Shown here in pieces: positions 1 through 50,738 of a stretch of DNA of 50,738 nucleotides; position 1 is the stretch's first letter, and every line of letters begins with the position of its first letter. The notes under the pieces were generated by a model, which was given only the letters and a program-made list of their open reading frames with translations, had not been told where the DNA came from and ran no database searches. The DNA comes from Gammaproteobacteria bacterium (GTDB lineage Bacteria; Pseudomonadota; Gammaproteobacteria; SZUA-152). Position numbers and translations under genes: made by a program. The stretch covers positions 1-50,738 of the forward strand of contig JAKIUN010000022.1 of assembly GCA_021647505.1 (NCBI GenBank), in the 5' to 3' direction.

Positions 1-54
1 ATCCCACGGGGAATTGACACCCAGTAGCTGGCTGTAATGCTCTTCTATGTCCAT
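1..54 (-). CDS. ISL3-family transposase, N-terminal 18 residues only
   Basis: Read on the minus strand from an ATG at 54, the frame stays open to the window edge. It gives a short peptide containing EEHYSQLLGVNSPWD, which resembles the conserved start of ISL3-family transposases (a 'YxxLLGxxSPW' opening). The rest of the gene lies outside the window. The terminal inverted repeat of this element should fall between about 55 and 100, directly before the other transposase remnant, so this IS appears to sit inside that second element. The call rests on only 18 residues. Confidence 0.55.
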   Translation of the reverse strand, partial: MDIEEHYSQLLGVNSPWD

Positions 55-88
55 GGAAAAAACCGCTCCAATCAATGGCTAAAGCAGG

Positions 89-463
89 GTGTTTTACCGG
101 AATTTCACACAGTTTTACGAAGAGCCCTCAAAAGCAAACGTCATCGAATTAAACAAGCACCTGGATCAAGTGATTTTGCCAAAGAAAGGTCGCTGTAATC
201 AGGAAGAAAAAGCGTGGCAAGAGAGTGACATTTTTGCTGAAGCACGACGCCAGCACTCCGGGGTAGAAGCCTGTATCAACAATCTTGAGATACGAGGATT
301 AAACCGTTGCCTGTCCTATGGGCGGGATGGATTTGAACGGCATGTGGCCTTGTCCATCGTTGCCACCAATCTTCATCGTATTGGTTTGCTTTTACAGCGT
401 AAAGAGTTGGTGCTTCTGCAACGAAACGAGCGACGACGGCAGAAGCAACGCTTAGCTGCCTGA
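89..463 (+). pseudogene. C-terminal fragment of a DDE transposase (ISNCY/IS1202-like)
   Basis: About 120 residues remain, from roughly FTQFYEEPSK to a TGA at 461-463. The segment HSGVEACINNLEIRGLNRC followed by RDGFERHVAL and HRIGLLLQ is typical of the C-terminal end of ISNCY-type DDE transposases: the last catalytic Glu region, then a basic tail. The frame is closed by a TAA at 80-82, just where sequence of the neighbouring ISL3-like element begins, so the 5' two thirds of the gene are missing here. The apparent GTG at 89 is not a real start. The gene is inactive as seen. The family name is from memory of motif patterns and is less certain than the transposase call. Confidence 0.7.
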
Positions 464-477
464 GCGGGCATCCACCG

Positions 478-663
478 GCAACCTTTTTGAAATGAATGTC
501 GTACGGCAGGGTTGGTGCTGGCCGGGATTTCGTAAAACCTGCACAATGTTGTCAGGTGGTGGAAAAATCACCCACAAACACGCAACAATATCCATGTTAT
601 TTATGCGTGAACTAGCCCCGCCCGAAACCGTGGCTTATTTCATGGGTTTTCGGGCTGGCACTA
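478..663 (+). mobile_element. Right end of the insertion sequence (downstream of transposase)
   Basis: These 186 bases follow the transposase stop and recur, reverse-complemented and without gaps, at 50553-50738. I count six differences (about 97% identity). Similarity stops abruptly at 663 on this side and 50553 on the other, which defines the IS tip as TAGTGCCAGCCC read inward. No coding sequence is seen inside it. The other end of the element is not in the window, so no target duplication can be tested. Confidence 0.8.
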
Positions 664-699
664 ACTACTTGTTGCGCAAACAAATAACGGAATCATTAG

Positions 700-723
700 G
701 CCCCGCTTTGGCGGGGCTTTTTT
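700..723 (+). terminator. Rho-independent terminator without its gene
   Basis: A 7-bp G+C stem (GCCCCGC/GCGGGGC) with a 4-base loop is followed by TTTTTT. It is oriented for plus-strand transcription, yet the only thing upstream is the IS end. Its cognate gene was probably separated by the IS insertion or an associated rearrangement. The rest of 664-917 shows nothing convincing. Confidence 0.75.
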
Positions 724-917
724 GTGCCTGGGAGGAATTCAGGGGGGCTATGGGTTGGCGGTGCGCAGGGTGACTGGTGCGAAAGGTAGGAGGCGCGGGC
801 AGCTTGGCCGGCGGTTCGCAGGGGTAGGAAGTACCCCGTGTAGGATGTTGGTCTGGATGTTGGGCGTCTACCAGAAGACAATGAAAACAATAACAAAATC
901 AGCAATTTGCAGAATAA

Positions 918-1007
918 TGGCGGAGAAGGAGGGATTCGAACCCTCGATACGCGTTAGCGTATACACACTTTCCAGGCGTGCTCCTTCAGCCACTCGGACA
1001 CTTCTCC
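918..1007 (-). tRNA. tRNA-Ser (GGA)
   Basis: Read on the minus strand, GGAGAAG at the 5' end pairs with CTTCTCC at the 3' end. A G discriminator and an encoded CCA (918-920) follow. The anticodon loop is CTGGAAA, giving anticodon GGA. A long variable arm (TATACGC/GCGTATC-type stem) marks it as a class II serine tRNA, and the T arm carries GGTTCGAATCC. The total is 90 nt including CCA. Confidence 0.95.
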
Positions 1008-1141
1008 GCAATCTCTCAATAGGCCGCCATGGGCTGGCCGCAAAAGAGCGCGCAAGACTAAACCAGATTGGTTCTTTGCGCAATCATCTGAGGGAATTTT
1101 ATCCCCGGAATTTTCATTGGTTTTACCGCCCTGCCTGGGCC

Positions 1142-1168
1142 TCAAGGTCATCTTCACCCTGCCGATAG
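1142..1168 (+). promoter_or_regulatory. Putative sigma-28 (FliA) promoter of motA
   Basis: TCAAGGTC, 11 bases, then GCCGATAG matches the FliA consensus TAAAGTTT-N11-GCCGATAA with a near-perfect -10 element and a partial -35. It lies 38 bases before the motA start. FliA control of stator genes is usual in gammaproteobacteria. Confidence 0.65.
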
Positions 1169-1206
1169 TCTATGCGATTCAAAGAACTGGGTGTGCGGGT
1201 GCCTAT

Positions 1207-2064
1207 ATGAAGATGATAGTGGGTTTCATCATTGTGCTGAGCTGCGTGGGGGGTGGGTTTGTGCTTGCTCACGGCAAGCTGATGGCGTTGTGGCAGCCCT
1301 TTGAAGTGTTGATTATCTGTGGCGCGGCCTTTGGCGCCTTTGTGGTTGCGAATCCAGGGACGGTGATCAAGGCTACCTTCGCCGCCATCGGCAAAATGCT
1401 GTCGGGCTCCAAGCATAGTAAGAAGACTTACATGGAACTGCTGGGGCTGATGTTTGACCTGTTCTCCAAGGCACGCAAGGAGGGCCTGATGGCCTTGGAG
1501 GCGGATATCGACGAGCCGGAGAACAGTGAGATTTTCAAGAAATATCCGGCCATTCTGAAGAATCATCATGTGATGGAATTCATCTCCGATTACCTGCGCC
1601 TGATGGTGGGTGGCAACATGAACCCCTTCGAACTGGAAAATCTTATGGATGTGGAACTGGAAACCCATCACCACGAGGCGGATAAAGTTCCCTCAGCCAT
1701 TACCGCAGTCTCTGATGCCTTACCGGGTTTCGGTATCGTTGCGGCGGTGCTGGGTATCGTTATCACCATGGCCTCTATCGGCGGCCCGGTGGAGGAACTG
1801 GGCGCCCATGTAGCCGCAGCCCTGGTGGGTACCTTTCTCGGTATCCTGTTTGCCTATGGTTTTGTCGGCCCCATGGCGAGTTCCCTCACGGCGATCAATG
1901 AAGATGAATCCAAGGCCTTCGAGTGCATCAAAGTCTGCCTGCTGGCGAGCCTCAACGGCTATGCGCCACAGATTGCCGTGGAGTTTGGCCGCAAAACGCT
2001 GTATTCCCATCATCGCCCGGGCTTCCAGGAACTGGAGGATTTCGTCAAGGGCAAGACGGAATAA
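1207..2064 (+). CDS. motA: Flagellar motor stator protein MotA
   Basis: A 285-residue protein close to the usual MotA length. It opens with a membrane segment (MIVGFIIVLSCVGGGFVLAHG) and a second one (PFEVLIICGAAFGAFVVANP), followed by a long charged cytoplasmic part. Two C-terminal membrane segments follow, including LPGFGIVAAVLGIVITM and the PxxPxG-like region around IGGPVEELGAHVAAALVGTFLG. MotA and MotB form the proton-driven stator in the inner membrane. The ATG at 1207 is chosen because family similarity starts there; an open frame extends to 1117. A FliA-type promoter lies just upstream. The gene would be co-transcribed with motB, from which it is separated by a MITE. Confidence 0.95.
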   Translation: MKMIVGFIIVLSCVGGGFVLAHGKLMALWQPFEVLIICGAAFGAFVVANPGTVIKATFAAIGKMLSGSKHSKKTYMELLGLMFDLFSKARKEGLMALEADIDEPENSEIFKKYPAILKNHHVMEFISDYLRLMVGGNMNPFELENLMDVELETHHHEADKVPSAITAVSDALPGFGIVAAVLGIVITMASIGGPVEELGAHVAAALVGTFLGILFAYGFVGPMASSLTAINEDESKAFECIKVCLLASLNGYAPQIAVEFGRKTLYSHHRPGFQELEDFVKGKTE

Positions 2065-2069
2065 GCACC

Positions 2070-2234
2070 TAGGAGCCTGTCGGACTTAGGATGAATCTAC
2101 TGCGGAAAACCCATTTTGGCCCATTGTTTCGATCCTTTTCGTTGAATATGTCCAATATTCGCCTCAAACGATCAAAAAAATGGACTAAAAATGGCTTTCC
2201 CTCGCGACGATTCCCTAAGTCCGACAGGCTCCTA
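2070..2234. mobile_element. 165-bp MITE-like palindromic element between motA and motB
   Basis: Perfect 21-bp terminal inverted repeats (2070-2090 and 2214-2234, core GGAGCCTGTCGGACTTAGG) bound a non-coding sequence. Much of that sequence is also self-complementary (for example GAATAT...ATATTC near the centre). It is flanked by a direct repeat GCACC at 2065-2069 and 2235-2239, as expected from a 5-bp target duplication. Removing the element and one GCACC leaves a 25-bp motA-motB gap. There is no ORF inside, so movement would need a transposase in trans. Confidence 0.85.
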
Positions 2235-2259
2235 GCACCGGCTGAGACGAGCTGACTCC

Positions 2260-3510
2260 ATGGAAAACCAGACGATCATCGTCAAAAAGATCAAGAAGGG
2301 CGGCCATGGTCATCATGGTGGCGCCTGGAAGGTGGCGTTTGCCGATTTTGCGGTAGCCATGATGGCGTTTTTCTTGCTGCTGTGGCTGATCGCTTCCACC
2401 ACCAAAGAAGAGCAGGCCGGTCTGTCAGAATACTTCAGCCCGCCGACCCAGGGACTGGCCGATGGCAGTGGTGCCAGTGAAGACATCATCGACATGGGTG
2501 GGGGACAGAAGATCTCCCAGGGCGATGACTCCAAGCAGGATGCGCGCGAACCCACCGTGGATGAGATCCGGGAGGTGATTGAGGCTGAAAGAAAGCAGCT
2601 GGAATCGCTGATGCAGGAACTCAAGATGACCATCGAGAACAGCGAGGCCCTCAAGCCCTTCAAGGATCAACTGTTGCTGGATATCACCCCCGATGGCCTG
2701 CGTATCCAGATTGTCGACAAGGAAGGCCGTCCCATGTTCGACAGCGGCGGGGCCAGCATGAAGCCCTATTCGCGCACCATCCTGCGTGAGATCGCCAAGG
2801 TCATCAACAAGGTACCCAACAAGCTGAGCCTGACCGGGCATACCGATGCGACGAAGTTTGTCAGCCGCAAAGGCTATTCCAACTGGGAACTGTCGGCGGA
2901 TCGTGCCAATGCCTCGCGGCGAGAGCTGATTGCCGGTGGCTATGATGCCGACAAGATCGCCAAGGTGGTGGGTCTGGCCTCCATGGTGCCCTTCGATAAG
3001 GATGATCCACGCAGCCCCGTCAATCGCCGTATTGCCATCATTGTTCTGGACAAGGCTGCTGAGGAGGCGCTGTTACATCCCGCGCAGACGGCGTCCGATG
3101 GTGACGAGACCCAGGCATTGCTGGACAGCAATATAGGCGGCGAGGGCGGTGCACCCGTGCGGCGCTTCCGCAGCGCCATCGGTGATCTGCGAGTGCAGCA
3201 GATTGCTGAACGTGAAGCCGAAGAAAAGGCGGCCGCAGAATCTGGCCATGAGCCGGTCGCCGTCCCGGCCATCAATCCCATTCCCAAGAGCCGGCCGACC
3301 CAGGCCCCGGCCCATGAAATACCCAAGGATTCCAGCCATGAGGCACCCCGGGAACGCAAAAAGACTGTTATCGAAGACAAAAAGCCGGGCAGGAAGTCTG
3401 TCTCTGCGGAAGACCTCAAGGAACCGGACTACACCGGCATGAGCATCGCCGAGCGCATCAAGGTTCGTGCCGAGTGGAACAAGCGCCGTGCCGAGGCGGC
3501 GAAACGCTGA
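2260..3510 (+). CDS. motB: Flagellar motor stator protein MotB, long form
   Basis: A protein of 416 residues. The N-terminus IIVKKIKKGGHGHHGGAWKV, followed by one membrane helix (FADFAVAMMAFFLLLWLIA) with the proton-binding Asp, is classic MotB. The OmpA-like peptidoglycan-binding domain holds LTGHTDATKF, NWELSADRA and NRRIAIIVL (roughly residues 190-265). About 150 residues of charged, Pro/Glu/Lys-rich sequence follow, well beyond the roughly 308-residue E. coli protein. MotB anchors the MotA/B channel to the cell wall. The MITE insertion between motA and motB leaves both reading frames intact. Confidence 0.95.
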   Translation: MENQTIIVKKIKKGGHGHHGGAWKVAFADFAVAMMAFFLLLWLIASTTKEEQAGLSEYFSPPTQGLADGSGASEDIIDMGGGQKISQGDDSKQDAREPTVDEIREVIEAERKQLESLMQELKMTIENSEALKPFKDQLLLDITPDGLRIQIVDKEGRPMFDSGGASMKPYSRTILREIAKVINKVPNKLSLTGHTDATKFVSRKGYSNWELSADRANASRRELIAGGYDADKIAKVVGLASMVPFDKDDPRSPVNRRIAIIVLDKAAEEALLHPAQTASDGDETQALLDSNIGGEGGAPVRRFRSAIGDLRVQQIAEREAEEKAAAESGHEPVAVPAINPIPKSRPTQAPAHEIPKDSSHEAPRERKKTVIEDKKPGRKSVSAEDLKEPDYTGMSIAERIKVRAEWNKRRAEAAKR

Positions 3511-3567
3511 GCACATTCACAGCGATCTGTTTCCCGTCTCAGTTCTAACCCGCTACAATAGCGCCCC

Positions 3568-4671
3568 ATGTCTGGAAACTCATTTGGCAAGCTATTTACC
3601 GTCACCTCGTTTGGCGAAAGTCACGGCCCGGCCATCGGTTGTATTGTCGATGGCTGTCCGCCCGGACTGGCCCTGAGCGAGATCGACCTGCAAGGCGACC
3701 TGGATCGGCGCAAGCCCGGTACCTCGCGCCACACCACCCAGCGCCGCGAGGCCGACGAGGTGAAGATCCTCTCCGGGGTGTTCGAGGGCAAGACCACCGG
3801 CACCCCCATCGCCCTGATCATCCACAACACGGATCAGCGCTCCAAGGACTACGGCAATATCCTTGATCGCTTTCGTCCCGGCCATGCCGACTACACCTAT
3901 CAGCAGAAATACGGCTTGCGTGACTACCGTGGCGGCGGGCGTTCCTCGGCACGCGAGACGGCCATGCGCGTGGCCGCCGGCGCTGTTGCCAAGAAATACC
4001 TGGCAGAAAAATTTGGTGCCCGTATTCGTGGCTATCTCAGCCAGCTTGGCCCTATTGCGGCGGAGCGGTTCGACTGGGATGAAGTGCCGCGCAATCCCTT
4101 CTTCTGTCCCGATATCACCAAGGTGGCGGAGATGGAGGCCTACATGGATGCCCTGCGCAAGGAGGGCAATTCCGTCGGCGCGCGCATTAACGTGGTGGCC
4201 AGCGGTATGCCGCTGGGCCTGGGCGAGCCCATCTTCGACCGCCTCGACGCCGACATCGCCCATGCCATGATGAGTATCAACGCGGTCAAGGGCGTAGAAA
4301 TTGGCGCCGGCTTCGAGTCGGTGACGCAGAAGGGCACCGAGCACCGTGATGAGATCACCCCCGAGGGTTTTCTCAGCAACCATGCCGGCGGTATTCTCGG
4401 TGGCATTTCCACCGGCCAGGACATCACCGTCAGCATCGCCCTCAAGGCCACCTCCAGCCTGCGCCTGCCCGGGCGCAGCGTGAACCTCGCTGGTGAGCCC
4501 GTGGCGGTGATCACCAAGGGTCGCCACGACCCCTGCGTCGGTATCCGTGCCACGCCCATTGCCGAGGCCATGCTGGCCATCACCCTGATGGACCACTGGC
4601 TGCGTCACCGTGCGCAGAACGCCGACGTGGAGAGCCAGACTCCCGTCATCCCCGCCACCCCGGGTGCCTGA
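3568..4671 (+). CDS. aroC: Chorismate synthase AroC
   Basis: A 367-residue enzyme that converts 5-enolpyruvylshikimate-3-phosphate to chorismate, the last step of the shikimate pathway, using reduced FMN. The family signatures are visible: [18 protein letters not shown] near the N-terminus, [14 protein letters not shown], then [23 protein letters not shown], and near the end [12 protein letters not shown] and [19 protein letters not shown]. The length fits the bacterial family (E. coli 361). The start ATG at 3568 is preceded by TACAAT at 3553, a possible -10 element. The stop overlaps the start of the transporter downstream, suggesting co-transcription. Confidence 0.98.
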
Positions 4672-5845
4672 GCCGGCCAATGACAGCCAGGCAGTCCCTT
4701 ACTGGCGGCTGTCCGGTTTCTATTTCTTCTATTTCGCCTCCATTGGCGCGCTGATTCCCTACTGGTCGCTATACCTCAAATCACTGGGCTTCGACGCCCG
4801 TGCCATCGGTACCCTGATGGCCCTGATCATGGCCACCAAGATCATCTCGCCCAACATCTGGGGTTGGATCGCCGACCATACCGGTTATCGCATGCGTATC
4901 GTGCGTATCGGCTGTCTGCTGGGTGCGGTTGCCTTTGCCGGCGTGTTTTGGGTCGAGGATTACTGGTGGCTGGCCGTGGTGATGATGGTGTTCAGCTTTT
5001 TCTGGAATGCCACCCTGCCGCAATTCGAGGCCACCACGCTTAATTACCTGGGCCGTGACAGCCACCGCTACAGCGGCATCCGCCTGTGGGGCTCGATCGG
5101 TTTCATCGTCGCCGTGGCGGCCCTTGGCCCGCTGCTGGATGCGCAGGGGGTGGGTATTCTGCCGATCATACTGATTACCCTGTTCGGGATTATCTGGCTG
5201 GCCAGTCTTGCCGTGCCTGAGCGCGCCTCTGCCCATTTATCGCTGGATCACGAACCTCTGCGCCGGGTGCTGATGCGTCCTGAGGTAGTGGCCCTGCTGG
5301 TAGTCTGTTTTCTGGTTCAGGCCAGCCATGGGCCATACTATATTTTTTACACCCTCTACATGGAGGAGCAGGGTTATTCGCGTTCGCTGATCGGTCAGCT
5401 GTGGGCGCTGGGGGTGATTGCGGAGGTTGCCGTGTTCCTGGTTATGTACCGTCTGGTGCCACGCTTTGGTCTGCGCCGGTTACTGCTGGCGAGCTTGCTG
5501 TTCACGGCCCTGCGCTGGGTGCTGATTGGTGAGTTTTCCGATGAAATGGTGGTGGTGCTGTTTGCCCAACTGCTGCATGCGGCCAGTTTCGGTATCTACC
5601 ATGCGGTGGCGATCCAGCTGATTCACCGTTATTTTACCGGTCGCCATCAGGGTAGAGGACAGGCGCTTTATGGCAGCCTGAGCTTCGGCGCCGGCGGCGC
5701 AGCGGGTAGTTTTCTTGCCGGCCTGGCCTGGGCCGGTCTGGGCCCGCAAGCCACGTACTTACTGGCCGCGCTGGTGGCGCTGGTGGCTTTCGTCATTGCC
5801 TGGCGTTGGATTCATCCGCTGGACGATACCTCCCTGAGTCCATGA
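4664..5845 (+). CDS. MFS transporter (HcaT / MFS_1-like)
   Basis: About 393 residues with twelve hydrophobic segments, starting [22 protein letters not shown], and loops such as [12 protein letters not shown] (the MFS motif A region). The opening '[19 protein letters not shown]' resembles HcaT/nucleoside-symporter-like MFS proteins, but the substrate cannot be told. A GTG at 4664 is preferred over the open frame from 4610, because family similarity begins soon after and the upstream part is aroC read in another frame. The 8-base overlap with aroC and the ATGA overlap with the next small ORF point to one operon. Confidence 0.85.
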
Positions 5846-6017
5846 ATGCATCTCGCATCGCCGGCTGGAAATCTGTGACGGCGTTCACAGTCTGGAGGTT
5901 GTGATTGATGGCGTGAAAATTGCCTCTAAAGGGCACCCGGGCTGGGACGATGAAGTGGGTGGCCGATTGATAAACAGCAGGCCATTTCACAACAGGCTGA
6001 AGAGGAAACAAACGTGA
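5842..6017 (+). pseudogene. Small coupled gene of about 58 codons, apparently frameshifted
   Basis: An ATG at 5842 overlaps the transporter stop (ATGA) and begins MNASRIAG. The frame then dies early. The frame ending in the TGA at 6015-6017 reads on smoothly as LEICDGVHSLEVVIDGVK and KGHPGWDDEVGG, and its stop overlaps the GTG start of the next gene (GTGA). Both junctions look like translational coupling. The total length is 176 bases, one short of a multiple of three, so a single-base deletion near 5863-5867 (or a sequencing error) would explain it. I do not recognise the family. Confidence 0.45.
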
Positions 6018-6208
6018 ATGAAAGACGCTATGGACCTTCCATCGGTTCGCATTTGGGCAAGCCTATTTATGAGTTTATCCAGGAACAGGATACCCGTTAT
6101 ATCTTCGACCGGTTGGCGCAGTGTGATACCGAGGGTTGTCCGCTGGATCAGGTGAAAAAGAACGAGTTGTTGTTGAATCCGGGGCTGATCTACAAAAAGG
6201 CGTCCTGA
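6014..6208 (+). CDS. Small hypothetical protein (64 residues)
   Basis: A GTG start at 6014 has a strong Shine-Dalgarno-like AGAGGAAA a few bases upstream. The product is soluble and begins MNERRYGPSIGSHLGKPIYE. It contains two Cys in QCDTEGCPLD and has no membrane segment. It is last in the apparent aroC-MFS-small ORF series and is followed within 40 bases by a terminator. No family recognised and no function proposed. Confidence 0.6.
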   Translation: MNERRYGPSIGSHLGKPIYEFIQEQDTRYIFDRLAQCDTEGCPLDQVKKNELLLNPGLIYKKAS

Positions 6209-6244
6209 GTGAGGCTTTAGTTATCGCTTGTCTTAGTCGTTACC

Positions 6245-6272
6245 GGCCGTGGGGGGGTTCACGGCCTTTTTT
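6245..6272 (+). terminator. Rho-independent terminator of the aroC-MFS operon
   Basis: The stem GGCCGTG/CACGGCC with an 8-base G-rich loop is followed by TTTTTT. It lies 37 bases after the small ORF stop, on the same strand. Confidence 0.85.
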
Positions 6273-6305
6273 CATTCTATTCCTGTTGTTTTCCATTCCA
6301 TGCCG

Positions 6306-6540
6306 CTATTTTTTCTTGGCGGCCCCCCGTCGTACCCATTCATCCATCTCATCAGCCCTCAGCCAACGCCAGGGCAGGGGAAGTAGTCCTGGCACCCTCC
6401 ACTGGTAATCCCGATAGACATCGCCGTACTGCTGCACGAGTTTTCCTTCTTCCAGACGTGAGCCAGCGAATGCAGGATGAAATAGGCCATGCTACCGATG
6501 GCGAGGGGGATCAGGGTATCGCTTGTTGTTGCTGGCATGG
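6306..6540 (-). pseudogene. Remnant of an isoprenylcysteine-carboxymethyltransferase-like membrane methyltransferase
   Basis: On the minus strand one frame reads LIPLAIGSMAYFILHSLA, a membrane helix. A second frame, overlapping it by a shift, reads RLEEGKLVQQYGDVYRDY then RVPGLLPLPWRWL and ends at a TAG (6306-6308). Together they match the C-terminal end of the ICMT/phospholipid-methyltransferase fold (helix, then 'EExxLxxxYGxxYxxYxxRVP'). The two halves are in different frames, and the N-terminal half of the gene is absent upstream. This is a decayed fragment rather than a working gene. Confidence 0.55.
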
Positions 6541-6625
6541 GCGCCACATTAGCAGATCGTGGCGGATGGTTTCTCTGTGTGCTCTGTGCCGCTGTAGCGA
6601 ATATTTTTGGGGGAGTACGGCGGTC

Positions 6626-7360
6626 TTATTTGCCCTTGAAGACAAAATCGATGCGGGCCATGCCGTTGGCCTCGACCGTCACCGTGCCCTTTTTTTCACC
6701 CAGTGTCCCATGCCATGCGCGGATCTTGTAGCGGCCGGGGGGGACGTTGTCGATGCTGAAACCGCCATTTTCGTCGACCACAGCGAAGTAGGGATTCTTG
6801 GTGACAAAGCTGAAGCTGTGCATGAAATCATGGGCGTCGCACTCGACCTTCATGGCGGTACCACGCCTCAGGCTGACCTGCTTGTGGAAGGTCTTCAGGT
6901 CTCCCGGCTGGCTGATGTTGAATACGGTCTTCTTGGCCCGGCCAATGATTTCATAGGTATGGATATTGTGCAGTACCGGATCGGAATTCTTCACCGTGAG
7001 CTGGCTGCCGTCCTTCATCACGCCGAGAAAGGGCGTAAAGGCACATTTCTCCTGATTCAGTTCGGCGTTGTCGATGCCGGCGGGAAAAGCCTTGCCGGAG
7101 TTGACCGTGTGCAGATAGACCACGGCATCCATGAGCGCACCGTTGTTGACACGCACGAAGTCTATGCTGCGTGTGCCGGTGCCGCAGGTATCGGCGTCCT
7201 TGGCGACGATATATTGCCTGGGAGCGGGATCAGTGCCCTGGAAGACGACCTTTCCGTCGATGCGCCCGCCATTGTCGACGGGCACCACGTCGTAAGCGCC
7301 AGTGTTGAGCGGCAGACAGGCGGCAAGACACAGTGAGGGGATGGGCAGAGTTTTCTTCAT
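6626..7360 (-). CDS. Periplasmic cupredoxin-like protein with carboxypeptidase-regulatory-like domain
   Basis: A 244-residue protein with an N-terminal signal peptide (MKKTLPIPSLCLAACLPLNTGAY). The first part has a beta-sandwich pattern with HNIHTYEI. The later VECDAHDFMHSF supplies a Cys-x2-His-x2-Met set like plastocyanin-type copper ligands. The C-terminal part, from YFAVVDENGGFSIDNVPPG to the Lys end, is a CarboxypepD_reg-like fold. Such proteins are often annotated as 'methylamine utilization' or plastocyanin-like and tend to lie near c-type cytochromes. Here it is divergent from a tri-haem cytochrome and an SCO protein. Copper binding is inferred from the motif; an electron-transfer role is a guess. 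Confidence 0.7.
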   Translation of the reverse strand: MKKTLPIPSLCLAACLPLNTGAYDVVPVDNGGRIDGKVVFQGTDPAPRQYIVAKDADTCGTGTRSIDFVRVNNGALMDAVVYLHTVNSGKAFPAGIDNAELNQEKCAFTPFLGVMKDGSQLTVKNSDPVLHNIHTYEIIGRAKKTVFNISQPGDLKTFHKQVSLRRGTAMKVECDAHDFMHSFSFVTKNPYFAVVDENGGFSIDNVPPGRYKIRAWHGTLGEKKGTVTVEANGMARIDFVFKGK

Positions 7361-7653
7361 GGGGTTTTTTGCGGTCTCCGGTTTGCCGTTTGATGAGATA
7401 GTTATTGAACAGCGTGTTCATGCTGCTTGCAAGTCTCATCAGCACAGCCGATTATTCCCAAGCTTGGCAGGTTTCCAGAATTCTCCACTTCGGCTGAACC
7501 GGGTGTGCTGTTAAAATGCTGGGTTAAGCCGCAGTTTAGGCGGGGCGGGTATAGTCAGCGGTCACATGGTGGAATGCCGCCCATGTCTCAGCGGAACATT
7601 GGAACAATTTGTGTGGCACGCAAGTGCCGCAAGCAAGTGGAGCAAACAAGCGT

Positions 7654-9816
7654 ATGACAGGGCTGAATATCCCAGCCGCCCCGCGTTGGGCCATTCTGAT
7701 CGTAATCTCCGTACTGGCTGGTTACGCCAGCTATAAATTGGCCGGATCTTCCGTCGTGGTGCCTGAGGTGACGATGAGCCAGGTATATCCCGCCTCATCC
7801 GGCGCCTTAGATATCCTCGACCGCTCATTCAGCCTCTCGCCAGCGGAAAACCCCTTGCGCAATGAGGCGCTGGCACTGATGAGCGAGGATCAGACGAAGG
7901 GCTGGATCCTCTACAACGAGATTGTCGAGGCAGGGCGTGCACGTTACTACCATGGCTGCTTCGCCTGCCACGGTGAGTGGCTGAATGGCACGGTGCCCGC
8001 ACAGGCCGCTGGTGCCGGCGAATCCGGTACGCCGAACCCCTTGCAGGCGGCCTTCGCCCTGTGGCGTATCGACATGGGTGGTTCAGAGCAGGAGAAGACA
8101 CCGGAAACACAGGCCCCGGCCATACCCGTTGCGCATAAAAGACTGGACGAAACCAAGGTCTGGCAGATCATTACCTTTCTCACCGATTCGGCGGGCCTGG
8201 TGCCGCAGCTTGATATGGCCGGGGCGGCTAGCAAGAATCCTCCCCTGATGGACATGGCCCTCTACCAACAGCGCTGTGCCGTCTGCCACGGAGAGCATGG
8301 AGCCAACGATGGGCCCGCCTCGAAGCGCATGTATCCCCAGCCACGTGATTTCAGCCTGGCCCTGTTCAAATACAAGACTTCGCCGGGAACTCTGCCACCG
8401 CGCGACAGCGACCTGTTTCATACCATCAAGCGTGGCCTGACCGAATCCGGCATGCCTGCCTGGGGTAATTTCCTCAGTGATGCACAGATTGATAGCCTGA
8501 TCCCGGTGATCAAAGGCTTCGACATCACCGCCGCCTGGGCGCCGGAGGATGCTGACGAGGACGATTTCGATGAAGAGGGTTATTATCTGAAGACGGATTT
8601 CCTGCAGATCAGTGAGATTGAACCCGTCACCGGGCAGGTGTCCTTCAGTGAGAAGTCCATTGCCCAGGGCAAGGTCGCCTTCGACAAAATCTGTATCAAG
8701 TGTCACGGCCCCGAGGGACGCGGCAACATCACCACGGCCAAGAGCTGGCTGGAAGACGACTGGAATAACCGTATTTGGCCGCGCGATCTCAGCAAGCCCT
8801 GGACCTGGCGTGTAACCCAGGCCGACGGCCCCGAGGCACAGAGCCGCGAGCAGACTGTCCGCAACATCTATACGCGGCTCTCCATCGGTTTGCCGGGTAC
8901 GCCGATGCCGGCCCATCGCGCCACCGAGGCGGGTAACCGTGATCCTCTGGGCGCCGAAGACCGCTGGCATGTGGCCAATTACGTCTATAGCCTGCGGCAG
9001 AAGAGCGTGCCGCTCGGTGACAAGCCGCTGATCCAGGCCCTGCGCGTCACCGGCCCGTTGCCGGACAGCCTCGACGATGCCGCCTGGGAAAACACCCCGG
9101 CCGTATCGCTGCGACTGTGGCCAAACATCATCAAACAGGAGCGCCTGACCACGCCGCTCAACGATGCCGTGACGGTACGGGTGTTGTATAACGATGAAGA
9201 CATCGCTTTTCTGCTGGAGGTGAATGATCGCACTGACAGCCGTCCCGGCGAAAAGGTGTCGATGCGGGTACAGGATCGACGCTACCGTCTGAATCCAGAC
9301 GCCTTAGCGATCCGTTTTCCGCGTGTGGATGCAGTTGAAACAGGGCCGCAGCTGCTCATTCCCCACTATCTGCATGGCAATAACACCAACCCGACCACCC
9401 AGTGGTATTGGAATGCTGGCAGTCTTGAACCCCCCCAGCCTGCCAGCAAGCTGCTGATGGATGCGATTGGCCCGGCGCAGAAACTCACCCTGCGCACGAA
9501 TGACCACTCCCTGGATGCCCAGGGCCAGTGGGAGCAGGGTCGTTGGCGCGTGCTGATGAAACATCCACGGGAGGCAAGCAATGGTCGCGATGTCAGTTTC
9601 AACGAAGGCTTGCTGATTCCTGTTTCCTTCCTCAATTGGGACGGTAGCAACGGCGAGATTCTCGACCGCAATACCCGCACACCTTGGTACTGGCTGGTGC
9701 TGTCAGCGCCGACTGAAACCGATCAGGGCCTGGTGCTGCCTGTTGGTGTCAGCGTCGGTGTACTGTTGCTGGGTTTTTTACTGATGCGTGTTCAACGAAG
9801 TAGGGGCAGATCATGA
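7654..9816 (+). CDS. Tri-haem membrane-anchored cytochrome c with ethylbenzene-dehydrogenase-like haem domain
   Basis: About 720 residues from the ATG at 7654. An N-terminal membrane anchor (AILIVISVLAGYASYKLAG) comes first. Three class-I cytochrome c domains follow, with CFACH (residues 102-106), CAVCH (208-212) and CIKCH (347-351). Possible axial Met ligands lie in GMPAWG and GTPMPAH. The region from about residue 475 to 690 (starting DKPLIQALRVTG, with VRVLYNDEDIAFLLEV) resembles the EB_dh haem-b-binding fold of DMSO-reductase-family gamma subunits. A C-terminal helix (VSVGVLLLGFLLM) and basic tail complete it. It is probably a periplasm-facing electron-transfer protein. The stop overlaps the SCO gene start (ATGA). 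The open frame extends to 7609. Confidence 0.8.
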   Translation: MTGLNIPAAPRWAILIVISVLAGYASYKLAGSSVVVPEVTMSQVYPASSGALDILDRSFSLSPAENPLRNEALALMSEDQTKGWILYNEIVEAGRARYYHGCFACHGEWLNGTVPAQAAGAGESGTPNPLQAAFALWRIDMGGSEQEKTPETQAPAIPVAHKRLDETKVWQIITFLTDSAGLVPQLDMAGAASKNPPLMDMALYQQRCAVCHGEHGANDGPASKRMYPQPRDFSLALFKYKTSPGTLPPRDSDLFHTIKRGLTESGMPAWGNFLSDAQIDSLIPVIKGFDITAAWAPEDADEDDFDEEGYYLKTDFLQISEIEPVTGQVSFSEKSIAQGKVAFDKICIKCHGPEGRGNITTAKSWLEDDWNNRIWPRDLSKPWTWRVTQADGPEAQSREQTVRNIYTRLSIGLPGTPMPAHRATEAGNRDPLGAEDRWHVANYVYSLRQKSVPLGDKPLIQALRVTGPLPDSLDDAAWENTPAVSLRLWPNIIKQERLTTPLNDAVTVRVLYNDEDIAFLLEVNDRTDSRPGEKVSMRVQDRRYRLNPDALAIRFPRVDAVETGPQLLIPHYLHGNNTNPTTQWYWNAGSLEPPQPASKLLMDAIGPAQKLTLRTNDHSLDAQGQWEQGRWRVLMKHPREASNGRDVSFNEGLLIPVSFLNWDGSNGEILDRNTRTPWYWLVLSAPTETDQGLVLPVGVSVGVLLLGFLLMRVQRSRGRS

Positions 9817-10487
9817 CGAATTACGGTGTGCGCCTCGTCCTGGCCCTGCTGCTTGTGCCGCTTTTCTTTCCCTTCACCGTTGAGGGTGATGAGAGTACTG
9901 CACAGGAATCACCGACTTTACAGGACAGTATGCAAGAAAAGTCACCACAGGAAGCGGAGGGTGGTGAATCACCTCCTGGTGGTGGATTCACCCTGCAATC
10001 CAGCACCGGCCCTGTCTCTCTCGAAGACCTGCGAGGCAAAGTGGTGCTGTTGTATTTCGGTTATGCCTCCTGTCCGGATGTCTGTCCACTGGATCTGTAT
10101 AGCATGGCCGCTGCACTGGATGATATGGACGACAAAACACGTGCCCGCGTGCAGGGGATTTTTGTGAGTGTCGACCCGCAGCGGGATACGCCGGAAAAAC
10201 TGGCGGAATACACGGAGTTTCTGCATCCCAATATTCTCGGTCTCACTGCGGACGAAAAAACCCTCCGCGAGGTGGCGACGCGATACGGGGTGCAGTACCA
10301 CCGCGTCGAACTCAAGGGCTCTGATTTACCTTATGCCGTCAACCACTCCGCCGCGACTTATCTCATTGACCCTGAAGGCACACTGCGTTTCATCTTTCCT
10401 CACAATACGCCAACCAGTGTGCTGCTGGAGGCGAGTGAGTATGTTTTGGCCCAGTACGCTGGTAATTGCCTCAATAATTTCCAGTAA
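9813..10487 (+). CDS. SCO1/SenC/PrrC copper-binding protein
   Basis: A 224-residue thioredoxin-fold protein. A signal or anchor helix at residues 7-24 is followed by an acidic Ser/Glu/Gly-rich linker. The SCO copper motif CPDVC lies at residues 87-91 in LYFGYASCPDVCP, and the third ligand His178 in AVNHSAATYLID. FVSVDPQRDTPEKL is also characteristic. SCO proteins deliver copper to cytochrome oxidase Cu-A or act as copper-dependent thiol oxidoreductases. Coupling to the tri-haem cytochrome by a 4-base overlap suggests it matures copper centres for the same electron-transfer chain, perhaps including the cupredoxin-like protein at 6626-7360. Confidence 0.9.
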   Translation: MTNYGVRLVLALLLVPLFFPFTVEGDESTAQESPTLQDSMQEKSPQEAEGGESPPGGGFTLQSSTGPVSLEDLRGKVVLLYFGYASCPDVCPLDLYSMAAALDDMDDKTRARVQGIFVSVDPQRDTPEKLAEYTEFLHPNILGLTADEKTLREVATRYGVQYHRVELKGSDLPYAVNHSAATYLIDPEGTLRFIFPHNTPTSVLLEASEYVLAQYAGNCLNNFQ

Positions 10488-10563
10488 TACTTTAAACGGC
10501 AGGTGTCTGCGTGTGCTCGGGAATCGGAGGGGTATTTAGTTCTACTCTGTTACTTTAATCTGT

Positions 10564-10650
10564 GAGGACTCCCCACAAAAACCTGGTAGGGTGGGCAGGT
10601 TTTTTCATGCCCACGTGGAATATGCGCCAACCGCGTGGGCACATGTGCCC
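10564..10650 (-). repeat. Dispersed palindromic repeat, family A (copy 1)
   Basis: This segment is the near-exact reverse complement of 23383-23476, with shorter copies at 12607-12640 and 26588-26655. The shared features are GAGGACTCCCCACAAA, a GGTAGGGTGGGCAGG block, GCGCCAACCGCGTGGGCAC, and internal pairing of GTGCCCAC with GTGGGCAC. It is non-coding and follows the SCO gene, where its hairpins could act as a terminator. Confidence 0.75.
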
Positions 10651-10667
10651 ATATATGGCTGATTTGT

Positions 10668-10736
10668 AGGTTGGTGGTGAGCTTGCGAACCCCAACGAAA
10701 CCAACAATGCTGAGATTCCTGCGTCACCACCAACCG
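10668..10736. repeat. Dispersed hairpin repeat, family B (copy 1)
   Basis: Starts TAGGTTGGTGGTGAGCTTGC and ends CGTCACCACCAACC; the ends pair as an inverted repeat. A second, more perfect copy lies at 35991-36070. It is non-coding. Confidence 0.7.
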
Positions 10737-11381
10737 AGAATAAGCAGGACATCAGGCTTAACGTACTGGCATTGGGGCGTGCATGTAATAACTTTCCGAT
10801 CTTGCATCTCGGCTTTGTCTCCTGAGTCGCCCTACCTCCCGCATGGCCCAGGCCAGCTCGACCGGTTCCCGGTTCCACCTCCTCCATGCGGTCGTCATCT
10901 TCAGCCTGCCTTTGCCCGTTCTTCGGCAACTGCTCCTACGTTGCCTTCATTATCTACATCCTGTAGACAATCAGAACGAATAATTGCAGATTAAGGAAAG
11001 CCCGAATATTCACTAGGGCTTTGATAAGGGATTTTATGTATAGAGAGAGGGTAATGACTGCTGGAAGCTGCGATTAAGTGGAAATGCCCGAGCCGAACGC
11101 GGAAAAGGTGCGGGTTATCGAGTCAGGCTCTTGTCTGATGAACCCAGCGCAGTCTCAAGATTTGTAAGTTTTGAGGTTAATACGAGATCTTTTTCCAATA
11201 ATTCCGTTCATGTTACAATGCAAAGCGTGGATTTGTGGGTTTCATCATAGGAAGAGGGCATTAACTTTTCCATCCAGGTCAGCGTTATGCTTCTACTCTC
11301 GGTATGAAGAAAGCCGATTAAATCCACGTCATACGAACCCTTAACCCGGGCAGAGACCGTTAAAATTTGGTTTTTTCCTCT
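10737..11381. other. Non-coding stretch, no recognised gene
   Basis: Short open frames occur but none has a good start, ribosome site or recognisable motif. One hairpin (AAAGCCC near 10997 with GGGCTTT near 11017) could be a weak terminator-like structure. The longest frame in the area (minus strand, 11208-11669) runs straight across the MITE at 11382-11544 and is rejected. Confidence 0.5.
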
Positions 11382-11544
11382 AGAGCCTCTTGCAGAACTC
11401 TGAGTGGATGAGCGGCAATCCCACTTTGAGTCCATTTCCGGGATGGAATGAGTTTCATGGTGGTTCCATGGAGCGAAATTCCAGCTCGGAAATGGGACAA
11501 AGAGGGGAAGCTGATCGCCGCTCATGAGTTTTGCAAGAGGCTCT
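11382..11544. mobile_element. Second MITE-like element, about 160 bp
   Basis: The terminal inverted repeats are GAGCCTCTTGCA followed by ATGAGCGGC on the left, and the complement (GCCGCTCAT...TGCAAGAGGCTC) on the right. The left arm carries a 7-base insertion. The four bases TCTA flank both ends, consistent with a 4-bp target duplication. There is no ORF inside. It differs in sequence from the motA-motB MITE. Confidence 0.7.
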
Positions 11545-11689
11545 CTATTGGCAGGCTTTCCTGGAACCTGTGAAGGGACGTGCAACCAAAATATCGAAGA
11601 GTAGGTTATATATGCTACTGTGCGAAGAGCCTCGTCGTCGTAGAAAATACCTCTACTGTGGCAGGTCAATAATAAGCTAAGGAGTTATC

Positions 11690-12577
11690 ATGAAAATTGG
11701 TACGTTCACTTTTTCCATTCTGTTGTTAATGTTTTTATCTGCCTGCGTATCCAGTAGTAAATTTGAGGACGCGCTGGCAGAAAAGGATGCAATGCGCGAA
11801 TCATTGGAAGGCGCCCAGGATGAAATCGGCCGTAATAAAGCGAAAATTGCAAAAACAGAACAGGAATTAGAGGCGGCCAGGATGCAAAATTCACTGGCCC
11901 AGGAAGAAATTGCTCGCAACCAACAACAACTTAGCGCGACGGAACAGGAGTTAGAGTCCGCCAAAATTCGGGTTGAAGAAATTCAAAATGAATTAATGAA
12001 TCTTGAGGCAAGAAAACAGGCTCTGCAAAGGAATCTTGCGGAGTCTCAGGAACAAATGGCCACACTCAGAAACATTGAAGCAGAAACCAAGCGCCGTAAT
12101 GAAATATATGCACAGTTTGTTAACCGGCTGCAAACCATGATTGATGGCGGCCAATTAACCGTCAGCATTGAACAAGGACGAATTGTTATAAATCTTCCAA
12201 ATAATGTCCTATTCAACAGCGGTAGCGCAAATTTGAATCCCGCAGGTAAAGAGGCACTCGGTCAAATCGCGACAGTGCTGAGCCAGTTCTCCGACCGGCG
12301 TTTTCAGATTGAAGGACATACTGACAACCGGCCCATTAAAAGCGCACGGTTTCCCAGTAACTGGGAGTTATCCACTTCCCGGGCACTTACCGTCGTCCAT
12401 CTGTTGACGGATATGGGTGTTATTCCTGAGAATATTTCTGCTGCTGGTTTTGGTGAGTTTCGTCCCAGGGCTGAGAATGAAACGGATGAAGGTCGGCAGC
12501 TCAACCGCCGTATAGAAATCATCATGATGCCAAATCTTGATATTCTTTCCAGTGAGTTGCCTAAAGTTTCACCTTAA
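11690..12577 (+). CDS. OmpA-family lipoprotein with coiled coil
   Basis: A 295-residue protein with a strong ribosome site (AAGGAG, 7 bases before ATG). A lipoprotein signal ends in LSAC (Cys19). A long Glu/Gln/Lys-rich coiled coil spans about residues 25-135. The C-terminal OmpA domain contains LFNSGSANLNPAGKEAL, IEGHTDNRPI, NWELSTSRA and QLNRRIEI. It would be anchored in a membrane by lipid and bind peptidoglycan through the OmpA domain. The organisation resembles Pal-like or stator-like cell-wall tethers, but the exact role is unknown. It stands alone between a repeat-rich gap and the convergent recN. Confidence 0.85.
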   Translation: MKIGTFTFSILLLMFLSACVSSSKFEDALAEKDAMRESLEGAQDEIGRNKAKIAKTEQELEAARMQNSLAQEEIARNQQQLSATEQELESAKIRVEEIQNELMNLEARKQALQRNLAESQEQMATLRNIEAETKRRNEIYAQFVNRLQTMIDGGQLTVSIEQGRIVINLPNNVLFNSGSANLNPAGKEALGQIATVLSQFSDRRFQIEGHTDNRPIKSARFPSNWELSTSRALTVVHLLTDMGVIPENISAAGFGEFRPRAENETDEGRQLNRRIEIIMMPNLDILSSELPKVSP

Positions 12578-12606
12578 AAATTTAAACGGTGGCTCTATTT
12601 CGCATT

Positions 12607-12640
12607 CCGCGTGGGCACATAAAACGTGCCCACCCTACCA
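12607..12640. repeat. Dispersed palindromic repeat, family A (short copy)
   Basis: GTGGGCAC and GTGCCCAC form an 8-bp stem with a short A-rich loop, followed by the family-typical CCCTACCA. It lies between the convergent ompA-like and recN genes and may terminate both, although no clear T-run follows. Confidence 0.6.
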
Positions 12641-12652
12641 AGTGGCGATGAA

Positions 12653-14329
12653 TCAGGCGGCGGTATCCTGCCCTCGCTCGATCATTTCCCGAGCGTGAGA
12701 GAGGGTCTGTTCGGTAATCTCCAGCCCGCCCAACATGCGGGCGATCTCGCTAACCCGCGCCTCGGCCGTCAGTGCTGAGACTTCAGTGGTGGTGACTTTT
12801 TTGCTGCTCTGCTTGTGTACCTGCAAATGCTGGTGGGCGAGAGACGCGACTTGCGGTTGGTGGGTGACGCAGAGGACTTGCCGTTCGTGACCAAGGCTGC
12901 GCAGAAGACGGCCGACGATCTCGGCGATGCCGCCGCCGATGCCGACATCGACTTCGTCGAAGATAAGGGTAGGGATGCTGCCGGTGCCAACGGTGATGAC
13001 CTGGATGGCGAGGCTGATGCGCGCCAGTTCACCGCCGGAGGCAACCTTGGCCAGAGGCTGTGGTGGCTGGCCGGGGTTGGCGCTGACGAGGAATTCCACA
13101 CGCTCCAGGCCGTTGGTGGAATAGTTATCCTGTGCCTCCAGCACAATTTCAAAGCGGCCGTCTTTCATGCCCAACTGGCGCATGTTGTCGCTGACGGCCT
13201 TGGCGAGCTTTTTCGCCGCGCGCCGGCGGCTGGCCCGCAGCTTGTCCGCCGCGCTACGGTAGGCCGTTTCGGTGGCCGCCAGTTCACGGGCGGTGGCATC
13301 CAGCACCACGCCGGCGTCTTCCAGGGTGGCCAACTCGTCTTCCAGCTGTTGTTGCAGCGCCGGCAGTTCTGCGGCGGACACCTGATGCTTGCGTGACAGG
13401 TCGTGGATCAAGCCAAGGCGCTGGTCGATCTCCTGCAGGCGTTCGGGGTCGAGACTGAGGCCTTCGAGGTAGCCGCGCAGTTCGTGGCCGGCCTCGCCGG
13501 TCTGAATGGCGGCATCGCGCACCGCCTGCATGATATTGCTGAGGCGGGCATCAAAGCCCAGTAGGCGTTCCAGTTCACTGGCGGCCCGTTCGAGGGCGTC
13601 GACGAGGGCGCTGTCTTCATTTTCGATCAGCAGTTGTAACACCTGTTGGCTGCCTGCGCGCAGTTGGTTGAGGTTGGCGAGGCGGTCGTGTTCTTCTTCC
13701 AGGGCGGTGAGTTCGTTGCGGTTGAGTGCCAGTTCCTGCAGTTCCTGTACCTGATAACGCAGCAGCTCCAGGCGGTCTTCGCGTTGGGCGCGGCTGGTGG
13801 TGAGTTCGTCGAGCTGTTCGCGTAGTTTATGCCATTGCCGATATTGGCCGGCGACACTGTCGAGCAGTTTCTGGTGGCCGGCGTAGGCGTCCAGTGCCTG
13901 CCGCTGGGCATTGCGGCGCAGCAGGGACTGGTGGGCGTGCTGGCCATGGATATCCACCAGCATTTCGCCCAGCTCACGCAGCGACTGCATGGGTACCGGG
14001 CGACCGTTGATGTAGCCCCGGGAGGGGGCGTCACGGTTGATGGTGCGTCGAATCAGGCACTGGCCATCGTCGTCCAGTTCTTGTTTGTTGAGCCAGTCAT
14101 TGACGGTGCTAAGACCGTTGAGGTCGAAATCGGCGCTGATATCAGCCCGCGCCTGGCCTGCGCGGATCATACCGCTGTCGGCGCGGTCACCGAGGGCGAG
14201 GCTGAGGGCATCGATGAGAATGGATTTGCCGGCGCCGGTCTCGCCGGTCAGTACAGTCATGCCGGGTTGCAGGTCGAGGTTCAGTTCATCGACCACGGCG
14301 AGGTGGCGAATATGGATATTGCGTAACAT
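12653..14329 (-). CDS. recN: DNA repair ATPase RecN
   Basis: A 558-residue SMC-like ATPase (E. coli RecN 553). The Walker A GETGAGKS is at residues 29-36. A long coiled-coil middle region follows. The C-terminal lobe has the signature ASGGELARISLAIQ, the Walker B region TLIFDEVDVGIGGG, and CVTHQPQVASLAHQH. RecN acts early in double-strand break repair. The start at MLRNIHIRHLAVVDEL is chosen by family; the open frame continues upstream into nadK sequence. It lies 19 bases downstream of nadK on the same strand, the common nadK-recN arrangement. Confidence 0.97.
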   Translation of the reverse strand: MLRNIHIRHLAVVDELNLDLQPGMTVLTGETGAGKSILIDALSLALGDRADSGMIRAGQARADISADFDLNGLSTVNDWLNKQELDDDGQCLIRRTINRDAPSRGYINGRPVPMQSLRELGEMLVDIHGQHAHQSLLRRNAQRQALDAYAGHQKLLDSVAGQYRQWHKLREQLDELTTSRAQREDRLELLRYQVQELQELALNRNELTALEEEHDRLANLNQLRAGSQQVLQLLIENEDSALVDALERAASELERLLGFDARLSNIMQAVRDAAIQTGEAGHELRGYLEGLSLDPERLQEIDQRLGLIHDLSRKHQVSAAELPALQQQLEDELATLEDAGVVLDATARELAATETAYRSAADKLRASRRRAAKKLAKAVSDNMRQLGMKDGRFEIVLEAQDNYSTNGLERVEFLVSANPGQPPQPLAKVASGGELARISLAIQVITVGTGSIPTLIFDEVDVGIGGGIAEIVGRLLRSLGHERQVLCVTHQPQVASLAHQHLQVHKQSSKKVTTTEVSALTAEARVSEIARMLGGLEITEQTLSHAREMIERGQDTAA

Positions 14330-14348
14330 TGACGGATGTCTTTCCCGG

Positions 14349-15233
14349 TTACAGGCGTTTTCCCCAGTGCAGCTTGGCGCGCAGGATGCTGAAGTAGTTG
14401 TATTCCGGCGGATGAATAAGGCGAATGGGCCGGGGCTTTTTCTGGATGCTGACGCGGTCGCCGTCACTGAGGGCGAGACTGATCTGGCCATCGCAGGTAA
14501 CCCGGGCGCTGGTATGCGTGAGGTCGTGCACAATGATGTCCACGCGGCTGTTGCCGTCGACCACAATGGGCCGGTAGCTCATGGTGTGTGGGCAGATGGG
14601 CACCAGCACCAGGGCATTCAGCGAGGGATGCACGATGGGCCCGCCGCTGGACAGGGCATAGGCGGTGGAGCCAGTGGGGGTGGAGACGATGAGGCCATCG
14701 GAGCGCGTCGTGTTGACGAACTGGTCGTCGATGAAGGTTTCGTATTCGATCATACGTGCGGCATTGAACTTGTGAACCACCACGTCGTTGAAGGCGGTGC
14801 TGTCGCTGACTGTTTCGCCATTGCGGATCACCTGCGCATTCAGCATATTGCGTGACTCTTCCTTGTATTCACCCGCGAAGATACGGCTCAGATTGGTGCT
14901 CAGGTCAGTGGGTGGAATGTCCGTAAGAAAGCCCAGGCGGCCGAGGTTGATGCCGAGCAGGGGGACGTCATGATCCACCAGCTCACGCGCGGCATTGAGC
15001 AGGGTGCCGTCGCCACCGACGACGATAGCGAGGTCACAGCGCCGGCCCAGTTCGCCGCGATCCACCAGGGTGATGTCGTTGCCGAGATCCTGGGTAAGAT
15101 CAAGGGAGTCCCGGTCGAGGAGGACTTCCAGTTGCTGTTTCTGCAGGCAGTTGATCAGCTGTTTTACGGTGTCACTGGCCGAGGAAGCGCCGTGCTTACC
15201 GATGATTCCAACGGTTTTGAAGGGGGTCGACAT
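14349..15233 (-). CDS. nadK: NAD kinase
   Basis: A 294-residue enzyme that phosphorylates NAD to NADP. The GGDGT motif is at residues 73-77, and the NE/D-type region is LGINLGRLGFLTD. The TPTGSTAYALSSGGPIVHP block is also present. Length and motifs are those of bacterial NadK. It is the upstream gene of the nadK-recN pair and is divergent from the accessory island that begins near 15427. Confidence 0.97.
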   Translation of the reverse strand: MSTPFKTVGIIGKHGASSASDTVKQLINCLQKQQLEVLLDRDSLDLTQDLGNDITLVDRGELGRRCDLAIVVGGDGTLLNAARELVDHDVPLLGINLGRLGFLTDIPPTDLSTNLSRIFAGEYKEESRNMLNAQVIRNGETVSDSTAFNDVVVHKFNAARMIEYETFIDDQFVNTTRSDGLIVSTPTGSTAYALSSGGPIVHPSLNALVLVPICPHTMSYRPIVVDGNSRVDIIVHDLTHTSARVTCDGQISLALSDGDRVSIQKKPRPIRLIHPPEYNYFSILRAKLHWGKRL

Positions 15234-15426
15234 AGGTTTGTTGTTGCCTGTTTGTTGGATGCGTCCCGATTATCCGGCGAACGTTAGCATGTCGGTGCGG
15301 GTGGGCCAACTCAGGTGCCTGTTTCCAAGACTCAGATGGTAGGATCTACACACAGAGAATGCCTATTTGGTATTCACATAACCTATTGATTATTAAGAAA
15401 ACATTGTATTGCCATAGCGCGTCCGA

Positions 15427-15453
15427 TTATGTAACATACGCGATGTTACATAA
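15427..15453. promoter_or_regulatory. Operator-like perfect palindrome
   Basis: TTATGTAACAT and its exact complement ATGTTACATAA (11-bp arms) are separated by ACGCG. The site lies 32 bases before the small ribbon-helix-helix-like gene at 15485 and between divergent nadK and the island. Its symmetry suits a dimeric repressor. Self-regulation by the neighbouring small protein is the simplest inference. Confidence 0.6.
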
Positions 15454-15484
15454 CATGCAGGCTGTTGCGAGGTTAAAGAATATA

Positions 15485-15679
15485 ATGGCAAAAGGCACCA
15501 GTGGGCGAATCGTCGTCGAGATTGATCCCGGATTAAAGCAAGAGCTGTATGATGCCCTTGGGGACGAGGGGATGAATTTGAAGCAATGGTTTCTCGAAAA
15601 TGTTGGGCGATTTCTTGAAGGGCGCGGCCATCCCACGCTGCCTCTGTTTTCACCGCAGGAACTGGGTGAAAGGAAATAA
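15485..15679 (+). CDS. Small ribbon-helix-helix-like protein
   Basis: 64 residues from the ATG at 15485, with GAGG about 11 bases upstream. The sequence GRIVVEIDPGLKQELYDAL, then GMNLKQWFLENVG, has the strand-helix-helix rhythm of MetJ/Arc or CopG-type DNA-binding proteins. A short tail PTLPLFSPQELG follows. An upstream ATG at 15446 would place the start inside the palindrome, so 15485 is preferred. It is first in the accessory island and is a candidate regulator that binds the adjacent palindrome. The fold assignment is by pattern only. Confidence 0.6.
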   Translation: MAKGTSGRIVVEIDPGLKQELYDALGDEGMNLKQWFLENVGRFLEGRGHPTLPLFSPQELGERK

Positions 15680-15726
15680 TGATGTTATTTAATTCCACTA
15701 AGGTGGCTTTTGCTCCACGTTAAGGA

Positions 15727-16305
15727 ATGAGCTACTACGACAACAATGCCGTAGCCTTTATTGAATCGACCCGCTTGGTTGATATGCGACCACTCTACCA
15801 ACGATTTTTGCCGTTGTTACCTGGGCAAGCTCACATTCTGGATGCTGGCTGTGGTTCTGGACGAGATGCAAAACAGTTTATCGAACAGGGCTATAAAGTC
15901 ACCGCCTTCGATGCCTCCACCGAGATCGCCGCCCTTGCAGAAAAAGAGCTTGGGCAGCCTGTCTCCGTACAGCGCCTGCAAGAAATTCAATATCAAAACC
16001 AGTTTGACGGTATTTGGGCCTGTGCTTCCTTGCTACACGTTCCAGCCAAAGAGTTACCCTATGTTTTCCACCGACTGGCACGTGCACTGAAGCCCAATGG
16101 CGTGATCTATTGTTCATTCAAATATGGTCAGGGTGAATATGAAAAACAGAGTCGAAGATTTACGGATATGGATAAGGTTGGGTTGCGGGTGTTGGTGGGT
16201 GAGATCGAGGGGCTGGCAATAACAGAGCTGTGGGTCACAGTTGATCGAAGGCCTGGGCGAGAGCGGGAGCAGTGGTTGAATGGGATTTTGGTTGGTGGGG
16301 AATAA
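15727..16305 (+). CDS. Class I SAM-dependent methyltransferase
   Basis: A 192-residue Rossmann methyltransferase. Motif I is ILDAGCGSGRDAKQF (residues 37-51), with VTAFDAST as the acidic post-I region. DGIWACASLLHVP is motif IV, and LKPNGVIYCSFKYG a later strand. There is no DNA-methylase (D/N/S)PP(Y/F) motif, so the substrate is not obviously an adenine or cytosine in DNA. The ribosome site AAGG is unusually close to the ATG, which may mean weak translation. It is second in the island, 47 bases after the small regulator-like gene. Confidence 0.8.
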   Translation: MSYYDNNAVAFIESTRLVDMRPLYQRFLPLLPGQAHILDAGCGSGRDAKQFIEQGYKVTAFDASTEIAALAEKELGQPVSVQRLQEIQYQNQFDGIWACASLLHVPAKELPYVFHRLARALKPNGVIYCSFKYGQGEYEKQSRRFTDMDKVGLRVLVGEIEGLAITELWVTVDRRPGREREQWLNGILVGGE

Positions 16306-16437
16306 GTAAAAGTGGTTTTTTCGTTATGGTAAGTGATAGGCTGCTACCGATCCAAAATTGACATTGTTGCAAGATAGGGGGCACATCATACTAGGCTATG
16401 ACAAGGTTCAATATAAGATATTTTCAAGAGAACACAA

Positions 16438-17223
16438 ATGGCTAAAACACAAATTGAATGGACAGATGCTACATGGAATCCAGTTGCAGGGTGCTCTTTA
16501 GTAAGTGCTGGATGTAAGTATTGTTACGCGATGCAAATGGCTCGGCGACTTGAGGCGATGGGGGTAGACAAGTACAAAGGGCTTGCTAGGAAAAGTGGCA
16601 ATAATGTTACATGGAGTGGGGTTGTTAGAGAAGATCAAGAATCCTTATTGATTCCCTATAAGTGGAAAAAATCGCGTAAAATATTTGTCAACTCCATGAG
16701 CGATTTATTTCATGATGAAGTAAGTGATGACTTTATACTTTTAGTGTGGAAAGTTATGTATGCAACACCACAGCATAATTACCAAATACTAACAAAACGT
16801 CCAGAGCGGATGCGCCAAATTATATCAGACAAGATTAAAACTGTACTACCAAATGTATGGTTAGGGACAAGCATCGAAAACTCTGAGGTAATTGATCGAA
16901 TAAATTTCCTACGCAGGACTCCCGCCGCAGTGCGATTTATCTCGTTTGAACCACTTATTGACTCTGTTGGCTCAGTCAATTTAAGAGATATTCACTGGGC
17001 TATTGTGGGTGGTGAGAGTGGTAGCAAGGCCAGGCCTATCAAAGAAGCGTGGATTGATGAGATTTATGAACAATGTGGCATTTATGATACGGCTTTTTTC
17101 TTTAAGCAATGGGGAGCTTGGGGTAAAGACAACCAAAGACGTTCTAAAAAGGCTAATGGCCGTGAATATAGGGGCAGGACATGGGATGAAATGCCATCCG
17201 CTACAGGCAATATGGCGATATAG
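16438..17223 (+). CDS. Three-Cys-motif protein, DUF5131 / phage Gp37-Gp68 family
   Basis: 261 residues. The opening IEWTDATWNPVAGCSLVSAG is followed by CKYCY, which places Cys19, Cys26 and Cys29 in a C-x6-C-x2-C arrangement. The family is known for this radical-SAM-like cysteine motif. Further family features are FVNSMSDLFHDEV, LTKRPERM, WLGTSIEN and VGGESGSKARP. The enzymatic reaction of the family is not established to my knowledge. The gene is strikingly AT-rich compared with nadK or the flagellar genes. It precedes tcmP by 12 bases, the typical partner arrangement. Confidence 0.88.
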   Translation: MAKTQIEWTDATWNPVAGCSLVSAGCKYCYAMQMARRLEAMGVDKYKGLARKSGNNVTWSGVVREDQESLLIPYKWKKSRKIFVNSMSDLFHDEVSDDFILLVWKVMYATPQHNYQILTKRPERMRQIISDKIKTVLPNVWLGTSIENSEVIDRINFLRRTPAAVRFISFEPLIDSVGSVNLRDIHWAIVGGESGSKARPIKEAWIDEIYEQCGIYDTAFFFKQWGAWGKDNQRRSKKANGREYRGRTWDEMPSATGNMAI

Positions 17224-17235
17224 CAGGGTAGTTAA

Positions 17236-18495
17236 ATGACAAGGAAAAGTTATGATTGGGATGGTGGTGCTAAGCTTGAAGAGCATACAAAGAAAAAACA
17301 TTTCATACTTAGGGAATATTTTAGAGAGTATTTGATTACTCGATGTCAATTGCCTCAGCAGGAAAAGTTCAGGCTTGCTATTGTTGATGGATTTACGGGT
17401 GCGGGCTTATATAAATGCGGAAGTTTTGGTTCGCCTATGATATTTGTTAATGTACTTACCAAAACTGCAAATGAGATTAATTTGCATCGATTAAGTCAAG
17501 GTATGCGCCTTATAATAATCGAGTGCTTACTAATTTTTAACGATCAAGATAAATTTGTTATTGATCAGCTGCGTGAAAATATTGCTCCCCTTTTTGTTAC
17601 CACAAAAGACGACAACGAAAATATCTACATAGAAACTGAATTCTTGAATAATTCATTTGAAGTAATATACCCACAAATAAAGCAAAGACTTCTTTCTGCA
17701 AAGTACCACAATGTACTTTTTAACTTGGATCAATGTGGTTACTCGCATGTTCCTTCAAATATTATTAGAGATATTGTTAATTCATGGCGTTCTGCAGAAG
17801 TATTGTTAACATTTATGATTAGTAGTTTGCTAGCTTATCTATCCCCTCAAAAAGAAGTATCAGGTGTTCCTTTAGAGGCAGTCGTTAAGGGCAAAATTGA
17901 TAGCCTACTTAAGAATGGTGGTGAGCTTCTTGGTAAAGCTCAATGGCTGGGTGAAGCCGAGAAGATTGTTTATTCTCACTACAAGAGTTGCGCTACCTAT
18001 GTAAGCCCTTTTTCAATCAACAATCCAAAAGGATGGCGCTATTGGCTGATGCACTTTGCAAGCTCGTATCGAGCCAGACAAGTTTATAACAACATACTTC
18101 ATCAGGATGGGGAATCACAAGCCCATTTTGGGCGATCCGGTTTGCATATGTTGTCATATAATTCTCAAAATGAGGGGCAGCTATATCTGTTCAACAATAG
18201 TTCAAGGCAGTCTGCTAAGGAAGCACTGTATAATGATATACCAAGGTTTGTTGCTGAGTCTGGTGATACGCTTGCTATGCAGGATTTTTATGCGGCAGCT
18301 TACAGCGAGACACCTGCGCACAGCGACGATATTCATGAAATGATTATTGAGAACCCAGATATGGAAGTCATTACGGAATCTGGAGGCAAGCGAAGGCAGC
18401 CCAATACGGTAAAAGCGGGGGACACATTAAAACTAAAGAGCCAGAAAAGTATGTTTTTCATGTTTTCTGGTACATCAAATGGAAAACAACCTTAA
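17236..18495 (+). CDS. tcmP: Three-Cys-motif partner protein TcmP
   Basis: 419 residues. The N-terminus YDWDGGAKLEEHTKKKHFI, then LREYFREYL, IVDGFTGAGLYKCGSFGSP (a methyltransferase-like glycine-rich loop), and later NLDQCGYSHV are the hallmarks of the TcmP family, named for its regular pairing with three-Cys DUF5131 proteins. It is AT-rich like its partner. The fold looks related to Rossmann methyltransferases, but the reaction is unknown. The C-terminal 40 residues are basic. Confidence 0.88.
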   Translation: MTRKSYDWDGGAKLEEHTKKKHFILREYFREYLITRCQLPQQEKFRLAIVDGFTGAGLYKCGSFGSPMIFVNVLTKTANEINLHRLSQGMRLIIIECLLIFNDQDKFVIDQLRENIAPLFVTTKDDNENIYIETEFLNNSFEVIYPQIKQRLLSAKYHNVLFNLDQCGYSHVPSNIIRDIVNSWRSAEVLLTFMISSLLAYLSPQKEVSGVPLEAVVKGKIDSLLKNGGELLGKAQWLGEAEKIVYSHYKSCATYVSPFSINNPKGWRYWLMHFASSYRARQVYNNILHQDGESQAHFGRSGLHMLSYNSQNEGQLYLFNNSSRQSAKEALYNDIPRFVAESGDTLAMQDFYAAAYSETPAHSDDIHEMIIENPDMEVITESGGKRRQPNTVKAGDTLKLKSQKSMFFMFSGTSNGKQP

Positions 18496-18611
18496 TTTCA
18501 ATGTTTTCTAATGGCACAAAGCACCTCCTTTCTGACTAATCCGCTATTAATTTTCGTAGGCTGATTTCATCCCCTCAACGAGGCACAAGATAAACAGTTT
18601 TCCCCATACTC

Positions 18612-21479
18612 ATGAAATCACCAACCACTGAAACAACTCAATCTCTCATCACCGGCGGAAAATCAGATCCCTTCCTCCCTCAATTACTCGATGCCATCAA
18701 CCAGGCTACGGAGATCGATATCACCGTAGCCTTTATTCGCCAGAGTGGCCTGGATTTGATCTTTGATGCATTGAGAGATGCAATGAATCGCCGTGCGGTG
18801 ATTCGGGTATTGACCTCTGATTATCTGGATGTGACCGAGCCGCAGGCGTTGCGGCGATTGATGTTGTTGGCGGAGCGTGGGGCGGATGTTCGGCTGTTTT
18901 CTACGGCTGGCGATCCCAGTTTTCATATCAAGTCCTATATCTTTCTGCGTCGTGATGGTGAAGCCATTTCAGAGGGCTGTGCCTTTGTTGGTTCCAGCAA
19001 TATCTCTAACATGGCGTTGACTCGTGGCCTGGAGTGGAATCTGCGAGTAGATTATCCGGCGGAATCAGAAAAATTTATTGAGATCCTCGGTAAATTTGCA
19101 ACGCTGTTTTCTGATTCGCGGGTGTTTCCACTCTCTCATGCATGGATCGATGACTACACGGTGCGACGCAAGGTATCGTTGCGGGTGGTCAACGGTGAGT
19201 CGGAAGAGGAATGCCTACCTGCCATCCCTACCGAGATTCAGGCCGAGGCGTTGGCCGCATTGCAGGCCTCCCGGACTGCGGGTTATCGGCGTGGGTTGGT
19301 GGTGCTGGCCACTGGCCTGGGTAAAACTTGGCTGGCGGCCTTTGATGTACAGCAGGTCATGGCCAAGCAGGTGTTGTTTGTCGCCCACCGGGAAGAGATT
19401 CTGATGCAGGCGGAGGAGACCTTTGTCCGTATTCAGCCCGAGGCGAGTATTGGTTACTACACCGGCAAGGCGAAGGAGGGTGAGGCTGATTTTGTTTTTG
19501 CTTCGATCCAGACTCTGGGGCGGGCGGAGCACTTGCAACGGTTTTCACCGGACTGTTTTGATTACATCGTGGTAGATGAATTCCATCATGCAGACTCCAA
19601 TACCTATCGCCGTTTGATCAATTATTTTCAGCCACGCTTTATGCTCGGACTGACGGCAACACCAGAACGCACCGATCAGGCGAATATCCTCTCTCTCTGT
19701 GACGACAATCTGGTATACGAGAGGAATTTTATCGAGGGCATCAATGCGGGTCTGTTGTGCCCGTTTTACTATCATGGCATCCATGACCGGGCGGTCGACT
19801 ATACTGAAATCCCCTGGCGCAACGGGCATTTTGATCCTGGTGACCTGAGTAACAAACTGGCTACCCGTGCCCGTGCCAAGCATGCGCTTTCGGTGTGGCA
19901 GAAGCTGCACCAGAGTCGCACCCTGGCGTTCTGTGTCTCTCGTTCTCACGCAGAGTTTATGGCGGACTATTTCTTCCGAGCGGGTATTCGTGCGGCGGCG
20001 GTACATGCCGAGTCGGAGCTGCCGCGTAATGTGGCATTGAAACAGCTGGAAGCGGGTACGCTAGAAGTAATTTTTTCGGTCGATCTGTTCAATGAGGGTG
20101 TCGATCTTCCCGCTATTGATACGGTGATGATGCTTAGACCGACAGAGTCAAAGATTCTGTTTCTGCAACAGTTGGGGCGTGGACTGAGGCTGCATCGCGG
20201 CAAAGACTATGTGCAGGTGCTGGATTTCATCGGTAATCACAAGGCGTTTCTGAATAAGCCAGAATCATTGTTTGGGGTGCGATCTTTACATGAATTTATT
20301 CAGCGACAACAGGGCGATGATTTTCCGCTGCCTAAGGGCTGTTATGCCAACTACGACCTGGGCGTCATCGATTTTCTGCAACAGGTCATCAAGAGCTTGC
20401 CCAAGGGGATAGTTGATACCTACGAACTACTGAAGTCGACGGATCAACGACGGCCGAGTGCGGTTGAAATGTATCGTGCCGGGGTGGATTTCAAACAGAT
20501 CAGAGGAAGGTTCGGCACTTGGTTTGATCTGGTTGCCGAGCGTGGGGGGCTGGATGAGGCGCAGCAGGTGGTACTGCAGCGGCATCGGCCCTACTTCCGT
20601 GAGATAGAGACGGCACCTATGACCAAGTCGTACAAGATGGTGCTGCTGGAGGCGTTGCTGGAACTCGATGGTTTTATTCATCCACAGACCACCTATGATC
20701 TGGCGATTCGCTCCGGTGAAATTCTGTTGCGTCGCCCGCCACTGATGGTGAAGGATCTACCCGAACGTTTTCAAAGACTGGCCGATATCCTCGTCACCCA
20801 ACCTGGTCAATGGCTCACCTACTGGAACGCCAATCCGGTTAATGCTTTCATTGGCGGCAATAGAAAACAGGGTGAAATATTCTTTGAGCTGGAAGACAAC
20901 CACCTGAAGCCTAATTTTGAATTGACCATCAAAGATCGTGATGTATTTCGTAACATGTTGCAGGAACTGGTGGACTACAAGCTGGCCATGTATATGGATA
21001 GGGAGCTGAGGGGTGTGACAGCCAATGTGGGGGCCAGCTCGGACTGGGACACGGTTCCATTCTTTCCCAATCTAAAAATTGCTTGCGGTTATTTCAAGAA
21101 TGCAGACGGCGAAAATGAGACTATGGTGAAAATACCTCCTCAGTATCGTGCCGATCCTTTGCGCCATTTCATTGCACGTGCCTCAGGAAATTCCATGAAT
21201 GGTGGCAAACAGCCAATCTGTGATGGCGATTATCTATTACTGGAACTGGTCAATGCTGACCGCGCCGGTTCGATCAGCAACCAGATCATGGCCGTGGAGC
21301 GGCAGGATGCGAGTGGCGATGACCAATATGTCCTGAGGGTAGTGAAAAAACGGGGTGGTGGTGACTATTATCTGCAAGCGAACAATCCCGACTATGCCGA
21401 TTTCGATGCTACTGAGGGAATGCGCACCTTTGCACGTTTGCGCAAGACAGTCGCTTCCGAGGACGTGATCGAGGCGTGA
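18612..21479 (+). CDS. PLD nuclease - SF2 helicase with C-terminal S24/LexA-like domain
   Basis: 955 residues. An N-terminal phospholipase-D-like nuclease domain has HIK at 105-107 and GSSN at 127-130. The SF2 helicase follows, with Walker A ATGLGKT (233-239), DEFH box (322-325), TATPER (348-353) and QQLGRGLRLH (519-528, motif VI). A linker region resembling DUF3427 comes next. The last 104 residues look like an S24 peptidase fold: SGNSMNGG with Ser861 and VVKKR with Lys912-913 as a possible Ser/Lys dyad. The G+C content is closer to the genome average than that of the tcm genes. It lies 116 bases after tcmP without a clear ribosome site, so it could have its own promoter. Confidence 0.85.
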   Translation: MKSPTTETTQSLITGGKSDPFLPQLLDAINQATEIDITVAFIRQSGLDLIFDALRDAMNRRAVIRVLTSDYLDVTEPQALRRLMLLAERGADVRLFSTAGDPSFHIKSYIFLRRDGEAISEGCAFVGSSNISNMALTRGLEWNLRVDYPAESEKFIEILGKFATLFSDSRVFPLSHAWIDDYTVRRKVSLRVVNGESEEECLPAIPTEIQAEALAALQASRTAGYRRGLVVLATGLGKTWLAAFDVQQVMAKQVLFVAHREEILMQAEETFVRIQPEASIGYYTGKAKEGEADFVFASIQTLGRAEHLQRFSPDCFDYIVVDEFHHADSNTYRRLINYFQPRFMLGLTATPERTDQANILSLCDDNLVYERNFIEGINAGLLCPFYYHGIHDRAVDYTEIPWRNGHFDPGDLSNKLATRARAKHALSVWQKLHQSRTLAFCVSRSHAEFMADYFFRAGIRAAAVHAESELPRNVALKQLEAGTLEVIFSVDLFNEGVDLPAIDTVMMLRPTESKILFLQQLGRGLRLHRGKDYVQVLDFIGNHKAFLNKPESLFGVRSLHEFIQRQQGDDFPLPKGCYANYDLGVIDFLQQVIKSLPKGIVDTYELLKSTDQRRPSAVEMYRAGVDFKQIRGRFGTWFDLVAERGGLDEAQQVVLQRHRPYFREIETAPMTKSYKMVLLEALLELDGFIHPQTTYDLAIRSGEILLRRPPLMVKDLPERFQRLADILVTQPGQWLTYWNANPVNAFIGGNRKQGEIFFELEDNHLKPNFELTIKDRDVFRNMLQELVDYKLAMYMDRELRGVTANVGASSDWDTVPFFPNLKIACGYFKNADGENETMVKIPPQYRADPLRHFIARASGNSMNGGKQPICDGDYLLLELVNADRAGSISNQIMAVERQDASGDDQYVLRVVKKRGGGDYYLQANNPDYADFDATEGMRTFARLRKTVASEDVIEA

Positions 21480-21534
21480 TCAGCAACATAGACCTCACGA
21501 CCATAATAGAGACATGTTTTATTTAGGATGCCAA

Positions 21535-22269
21535 CTATCGTGACATTTTGCGGCGTGATTCCCGCTGTATTTCAAGCACAAAGCGCTCGATGGTGCGCGC
21601 CTGTATCTTGTCCAGCTGTTCAAAGCTACCGCCGACCTGAATGTTGCGACTGGGCTCATGCCGGGTGATGCGGCGCAGAGTGAACTGGCCCTGAACACGC
21701 TTTCTATCGGGAAGAGTAAGAGTGTAGGTCAGGGTTTGTGCCTTTTCTTCGATTGCCGTTTTGGGCGGGAAACGTACGCACATGCCTGCGGCTGAAATAT
21801 CCTGTAGTTCACCGTGAAAGGTATTGTTCTGCGCATCCACGAGTTCAACCTGGATAGACTGTAGCACACTGACCGGAACCCTAAAAATATGGCGGCGCTG
21901 GCGATAACGAATGATTTTTGGAAATGGAACCCTGTAGAAGGCAACACCGTTATCGGCGCCGATCTCGCTGATTTCAAGGATCATCTTGATTTCGATACCC
22001 TCGCGGTGCGCACTCAGTCCGATCCTGTTTGCCGTGCTGAGTCGGGTGTGGCCTTCACGGGGGTGTAATTCATCCAGCAATAGATAATTCTGTTCGGGGT
22101 TCACTTCGAGCAGAGTGCTGTTATACAGGTGTTTTGCCGAAGGAACGGTAATGCTGATAATGCTGTGCTGTTGTTGCAAAGGGCGAAGGATGGCCGTGAT
22201 ACGAGTTGTCGAGGTGACTTCCTCGTACTGTTGTTGGTAGTTATTGCCTTCCGTTTGTTGCTGGGCCAT
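21535..22269 (-). CDS. ycgR: YcgR-like flagellar brake protein (PilZ domain)
   Basis: 244 residues. The N-terminal YcgR domain (about 25-115) precedes a PilZ domain with the c-di-GMP motif RRHIFRVPV (RxxxR-type) and DISAAGMCVRFPP (D/NxSxxG). On binding c-di-GMP this family slows the flagellar motor. It heads away from the island and is followed upstream by flgN and flgM on the same strand. Its place beside flagellar assembly genes supports the role. Confidence 0.85.
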   Translation of the reverse strand: MAQQQTEGNNYQQQYEEVTSTTRITAILRPLQQQHSIISITVPSAKHLYNSTLLEVNPEQNYLLLDELHPREGHTRLSTANRIGLSAHREGIEIKMILEISEIGADNGVAFYRVPFPKIIRYRQRRHIFRVPVSVLQSIQVELVDAQNNTFHGELQDISAAGMCVRFPPKTAIEEKAQTLTYTLTLPDRKRVQGQFTLRRITRHEPSRNIQVGGSFEQLDKIQARTIERFVLEIQRESRRKMSR

Positions 22270-22333
22270 GTATCGAGTGTTTTAGTTAAGTTGCCCTTTA
22301 GTGGTCGCCACCACCCTGCGATGACGACCTGTA

Positions 22334-22828
22334 TCAGGCAATGGCAATTGACTGTCCCTGCGTAGGACGGCGATCCGATTTTCCACTGTCTTGATAGGTG
22401 CAGGAAGAAGTTTGCTCGTGGTTTTCACCGCGTAGGAGGCTCAATGCCTGTTGCAGCTGGGCATGTGAGGCATCAAGAATGCGCTGGTTCAGCAGATTCT
22501 GTTCATGACATTGTTTCAGTGCAGTGTGCAGGGATTGCCATCTAGCGACCAACTGTGGATTTTTGCTATTGATGATGAAGGCTTCCAGCTGGCGACGATC
22601 ACAGGGTGAACCGACGATCTCTTCCAGTTCTGGAAACGATGATAGTTCCTGTTGCTCAAGGTCGTTGATGTGTTTGAGTTTGGCATCCATTGTCTGCTCG
22701 AAGGCCTGCAGATCGTTGCCCTTCAGCGCATCGCATTCCTGTTGAAGCACCTCCAACATGCGCAGGGCATTTTGCTGTTGCATTTCAAGCAGGATGTGTA
22801 GCCGATATTCTGCTGTTGGATTGCTCAT
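22334..22828 (-). CDS. flgN: Flagellar export chaperone FlgN
   Basis: A 164-residue helical protein. The pattern LLEMQQQNALRMLEVLQQEC, then LEQQELSSFPEL and LHTALKQCHEQNLLNQRIL, is typical of FlgN, the export chaperone of hook-associated proteins FlgK and FlgL (both encoded at 34282-37073). It follows flgM after 4 bases, the usual flgM-flgN order, and is probably read from the FliA promoter ahead of flgM. Confidence 0.85.
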   Translation of the reverse strand: MSNPTAEYRLHILLEMQQQNALRMLEVLQQECDALKGNDLQAFEQTMDAKLKHINDLEQQELSSFPELEEIVGSPCDRRQLEAFIINSKNPQLVARWQSLHTALKQCHEQNLLNQRILDASHAQLQQALSLLRGENHEQTSSCTYQDSGKSDRRPTQGQSIAIA

Positions 22829-22832
22829 GGTT

Positions 22833-23153
22833 TCAGGATGATCTCAGGTTGTTCTCGAATTGGATGAATTTTTCTGCTACACGCAGGGGATCGATTTCAT
22901 ACACTCCTGCGTCGATGGCCGATTTGAGGCTCTGCACGCGTTCCCCATCGATCACGGATTGGGCATGGATCGCCGATTCGACGCTCTTCAATTGACTGGC
23001 CTGCAGGGTGAGTGTGATGGTGTCCGCCCTGTTTGCGGGGGTTGCTGACGACGGGGTTTGTAGCGCATTTCCGCTGCTGTCTGTGATGCTTTTTGCGCTT
23101 CCTCCTGTGCCTTGCGGCTGGGACGGAGGAACCCCTGTGATATCAATTGCCAT
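22833..23153 (-). CDS. flgM: Anti-sigma-28 factor FlgM
   Basis: 106 residues. A disordered Ser/Thr/Gln/Pro-rich N-terminal half is followed by the FlgM core: VIDGERVQSLKSAIDAGVY and IDPLRVAEKFIQFEN. FlgM holds FliA inactive until the hook is complete and is then exported. A strong ribosome site (AAAGGAG) precedes the ATG, and a very good FliA promoter lies 31 bases upstream, giving the expected feedback. Confidence 0.92.
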   Translation of the reverse strand: MAIDITGVPPSQPQGTGGSAKSITDSSGNALQTPSSATPANRADTITLTLQASQLKSVESAIHAQSVIDGERVQSLKSAIDAGVYEIDPLRVAEKFIQFENNLRSS

Positions 23154-23183
23154 GGTGATGCTCCTTTGACGCTACTGCTATGA

Positions 23184-23210
23184 CTATCGGCACAGGGTAT
23201 TGAAACTTAA
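23184..23210 (-). promoter_or_regulatory. Sigma-28 (FliA) promoter of flgM
   Basis: On the minus strand TTAAGTTT, exactly 11 bases, then GCCGATAG differs from the FliA consensus at only two positions. It lies just ahead of flgM and fits known flgM autoregulation. Confidence 0.85.
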
Positions 23211-23382
23211 GAGACTTACGATCAATGGGTGAAACTCGTTGTTGTTGTTTGGCTGCCAGTATTGCGGCGTGGATCGTTGATTTTTCAGACATATCAGTAC
23301 ACTAGTTCTACATCTGTTACTTTAATTCTACTTTGTCAGATTAGATGTCAATAAAATCATGGCGTTACAGTTTTAAGGCCAT

Positions 23383-23476
23383 GTAGGGCACGTTTTTTGT
23401 GCCCACGCGGTTGGCGCATATTCCACGTGGGCATGAAAAGCCTGCCCACCCTACCAGGTATTTGTGGGGAGTCCTC
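23383..23476 (+). repeat. Dispersed palindromic repeat, family A (copy 2)
   Basis: GTAGGGCACG...GTGCCCACGCGG and CACGTGGGCATGAAAA...CCTGCCCACCCTACCA form internal hairpins. The whole unit is the reverse complement of 10564-10650. It fills much of the gap between flgA and flgM. Confidence 0.75.
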
Positions 23477-23486
23477 AGAGTAGGCT

Positions 23487-24287
23487 CTACATGTGTACTT
23501 GCACGGTTCCGGCTTTGATGGCGATGCCCTCAATGATGCGTTTTGAGCGTGTGTTACGCACCGTGATTCGCTCGCCTTGGGCGGCATTCTGTAATGCCTT
23601 TCCCTTGCTGCGAACCTGCAGAAAGCCTGTATTGGCGAGGATGGTGACATCATCGCCCCGGCGAACCAGCAAGCGTGCCTTTAGCATACGCGGTGTCAGG
23701 GGGGTGCCCGCAGGCAGGGAACGCATAGCCAGTTTGCCGATGATTTCTTCTGTCTGGCGATAATATCCGTGATTGAGTGTTGATATTTCCTGCCGCCGGG
23801 AAATGATATCTGCTCGGGTGATGGCATCACCCCGGCTGATGGGGCGGGATGTCGTCAGCACATCGCCAAAGACACGGATATTAGCAGGAATGTAAACGGT
23901 CCAGGGTTTCCCTCCCGGGCATTGTACACCCACGGTCAGCTTTCCCTGCAAGCGGCTTCCTGCTGGGACAAAGGCCTGCAGCCCTATTTCACAGAATCCC
24001 AGACGTAGGCGTGAATCCAGGCGGCCAAGGTGAATCTCATGACTGTTGCCGGATTCAAGGGGAATTTGTGACCGCAAAAAATCACGTGCCACCTCATGCA
24101 GGGAGGTGAGTGACTGGTATTGGGGTGTATTGCCCGTGGGGGTGGTGGCCAGGGCCATTGCCGGAAACAGGGCGGCAACGATCAGCAAAGGCAGGCCGCC
24201 GGCAAGGATTTGCCATTTTGTGCCATAGGCTTGCCGGGGGAGACCTCCGGCAGGCGACAAAGAAACAATGCTTGTGATGGTGTTCAT
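23487..24287 (-). CDS. flgA: Flagellar P-ring assembly chaperone FlgA
   Basis: About 266 residues from the ATG at 24287 (open frame to 24320). A signal-type helix (LPLLIVAALFPAMALA) is followed by a periplasmic part with SAF-like beta-clip features: RVFGDVLTTSRPISRGDAIT, RSLPAGTPLTPRML and VRRGDDVTILANTG. The end is IIEGIAIKAGTVQV. FlgA helps FlgI polymerise into the P-ring. It is divergent from cheV across a region crowded with nested inverted repeats, and separated from flgM by a dispersed repeat. Confidence 0.92.
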   Translation of the reverse strand: MNTITSIVSLSPAGGLPRQAYGTKWQILAGGLPLLIVAALFPAMALATTPTGNTPQYQSLTSLHEVARDFLRSQIPLESGNSHEIHLGRLDSRLRLGFCEIGLQAFVPAGSRLQGKLTVGVQCPGGKPWTVYIPANIRVFGDVLTTSRPISRGDAITRADIISRRQEISTLNHGYYRQTEEIIGKLAMRSLPAGTPLTPRMLKARLLVRRGDDVTILANTGFLQVRSKGKALQNAAQGERITVRNTRSKRIIEGIAIKAGTVQVHM

Positions 24288-24451
24288 GGTGTTAAGCCAC
24301 CGTTTTATAACATATATCAAATGGCCGTTGATGGTTTTCCGTCAATGGTGACAGTTTTTCCATCTGACGACCTATGTCGGGACAATTGCAACAGACGTGC
24401 CATGTCGCCCTCCTCAAGAAACCTCTACCGTGTGTCGATAGAGCGGGTACG

Positions 24452-24733
24452 ATTAACTCGGCAACGATATAGATTGCGTTCAGGGCTTCAAGAATGGTCC
24501 GGATCAAGGCGCGGCTCGCCGGAAAGGGTGGTTCCCTTGGCAAGAGCCGAAACGCAGAGGCGGGCCATTCTTGAAGCCCCTATCTATATGATTGAAAAGG
24601 GTAGGCCGTCGTGAGAGCGTCTGCGGACTGCGTTGGCAAAACTTGCTGTAGGGTGTCTACAGCGGCGTTTCACCGCCTTGCCGCAGACGCTCTCACAACG
24701 GCTGAACACAATCTATATCGTTGCCGAGTTAAT
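24452..24733. repeat. Nested inverted repeats in the flgA-cheV gap
   Basis: The outer arms of 32 bases (24452-24483 and 24702-24733, beginning ATTAACTCGGCAACG on the left) are complementary with one mismatch. Inside are two further hairpins: 24484-24580 with GGGCTTCAAGAATGG arms and 24611-24696 with perfect 16-bp GTGAGAGCGTCTGCGG arms. No coding frame is seen. The outer arm on the right sits 35 bases before cheV, so both divergent genes may have the same sequence in their leader regions. Confidence 0.8.
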
Positions 24734-24767
24734 AAAATACAGACATTTAAATTTCTGGAGCTGAGTA

Positions 24768-25703
24768 ATGGCTGGAGTACTCGATGGAGTTGATAAACGC
24801 ACGCAGTTGGTGGGTGAAAACCGGCTTGAATTGCTGTTGTTCCGCCTGGCGACGGAGCAGTTGTATGGCATCAATGTCTTCAAGGTGCAGGAGGTCATTC
24901 GCTGCCCACCGTTGACGCGTGTGCCAAATTCTAATCCAGTGGTGCGGGGTATTGCCAGCATGCGGGGCAAAACCATCCCTGTTTACGACCTGGGGATGGC
25001 GCTGGGGTATACACCCATGGACGACATCAGTAATGCCTTCGTGGTGATTGCCGACTATAACCGTACGCTTCAGGGCTATATCGTCAACGGGGTTGACCGT
25101 ATCGTCAACATGAACTGGGAGGAAATTCTGCCGCCGCCCAGAGGGTCAGGGAATAGTAGCTATCTGACCGCTGTGACCCGCGTCGATAAACGTTTGGTGG
25201 AAATTCTCGATGTGGAGAAAATTCTCGCAGAAGTCGTGGGAACGGTCTCTGAGGTGTCCGACGAAATTATTAAAAATGGAAACGTGGGTGATATCCCGAA
25301 GATTCTTGTGGCCGATGATTCCAGTGTCGCACGCCGTCAAATCACCCGCACCCTTGATCAACTCGGGATTGAGTCCGTGGTGGTGAAAGACGGTTTGGAG
25401 GCGCTGCAATATTTGCAGGAGCTGTCGAAGCAGCACGATGACCTCTCAACCGAGCTGACGATGGTGATTTCCGATGTGGAAATGCCCAACATGGATGGCT
25501 ATACGCTGACCACAGAGATCCGTAAGGATTCCCATATGAAGGATCTGTATGTGATTCTGCATACATCATTGAGCGGTGTTTTCAACCAAGCCCTGGTGGA
25601 AAAAGTGGGGGCCGATAGATTTATGCCGAAATTCAATGCCGACGAGTTTGCCGAAACGATCCTTGAAGCAGTCAAGATAGTGAAGGCCAGCAAGGCCGCG
25701 TAG
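24768..25703 (+). CDS. cheV: Chemotaxis coupling protein CheV
   Basis: 311 residues. The CheW-like domain (about 15-155) contains LLFRLATEQLYGINVFKVQE, RGIASMRGKTIPVYDL and a VTRVDKRLVEILDVEKIL end. The receiver domain (about 177-305) has the acidic DD pair in LVADDSS, the phospho-Asp236 in VISDVEMPNMDG, and Lys-containing DRFMPKF. CheV couples receptors to CheA and tunes adaptation. The ribosome site CTGGAGC lies ahead of ATG. cheR follows at 33 bases. Confidence 0.95.
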   Translation: MAGVLDGVDKRTQLVGENRLELLLFRLATEQLYGINVFKVQEVIRCPPLTRVPNSNPVVRGIASMRGKTIPVYDLGMALGYTPMDDISNAFVVIADYNRTLQGYIVNGVDRIVNMNWEEILPPPRGSGNSSYLTAVTRVDKRLVEILDVEKILAEVVGTVSEVSDEIIKNGNVGDIPKILVADDSSVARRQITRTLDQLGIESVVVKDGLEALQYLQELSKQHDDLSTELTMVISDVEMPNMDGYTLTTEIRKDSHMKDLYVILHTSLSGVFNQALVEKVGADRFMPKFNADEFAETILEAVKIVKASKAA

Positions 25704-25735
25704 TTTGGCTAGCCCAAAAGACCCCAAAAAAACAG

Positions 25736-26578
25736 ATGACAGGAAATACCGTGCTTGCCAAGGGCCTCTCCAGTGAAGATTACAATGCCTTTCGCTCCTT
25801 TCTTGAAGATGCGAGCGGCATTGTGCTGGGCGACAACAAGCACTATCTGGTAACCAGCCGCCTCACGCGCCTGATGAAAGAGCAGAATATTGACTCTTTC
25901 AGTACGCTAATGCAGCACATCAAGCGGGACGGCAAGCTGCGGCACCGTATCATGGATGCCATGACGACCAATGAAACGTCCTGGTTTCGTGACAGCTATC
26001 CTTTCGATATTCTCAAGGAACAACTACTGCCGGAGTTTGCCAAGCAACAGGCCCGGCAGGTACGTATCTGGTCTGCGGCCAGTTCCAGCGGCCAAGAGGC
26101 TTATTCACTGAGCATGATCGCCAGCGAGTATTTTCAGAAGCGGCCGGGTAGCTTGCCGGCCAATGCGGTACAGATACTGGGCACGGATATTTCTCCCACG
26201 GTGCTTGAGCAGGCCCGCAGTGGTTTCTACGAAGGCGTGGCTGCATCACGGGGGCTGTCGGAGGAGCGCAAGCGACGTTTTTTTACTCAAACCGGAACCG
26301 GCTGGCAGGTCAAGGATGACATCCGTAAACGTACCAGTTTCCGGGAATTGAATCTGATGCAGGGCTATGCCGCACTGGGAAAATTTGACATCATCTATTG
26401 CCGCAATGTGCTGATCTATTTTTCCGCCGATCTGAAGCGGGATATCCTTGCCCGTATGGCGCGCGCATTGAATCCCGGTGGTTTCCTGGTGTTGGGCGGT
26501 TCAGAATCCATTTCCAGTTATTCCGAAGAGTTCGAGCTAGTGCGCTGGCGCAACGGTGTCATCTACAAACTTGCTTGA
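25736..26578 (+). CDS. cheR: Chemotaxis protein methyltransferase CheR
   Basis: 280 residues. The N-terminal CheR helical domain includes IVLGDNKHYLVTSRLTRLM. The SAM-binding domain has TTNETSWFRD, IWSAASSSGQEAYSLSM, LGTDISPTVLEQAR, FRELNLMQ and FDIIYCRNVLIYF, all diagnostic. It methylates glutamates on chemoreceptors. The ATG at 25736 has no strong ribosome site. The gene is probably co-transcribed with cheV. No receptor gene is in the window. Confidence 0.96.
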   Translation: MTGNTVLAKGLSSEDYNAFRSFLEDASGIVLGDNKHYLVTSRLTRLMKEQNIDSFSTLMQHIKRDGKLRHRIMDAMTTNETSWFRDSYPFDILKEQLLPEFAKQQARQVRIWSAASSSGQEAYSLSMIASEYFQKRPGSLPANAVQILGTDISPTVLEQARSGFYEGVAASRGLSEERKRRFFTQTGTGWQVKDDIRKRTSFRELNLMQGYAALGKFDIIYCRNVLIYFSADLKRDILARMARALNPGGFLVLGGSESISSYSEEFELVRWRNGVIYKLA

Positions 26579-26587
26579 AAAATAGCA

Positions 26588-26655
26588 TGTAGGGCACGTT
26601 TTATGTGCCCACGCGGTTGGTGCATATTTCACGTGGGTATGAAAAACCCACCCAG
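26588..26655 (+). repeat. Dispersed palindromic repeat, family A (copy 3)
   Basis: GTAGGGCACG, GTGCCCACGCGGTTGG and CACGTGGGTATGAAAA match the copy at 23383-23476 over about 68 bases. It lies immediately after cheR, where its hairpin could terminate transcription before the sigma-54 promoter of flgB. Confidence 0.7.
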
Positions 26656-26783
26656 CAGGCTTCTCACTCCTCATCCTCCAGTTCTTGCCACCGTTGCCAT
26701 TTGCTGGCTTCAAGTTGCCGCCCCGACCTTTTCTAATCCTGTCAAAAATCACTAACTGTCTGTAATTAAAGATAAAAAATAAA

Positions 26784-26800
26784 TTGGCATATCCTTTGCT
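26784..26800 (+). promoter_or_regulatory. Putative sigma-54 (RpoN) promoter of the flgB operon
   Basis: TTGGCATATCCTTTGCT contains GG and GC separated by exactly 10 bases (TGGCA...TTTGCT), matching the -24/-12 consensus. It is 45 bases ahead of the flgB ATG. In polar flagellar systems such as Vibrio and Pseudomonas the rod-hook operon is RpoN-dependent, so position and sequence agree. Confidence 0.75.
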
Positions 26801-26845
26801 TTGTTCTCAGTGACACAGTGACAACACTGGTAACGGAGAAGCAAC

Positions 26846-27274
26846 ATGCGGTTTGGTTTGGAAAAAGTCCTCGGCATTAGTCAGCAGGCGCTGGCTATCC
26901 ATTCCCGGCGTTCCGAGGTGCTGGCCAATAATCTGGCGAATGCCGAAACCCCGGGATTCAAGGCGCGTGATATCGACTTCAGGGCTGCCCTACGGCAGGT
27001 CGGTCAGCAAGGCAGGATGCAGGGCAGCGCAGGTCGCCTCACGACTACCCACGCCGGGCATCTGGGTAGTAGTGGCGTACCGACGGGCGGTATTGATGAT
27101 CTCATCGGTGAGTTGAAGTTTCGCAATCCCACTCAGCCGTCCCTGGATGGCAATACGGTGGATCCCCTACGTGAGAAGTCGGCGTTTATGGAAAACGCCA
27201 TACTGTATCAGGCTAATCTTCGTTTTCTCACGGGTAAGGTAAAAATGCTCAAGATGGCGCTCAAAGGTGAGTAG
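26846..27274 (+). CDS. flgB: Flagellar basal-body rod protein FlgB
   Basis: 142 residues. The rod-family N-terminus contains RRSEVLANNLANAETPGFKARDIDF, and the C-terminus NTVDPLREKSAFMENAILYQ, both typical of FlgB, the most proximal rod subunit. GGAG precedes the ATG. It is the first gene of the flgBCDEFGHIJKL run and lies just downstream of the sigma-54-type promoter. Confidence 0.96.
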   Translation: MRFGLEKVLGISQQALAIHSRRSEVLANNLANAETPGFKARDIDFRAALRQVGQQGRMQGSAGRLTTTHAGHLGSSGVPTGGIDDLIGELKFRNPTQPSLDGNTVDPLREKSAFMENAILYQANLRFLTGKVKMLKMALKGE

Positions 27275-27312
27275 TCTTTGGATGGGCAACAAGGAATCAA
27301 GGATAAATCATC

Positions 27313-27726
27313 ATGTCGCTATTTAACGTTTTGGATATCGCCGGGTCGGGTATGAGTGCACAGGCACTGCGGCTCAATACCACCGCCAGTAATCTCGCCA
27401 ATGCCGAGACGGTGAGTTCAAGCACCCATGAAACCTATCGTGCGCGATATCCCGTATTTTCCGCCACGCTGAATGCTCTGGGTGAGGCAAACAGGGGGGC
27501 GGGTGTCGATGTGAAAGGCATTGTGGAAAGTCAGTCGCCACTGCGTAAGGAGTTTTCTCCGAGCCATCCGCAGGCAGACGAAGCAGGTTACATCTACAAG
27601 CCCAATGTCAACATGGTGGAAGAAATGGCCAATATGATTGCGGCATCACGGTCTTATCAAAGTAATGTGGAAGTGGCTAAGACATCCAAACAATTATTGA
27701 TACGTACCTTGAGTCTGGGTAAGTAA
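27313..27726 (+). CDS. flgC: Flagellar basal-body rod protein FlgC
   Basis: 137 residues. ALRLNTTASNLANAETVSS at the N-terminus and a C-terminal PNVNMVEEMANMIAASRSYQ are the FlgC signatures. It forms the proximal rod with FlgB and FlgF. It lies 38 bases after flgB with AAGGA upstream, and just before flgD. Confidence 0.96.
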   Translation: MSLFNVLDIAGSGMSAQALRLNTTASNLANAETVSSSTHETYRARYPVFSATLNALGEANRGAGVDVKGIVESQSPLRKEFSPSHPQADEAGYIYKPNVNMVEEMANMIAASRSYQSNVEVAKTSKQLLIRTLSLGK

Positions 27727-27733
27727 GGCGGAG

Positions 27734-28420
27734 ATGACGATGACAAACGTGGACAACAATCTGACATCTGTTCTCAGTGGCCTTGGTCTGGGTGAACAAC
27801 AGAGCAAGCAAAAGCCCCCGGATGAGCTGGGGCAGAGTGAATTCCTGGAACTGATGATTGCCCAGTTGAACAACCAGGATCCCATGAAACCTTTGGAGAA
27901 TGGTGACTTTATCGCCCAGATGGCGCAATTCAGTGCCGTCACAGGATTGACCAAGTTACAAGAGTCGTTCGATGGTCTGGCCGTGTCGCTGCAATCCAAT
28001 CAGGCATTGCAGGCATCGTCACTGGTCGGGCGTACGGTCACGGTGCCCTCAGGTACCGGCACCTTGCCAGAGGGTGGAACACTGTCCGGGATGGTGGATC
28101 TGGATTCATCGAGCGGCGATCTGACCATTACTATTCAAGATGCCAGTGGACAGGTCATGCGCCGATTGGAGTTGGGTCCTCAGCAAGCGGGAGATGTGTA
28201 CTTCAATTGGGATGGCATAACTGATAGTGGTTCTCAGGCCCAGGCTGGGCGCTATTTCATCAGTGCCGAAACACGAACCGAAGATGGTACTAAGGCATTG
28301 GAAACTCTGGTGAGTTCCGCCGTTGATAGCGTCACCATGGGTCAGAGTGGGCAGGCCATAACATTGAATCTGGCCGATGGGAATACCGTCGATCTGTCCA
28401 GTGTGCGGTCAATCCAGTAA
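27734..28420 (+). CDS. flgD: Flagellar hook assembly scaffold FlgD
   Basis: 228 residues. The N-terminal FlgD motif LGQSEFLELMIAQLNNQDPM and NGDFIAQMAQFSAVTGL precede two beta domains (VGRTVTVPSG, then the FlgD Ig-like part with FNWDGITDSGSQAQAG). FlgD caps the growing hook and is removed on completion. It starts only 7 bases after flgC, with CGGAGATG as ribosome site. Confidence 0.96.
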   Translation: MTMTNVDNNLTSVLSGLGLGEQQSKQKPPDELGQSEFLELMIAQLNNQDPMKPLENGDFIAQMAQFSAVTGLTKLQESFDGLAVSLQSNQALQASSLVGRTVTVPSGTGTLPEGGTLSGMVDLDSSSGDLTITIQDASGQVMRRLELGPQQAGDVYFNWDGITDSGSQAQAGRYFISAETRTEDGTKALETLVSSAVDSVTMGQSGQAITLNLADGNTVDLSSVRSIQ

Positions 28421-28445
28421 ACAGTTGGGAATGAGGAAATAAATC

Positions 28446-29666
28446 ATGCCATTTCGTATTGCACTAAGCGGGCTGAATGCCGCTCAGACTGATCTTTCGA
28501 TTACCGGTAATAACATCGCCAATGCCAGTACCACGGGCTTTAAAAACTCGCGTGCGGAGTTTGCCGATGTCTATGCCGTGGCCTTTGAGGGTATCAGTGA
28601 TATCGCCACCGGTAACGGTGTTAGCGTCGCCGCCGTGTCGCAGAATTTTACCCAGGGTAATATCAATTTTACCGAACGCAATCTCGATATCTCGGTGCGG
28701 GGGCAGGGCATGTTTGTGCTGAATGATTCATCCGGCCAGTCATTTACCCGCGCCGGCGCCTTCCATGTCGACCGTGAAGGTTATGTGGTCAACCAGGCGG
28801 CACAGCGATTGCAGATATTTCCAGCGGTAACGGGCGGTACCTTCAATACCGGCGTACTGACGGATCTGCAGCTGTTGACGTCTGATGGCCCGCCTCAGGC
28901 GACGACCTCGATCACTGCCACTATCAACCTGAGTTCATCCGAATCACCGCCGTCAACCACACCCTTTGATCCTTTGGATGCCACCAGCTTCAACAACTCG
29001 ACATCTACTGTCATTTACGATTCGCTGGGCACCCCACACACCTCGACGCTGTATTACGTAAAAACAGCCGTCGACAACCAGTGGGACACCTACCAGTACA
29101 TCGATGGTAATGCGGTTTCCAGTGGCGGCGCCTCACCCATTACCATGACCTTTAATTCAGACGGCAGCGTCAATGGGCCGTTGACTATCAATTATGATGC
29201 GGTGCCCTCGGGCACCGGCGCTGACCCCATTCAGGTCACCCTGGATTACACCAATGCCACCCAGTACGGCAGCCCATTTGCTGTTAATGGCTTGTCGCAG
29301 GACGGCTTTACCACCGGCCGGATGAGCGGTATCGATATCGATGGTGAAGGTGTCGTGTTCGCCCGTTTCACCAATGGCCAGGCAACACCGCTGGGCAAAA
29401 TCGCCTTGGCAAATTTCCCTAATATGCAGGGACTTCGGCAATTGGGTAACACCAATTGGGCACAGACATTCGAGTCCGGAGACTTATTGTTAGGCGAGGC
29501 GAACACGGCCAGTTTTGGCCTGCTTCAGTCCGGTGCATTGGAGGCTTCCAACGTGGATATTGCCGAAAGTCTGGTGAACCTGATTACCGCACAACGTAAC
29601 TATCAGGCAAATGCACAAGTGATCAGCGCGGCAGACACGATTACCCAGACCATCATCAATATCTGA
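28446..29666 (+). CDS. flgE: Flagellar hook protein FlgE
   Basis: 406 residues, a usual length. The N-terminus MPFRIALSGLNAAQTDLSIT, the rod/hook motif NNIANASTTGFKNSRAEFADV, and the C-terminus EASNVDIAESLVNLITAQRNYQ place it in FlgE. The middle D1-D2 domains include FDPLDATSFNNSTSTVIYDS. It polymerises into the hook under the FlgD cap. GAGG precedes the ATG. Confidence 0.97.
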   Translation: MPFRIALSGLNAAQTDLSITGNNIANASTTGFKNSRAEFADVYAVAFEGISDIATGNGVSVAAVSQNFTQGNINFTERNLDISVRGQGMFVLNDSSGQSFTRAGAFHVDREGYVVNQAAQRLQIFPAVTGGTFNTGVLTDLQLLTSDGPPQATTSITATINLSSSESPPSTTPFDPLDATSFNNSTSTVIYDSLGTPHTSTLYYVKTAVDNQWDTYQYIDGNAVSSGGASPITMTFNSDGSVNGPLTINYDAVPSGTGADPIQVTLDYTNATQYGSPFAVNGLSQDGFTTGRMSGIDIDGEGVVFARFTNGQATPLGKIALANFPNMQGLRQLGNTNWAQTFESGDLLLGEANTASFGLLQSGALEASNVDIAESLVNLITAQRNYQANAQVISAADTITQTIINI

Positions 29667-29704
29667 TGTTTGATTGCAATTAGACAAAAATCGGGATACG
29701 ACTC

Positions 29705-30445
29705 ATGGATCGCATGCTTTACGTTGCCATGTCAGGTGCCAAGCAAACGGCTCTGGCTCAGGCGGTTAACAGTAATAATCTGGCCAATGCCAATACCACC
29801 GGGTTTCGTGAAGACCTGGCGGCCTTTCGCAGTATGCCCGTCTTCGGGCCGGGCTCTCCGACCCGGGTATACGCCATGACCGAGAACCCGGGTGTCAATC
29901 TCGAAAGTGGCGCCATTCAAGCCACCGGACGTGATCTTGACATGGCGATTCAGGGCAATGGATGGCTCGCCGTGCAGGCGCCCGATGGACAGGAGGCCTA
30001 TACCCGCGCTGGCAATCTGCGTATCGAGTCCGGGGGGCTTTTGGTCACGGGAAGTGGTCACCCGGTGATGGGGAATCGCGGACCGATTGCGATTCCGCAG
30101 GCGGAATCACTGGAAATTGGTGTCGATGGCACCATCACCATCCGTGGCATTGGCGAATTTGCCAACTCACTCACGGTGGTTGATCGCATCAAACTGGTCA
30201 AGCCGGAGGAGGCAGAACTGATAAAAGGCAAGGATGGACTGATGCGCTTGAAGGATGGCTATGAAGCCGATGCCGATGCTTCGGTGCGACTGGTCTCCGG
30301 GGCGCTGGAAACCAGTAATGTCAATACGGTGGACGCCATGGTCAATATGATTGCCCTGGCCCGCCAATATGAGGCGCAGGTGAAAATGATGAAGGCGGCG
30401 GGTGAGATGGCCGCTAAGTCGAATGAATTACTCAGCCTGAACTGA
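29705..30445 (+). CDS. flgF: Flagellar basal-body rod protein FlgF
   Basis: 246 residues. The start MDRMLYVAMSGAKQTALAQ, then [18 protein letters not shown], and the ending SNVNTVDAMVNMIALARQYE are characteristic of FlgF, a proximal rod subunit. It follows flgE after 38 bases and precedes flgG in the standard order. Confidence 0.96.
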   Translation: MDRMLYVAMSGAKQTALAQAVNSNNLANANTTGFREDLAAFRSMPVFGPGSPTRVYAMTENPGVNLESGAIQATGRDLDMAIQGNGWLAVQAPDGQEAYTRAGNLRIESGGLLVTGSGHPVMGNRGPIAIPQAESLEIGVDGTITIRGIGEFANSLTVVDRIKLVKPEEAELIKGKDGLMRLKDGYEADADASVRLVSGALETSNVNTVDAMVNMIALARQYEAQVKMMKAAGEMAAKSNELLSLN

Positions 30446-30493
30446 TCACGGCTTGAAGTATAACCTGACAGATTTTTTAGAGAGGTAGACACC

Positions 30494-31279
30494 ATGAATT
30501 CGGCACTATGGATAGCAAAAACCGGACTGGATGCGCAGCAGACGCGTCTGTCGGTGATTGCCAATAACTTGGCCAATGCCAATACCACGGCCTATAAACG
30601 CAGCCGGGCCGTGTTTGAAGACCTGCTGTATCAAAATGTACGCCAGGTCGGTTCACAGTCCACGGAAAATACCAAACTGCCTTCCGGCCTGATGTTGGGC
30701 ACCGGCGTGCGTACCGTGGCAACGGAAAAAAACCACAGCCAGGGCAATATGATTCAGACGGAAAATAATCTTGATGTCGCGATTCAGGGGCGGGGTTATT
30801 TTCAGATCCTGCAACCGGATGGCTCACTGGCCTATACCCGCGACGGCTCGTTCCAGGTCAATGATGTCGGGGAACTTGTCACCGCTGGCGGCTATCAGGT
30901 GCAGCCGGCCATTACCATTCCCAACAGTGCACAGAGTATTGCCATTGGTTCGGATGGTGTGGTGTCCGTTACGGTGCAGGGCAGTGCGGCACCGACGCAG
31001 ATTGGCAGTATCCAGCTGGCCGACTTCCAGAACCCCACTGGTTTACAGCCCATGGGCGAGAATCTTTATAACGAAACGGCCGCCAGCGGCTCACCACAGA
31101 ATGGCACACCGGGTCTCAACGGTCTGGGCAGTGTGGTGCAGGGAGCGCTGGAGTCCTCCAATGTCAATTCGGTGAAAGAGATGGTGGAATTGATCGAAAC
31201 CCAGCGGGCTTACGAGATGAACTCCAAGGCCATCTCCACGGCGGATCAGATGTTGCAGTACCTGAACAACAATTTATAA
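30494..31279 (+). CDS. flgG: Flagellar distal rod protein FlgG
   Basis: 261 residues, almost exactly the usual length. Signatures are [39 protein letters not shown], the D1 segment [20 protein letters not shown], and the end [20 protein letters not shown]. FlgG builds the distal rod. GAGAGG stands ahead of the ATG. Confidence 0.97.
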
Positions 31280-31326
31280 CCACTCTCTATAACGACATGT
31301 GAAACGACAAGCCGGCCGAGATTGAT

Positions 31327-32013
31327 ATGAAAAAACATCCTGTCTTCGTTACTCCGCTACTGGGGATCCTGTTGTTGACCGGTTGCGCCACGCCGGTTCA
31401 CGAGCCGGTCAGCGACCCACGTTTTTCGGCCGTGCGTCCGGTGATGTCGATGCCGATTCCCATCAACGATGGCGCCATTTACAAGGCCGGCTTCGAGCGC
31501 GCCCTATTCGAGGACTCCACGGCCCATCGTGTCGGTGATGTGTTGACGATCGTTTTACAGGAAAAGACCAACGCCAGTAAAAAGGCCAGCACTTCCACAA
31601 AAAAGGATGCCACTATCGATCTTTCGGTTCCTACGATTTTTGGTGCACCAGTGCGCCATGCCGGCAAGGATATTCTCAGTGCCTCGGTTGCCGCCAAGCG
31701 TGATTTTGGTGGGGAAGGCGACAGCACTCAGAGCAACAGCCTGACCGGCAGTATCACCGTGACCGTGGCTGAAGTATTTTCCAACGGTAACTTGCTGGTG
31801 AGGGGTGAAAAACTGCTGACCCTGAACCAGGGCTCGGAGCATGTGCGGATTTCCGGCATTATCCGCCAGGTCGATATTCGCCCGGACAATACCGTCAAGT
31901 CATCGCAGGTGGCCGATGCACGCATTGTCTATGGTGGCCAGGGCATGCTCGCCGAGGCCAATGGCAAGGGCTGGATGCAGCGTGTATTTGATGGTCCCTG
32001 GTGGCCGTTCTAA
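31327..32013 (+). CDS. flgH: Flagellar L-ring lipoprotein FlgH
   Basis: 228 residues. A lipoprotein signal with lipobox LLTGC is followed by family motifs: [59 protein letters not shown] and [17 protein letters not shown]. It forms the outer-membrane L-ring around the rod, which points to a Gram-negative envelope. Confidence 0.97.
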
Positions 32014-32027
32014 CGGGAGATAGGCTT

Positions 32028-33164
32028 ATGAAAAGTCATCTAAATATGTGTCGAGCACTGATTGCTAGTCTGATAATGACTCTGATATGGCTACCCGGCC
32101 TGGTGCAGGCCGAGCGTATCAAGGATCTGACACAGATTGCCGGCGTGCGCAGCAACCAATTGGTGGGTTACGGTTTGGTCGTGGGTTTGAGTGGTACTGG
32201 TGATCAGACTACGCAAACGCCGTTTACCCTGCAAAGTATGAAAAACATGCTTAACCAGTTTGGTATCAATGTCCCGGCAAACGTTAATCCGCAGTTGAAG
32301 AATGTTGCGGCGGTGACCTTGCACGCGGATCTGCCACCGTTTGCCAAACCGGGACAGACCATCGATGTCACCGTATCTTCTATTGGTAATGCCAAGAGCC
32401 TGCGCGGTGGCAGTTTGTTGATGGCGCCATTAAAAGGTGCGGATGGCAAGGTCTATGCGTTGGCGCAGGGGAATCTGGTAGTCGGTGGCTTTGGGGTCGA
32501 GGCCGATGGCTCCAGCATTACCATGAATGTGCCCAATGTCGGGCGTATTCCCAACGGCGCGACCGTTGAACGTGGCGTGGTGTCATCATTCGCTAACGGT
32601 AATTCGCTGATCTTCAATCTGAACACGCCTGATTTTACCACCGCAAATCGTATTTCCATGGCCATTAATCAACATGTCGGGCCCGAGACGGCTGAGGCCC
32701 TGGATGGTACTTCTATTCGGGTTGCCGCGCCTCGTGACATGGGGCAGCGAGTGGCCTTCATGTCGCTGCTGGAAAATATCGAAGTCTCACCGGGCGAGGC
32801 GGCGGCGAAAATTGTCGTCAATTCACGCACCGGTACCGTCATTATCGGCAAGAATGTGCGGGTTTCTCCGGTCGCGGTGACGCATGGCGGTCTGGTGGTG
32901 ACCATCAGCGCCAGACCGCAAGTGAGCCAGCCGCCACCCGGGGGTGTGCTTGCCGGTGGCGCCGGGCAAACCGTTGTCGTGCCGCGTACGGAAATCGATG
33001 TGCAGCAGGCAGACAGCCGTATGTTCAAATTTGCACCGGGCGTCTCGCTGGATGAAATCGTTCATGCCGTCAATGAAGTCGGCGCCGCCCCGGGGGATCT
33101 GGTGGCGATACTGGAGGCGCTCAAGGCTGCAGGTGCACTGAGCGCCAGGCTGATCGTGATTTAA
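32028..33164 (+). CDS. flgI: Flagellar P-ring protein FlgI
   Basis: About 378 residues from the ATG at 32028, which has GGAGATAGG upstream; an ATG at 32001 overlaps flgH and is less likely. A signal peptide ends near LVQA. Then come [57 protein letters not shown] and [16 protein letters not shown], all diagnostic. It forms the peptidoglycan-associated P-ring; FlgA (23487-24287) is its chaperone. Confidence 0.97.
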
Positions 33165-33199
33165 CCTGGATATTTCATGAAACATCCGGAAAAACTGCT

Positions 33200-34171
33200 A
33201 TGACCTCGTCACTTTCATCGGCCTCACTGTATACCGACCTGCAAAGTCTGAAGAGCGTGCGCCACCAAGCAGACAAGCATCCGGAGGAAACCCTGCGTTT
33301 TGCCGCGCAGCAGTTTGAAGCACTGTTTTTGCAGATGATGCTGAAAAGCGCGCGCGACGCCAAGCTGGATGACGGCCTGTTCGACAGTGAGCAGACGGAT
33401 TTTTATCAGGATCTGCATGACAAGCAGATGGCCATTAATCTGGCTCAGGGGCAGGGCCTTGGTATCGCCGAGTTACTGGTGCAGCAACTGCGTCGTGACC
33501 AGGGGGCGGGCAAGGATGAGGAAGGGACTTCTGCACAGGCTGCGGCGGTGGATCGTGTTCGCACACTGCGTGACTATCTGGATGCCCGCCTGCCATCGAT
33601 GCCTCAGATGGCGGCCGTATCACCGATGGCGGCCCCTGAGCCGGTGGTGCAGAAAGCCGTGTTGGATACGCCGGAAGACTTTGTTAAAACACTCTGGCCG
33701 CAGGCCCGCCAGGCGGCGGATAAACTGGGTGTGGATCCCGCCGTGCTGCTGGCGCAGGCGGCGCTGGAAACCGGCTGGGGGCGTTTTGTGTCCCGCCACC
33801 CGGATGGCCGCAGTAGTTACAACCTGTTTAACATCAAGGCGGATGCCCGCTGGGACGGTGAGCAGGTCAGCGTTGATACAGAGGAATTTCGTCATGGGGC
33901 TTTTGGCCGTGAGCGGGCGCAATTTCGTGCTTATGATTCCTTCGCCGAGAGTTTTGCCGATTACGTGAGTTTCCTACAAAACAGTACGCGCTATCGTCCG
34001 GCGCTGGACTCAGCCACGGATAGTCATCGCTTTGTCAGCGAACTGGCGCGAGCCGGCTATGCGACAGATCCGGACTATGCCGAAAAGATCATCGGCATTA
34101 TCGATGGCGAGCCTATGGCGCGCTCCCTGTCGGCCGTCGCTGCGGAGCGGGATTCCTTTAACGATTTTTAA
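33200..34171 (+). CDS. flgJ: Flagellar rod-cap muramidase FlgJ
   Basis: 323 residues with both usual domains. The N-terminal rod-cap part includes AAQQFEALFLQMMLKSARDA. The C-terminal glucosaminidase domain (about 160-310) has ALETGWGRFVSRHPDGRSSYN, LFNIKADARWDG, AYDSFAESFADYVSFL and the end RAGYATDPDYAEKII. It caps the growing rod and opens peptidoglycan for it. The gap to flgK (34172-34281) shows no clear terminator. Confidence 0.96.
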   Translation: MTSSLSSASLYTDLQSLKSVRHQADKHPEETLRFAAQQFEALFLQMMLKSARDAKLDDGLFDSEQTDFYQDLHDKQMAINLAQGQGLGIAELLVQQLRRDQGAGKDEEGTSAQAAAVDRVRTLRDYLDARLPSMPQMAAVSPMAAPEPVVQKAVLDTPEDFVKTLWPQARQAADKLGVDPAVLLAQAALETGWGRFVSRHPDGRSSYNLFNIKADARWDGEQVSVDTEEFRHGAFGRERAQFRAYDSFAESFADYVSFLQNSTRYRPALDSATDSHRFVSELARAGYATDPDYAEKIIGIIDGEPMARSLSAVAAERDSFNDF

Positions 34172-34281
34172 AGAATTTGTGACAGTGGTCGCTAAATGGT
34201 AGGGCAATCCCTTTGCGGGGGCGTCTGGCAGCGTACTCCCAGTGCTGACCACAGCGGCCGGGTGGGGCGCGGAGTGTAACT

Positions 34282-35943
34282 ATGGCAGATTTACTCGGTA
34301 CAGCAATTTCCGGCCTCACGGCCTCTCAGCGTAACCTGGCGGTGGTGGGTAATAATATCACCAACGTCAACACCCCCGGCTATAGTCGGCAGAGTGCCGA
34401 GCTGGTGTCGCGCATACCTAGCCCCCATGGTTCGGGATTTGTCGGCAATGGTGTCGAAGTCAGCACCGTGCGCCGCATCTATGACCAGTTTCTGGGCAAT
34501 CAGGTGACCAATCGCACTTCTTCCTTTGAGCAGATGGACACCCTGTATAACCTGGCGGCGCGGGTCGATAATTCACTGGCTGGCGAGTCTTCCAGCCTGA
34601 GCCCAACGATTCAGGCCTTTTTCAATGCAGTGCAGGATGTTTCCAACAACCCGACATCCATTCCCAGCCGTGAAGTCATGGTCTCGGAGGCCTCTACGCT
34701 GGCCTCTCGTTTTCAGTCGCTGAATCGGGAATTCGATAGCCTGCGTGATCTGGTCAACACGCAGATGGAAGTGTTTACCTCGGAGGTCAACAGCATTGCC
34801 GGCTCGATTGCGGAACTGAATCAAGACATTGCCATTGCCCGTGCCAGTGCCTCCGGGCAGCCACCGAATGACCTGCTGGATCAGCGTGACCGGCAGATCA
34901 ACCGCCTCGCCGAACTGGTGTCGGTCAACCGGGTCGAGGCGGGTGATGGCTCGACCAATATTTTTATCGGCAGTGGCCAGGCGCTGGTGCTGGGTACTGA
35001 AGCCGCCACCCTGAGCACGACCCGTGGCAGCTTCGATCCTGCTCAGCGGGAAATCCTCTTCACCAGTCGCACCACGAGTACTCCCATCGGCAGTCAGTTG
35101 AATGGTGGGCAATTGGGTGGCTTGATGGATTTTCGTCGCAACGTATTGAATTCGGCGCAGGATGGCCTGGGCCGCATCGCCATCGGTATGGCCGATACCT
35201 TTAATGTTCAGCACCAGCTGGGTGATGACCTGAATGGCAACCCCGGTGGTCTGTTTTTCGCCGCCATCAATGCCACCAGTCCGGCCGTTTTTGCCAACGT
35301 CAACAATAATGCCGCCAGCGGTACGGTGGCGGTGAGCATCAATGATTCCGGTCAGCTCAAGGCCTCGGAATACCGTCTGAACTATGACGGCGCCAATTTC
35401 TCCTTGCTGCGTCTGTCCGACAATACGGTGGTGGACAGCGGTTTCGGCACGGCGGGGCTGCCTCGCACGGTGGCGGGTGAGGGGATCACCCTTGATCTGA
35501 GCGGGACGATTGCTGCTGGCGACAGCTTCTTGATTCGCCCGGTGCGTTACGGCGCTCGTGACATGAATGTCGCCCTTGCCTCGGGGGCCGAGTTTGCCGC
35601 CGCCGCCAGCGGTAACGCCAGTGGTGACAACAGCAATGCCTTGGCCATGGCGGGTTTGCAGACGCAAAAATTGCTGGGTAATGGCAGTGAAACCTATCAA
35701 TCGTCCTACGGCAAGGTGCTGGCCGACGTCGGGGTCAAGACTCGCGAAGCCAAGGTCAACAGCGAGGCGCAACAGGTGCTGCTGGACAATGCCATTGAAG
35801 CGAACAGTGCCGTCTCCGGCGTCAACCTCGATGAAGAGGCCGCCGATCTGATCAAATATCAGCAGGCCTACCAGGCTGCGGCCCAGTTGGTCAAAGTGGC
35901 CGATACCCTGTTTCAGACCCTGCTCAACGTGGCTAGCAGGTAA
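34282..35943 (+). CDS. flgK: Flagellar hook-associated protein FlgK (HAP1)
   Basis: 553 residues. The N-terminus LLGTAISGLTASQRNLAVVG and NNITNVNTPGYSRQSAELVS, the internal ASGQPPNDLLDQRDRQINRL, and the C-terminal SGVNLDEEAADLIKYQQAYQ are FlgK hallmarks. It makes the first hook-filament junction layer. Its export chaperone FlgN is encoded at 22334-22828. GCGGAG precedes the ATG. Confidence 0.97.
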   Translation: MADLLGTAISGLTASQRNLAVVGNNITNVNTPGYSRQSAELVSRIPSPHGSGFVGNGVEVSTVRRIYDQFLGNQVTNRTSSFEQMDTLYNLAARVDNSLAGESSSLSPTIQAFFNAVQDVSNNPTSIPSREVMVSEASTLASRFQSLNREFDSLRDLVNTQMEVFTSEVNSIAGSIAELNQDIAIARASASGQPPNDLLDQRDRQINRLAELVSVNRVEAGDGSTNIFIGSGQALVLGTEAATLSTTRGSFDPAQREILFTSRTTSTPIGSQLNGGQLGGLMDFRRNVLNSAQDGLGRIAIGMADTFNVQHQLGDDLNGNPGGLFFAAINATSPAVFANVNNNAASGTVAVSINDSGQLKASEYRLNYDGANFSLLRLSDNTVVDSGFGTAGLPRTVAGEGITLDLSGTIAAGDSFLIRPVRYGARDMNVALASGAEFAAAASGNASGDNSNALAMAGLQTQKLLGNGSETYQSSYGKVLADVGVKTREAKVNSEAQQVLLDNAIEANSAVSGVNLDEEAADLIKYQQAYQAAAQLVKVADTLFQTLLNVASR

Positions 35944-35945
35944 CG

Positions 35946-36126
35946 TGTAGGAGCGGGCCATGCCCGCGATGAAAGACCACAATGGATGCATGTAGGTTGG
36001 CGGTGAGCGTGCGAACCCCAACGTAACCAACCGGCCATGTTGGGGTTCCTTCGTCACCGCCAACCTACACATGGCGGAGCGTGGCTACCCGTCTGAACTT
36101 TAGACACGGGCCATGCCCGCGATGAG
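35946..36126. repeat. Hairpin repeat (family B copy 2) between two family-C units
   Basis: At 35991-36070 a long hairpin (GTAGGTTGGCGGTGAGCG pairing with the CGTCACCGCCAACCTAC end, and GAACCCCAAC with GTTGGGGTTC) is a better-preserved copy of 10668-10736. On each side lies a direct copy of CGGGCCATGCCCGCGATGA (35953-35971 and 36107-36125). It fills most of the flgK-flgL gap, with no coding potential. Confidence 0.75.
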
Positions 36127-36152
36127 ATGTTACATAAAGAAAGGATCGTGGT

Positions 36153-37073
36153 ATGCGTATTTCCACCGCACAGATGCAGTCCCAGGCCGTCCGCAGCATG
36201 ATGGATCGGCAGGTGGAACTGAGCTACACACAGCAGCAGGTGGCCACGGGCAAGCGTATCCTGTCTCCCTCCGACGATGTCATCGGTTCCACGCAGGTCA
36301 TCGCCCTGCAGCAGAACATCGACACGTCCACGCAGTACCAGGAAAATGCCGATATGGCCGAAAGCCGTCTGCTCAGCGAGGAAAATGCCCTCACGCAGAC
36401 CATCAATGTCTTGCAGCGTTCGCGTGAGCTGGCTATTCAGGGAAACAACGGCAGCCAGTCCGCCGCCAACCGTGCGGCCCTTGCCAATGAAATCCGTCAA
36501 AATCTGGCGGAGATCCTGGCGCTCGCCAATACCGTGGATGGCAATGGCGAATATGTCTTCGCCGGCTACAATGTCGGCACGGTGCCGTTTACTGAGGTGG
36601 AAAACCCCGTCGGCAGCGGGCTTTATGATTTTAACTACAGCGGCGACAACGGCCAGCGTAATCTACAGATCGGCGCCGCGCGACAGATCCCCGTGGGTGA
36701 TCCCGGCAGTGATGTATTTGTCAACATCCCGGCGAGTGGTGGTGGCACCCAGAGCGTGTTTGAGACCCTGGAGCAACTGGCGCTTTCGCTGGAATCCAAT
36801 TCACCGAACATAGCGGCGGTCGGTGAGCTGCAAAGTGCACTCAGTCATCTCGATGGTTTTCGCGCCAAGGTGGGAGCGAGACAGAATGCCATCGACAGTC
36901 AGCGCGACTTCAATGAAGACGTTAAACTGGAGGCACAGAAGCGGCTTGCGGATGTGCAGGATCTGGATTACGCCGAAGCCATCAGCCGCCTGAGCCTGCA
37001 ATTGGCCGGCCTGGAGGCCTCACAGCAGAGTTTTGCACGGATACAGAATCTGTCCCTGTTCAATTTCCTCTAG
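36153..37073 (+). CDS. flgL: Flagellar hook-associated protein FlgL (HAP3)
   Basis: 306 residues. The flagellin-like N-terminus MRISTAQMQSQAVRSMMDRQ has QQQVATGKRILSPSDDVIGS. The middle has LANTVDGNGEYVFAGYN, and the C-terminus YAEAISRLSLQLAGLEASQQ then SFARIQNLSLFNFL. It forms the second hook-filament junction layer. AAAGGATCG precedes the ATG. It is the last gene of the run and is followed by a terminator; no flagellin gene lies in the window. Confidence 0.97.
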   Translation: MRISTAQMQSQAVRSMMDRQVELSYTQQQVATGKRILSPSDDVIGSTQVIALQQNIDTSTQYQENADMAESRLLSEENALTQTINVLQRSRELAIQGNNGSQSAANRAALANEIRQNLAEILALANTVDGNGEYVFAGYNVGTVPFTEVENPVGSGLYDFNYSGDNGQRNLQIGAARQIPVGDPGSDVFVNIPASGGGTQSVFETLEQLALSLESNSPNIAAVGELQSALSHLDGFRAKVGARQNAIDSQRDFNEDVKLEAQKRLADVQDLDYAEAISRLSLQLAGLEASQQSFARIQNLSLFNFL

Positions 37074-37101
37074 GGTACAGCCCGCAGCGGTGACATGAAA
37101 A

Positions 37102-37133
37102 GGGCGCCTCGTCTGCACGGGGCGCCCTTTTTT
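37102..37133 (+). terminator. Rho-independent terminator after flgL
   Basis: The stem GGGCGCC/GGCGCCC with a 12-base loop is followed by TTTTTT, and AAAA precedes the stem. The A-run means it could also stop the convergent lipoprotein gene on the minus strand. Confidence 0.9.
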
Positions 37134-37154
37134 GTTATGCCCACCCAGTGGAGG

Positions 37155-38099
37155 CTAGCTGCCAGAGAGGATGCTGGAGCTGATGCTGTCGATGGTGATG
37201 TCGTAGCGGGTTTTGTCGGTCGTGATTTTGTCCGTACAGGTATTGCTCATTTGGATGACCCCGATCTCGGGAATGATGTACATGTGGCCGTCATGGGTTG
37301 AGTTTCCATCACTGCAGAGATCGAAAATGTCGAATGTCAAAGGTAGTTGGCCGTTGACACTGGCGTCCGGAAAGACATCTCCCTCGCTAAATTCAACCCG
37401 AAAGGGATTGGCGTAGTTGCCGATGTTGGTGTTGACCTGCGTGCCGTCACCGACGACGGTGATTATATGTGTGAATCGGCCGACATCACTCTGGCACTTC
37501 GCAACACCGCGGACGCAGCCATCCATGAGATGGTATTTCACCGTGTAGGTGTTGTTGATGAACAGGGGTGACTTCAACGTGATGACCGTTTCCTGGCCAC
37601 CCACGATATTGTTATCGGGGTTGGCGGGGGTGGTGGTGCTGCCGCCGGTGGTGTTCAGCCAATAGTACTGGTCGGGAGTCGGGAGACCACCCATGGCCAC
37701 CAAGCGTTCGGTACCAGCGGTATCGGTAGTGAGACCATCCTGGTGGACGTATTGAATGACCACCGTTTCGGTGGGGTTGCAGAATGGGCCTTCCAGGCAG
37801 TACCGGTAACTCTTTTTGATCACGTCGTAGTTCTTGCCATCTGGGGAGGTCAGGGTGGAGTAATTGCCCCAGCGAACCTCCAGCGTCCCGTTGCTGAAGT
37901 CGCCGCTACTGGGGCCGGCTATCGTGGTGGCAAAGACGTTGTATCGAATCCAGTCGCCTTGTTTGTAGATGCGCAGGTTGTCGGTCGTGCGATAATTGGG
38001 TGGCTCTGGGTCTTTTTTCTCCACCAGACAGCCCGTCAGGGCGACGGTGGCCAGGGTAACGAGCGCGATGGCGGCAATCATTCGGGGGTGCTTTGTCAT
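37155..38099 (-). CDS. Lipoprotein of unknown function
   Basis: 314 residues from the ATG at 38099, preceded by AAGGAAAA as ribosome site. A signal peptide ends in the lipobox ALTGC. The mature part is rich in Thr, Asn and Gly, predicted beta-strand, with several Cys (for example YCLEGPFCNP, GCVRGVAKC) that may form disulphides. No family recognised. It stands alone, convergent with flgL. Confidence 0.75.
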   Translation of the reverse strand: MTKHPRMIAAIALVTLATVALTGCLVEKKDPEPPNYRTTDNLRIYKQGDWIRYNVFATTIAGPSSGDFSNGTLEVRWGNYSTLTSPDGKNYDVIKKSYRYCLEGPFCNPTETVVIQYVHQDGLTTDTAGTERLVAMGGLPTPDQYYWLNTTGGSTTTPANPDNNIVGGQETVITLKSPLFINNTYTVKYHLMDGCVRGVAKCQSDVGRFTHIITVVGDGTQVNTNIGNYANPFRVEFSEGDVFPDASVNGQLPLTFDIFDLCSDGNSTHDGHMYIIPEIGVIQMSNTCTDKITTDKTRYDITIDSISSSILSGS

Positions 38100-38150
38100 C
38101 GGTTTTCCTTGGATCTCTGTGGGTTTGATTTCCCACTGTTCGCAACAAGT

Positions 38151-38180
38151 ATAGTCATTCCGGCGCATGCTGGAATCCAG
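38151..38180. repeat. Short palindromic repeat (ATTCCGGCGCATGCTGGAAT)
   Basis: The segment after TAGTC forms a small imperfect hairpin (ATTCC/GGAAT arms) of a type widely scattered in proteobacterial genomes. The rest of the 367-base gap 38100-38466 between divergent genes shows no gene. Confidence 0.5.
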
Positions 38181-38466
38181 AGGCTGTGGGCATTGGCCTC
38201 GGCTTCAGTGTCCTGGCCATCCTGCGTCGCCCTACCGCCTGTCATGTGGGCGTTCGCCAGTGTGACGTGTTGTTGTTTATACCCGTCTGTATGCAGCGGA
38301 GTTATCTGTTGCGGCAGACACACTCGTGCGGCAGCGTATTTTGGTGATTCAAAAATAGTTGACCCATAGGATGCCCTTTTGTTCGTGTCGGTGCAAAGTC
38401 CGCAGCCGTTAAGGCTTGACGGTAATGCTATGCTAGCGGCTGTTTTTCAACGAGCAACGTCCACTG

Positions 38467-39135
38467 ATGAGCCGCCATTCCACTTCCCCCCCCGCCGTTT
38501 CCGCCACCTTCGACCTCGATTGCCGTCGCTGCCCGCGTCTCAGCCGATTTCTTGATGAGGTACAACAGGATTACCCGGACTATCACGCCCGTCCGGTAGC
38601 GCCCTTTGGTGCTGCGCGGCCGTCGTTGCTGATCGTCGGCCTGGCCCCCGGCATGCACGGCGCCAACGCCACGGGGCGTCCCTTCACCGGCGACCACGCC
38701 GGCATCCTGCTCTACCAGACCCTGTTCGATTACGGCTTCAGCAGCGCACCGGTATCTGAGTCGGCACGCGACGGTCTGAAGCTGCGCGGTTGTCGTATCA
38801 CCAACGCGGTGAAGTGCCTGCCGCCGCAGAACAAGCCGGTGGGCGCGGAGATCAAGACCTGCAACGATTTCCTGCGTGCGGAGCTGGAAGGACTGAAAAA
38901 GGGCGCGGTGGTGCTGGCCCTGGGCAGCATTGCCCATCAGTCGGTGGTGCGCGCCTTCGGTCTGCGGCAAAAGGACTTCCGCTTCGCCCACAATGTGCTG
39001 CACGACTTGCCGGGCGGGCGCCGGCTGCTGGATTCCTACCACTGTAGCCGCTACAACACGCAGACGCGGCGGCTGACGGAACCCATGTTCCGCGCCGTGT
39101 TCCAGCAGGCCCGGGATTTGATTGACGCGCGATGA
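38467..39135 (+). CDS. Uracil-DNA glycosylase, family 5 type (UdgB-like)
   Basis: 222 residues. CRRCPRLSRF supplies the first two Fe-S cysteines, and CRITNAVKC two further cysteines. Motif A is GLAPGMHGANATGRPFTGD, typical of family 5 (UDGb), which lacks the polar catalytic residue of other UDG families. Motif B is HCSRYNTQT in place of the HPSxxN of relatives. It removes uracil and deaminated bases from DNA. The next gene, uvrC, is also a repair gene but is separated by 300 bases of repeats. Confidence 0.88.
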   Translation: MSRHSTSPPAVSATFDLDCRRCPRLSRFLDEVQQDYPDYHARPVAPFGAARPSLLIVGLAPGMHGANATGRPFTGDHAGILLYQTLFDYGFSSAPVSESARDGLKLRGCRITNAVKCLPPQNKPVGAEIKTCNDFLRAELEGLKKGAVVLALGSIAHQSVVRAFGLRQKDFRFAHNVLHDLPGGRRLLDSYHCSRYNTQTRRLTEPMFRAVFQQARDLIDAR

Positions 39136-39161
39136 GTCTGTACATCCAGCACCGGATTGCA

Positions 39162-39402
39162 GGAACGGGCCATGCCCGCGATAAAAACAAATATTCGCCA
39201 CAGAGGCACGGAGAACACGGAGAAAAACTCAATGCCTACGGTCTCTGTGTACTCCATGCCTCTGTGGTGAAAGGGTCTTTTTTTACAGGCATCGCGGGCA
39301 TGGCCTGTTCCTTGCCTTCGCTCGATTTGCCGCCAAATTTGTGGGAGCGGCTTCAGCCGCGAATGGCGTGCAAAAAGTCTTCGCGGCTGAAGCCGCTCTC
39401 AC
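39162..39402. repeat. Cluster of three inverted-repeat elements, one nested in another
   Basis: The outer pair is 39162-39182 with 39291-39311 (family C, GGGCCATGCCCGCGAT), with one mismatch. Inside it is a second pair, 39198-39213 with 39252-39267 (CCACAGAGGCACGGAG). Immediately right is a third hairpin, 39341-39363 with 39380-39402 (GAGCGGCTTCAGCCGCGAA arms). There is no coding frame. It occupies the whole udg-uvrC gap. Confidence 0.85.
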
Positions 39403-39433
39403 AATCATTGCCTGTGCAAAATGATTGAGTCAT

Positions 39434-41281
39434 ATGCCTGATCAGAACAACACCCCGGCCTTCGACGCCAAGGCCTTCCTCAATACCCTGACCGGCAAGC
39501 CCGGCGTCTACCGCATGCTCGATGCCGAGGGCAGAGTGCTGTACGTGGGCAAGGCACGCAATCTGAAAAAGCGCGTGTCGAGCTATTTCCAGCGCACCGT
39601 GCAGAGCCCCAAGACCCGCGCCCTGGTGGCGCAGATTCGCGGCGTGGAGGTGACGGTTACCCATACCGAGAATGAGGCCCTGCTGCTGGAGAATAACCTC
39701 ATCAAGCAGCTCAAGCCGCGCTACAACATTCTCATGCGCGACGACAAGAGCTACCCGTTCCTGTTTCTCTCCGGTCATCATGATTACCCACGCCTCGGCT
39801 ACCACCGTGGCGCCAAGCGCCTCAAGGGGCGCTATTTCGGCCCTTACCCCTCGGCGGGTTCGGTGCGTGAAAGTCTGCATATCTTGCAAAAGGTGTTTCG
39901 CGTGCGCCAGTGCGAGGACAGTTTCTACGGCAATCGCTCACGGCCCTGTCTGCAATACCAGATCGAGCGCTGCACCGCACCCTGCGTGGGGCTAATCTCT
40001 CCCGAAGACTATGCCGAGGACGTACGTCATGCGGTGATGTTCCTCGAAGGTCGCAATTCCCGCCTCATCGACGAACTGGTGATCCGCATGGAGGTGGCCG
40101 CCAAGGCGCTGCAATTCGAGCAGGCGGCGCGCTTTCGCGACCAGATCGCCAGCCTGCGGCGCATGCAGGAGACCCAATCGGTGAACGGCGAGGGTGGTGA
40201 CCGCGACGTGATCGCCGTGGTCAGCGAGGGCGGCACGGCCTGCGTGCAGGTGTTCTTCATTCGCGGTGGGCGCAATCTGGGCAACAAATCCTATTTTCCG
40301 CGCCAGACCGAGGGCGCTGAAGCAGCGGATATTCTGGCGGCCTTCGTGGCGCAGTTCTATTTGAACGGCGAAAGGGCGGGTGGCCGTGAGATTCCGTCGG
40401 AGATCCTGCTCAATACTGAACCGGAGGGTGCCGGGGTGTTGCAGTCCGTGCTCTCGGAGCAGAGCGGCCACAAGGTACAGCTGAGCTGGCGTCTGCGTGG
40501 CGAGCGTGCGCGCTGGCAGCAGATGGCGGAGGTCAATGCCCGCACCGCGCTGTGCAGCCGTCTGGCCGGCAAAGCCGGCGTGCTGAAACGGCTGGAGGCC
40601 CTGCAGGATGCGCTGGGGCTGGACAGCCTGCCGCAGCGGCTGGAGTGCTTCGATATCAGCCACACCATGGGCGAGGCCACCGTGGCCTCCTGCGTGGTGC
40701 TGGACGGCAACGGCCCGCTGAAGGCCGACTATCGTCGCTTCAACATCGAGGGCATCACCCCCGGTGACGACTACGCCGCCATGCATCAGGCGCTGATGCG
40801 GCGCTACACGCGGCTGAAAAAGGGCGAGGGCAAGCTGCCGGATATCCTGATTGTCGACGGTGGTAAGGGGCAGGTGGCGCAGGCCGCAGCGGTGTTGGAG
40901 GAATTACAGATCAGCGGTGTCAGTCTGCTCGGCGTGGCCAAGGGGCCATCGCGCAAGCCGGGGCAGGAGGTGCTGGTATTCACCGGTCGGGAGATGACCC
41001 TGCCGGCGGATTCGCCGGCCCTGCACGTGATTCAGCAGATACGCGATGAGGCACACCGCTTTGCCATTACCGGTCATCGTCAGCGCCGTGCCAAAACACG
41101 TAACACTTCGGTGCTGGAGGGTATCGGTGGGCTGGGGCCGAAACGGCGCCAGCAGCTGTTGAAACAGTTTGGTGGTTTACAGGAAGTAGCCCGTGCCGGG
41201 GTAAAGGATTTGGCCAGTGTGCCCGGAATCAGTAAAAGTCTGGCGCAAAAAGTATATGATGTGTTCCATTCGGACGAATGA
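39434..41281 (+). CDS. uvrC: Excinuclease ABC subunit UvrC
   Basis: 615 residues (E. coli 610). The GIY-YIG domain begins [36 protein letters not shown] and [15 protein letters not shown] follow, then a UVR motif ([20 protein letters not shown]). The RNase-H-like part has [19 protein letters not shown] and [17 protein letters not shown]-terminal helix-hairpin-helix motifs include [20 protein letters not shown] and [16 protein letters not shown]. It makes both incisions in nucleotide excision repair. ATG 39434 is preferred over a TTG at 39425. pgsA follows at 25 bases. Confidence 0.98.
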
Positions 41282-41306
41282 ATTAACGCCTTGGCACACG
41301 ATTCTC

Positions 41307-41885
41307 ATGATCTACAACCTGCCCAACACCCTTACCCTGCTGCGCATTGCCCTGATCCCGGTGTTCGCTGTACTGTTCTATCTGCCGGTGCCCTGGGCCC
41401 ATGTGGCGGTGACGGTGGTGTTTGCCATCGCCGCCATCACCGATTGGCTGGATGGCTATCTGGCGCGGCGCTGGCAGCAGACCTCGGCCTTTGGCGCCTT
41501 CCTCGATCCGGTGGCCGACAAGCTGATGGTGGCGGCGGCGCTGGTGATGCTGGTGGACGTCAATCCCACGCCCTTCGCGGATCTGCTGCTGGCCTTGCCG
41601 GCGGTGGTCATTATCGGCCGCGAGATCGTGATCTCCGCCCTGCGTGAGTGGATGGCCGAGGTTGGTGACCGCACCTCGGTGGCGGTGTCCACGATTGGAA
41701 AAATAAAAACCAGTGCGCAGATGGTGGCCTTGTTGCTATTGCTTTACCGTGAACCGGTCGGCCATTTTCCCACCGCTGAAATCGGTTTCGTGCTGTTGTA
41801 CGTAGCCGCCGGACTGACCCTGTGGTCCATGTTCATTTACCTGCGCGCGGCCTGGCCCAGCCTCTCCGACGCCGCTACGAAGTGA
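41307..41885 (+). CDS. pgsA: CDP-diacylglycerol-glycerol-3-phosphate 3-phosphatidyltransferase
   Basis: A 192-residue membrane enzyme. The CDP-alcohol phosphatidyltransferase motif is complete (DWLDGYLAR, then G, then DPVAD), with the NLPNTLTLLRIALIPVF start and several membrane helices. It makes phosphatidylglycerol phosphate. The ATG at 41307 fits the family start. The uvrC-pgsA order followed by Gly, Cys and Leu tRNAs is conserved with E. coli. Confidence 0.97.
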   Translation: MIYNLPNTLTLLRIALIPVFAVLFYLPVPWAHVAVTVVFAIAAITDWLDGYLARRWQQTSAFGAFLDPVADKLMVAAALVMLVDVNPTPFADLLLALPAVVIIGREIVISALREWMAEVGDRTSVAVSTIGKIKTSAQMVALLLLLYREPVGHFPTAEIGFVLLYVAAGLTLWSMFIYLRAAWPSLSDAATK

Positions 41886-41931
41886 CGGGTGCTCATTGAA
41901 AGCGCCCAGCTTCTTTAGTGGGGTGAAGGGC

Positions 41932-41959
41932 TTGACAGCCCTCCCTCGGGCTGTAAAAT
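41932..41959 (+). promoter_or_regulatory. Sigma-70 promoter of the tRNA cluster
   Basis: TTGACA and TAAAAT are separated by 16 bases. They end 22 bases before tRNA-Gly. Five of six bases match the -10 consensus and all six match the -35. Confidence 0.85.
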
Positions 41960-41981
41960 ACAGCGCTCTTGAAGACGTGAC

Positions 41982-42057
41982 GCGGGAATAGCTCAGCTGG
42001 TAGAGCACAACCTTGCCAAGGTTGGGGTCGCGAGTTCGAATCTCGTTTCCCGCTCCA
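41982..42057 (+). tRNA. tRNA-Gly (GCC)
   Basis: 76 nt with encoded CCA. GCGGGAA pairs with TTCCCGC, the anticodon loop is TTGCCAA (anticodon GCC), and GTTCGAATC forms the T loop. It is the first of three tRNAs, corresponding to E. coli glyW. Confidence 0.97.
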
Positions 42058-42200
42058 AATCGTTTGTTTGAACCTTTGGGTTTATGCCTCAGGCTTATCC
42101 TTTGATGTATAAAAATGCCTCGGTCGAAGGGTCGGGGTTTTTTCAGTTAGAGGGCCTTTTAAATAGGGGGTCTTTTAAACCCTTTTTATGATCGATGACT

Positions 42201-42274
42201 GGCTGAGTGGCAGAGTGGCTATGCAGCGGACTGCAAATCCGTGTACCTCGGTTCGACTCCGGGCTCAGCCTCCA
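42201..42274 (+). tRNA. tRNA-Cys (GCA)
   Basis: 74 nt with CCA. GGCTGAG pairs with CTCAGCC, the anticodon loop is CTGCAAA (anticodon GCA), and GGTTCGACTCC is in the T arm. It corresponds to E. coli cysT. Confidence 0.96.
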
Positions 42275-42394
42275 CTTATCGACCACCATTCCTGGTCAGT
42301 CTCTTCGATATTTTTCCCAGCACGGTAATGATTCTGACGCGCTTCCCGCGCCGCTGATTTTCTGCAATAGTTACCGCTGTTGAAACCGCTCGCC

Positions 42395-42481
42395 GCCCGG
42401 GTGGTGAAACTGGTAGACACAAGGGACTTAAAATCCCTCGGCTTCACGGCCGTGCCGGTTCGATTCCGGCCCCGGGCACCA
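42395..42481 (+). tRNA. tRNA-Leu (TAA)
   Basis: 87 nt with CCA. GCCCGGG pairs with CCCGGGC, the anticodon loop contains TAA (ACTTAAAAT), the variable arm is long, and GGTTCGATTCC is in the T arm. It corresponds to E. coli leuZ. Confidence 0.96.
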
Positions 42482-42547
42482 TTTCCCAATATTTTTATCT
42501 GTGGATGTTTGTAGTCTTGCCGCCGTGTGTGGGTGTGCGGCTTTTGT

Positions 42548-44002
42548 TCATACCGGCAGAGCGAAATAAAAGCAGGCGCCCTTGCTAACTTCCGATTCAG
42601 CCCAAATATGGCCCTCGTGCAGGGTGATGATGCGCTGTACCGTGGCCAGGCCGATGCCCGAGCCTTCGAATTCTCTGCTGCTGTGCAATCGCTGAAAGGT
42701 ACCGAACAGTTTGTCTTTGGCTAAGCGCATATCAAAACCTGCGCCGTTGTCTCTGACGCAATACAGGGTTTCACCGTTTTCTTCCTGGGCGAAAAACTCG
42801 ATCCTCGGCTGCGCCTTCTTGGCTGAATATTTCCAGGCATTACCGATCAGGTTTTCCAGCATCACGGAGAGCAGATGCTTATCACCATTGACCACCAGGC
42901 CTTCGCCGATGTGTATTTCGACGTTGTGCGTCGGGTACTGCTCCCGCAGGCGTTGGATGGTCGTGCGGGCCAGGTCACCCAGGTTGACGCGGCGTTTGTT
43001 CAGTTCGCTGCGCTGTATCCGTGACAGCTTCAGTAATGCCGCGATGAGTTGTTCCATACGCAGCGCACCCTTGTTGATGCGCTCAATATAGCCTTGAGCG
43101 GTTTCGTCCAGGGTCTGGCCGTAATCCTCACTCAGTGCCTGGCTGAATCCGTTGATGGCTCGCAGGGGTGCGCGCAGGTCGTGGGATATGGAATGGGAGA
43201 AGGCTTCCAGTTCCTTGTTGGCCTGTTGCAGGTCGAAGGTTTTCTTTTCGACCATTTTGCGCAAACGCGTCTCTTCGTTCTGCAAGGCGGTGTAGGAGTC
43301 GCGCAGGCGAACGATCATGTTCTGGAATTCGCGCGCCAGGGTGCCGATTTCATCATCGCGTTTCAGCAGCCAGGGATCCAGTGGGTTGTCGCGTGCGGCA
43401 CCCAACGAGGTGGCCGTGATGATATGAGTCAGATCAGTGATGGGTTTGAGGAAATGTTTGACGATCAGCAATACGGCGGTCAGCAATATCAGCAGAAACA
43501 GTGTTAGTACGAGAATGATGTCGAAAGCTGCGGCATCGCTGTAGAAAGAGGTGTCATCCAGATAGTAGGCTAGATGGGCATTGGCCAGATGTTTGTTGCC
43601 GATCTTGACCGGGTGAATAACTTCCTCAACCAGGCGGTTATGGTAGGTTTTTTGCCGGATCAGAGCGGCGTCTAGTTCCATGAAGGCAATATCGTGGCCG
43701 ATCTGCGAAAGATCGGTGTGGCTGATGATCTTTCCCGTTGGTGACGAAAGAAAGGCGTAGGCGTAGAAATCCGCCGGCATTACCGATTTTAGCCAGTTTT
43801 CCAGTAATTCATAATCGCGGGCGATCAGGCCATCAAGGCTACCGTTGGCGAGGGTGACCACCTGTCCTTTGACCTGTTGCTGGCGCTCATGGAGGAATTT
43901 TTTCTGGGCGTCTTCGAGCAGTAGATAGCCGAGGGTCAGCAGGGAAAAGGTCAACAGCAGGGTGATGCTCAGCGCGAGTCGGGTGAAGAGCCTGGATCGC
44001 AT
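42548..44002 (-). CDS. Membrane sensor histidine kinase
   Basis: 484 residues. A first membrane helix (about 9-29) is followed by a periplasmic sensory part (30-160), a second helix (DIILVLTLFLLILLTAVLLI), and a HAMP-like linker. The dimerisation box FSHSISHDLRAPL carries phospho-His274. The ATPase domain has N-box LENLIGNAWKYS, DNGAGFDM and GSGIGLATVQRI. There is no receiver domain. It starts one base after the stop of the PhnD-like gene, so the binding protein probably delivers the signal to this kinase. No response regulator gene is adjacent in the window. Confidence 0.9.
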   Translation of the reverse strand: MRSRLFTRLALSITLLLTFSLLTLGYLLLEDAQKKFLHERQQQVKGQVVTLANGSLDGLIARDYELLENWLKSVMPADFYAYAFLSSPTGKIISHTDLSQIGHDIAFMELDAALIRQKTYHNRLVEEVIHPVKIGNKHLANAHLAYYLDDTSFYSDAAAFDIILVLTLFLLILLTAVLLIVKHFLKPITDLTHIITATSLGAARDNPLDPWLLKRDDEIGTLAREFQNMIVRLRDSYTALQNEETRLRKMVEKKTFDLQQANKELEAFSHSISHDLRAPLRAINGFSQALSEDYGQTLDETAQGYIERINKGALRMEQLIAALLKLSRIQRSELNKRRVNLGDLARTTIQRLREQYPTHNVEIHIGEGLVVNGDKHLLSVMLENLIGNAWKYSAKKAQPRIEFFAQEENGETLYCVRDNGAGFDMRLAKDKLFGTFQRLHSSREFEGSGIGLATVQRIITLHEGHIWAESEVSKGACFYFALPV

Positions 44003-44003
44003 G

Positions 44004-44891
44004 TCAGTGTGTCAGTTTTGCCTGCCGCAGGAGATTCTCTGTCAGTTGTTCGATGGCGGGATCGTAGGGTATGAATTCCCGGATTCTCATGGTTTGCATG
44101 TCTTTCAGCACCTGTTGTCCAGCAGGGTGGTTTTTCATATGAATGACCGCCTGTGTGAATTTTTCGATGGTCTTTGTATCCAGGGAGGGGCGCGCAGCAA
44201 TTATATTTTCAGGGTAGGGGGCGCTGACGGCGAGAATTTTCAGTTCGCCCATGTCCATCTTTTTGTTCATCAGGTCGAAGTTGATGCCGCACATGGTGCC
44301 GGCGCTGGAGTCATTCAACAGCACGGCGTGGATGGAACTGGACAGATTTTTGGTGAAGTGTTCCTTTAATTCGACACCGGAGTCGATGCCTTGGGACATC
44401 AGGTAGGCTCGTGGCGCCAGATAACCGCCGGCGCCCATGGGGCTAACGTAGGCAATGCCCTGTCCCTTGAGTTGATCGATAGTTACGATGCCGCTGTCCT
44501 GGCGCACGAAGATTTCGCTGCGGCTGGTAACCTCATCGCGGACATTTTTCATTTGCAGGATACCGATGGCCTTTCCTTCCTGTTTGAGACGATAGAAGAC
44601 ATAGGAATTGATGTAGAAAAAATCCACTTCGCCCTTTTCCGCGGCGTCTTTCATTGTTTTGAAACCCCGCGGTACCACGAGGGAGACGGGCTGGGCCATC
44701 TGCACGGCGAGGTATTCGGCGAAGGGTTGCCAGCTTTTGTAGATGCGCGATGGTGGGGCGATGGACAGGATGCCGAGACGCAGTTCCGATGCCGATGAAT
44801 CCGCCGCCCGGACTGCAGGGGCTGAACCGATTGCAGCGCAGGCTACGGCAAATAATAGGGTTAAAAGCTGGTAACGGGTTGCATTAGCCAT
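44004..44891 (-). CDS. PhnD-like periplasmic substrate-binding protein
   Basis: 295 residues from the ATG at 44891. A signal peptide ends near AVRA. The two-lobed type 2 binding protein shows LRLGILSIAPPSRIYKSWQP, EYLAVQMAQPVSLVVPRGF, GEVDFFYINSYVFYRL and GIAYVSPMGAGGYLAPRAY, the pattern of phosphonate/phosphite-type (PhnD/PtxB) proteins. No ABC permease or ATPase lies nearby; instead it is fused as an operon to a histidine kinase. It is therefore more likely a ligand sensor than a transporter part. The ligand is unknown. Confidence 0.8.
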   Translation of the reverse strand: MANATRYQLLTLLFAVACAAIGSAPAVRAADSSASELRLGILSIAPPSRIYKSWQPFAEYLAVQMAQPVSLVVPRGFKTMKDAAEKGEVDFFYINSYVFYRLKQEGKAIGILQMKNVRDEVTSRSEIFVRQDSGIVTIDQLKGQGIAYVSPMGAGGYLAPRAYLMSQGIDSGVELKEHFTKNLSSSIHAVLLNDSSAGTMCGINFDLMNKKMDMGELKILAVSAPYPENIIAARPSLDTKTIEKFTQAVIHMKNHPAGQQVLKDMQTMRIREFIPYDPAIEQLTENLLRQAKLTH

Positions 44892-45030
44892 CTGGCTTTC
44901 CTTTGCCGGTGGGGACTCAAGTATAGCTCGGATATTCCATACATGTAGGCAAGATAACGTTCGTTGGCGGCATTCATTAGCTTGCGCAGGTCGCGAATTG
45001 CAAACAAATGGCGTATGCTTCGAAAACATG

Positions 45031-45153
45031 ATGGGGCTGCTGCGACTCGAATTTCCGAATGCCCTTTATCATGTGGTGTCGAGTGGAGATCGTCGAGGGG
45101 ATATCTATGAAAATGATGACGACCGAGAAAAATTCTTAGAAATCTTAGGAACG
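45031..45153 (+). pseudogene. N-terminal stub of a Y1 (REP-associated) transposase
   Basis: About 40 codons: MGLLRLEFPNALYHVVSSGD, then RRGDIYENDDDREKFLEIL, which is the conserved start of the TnpA-REP/Y1_Tnp family. The similarity stops exactly at the 24-bp palindrome at 45144. The catalytic HUH and Tyr regions are gone. The rest of the gap 44892-45288 holds no other gene. Confidence 0.75.
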
Positions 45154-45167
45154 TGCACGTTCCTAAG
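45144..45167. repeat. Perfect 24-bp palindrome
   Basis: The 12-base arms (CTTAGGAACGTG and its complement) abut without a loop. It sits at the break point of the Y1 transposase stub and may be the hairpin end of an element that truncated it, or a structure recognised by such transposases. Confidence 0.7.
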
Positions 45168-45288
45168 CGGAAGCACCCATTACAAATAACGGCGACTTTG
45201 GAAGTGTTGTACGGAGACACTTGAAAATCTTTGAAGCAGTCTTGTTGGCTTTGCTGCAACACATTAATTACAAAAAATAGCATATACG

Positions 45289-46554
45289 ATGTTCAGATAT
45301 ATTCACGCAGCAGACATCCATCTCGACAGCTCCCTGCACGGCCTGGAGCGCTATGAAGGCGCGCCTGTCGAGGAAATTCGCAACGCCACACGCCGTGCCT
45401 TCGATAAGCTGATTGATCTTGCAATTGATGAAAAGGTGGACTTTGTTCTGCTCGCCGGTGACCTTTATGATGGCGACTGGAAGGACTACAACACAGGCCT
45501 CTATTTCATGGGGTGTATGGATCGTCTTCAAGAGGCCAGTATCCGGGTCTTCATGGTGGCGGGAAACCATGACGCGGCTAGTCAGATTACCAAGCATCTA
45601 CGGCTAGCCGATAATGTCACGATGTTTTCTACTCGAATCCCAGAGAGAGTTGTTCTCGCTGACCTGAACGTGGCAATCGTTGGGCAGGGCTTCGCGACAC
45701 GGGCGGTAACAGATGATCTTTCGCAGTCCTACCCGCAAGGCGACCCTCAGCTATTCACGATAGGCCTGCTCCACACTTGTCTGGATGGAAAACCGGGTCA
45801 TGAACCCTATGCGCCGTGTTCAATTGATGGCCTGCGGTCAAAAGGTTATCAGTACTGGGCGCTGGGCCATGTTCATAAACGCGAAGAAGTAAGTCAGGAT
45901 CCGTGGATCATATTCCCAGGGAATATCCAGGGGAGGCATATCCGCGAGACGGGCCCTAAGGGCTGCACCTTGGTGACGGTCGATAATGGAGATATTGTAG
46001 AGGTAGAGCATCGCGCTCTCGATGTGATGCGCTGGGCGCTTTGTGAGCTTGACGTTACAGGTGCTGAAACCGTCGACAATATCTATTCGCTGGTGCGTGA
46101 GGAGCTACAAGTAGCACTCGATGGCGGCGATGGGCGTCCGGTCGCAGTACGTCTTCTCCTGCAAGGTTCGTGTTCGGCTCACAGAATGCTACATGCAGAC
46201 CAGGAACATTGGATCCAGGAGTACCGTGCACTTGCAAATAGTCTCGGTGGGGCGGGAATCTGGTTGGAAAAGGTTTCCATCAAGACAAATCCATCTGTCT
46301 CTGCCGATGAAGTTCTCGCGCGTGACGACGCACTGGGTGGTCTTCTGCGCGCCATCCGGGATATGGAGTTGGATGCGGACGCGTTGGAGAACCTTTCCAA
46401 CGAGGTATCTGCACTTCGACAGAAACTTCCTGTGGAGATTTTAAATGGCGAAGATCCTTATGATCCGGCAAATTTGGAACTGCTTAAAGATACCCTTGAG
46501 GATATCAAAGAACTACTGGTCAATCGTCTGCTGTCTACGGAGCAGGCCACGTGA
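45289..46554 (+). CDS. yhaO: YhaO-type metallophosphoesterase (SbcD-like nuclease)
   Basis: 421 residues. The phosphoesterase motifs run in order: FRYIHAADIHLDSSL (D-x-H), LLAGDLYDGDW (GD), VAGNHD (GNHD), LLHTCLDG (H) and ALGHVHKRE (GHxH). The C-terminal 200 residues form the capping and partner-binding part. The YhaO family pairs with YhaN as a bacterial Mre11/Rad50-like complex. The stop overlaps the GTG start of yhaN. The ATG at 45289 fits the family start. Confidence 0.9.
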   Translation: MFRYIHAADIHLDSSLHGLERYEGAPVEEIRNATRRAFDKLIDLAIDEKVDFVLLAGDLYDGDWKDYNTGLYFMGCMDRLQEASIRVFMVAGNHDAASQITKHLRLADNVTMFSTRIPERVVLADLNVAIVGQGFATRAVTDDLSQSYPQGDPQLFTIGLLHTCLDGKPGHEPYAPCSIDGLRSKGYQYWALGHVHKREEVSQDPWIIFPGNIQGRHIRETGPKGCTLVTVDNGDIVEVEHRALDVMRWALCELDVTGAETVDNIYSLVREELQVALDGGDGRPVAVRLLLQGSCSAHRMLHADQEHWIQEYRALANSLGGAGIWLEKVSIKTNPSVSADEVLARDDALGGLLRAIRDMELDADALENLSNEVSALRQKLPVEILNGEDPYDPANLELLKDTLEDIKELLVNRLLSTEQAT

Positions 46555-49500
46555 AGGTTCAGGAGCTGCATCTGGTTGCGTTTGGACCGTTTACGGACAA
46601 GATACTGGATTTTGGTCAGGATGCCGGTGGTCTCCACATTATTTACGGCCCGAATGAAGCAGGAAAAAGCTCTGCATTACGAGGATTTAAAGCGCTACTC
46701 TATGGCATTGGAGAGCGCACACTTGATAATTTTGTTCACGCCAATGACAAGCTTCGGGTCAGCGGCTGCCTGAAAGCAGCAGACGGGCGCGAAATAAAGT
46801 TTTTTCGCAGGAAGGGGCGGAAAAATACATTATTATCCCCTGACGGTGAAGTGCTTGACGAACAAGCACTGACACCCTTTCTTCAGGGCGTGTCACCTGA
46901 GCTGTTCAGGACGCTTTTCGGCATTGATCACCAGGCTCTGGTACAGGGTGGGCGGGAGATTCTTGAGCAGAAAGGTGAAGTAGGACAAGCGCTCTTTTCG
47001 GCCGCACTCGGTAGTCCCGCACTGCATGAAGTGCTCGCGCAGCTTGACGAAGAGGCAGATAGCCTTTTTCGGCCGCGAGGCTCAACGCAGTCAGTGAACG
47101 CCTCCTTGAAAGAATATGCTGAACTGAAAAAGAAGATTAAGGAAAAGTCTCTTTCCTCCAAGGTGTGGGATGAGCATCGCCGTGCTCTGGGACAAACAAC
47201 TAAAGAGTTAGCGAAAATTCAATCAGAACTTGCTGGCAACAGAGCTGAGATCAACCGTTTAAGACGCATTCAGCGCCTCTTGCCGAGGTTTGCTCGGCAA
47301 CGAAAATTGTTGCAGGAACTTGAATTCTTGCATGATATTGTGATTCTTCCTGATGATTTTGGAAAGCGCCATCAACAAGCATCCCGGGAGTTGGAGACTG
47401 CGCAGGTGATTTTGGCGAAAGCGTCCCCGCGCCTGAAGGGTTTTCAGACTAAGCTTGAGGACTTGTCTGTAAACCAGGACTTATTGGATCAAGGTGAAAA
47501 TATAGAAGACCTCCACGCGCGATTGGGTGGCCACCGTAAAGCGCTGCAAGATCACCCTCATATTGAAGTGGAACGGCAACAACTCCTGACAGATACGGAA
47601 TTTTTGCTTAAAGAAGTGAAGCCTGAATTCGAATTGACCGATGTCGAGAAATTGCGTCCGGTACTATCAAGACGGCAAGGTATTAGCGAACTGGGGACTA
47701 AAAATGCTGTACTTGTCGCACGGGTAGAGCAAACAGAATCGAGCCGACAGGAAGTAGAGGCTCGGCTGGAAGGCTCCCGAAAGGAGCGCGATGGCCTCCC
47801 AAAATCAGATTCTTCTGACGCATTAAAAAGAACCATCGCAGCTGCAAGGAAGCTCGGAGATATTGATGCCGCGATTCAATCCACTCACAGTGACCTTGTT
47901 GCATTACAGGCACAATGTGACGCCGATCACTCACGACTCACGCTATGGGATGGTGTGTTGGAAGACCTGCCGGGCTTGGGTGTGCCCAACCGTGAAAGTG
48001 TCAGTCGTTTCGAAAAAACCTATGACGAACTTGAGAAGCGTCTCCAACACCACCAGGACAAGCAGGCGGAATCCGTTGCTGCGTTGCAGGACACTTCACT
48101 ACGCCTTGACAAGATTCAGCGTATGGGAACCGTGCCGACAGAGACAGACCTTGTCGATGCGAGATCCAATCGTGACCGGGTCTGGAAATTGCTGCGCCGC
48201 CAGTGGATAGATGGCGAGGATGTATCAGAAGAGGCAAGTCATTTAGATGTCGAAGGAACGCTAGCGGATGTGTTCGAAGAGCGAGTCGCCAGTTCAGATG
48301 AGCTGTCAGACCGCCTGCGGCGTGAATCGGATCGTGTACATGAGACAGCAAACTTGCTTGCCAGACAGGAAACCGCACAACAGAAATTAGAGAATTTAGA
48401 GCAGAAGCTCGAAGCATGTGCTACTGAGAAGAGCCAGATTGATACCGAGTGGCAGACATTGTGGTCCACCTGTCAGGTTATACCACGTACTCCACGTGAA
48501 ATGCGGGCCTGGTTGGATGACTTGGATAGGCTCCGCGACAAGGTGGGGCAGTTGCATTCTCAGCGGCAAAAGTCCGATGAGCTGACGCAGATACGTAACA
48601 CCCATATTCAGCGACTCAATCAGCAACTGGACGCGCTTGGAAAGAAGGTCTCAAAATCGGAGTCACTTGAGGCCATGCTTCCGGAATGTGAAGCAGCCGC
48701 GCAACAGCTTGATGACATCAGGCAAAAGTACAAGTCTGTGGATAAGGAGATCAAGGATCTCGAAGCTGGTTTAGTGTCTTTGACCAATGACCATCGACTG
48801 GCTATGGAGGATCTCGATACATGGAAGATTCAGTGGCAAAAATTAATAGAGAACGTTGGCTTACAGGGTGATGCATCAGCAACTGAAGTGGTGAATTTCA
48901 TTGAAAAAGTCAGGGAGCTATTTGTCAAACAGAGTGAGGCGGAAAAACTACGGGTACGGATTAAATCCATTGACGATGATGCAGAGGCGTTTCGCAGTCA
49001 AGTGGCGGATATGATCTCAAACGTAGCCCCAGAACTTGAAGATCAACCTGCTGATGATGCCGTAGTACGTCTGAATTCACTATTATCGGATAACCGCTCA
49101 AGGCTGACGCAACGTCAGCAGATAGAAGAACAAATTCAACAGGTTCAGCAGGAAATACAGGATTCTGGGGTTACTATACAGACTATGACCGGGCGACTGG
49201 ATTCACTTTGTGTGGAAGCCAAGTGCAAAATTCATTCTGAGCTGGAAGAAGCCGACCGAAAATCGGCCCAGCATCTTGGCGTCAAGGCTGCTCTCGATTT
49301 GCTCAAGAAGGATATTCTGGATGACGGGGAGGGAGCAACTATCGCAGAACTGGAAGCGGAAGCAGCAGATACGCATTCGGACGTACTTCCAGTACAAATC
49401 GAGGAGTTGAGAAATAAAATTGATGATGAGCTTGAACCTAAACGTACTGAACTTGCAGAGACCAAGGGTCGTGAAGAAAAAGAGCTGGAACTTATGAATG

Positions 49501-50051
49501 GTAGTGACCATGCCGCTGCCTTGGCTGAGCAGGCACAAGCCATACTTGCCCGTATTCGTTCAGATGCGGAACATTACGTCCGCGTCAAACTCGCAGGCCG
49601 GATATTAAAAGACGAGATCGAATGTTACCGAAAAGAGAACCAGGGGCCGTTAGTCAAGCGTGCCAGCGAACACTTTTCCGCACTGACGCTCGGTTCGTTT
49701 GAAGGGCTTATGACAGACTTTAATGACAAGGATGAACCCATCCTCGCAGGCATCCGTTCAGACGGTGAGCGAGTGACAGTAGAAGGCATGAGCACAGGGA
49801 GTCGAGATCAGCTCTATCTAGCGTTACGTTTGGCCTCTCTTGAGAAGTATATGGAAAGTGCAGAACCCATGCCTTTCATCGTCGATGATGTGCTTGTGGA
49901 TTTCGATGATGAACGTTCAGAAGCGGCTTTGAATGCGCTTGCAATATTAGCTGAAAAAACACAGGTTATTTTATTTACTCATCATTCACAGGTTGTTGAT
50001 CAAGTGAAAAAATTGCAAGGATCGGCCCATGTGCAGGTGCATATGTTGTAA
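46551..50051 (+). CDS. yhaN: YhaN-type SMC-like AAA ATPase (SbcC/Rad50-like)
   Basis: 1166 residues from a GTG (GTGA overlap with yhaO). The N-terminus VQELHLVAFGPFTDKILDFG precedes Walker A GPNEAGKSS (33-41). A very long coiled coil spans about residues 180-1000, with no obvious CxxC zinc hook. The C-terminal lobe has the signature STGSRDQLYLALRLA, Walker B MPFIVDDVLVDFDDE and LFTHH. YhaN would bind DNA ends and drive the YhaO nuclease. Confidence 0.9.
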   Translation: MKVQELHLVAFGPFTDKILDFGQDAGGLHIIYGPNEAGKSSALRGFKALLYGIGERTLDNFVHANDKLRVSGCLKAADGREIKFFRRKGRKNTLLSPDGEVLDEQALTPFLQGVSPELFRTLFGIDHQALVQGGREILEQKGEVGQALFSAALGSPALHEVLAQLDEEADSLFRPRGSTQSVNASLKEYAELKKKIKEKSLSSKVWDEHRRALGQTTKELAKIQSELAGNRAEINRLRRIQRLLPRFARQRKLLQELEFLHDIVILPDDFGKRHQQASRELETAQVILAKASPRLKGFQTKLEDLSVNQDLLDQGENIEDLHARLGGHRKALQDHPHIEVERQQLLTDTEFLLKEVKPEFELTDVEKLRPVLSRRQGISELGTKNAVLVARVEQTESSRQEVEARLEGSRKERDGLPKSDSSDALKRTIAAARKLGDIDAAIQSTHSDLVALQAQCDADHSRLTLWDGVLEDLPGLGVPNRESVSRFEKTYDELEKRLQHHQDKQAESVAALQDTSLRLDKIQRMGTVPTETDLVDARSNRDRVWKLLRRQWIDGEDVSEEASHLDVEGTLADVFEERVASSDELSDRLRRESDRVHETANLLARQETAQQKLENLEQKLEACATEKSQIDTEWQTLWSTCQVIPRTPREMRAWLDDLDRLRDKVGQLHSQRQKSDELTQIRNTHIQRLNQQLDALGKKVSKSESLEAMLPECEAAAQQLDDIRQKYKSVDKEIKDLEAGLVSLTNDHRLAMEDLDTWKIQWQKLIENVGLQGDASATEVVNFIEKVRELFVKQSEAEKLRVRIKSIDDDAEAFRSQVADMISNVAPELEDQPADDAVVRLNSLLSDNRSRLTQRQQIEEQIQQVQQEIQDSGVTIQTMTGRLDSLCVEAKCKIHSELEEADRKSAQHLGVKAALDLLKKDILDDGEGATIAELEAEAADTHSDVLPVQIEELRNKIDDELEPKRTELAETKGREEKELELMNGSDHAAALAEQAQAILARIRSDAEHYVRVKLAGRILKDEIECYRKENQGPLVKRASEHFSALTLGSFEGLMTDFNDKDEPILAGIRSDGERVTVEGMSTGSRDQLYLALRLASLEKYMESAEPMPFIVDDVLVDFDDERSEAALNALAILAEKTQVILFTHHSQVVDQVKKLQGSAHVQVHML

Positions 50052-50158
50052 AAAAACGATATGGATCGATCTGCGTATTTTGTAGGAAATTATTTCGTGA
50101 AGATATTTATCCGGTTTATCTGGATTAGGGTTATTGGAATACATACAGGCAGGTTTTC

Positions 50159-50581
50159 ATGGATGAGCATAAAATCAAGATTATTGCTGATGACCGCGAA
50201 CGCAATAGCGGAGTGCTGTCTGCCTTGCGAAGCGACGGGTGTTGCGACCTAAAAATTCATCGTATGCCCGTTGGTGATTATCTGATAGATGAACGGGTAT
50301 TGGTTGAGCGTAAAACTCTCCCGGATCTGGTTGCCTCCATCAAAGATGGACGTCTATTTCGCCAGGCATTGCGATTGGTGGAAGCTGAGCCCTGGTGCGT
50401 TATCGTGTTGGAAGGTACGGTGAGTGATCTTACTGGCAGTGGCATGCGCCGCGAGGCGATTCAGGGTGCGTTGATTACTCTGACTCTGTATCTGGGGATT
50501 CCGCTGCTGCGCTCCATGGGGCCAGATGAGACTGCCCGGCTGTTGATTTATATAGTGCCAGCCCGAAAACCCATGAAATAA
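50159..50581 (+). pseudogene. ERCC4-family nuclease, C-terminus replaced by IS sequence
   Basis: The first 131 residues are native and include the XPF-type nuclease motifs: IIADDRERNSG, GDYLIDERVLVERKTLPDL (the ERK signature) and SIKDGRLFRQALRL. At base 50553 the sequence enters the inverted IS end, which adds VPARKPMK and a stop. The nuclease core is intact, but relatives usually carry a helix-hairpin-helix region further on, so that part is probably lost. It lies 107 bases after yhaN on the same strand. Activity is uncertain, so 'pseudogene' describes the truncation only. Confidence 0.75.
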
Positions 50582-50738
50582 GCCACGGTTTCGGGCAGGG
50601 CTAATTCACGTATAAATAACATGGATATTGTTGCGTGTTTGTGGATGATTTCTCCACCACCTGACAACATTGTGCAGATTTTACGAAATCCCGGCCAGCA
50701 CCAACCCTGCCGTACGACATTCATTTCAAAAAGGTTGC
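50553..50738 (-). mobile_element. IS end, inverted copy of 478-663
   Basis: The reverse complement of this segment matches 478-663 without gaps, with six differences in 186 bases. The window ends just before the transposase stop would appear. The element is oriented opposite to the left copy, its tip (TAGTGCCAGCCC) lying inside the ERCC4 gene. Confidence 0.85.

Follow-up and report, generated by a model that had tools for sequence, protein, structure and literature searches.

Five genes that follow one another on a single strand and end at position 21479 of the window (the whole stretch of DNA that was analysed, 50,738 nucleotides) raise the question of whether they make up one anti-phage system or have been brought together from separate sources. 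A sequence-only reading had described these genes and a palindrome in front of them, and all five ORFs were indeed found on the + strand. The features of the island are as follows.

15428 to 15452, no strand: palindrome and likely operator, a perfect 10-bp inverted repeat with a 5-bp spacer (25 bp, TATGTAACATACGCGATGTTACATA)
15488 to 15679, + strand: RHH-like leader or regulator gene (63 aa), likely to be an orphaned part of an N6-DNA-methylase system
15727 to 16305, + strand: class I SAM methyltransferase (Methyltransf_25, 192 aa; referred to here as the MTase), partner of the PLD-helicase and directly upstream of it in 78 of 80 loci
16306 to 18540 (approximate, the edges not being sharp), no strand: inserted AT-rich segment that parts the MTase from the helicase, marked by a drop in GC and by a gap of 2.3 kb where G004, of the same genus, has 144 bp
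16438 to 17223, + strand: DUF5131 protein (PF07505, phage Gp37/Gp68 family) with three cysteines (C19-x6-C26-x2-C29), radical-SAM-like
17236 to 18495, + strand: TcmP, an RlmJ-like methyltransferase fold with a C-terminal winged helix (TIGR04474, AF2 model)
18612 to 21479, + strand: PLD nuclease, SF2 ATPase, helical coupler and UmuD-like S24 domain in one protein of 955 aa (PLD-helicase-S24; matched in Pfam, in PADLOC and by PDB 7clg)

We consider it likely that the island is composite and combines three unrelated parts, namely a restriction-like core made up of the MTase and the nuclease, an inserted tcm cassette and a leftover leader, with the roles that we propose for them below. Among the 80 loci of the closest PLD-helicase relatives, 78 have an MTase homologue directly upstream of the PLD-helicase and in 60 the two form a single open frame; they are fused in Polaromonas, for example, and overlap by 4 bp in Aeromonas. 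Neither TcmP nor DUF5131 nor the small gene was present in any of these 80 loci. Viewed from the other side, of the 20 further TcmP loci from the class, 19 contain DUF5131 (as do 19 of 20 viral TcmP loci), and none contains the MTase or PLD-helicase-S24. Moreover, in G004 the order is nadK-MTase-helicase (93% identical), and the tcm pair is missing between the last two genes. The sequence-only reading had proposed one new five-gene system and had named co-occurrence in other genomes as the way to judge it; by that measure, taken in both directions and together with G004, the proposal is refuted. What survives of the claim of a single system is the strongly conserved pairing of the MTase with PLD-helicase-S24, which had not been singled out. 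The single strand and the short gaps between the genes, together with the listing of the tcm proteins among the PADLOC defence candidates, speak for a nuclease-helicase effector, two methyltransferases, a radical-SAM-like protein and a repressor that act in concert, but against these counts, the genome without the tcm pair and a break in GC content we find such a system hardly credible. The lesson of the case is that one strand and close spacing can mislead, since two independent cassettes can resemble one operon.

The break in composition falls where the earlier reading had seen it: the middle two genes are 38–42% GC, as against 50–52% for the others. In particular, GC (with GC3 in brackets) is 51.6 (51.6) for the small gene, 49.9 (50.3) for the MTase gene, 41.6 (36.3) for the DUF5131 gene, 38.3 (33.1) for the TcmP gene and 51.8 (57.0) for the PLD-helicase-S24 gene; the flanking nadK, recN and PilZ-like genes have 59.7, 62.6 and 51.7, respectively. 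The earlier hint that the AT-rich tcm pair might betray a composite was well founded; the pair is independent of the MTase-helicase unit. No terminal repeats were found around the tcm insertion other than chance-like pairs of 12–16 bp. The placing of the island between two conserved blocks needs a qualification: in G005 and G006, both of the same genus, nadK adjoins grpE-dnaK-dnaJ, and the nadK/flagellar junction is therefore not conserved in the genus.

The large protein of the core matches PLDc_2 (39.9 bits), ResIII, Helicase_C and Peptidase_S24 (PF00717, 37.8 bits), all above the Pfam cut-offs, as well as the PADLOC model mREase_IV (1.9e-101). Its best PDB match is SauUSI (7clg), both by sequence (1.1e-92) and by fold (7.4e-43); 7clg is also the top Foldseek match, over 970 columns, with the PLD domain, the SF2 ATPase and the helical coupler in SauUSI-type order. 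The next structural relatives are RadD and XPB, and LlaBIII is also among the structural matches. (Note that SF2 helicases fill the list that VIA-align gave for the helicase model and that the rows span residues 201–585, so that the PLD and S24 domains lie outside that comparison.) In the alignment of homologues, H105 and K107 of the PLD motif HxK are invariant, as are the helicase motifs. The window protein is therefore like SauUSI (PMC7913695) in its PLD nuclease with HxK, its SF2 ATPase, its helical coupler and their order; it differs in having an S24 domain and in lacking the C-terminal DUF3427/SRA domain that SauUSI uses for target recognition, of which neither the Pfam search nor a DUF3427 census gave any sign in the protein. 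Most of its relatives have both S24 and DUF3427, and a fused MTase as well; DUF3427, placed after S24, occurs in 56 of the 60 fused relatives and in 6 of the 20 others.

The S24 domain aligns directly with a UmuD and keeps the features of UmuD and LexA, namely the Ser-Met nucleophile (S861 M862) and the Ala/Cys-Gly cleavage dipeptide (A824 C825 G826), which are invariant in 81 sequences. It differs from them in being fused to a nuclease-helicase and in having an arginine, Arg909 in 81 of 81 sequences, where UmuD and LexA have the general-base lysine. Self-cleavage of the domain may not occur, given this replacement in every sequence. Residues 826–832, just after the Cys-Gly dipeptide, have a pLDDT below 50 in the model.

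The S24 domain and the MTase tend to be found together. Among the homologues with S24, 7 of the 8 that could be evaluated have the MTase, whereas none of about 26 S24-less homologues has it in front. The presence of S24 is tied to that of the MTase, and the two domains likely act together. The MTase is similar to methyltransferases of small molecules and of proteins, and the residues conserved in an alignment of 79 sequences are D39, G41–G43, G45–D47, D62, W97, A100–H104, W183 and N185. It is without the DNA-MTase catalytic motif IV, (D/N/S)PP(Y/F); in its place stands W97ACASLLH104, mostly conserved in the 79 sequences. Note that the MTase family also occurs without the PLD-helicase, for instance next to an HNH nuclease, so the role of the MTase is not specific to the PLD nuclease.

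We propose that the core is the two-gene form of what is usually a single polypeptide, with the order MTase, PLD nuclease, SF2 ATPase, coupler and UmuD-like S24, followed in most relatives by DUF3427, and that its most likely role is SauUSI-like restriction of invading DNA. The SF2 ATPase would engage or move on DNA, and the PLD dimer would then cut. The S24 domain and the MTase would most likely form a control module, through which the nuclease is either kept off self DNA or turned on by a signal of damage or infection. The earlier suggestion that these genes resemble defence genes fits with the PADLOC matches and with the neighbours of the core: PADLOC models were matched 91 times in the ORFs that flank the core and 5 times in a control that was smaller (85 as against 125 ORFs) and lay near housekeeping loci.

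Other readings of the core have to be set against this. Were it a DNA-repair helicase-nuclease, the structural kinship with RadD and XPB and the use of the S24 fold in SOS proteins would be accounted for, but its distribution is patchy: near-full-length matches of at least 49% identity occur in 5 of 398 genomes of the phylum (including the genome of the window), the gene is absent next to nadK in G005 and G006, and the locus is decayed in G002. Since its neighbours are defence genes and the closest nuclease is SauUSI, we judge a repair function very unlikely. A restriction-modification enzyme, with the fused MTase labelling the host's DNA and the PLD-SF2 part cutting whatever is unlabelled, would likewise suit the defence neighbourhood, and the fused relatives do share with the single-chain Type ISP enzymes LlaGI and LlaBIII, the latter among the structural matches, an MTase and an ATP-dependent nuclease in one chain. 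The nuclease and the domain order are different, however, the MTase is of the small-molecule or protein type described above and lacks motif IV, and the DNA that SauUSI cuts is modified, not unmodified (PMC7913695), which makes this reading unlikely. It is also doubtful that the S24 domain retains self-protease activity, whereby contact with RecA-ssDNA would bring about cleavage at the invariant Cys825-Gly826 and so release or destroy the nuclease; the invariance of Ala-Cys-Gly, Ser861-Met and the flanking motifs, the direct alignment with a UmuD and the low-confidence residues after the dipeptide would favour it, yet the catalytic lysine is replaced by Arg909 throughout.

We also put forward, tentatively, that the restriction-like core might represent a class of SauUSI-like restriction enzyme not described before, in which a UmuD-type S24 domain and a fused non-DNA MTase govern activity, sensing damage or infection by a LexA-like switch instead of, or besides, reading DNA modification. 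No description of a PLD nuclease-helicase-S24-MTase architecture was found in the literature searched, and the passages on DUF3427 seen there are silent on S24 and on any fusion to an MTase. PADLOC files such proteins plainly as Type IV restriction (mREase_IV), and most of them have the fused MTase and S24 in near-perfect co-occurrence. Should the S24 domain act as a switch, it would tie SOS-type signalling to restriction, and the invariant arginine in place of the catalytic lysine offers a sharp test of whether such S24 domains still self-cleave. On viral contigs there was one partial match to PLD-helicase-S24 above 50% identity, without an adjacent MTase, and so there is no sign of a phage gene family. 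The PD-lambda-5 system was considered as an MTase-helicase pair and rejected from its description, which is of a compacted prophage RM and Abi system labelled methyltransferase, with no mention of PLD or S24 (PMC9519451).

The DUF5131-TcmP pair appears to be an independent mobile cassette that landed between the halves of the core. The DUF5131 protein matches PF07505 with 334.8 bits (4e-100; gathering cut-off 28.9 bits) and TIGR04471 (radical SAM mobile pair A) with 75.3 bits (4.8e-21), under the 355-bit equivalog cut-off; judged by these scores it is related to, rather than a member of, TIGR04471. In PADLOC it matches PDC-M41B and PDC-M30B. TcmP matches TIGR04474 with 184.9 bits (2.7e-54; curated cut-off 53 bits) and the Pfam GMT-wHTH model slightly under cut-off (1.5e-5), and its AF2 model (pLDDT 80.7) has RlmJ as best fold (Z 16.0, rmsd 2.9, 212 aligned). 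The pair probably consists of a radical-SAM-like enzyme and an RlmJ-like nucleic-acid methyltransferase. Both of its proteins match the known pair (PADLOC phage defence candidates PDC-M30 and PDC-M41; TIGR04474), and their genes are like it in adjacency and usual order; they differ from it in their placement between two genes of another system; otherwise the pair is an ordinary member. Elsewhere it adjoins CBASS, AbiE, a DUF1837 system, pil genes or, on plasmids, Tn3. The literature searched contained no paper on DUF5131 and only incidental mentions of 'TcmP'. TcmP-type genes also adjoin Hna of S. meliloti, like the window core an SF2 helicase-nuclease, and hna alone restores resistance (PMC12445080). 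When the S. meliloti tcm locus containing the SF2 gene presumed to be Hna was searched with the window helicase, nothing matched.

The small gene and the palindrome are probably a leftover autoregulated leader from a different, N6-methylase system. Searches of Pfam, NCBIfam, PADLOC and PHROGs turned up nothing significant for the gene, and its 'RHH' label comes from a strand-helix-helix sequence pattern and the adjacent palindrome. Its plasmid homologues precede N-6 DNA methylases, overlapping the methylase start by 11 bp in two cases (L363 and L364) and lying immediately upstream in another (L366), and for this reason it looks like an orphan leader here. An in-frame alternative start exists at 15359, and the homologues begin at 15488. 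The small protein would repress through the palindrome, whose pattern TATGTAA-N0-12-TTACATA occurs nowhere else in the 3.7-Mb assembly and not once when the window is shuffled. A promoter-like site at 15409–15437, of a kind no commoner than in shuffles, has a –10-like hexamer that overlaps the left arm of the palindrome. G004 retains a related palindrome, and there are palindromes upstream of some of the small gene's homologues on plasmids as well.

Five genes lie on the plus strand between nadK and a PilZ-like flagellar gene:

15233-14349, minus strand, nadK, one flank of the island
15428-15452, perfect 25-bp palindrome, 5' of the small gene
15488-15679, plus strand, small gene, 63 aa
15727-16305, plus strand, class I methyltransferase (MTase), 192 aa
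16438-17223, plus strand, DUF5131 protein, 261 aa
17236-18495, plus strand, TcmP, 419 aa
18612-21479, plus strand, PLD-SF2-S24 protein (the PLD-helicase), 955 aa
22269-21535, minus strand, PilZ-like flagellar gene, the other flank

The sequence-only reading had noticed these genes, the palindrome (which occurs once in the assembly) and the lower GC content of the tcm genes (DUF5131, 41.6%; TcmP, 38.3%) compared to the small gene, MTase and helicase (~50-52%), and all three were confirmed. In two genomes of the same genus (G005, locus L370; G006, locus L369) grpE-dnaK-dnaJ comes after nadK, which argues that the nadK-flagellar junction in the window probably results from a rearrangement within the genus.

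The same reading had raised the idea that the five genes form one system, and this failed the co-occurrence check proposed with it in both directions. In particular, we scanned species genomes with a PLD-helicase alignment, kept the 80 top-ranking relatives (almost all of them close to full length and with S24), and sought neighbours by tblastn up to 8 kb on each side. The MTase was directly upstream in 78 of the 80 loci; DUF5131, TcmP and the small gene were found within that distance in none. In the reverse direction, we took 20 TcmP loci in other members of the class: DUF5131 adjoined TcmP at 19, and neither the MTase nor PLD-helicase-S24 was found at any of the 20. On viral contigs DUF5131 was present at 19/20 TcmP loci whereas TcmP was present at only 1/80 DUF5131 loci; thus TcmP is tied to DUF5131, and not DUF5131 to TcmP. 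Moreover, in the congeneric genome G004 the MTase and then a helicase 93% identical to that of the window come after nadK, with a gap of 144 bp and no tcm pair between the two. This locus is a natural form lacking the tcm insertion. (The insertion edges are approximate, and no terminal repeats were found around them.)

A single open frame holds both the MTase and PLD-helicase-S24 in 60 of the 80 loci, the two matches being no more than roughly a dozen residues apart; three of these fused copies carry a stop further along. The two are separate neighbouring genes in 18 loci, and an adjacent MTase is missing in two. A truncated Polaromonas plasmid copy is likewise fused, and in an Aeromonas copy, interrupted by a transposon, the two genes overlap by 4 bp. 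A close helicase relative from an endosymbiont of Lamellibrachia barhami (L033) has no detectable methyltransferase. On a Pseudoalteromonas plasmid (L028, 5986-7673) a small MTase-family gene overlaps an HNH endonuclease gene, and the family therefore partners at least two unrelated nucleases.

SauUSI was the best PDB match of the helicase by sequence (1.1e-92) and the best fold match of its AF2 model (pLDDT 81.5; 7.4e-43), and at least 97% of 81 sequences keep PLD H105 and K107, the Walker A motif and DEFHH. The full architecture (e.g. L048) is methyltransferase, PLD, ResIII and Helicase_C, S24, DUF3427. DUF3427 occurs in 56/60 fused proteins versus 6/20 others; it serves as the recognition domain of SauUSI. 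The window protein and the relatives closest to it lack this domain. No description of an MTase-PLD-SF2-S24 protein was found in the literature searched, which covered few subscription journals, and the PADLOC version used was that of 2023; the architecture may already be described under another name.

The S24 domain and the MTase (METHYLTRANSFERASE) co-occur. In samples with less bias (398 genomes of the phylum and 369 of the class), setting aside the window's own genome and one contig-edge case, the MTase was upstream in 7 of 8 evaluable S24-bearing homologues and in none of about 26 without S24, among which the single weak MTase match was downstream. A simple hypergeometric estimate gives ~1e-6, a figure that is only a guide since the sequences are related. 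Ala824-Cys825-Gly826 and Ser861-Met862, kept in the S24 domain across 81 sequences, correspond to the dipeptide that is cut and the nucleophile in domains of the UmuD/LexA type, and residues 826-832, after the dipeptide, are modelled at pLDDT under 50. Where the UmuD aligned here has Lys, however, these sequences have Arg909; S24 may or may not still cleave itself. We infer that S24 and the MTase act together as a control module for a nuclease of the SauUSI kind.

Flanking ORFs of the 80 helicase loci matched 91 PADLOC models (1e-15), including HNH, SoFic, HamA, AbiEii, LmuB, Druantia and SspB components and Type II MTases, against five, including MotB-like models listed as ZorB, in a smaller control set drawn from nadK loci and from elsewhere in the window. 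Within the genus the core is intact in G004, decayed in G002 and absent beside nadK in G005 and G006; in G001 the MTase lies at a contig end. The PADLOC-rich neighbours and patchy occurrence argue for the core as a predicted defence gene.

PADLOC already holds the tcm pair as phage defence candidates. RlmJ is an rRNA N6-adenine methyltransferase (23S rRNA A2030), and was the best match of the TcmP model (pLDDT 80.7; Z 16.0, 212 residues, rmsd 2.9; next unrelated row 12.7); a winged-helix region follows the RlmJ-like part. The likely TcmP counterpart of the DPP(Y/F) site is LDQ(C/Y)G. DUF5131 is distantly related to the radical SAM family TIGR04471, scoring under its cut-off. On plasmids the pair adjoins CBASS, AbiE, a DUF1837-DEAD pair with a second TcmP, a dGTPase with a caspase-like gene, a pil cluster or Tn3. 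On S. meliloti pSymA (L381, 6147-11808) its neighbours are a short second TcmP and a large gene of the SF2 type, which is probably hna. SMa2243 (TcmP) and hna appear together in a 2025 table of co-regulated genes, and hna alone restored full phage resistance (PMC12445080), which argues that the helicase neighbour does not need the tcm genes in S. meliloti.

Plasmid homologues of the small gene, some with their own upstream palindromes, either overlap an N-6 DNA methylase or lie immediately before one (E. coli, Acinetobacter, Sphingobium). No such methylase follows it in the window. In the G004 nadK-MTase interval (L379), the leader of the small gene and its first six codons lead into a frame of 47 codons; judged by eye, this frame resembles the beginning of DUF4007, a protein of the BREX/Ssp type. 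Because the G004 leader runs into this frame and the window's methylase is missing, the spot before the MTase appears to have exchanged defence-gene fragments. L379 looks as though a different defence gene had replaced the first at this site and later been lost.
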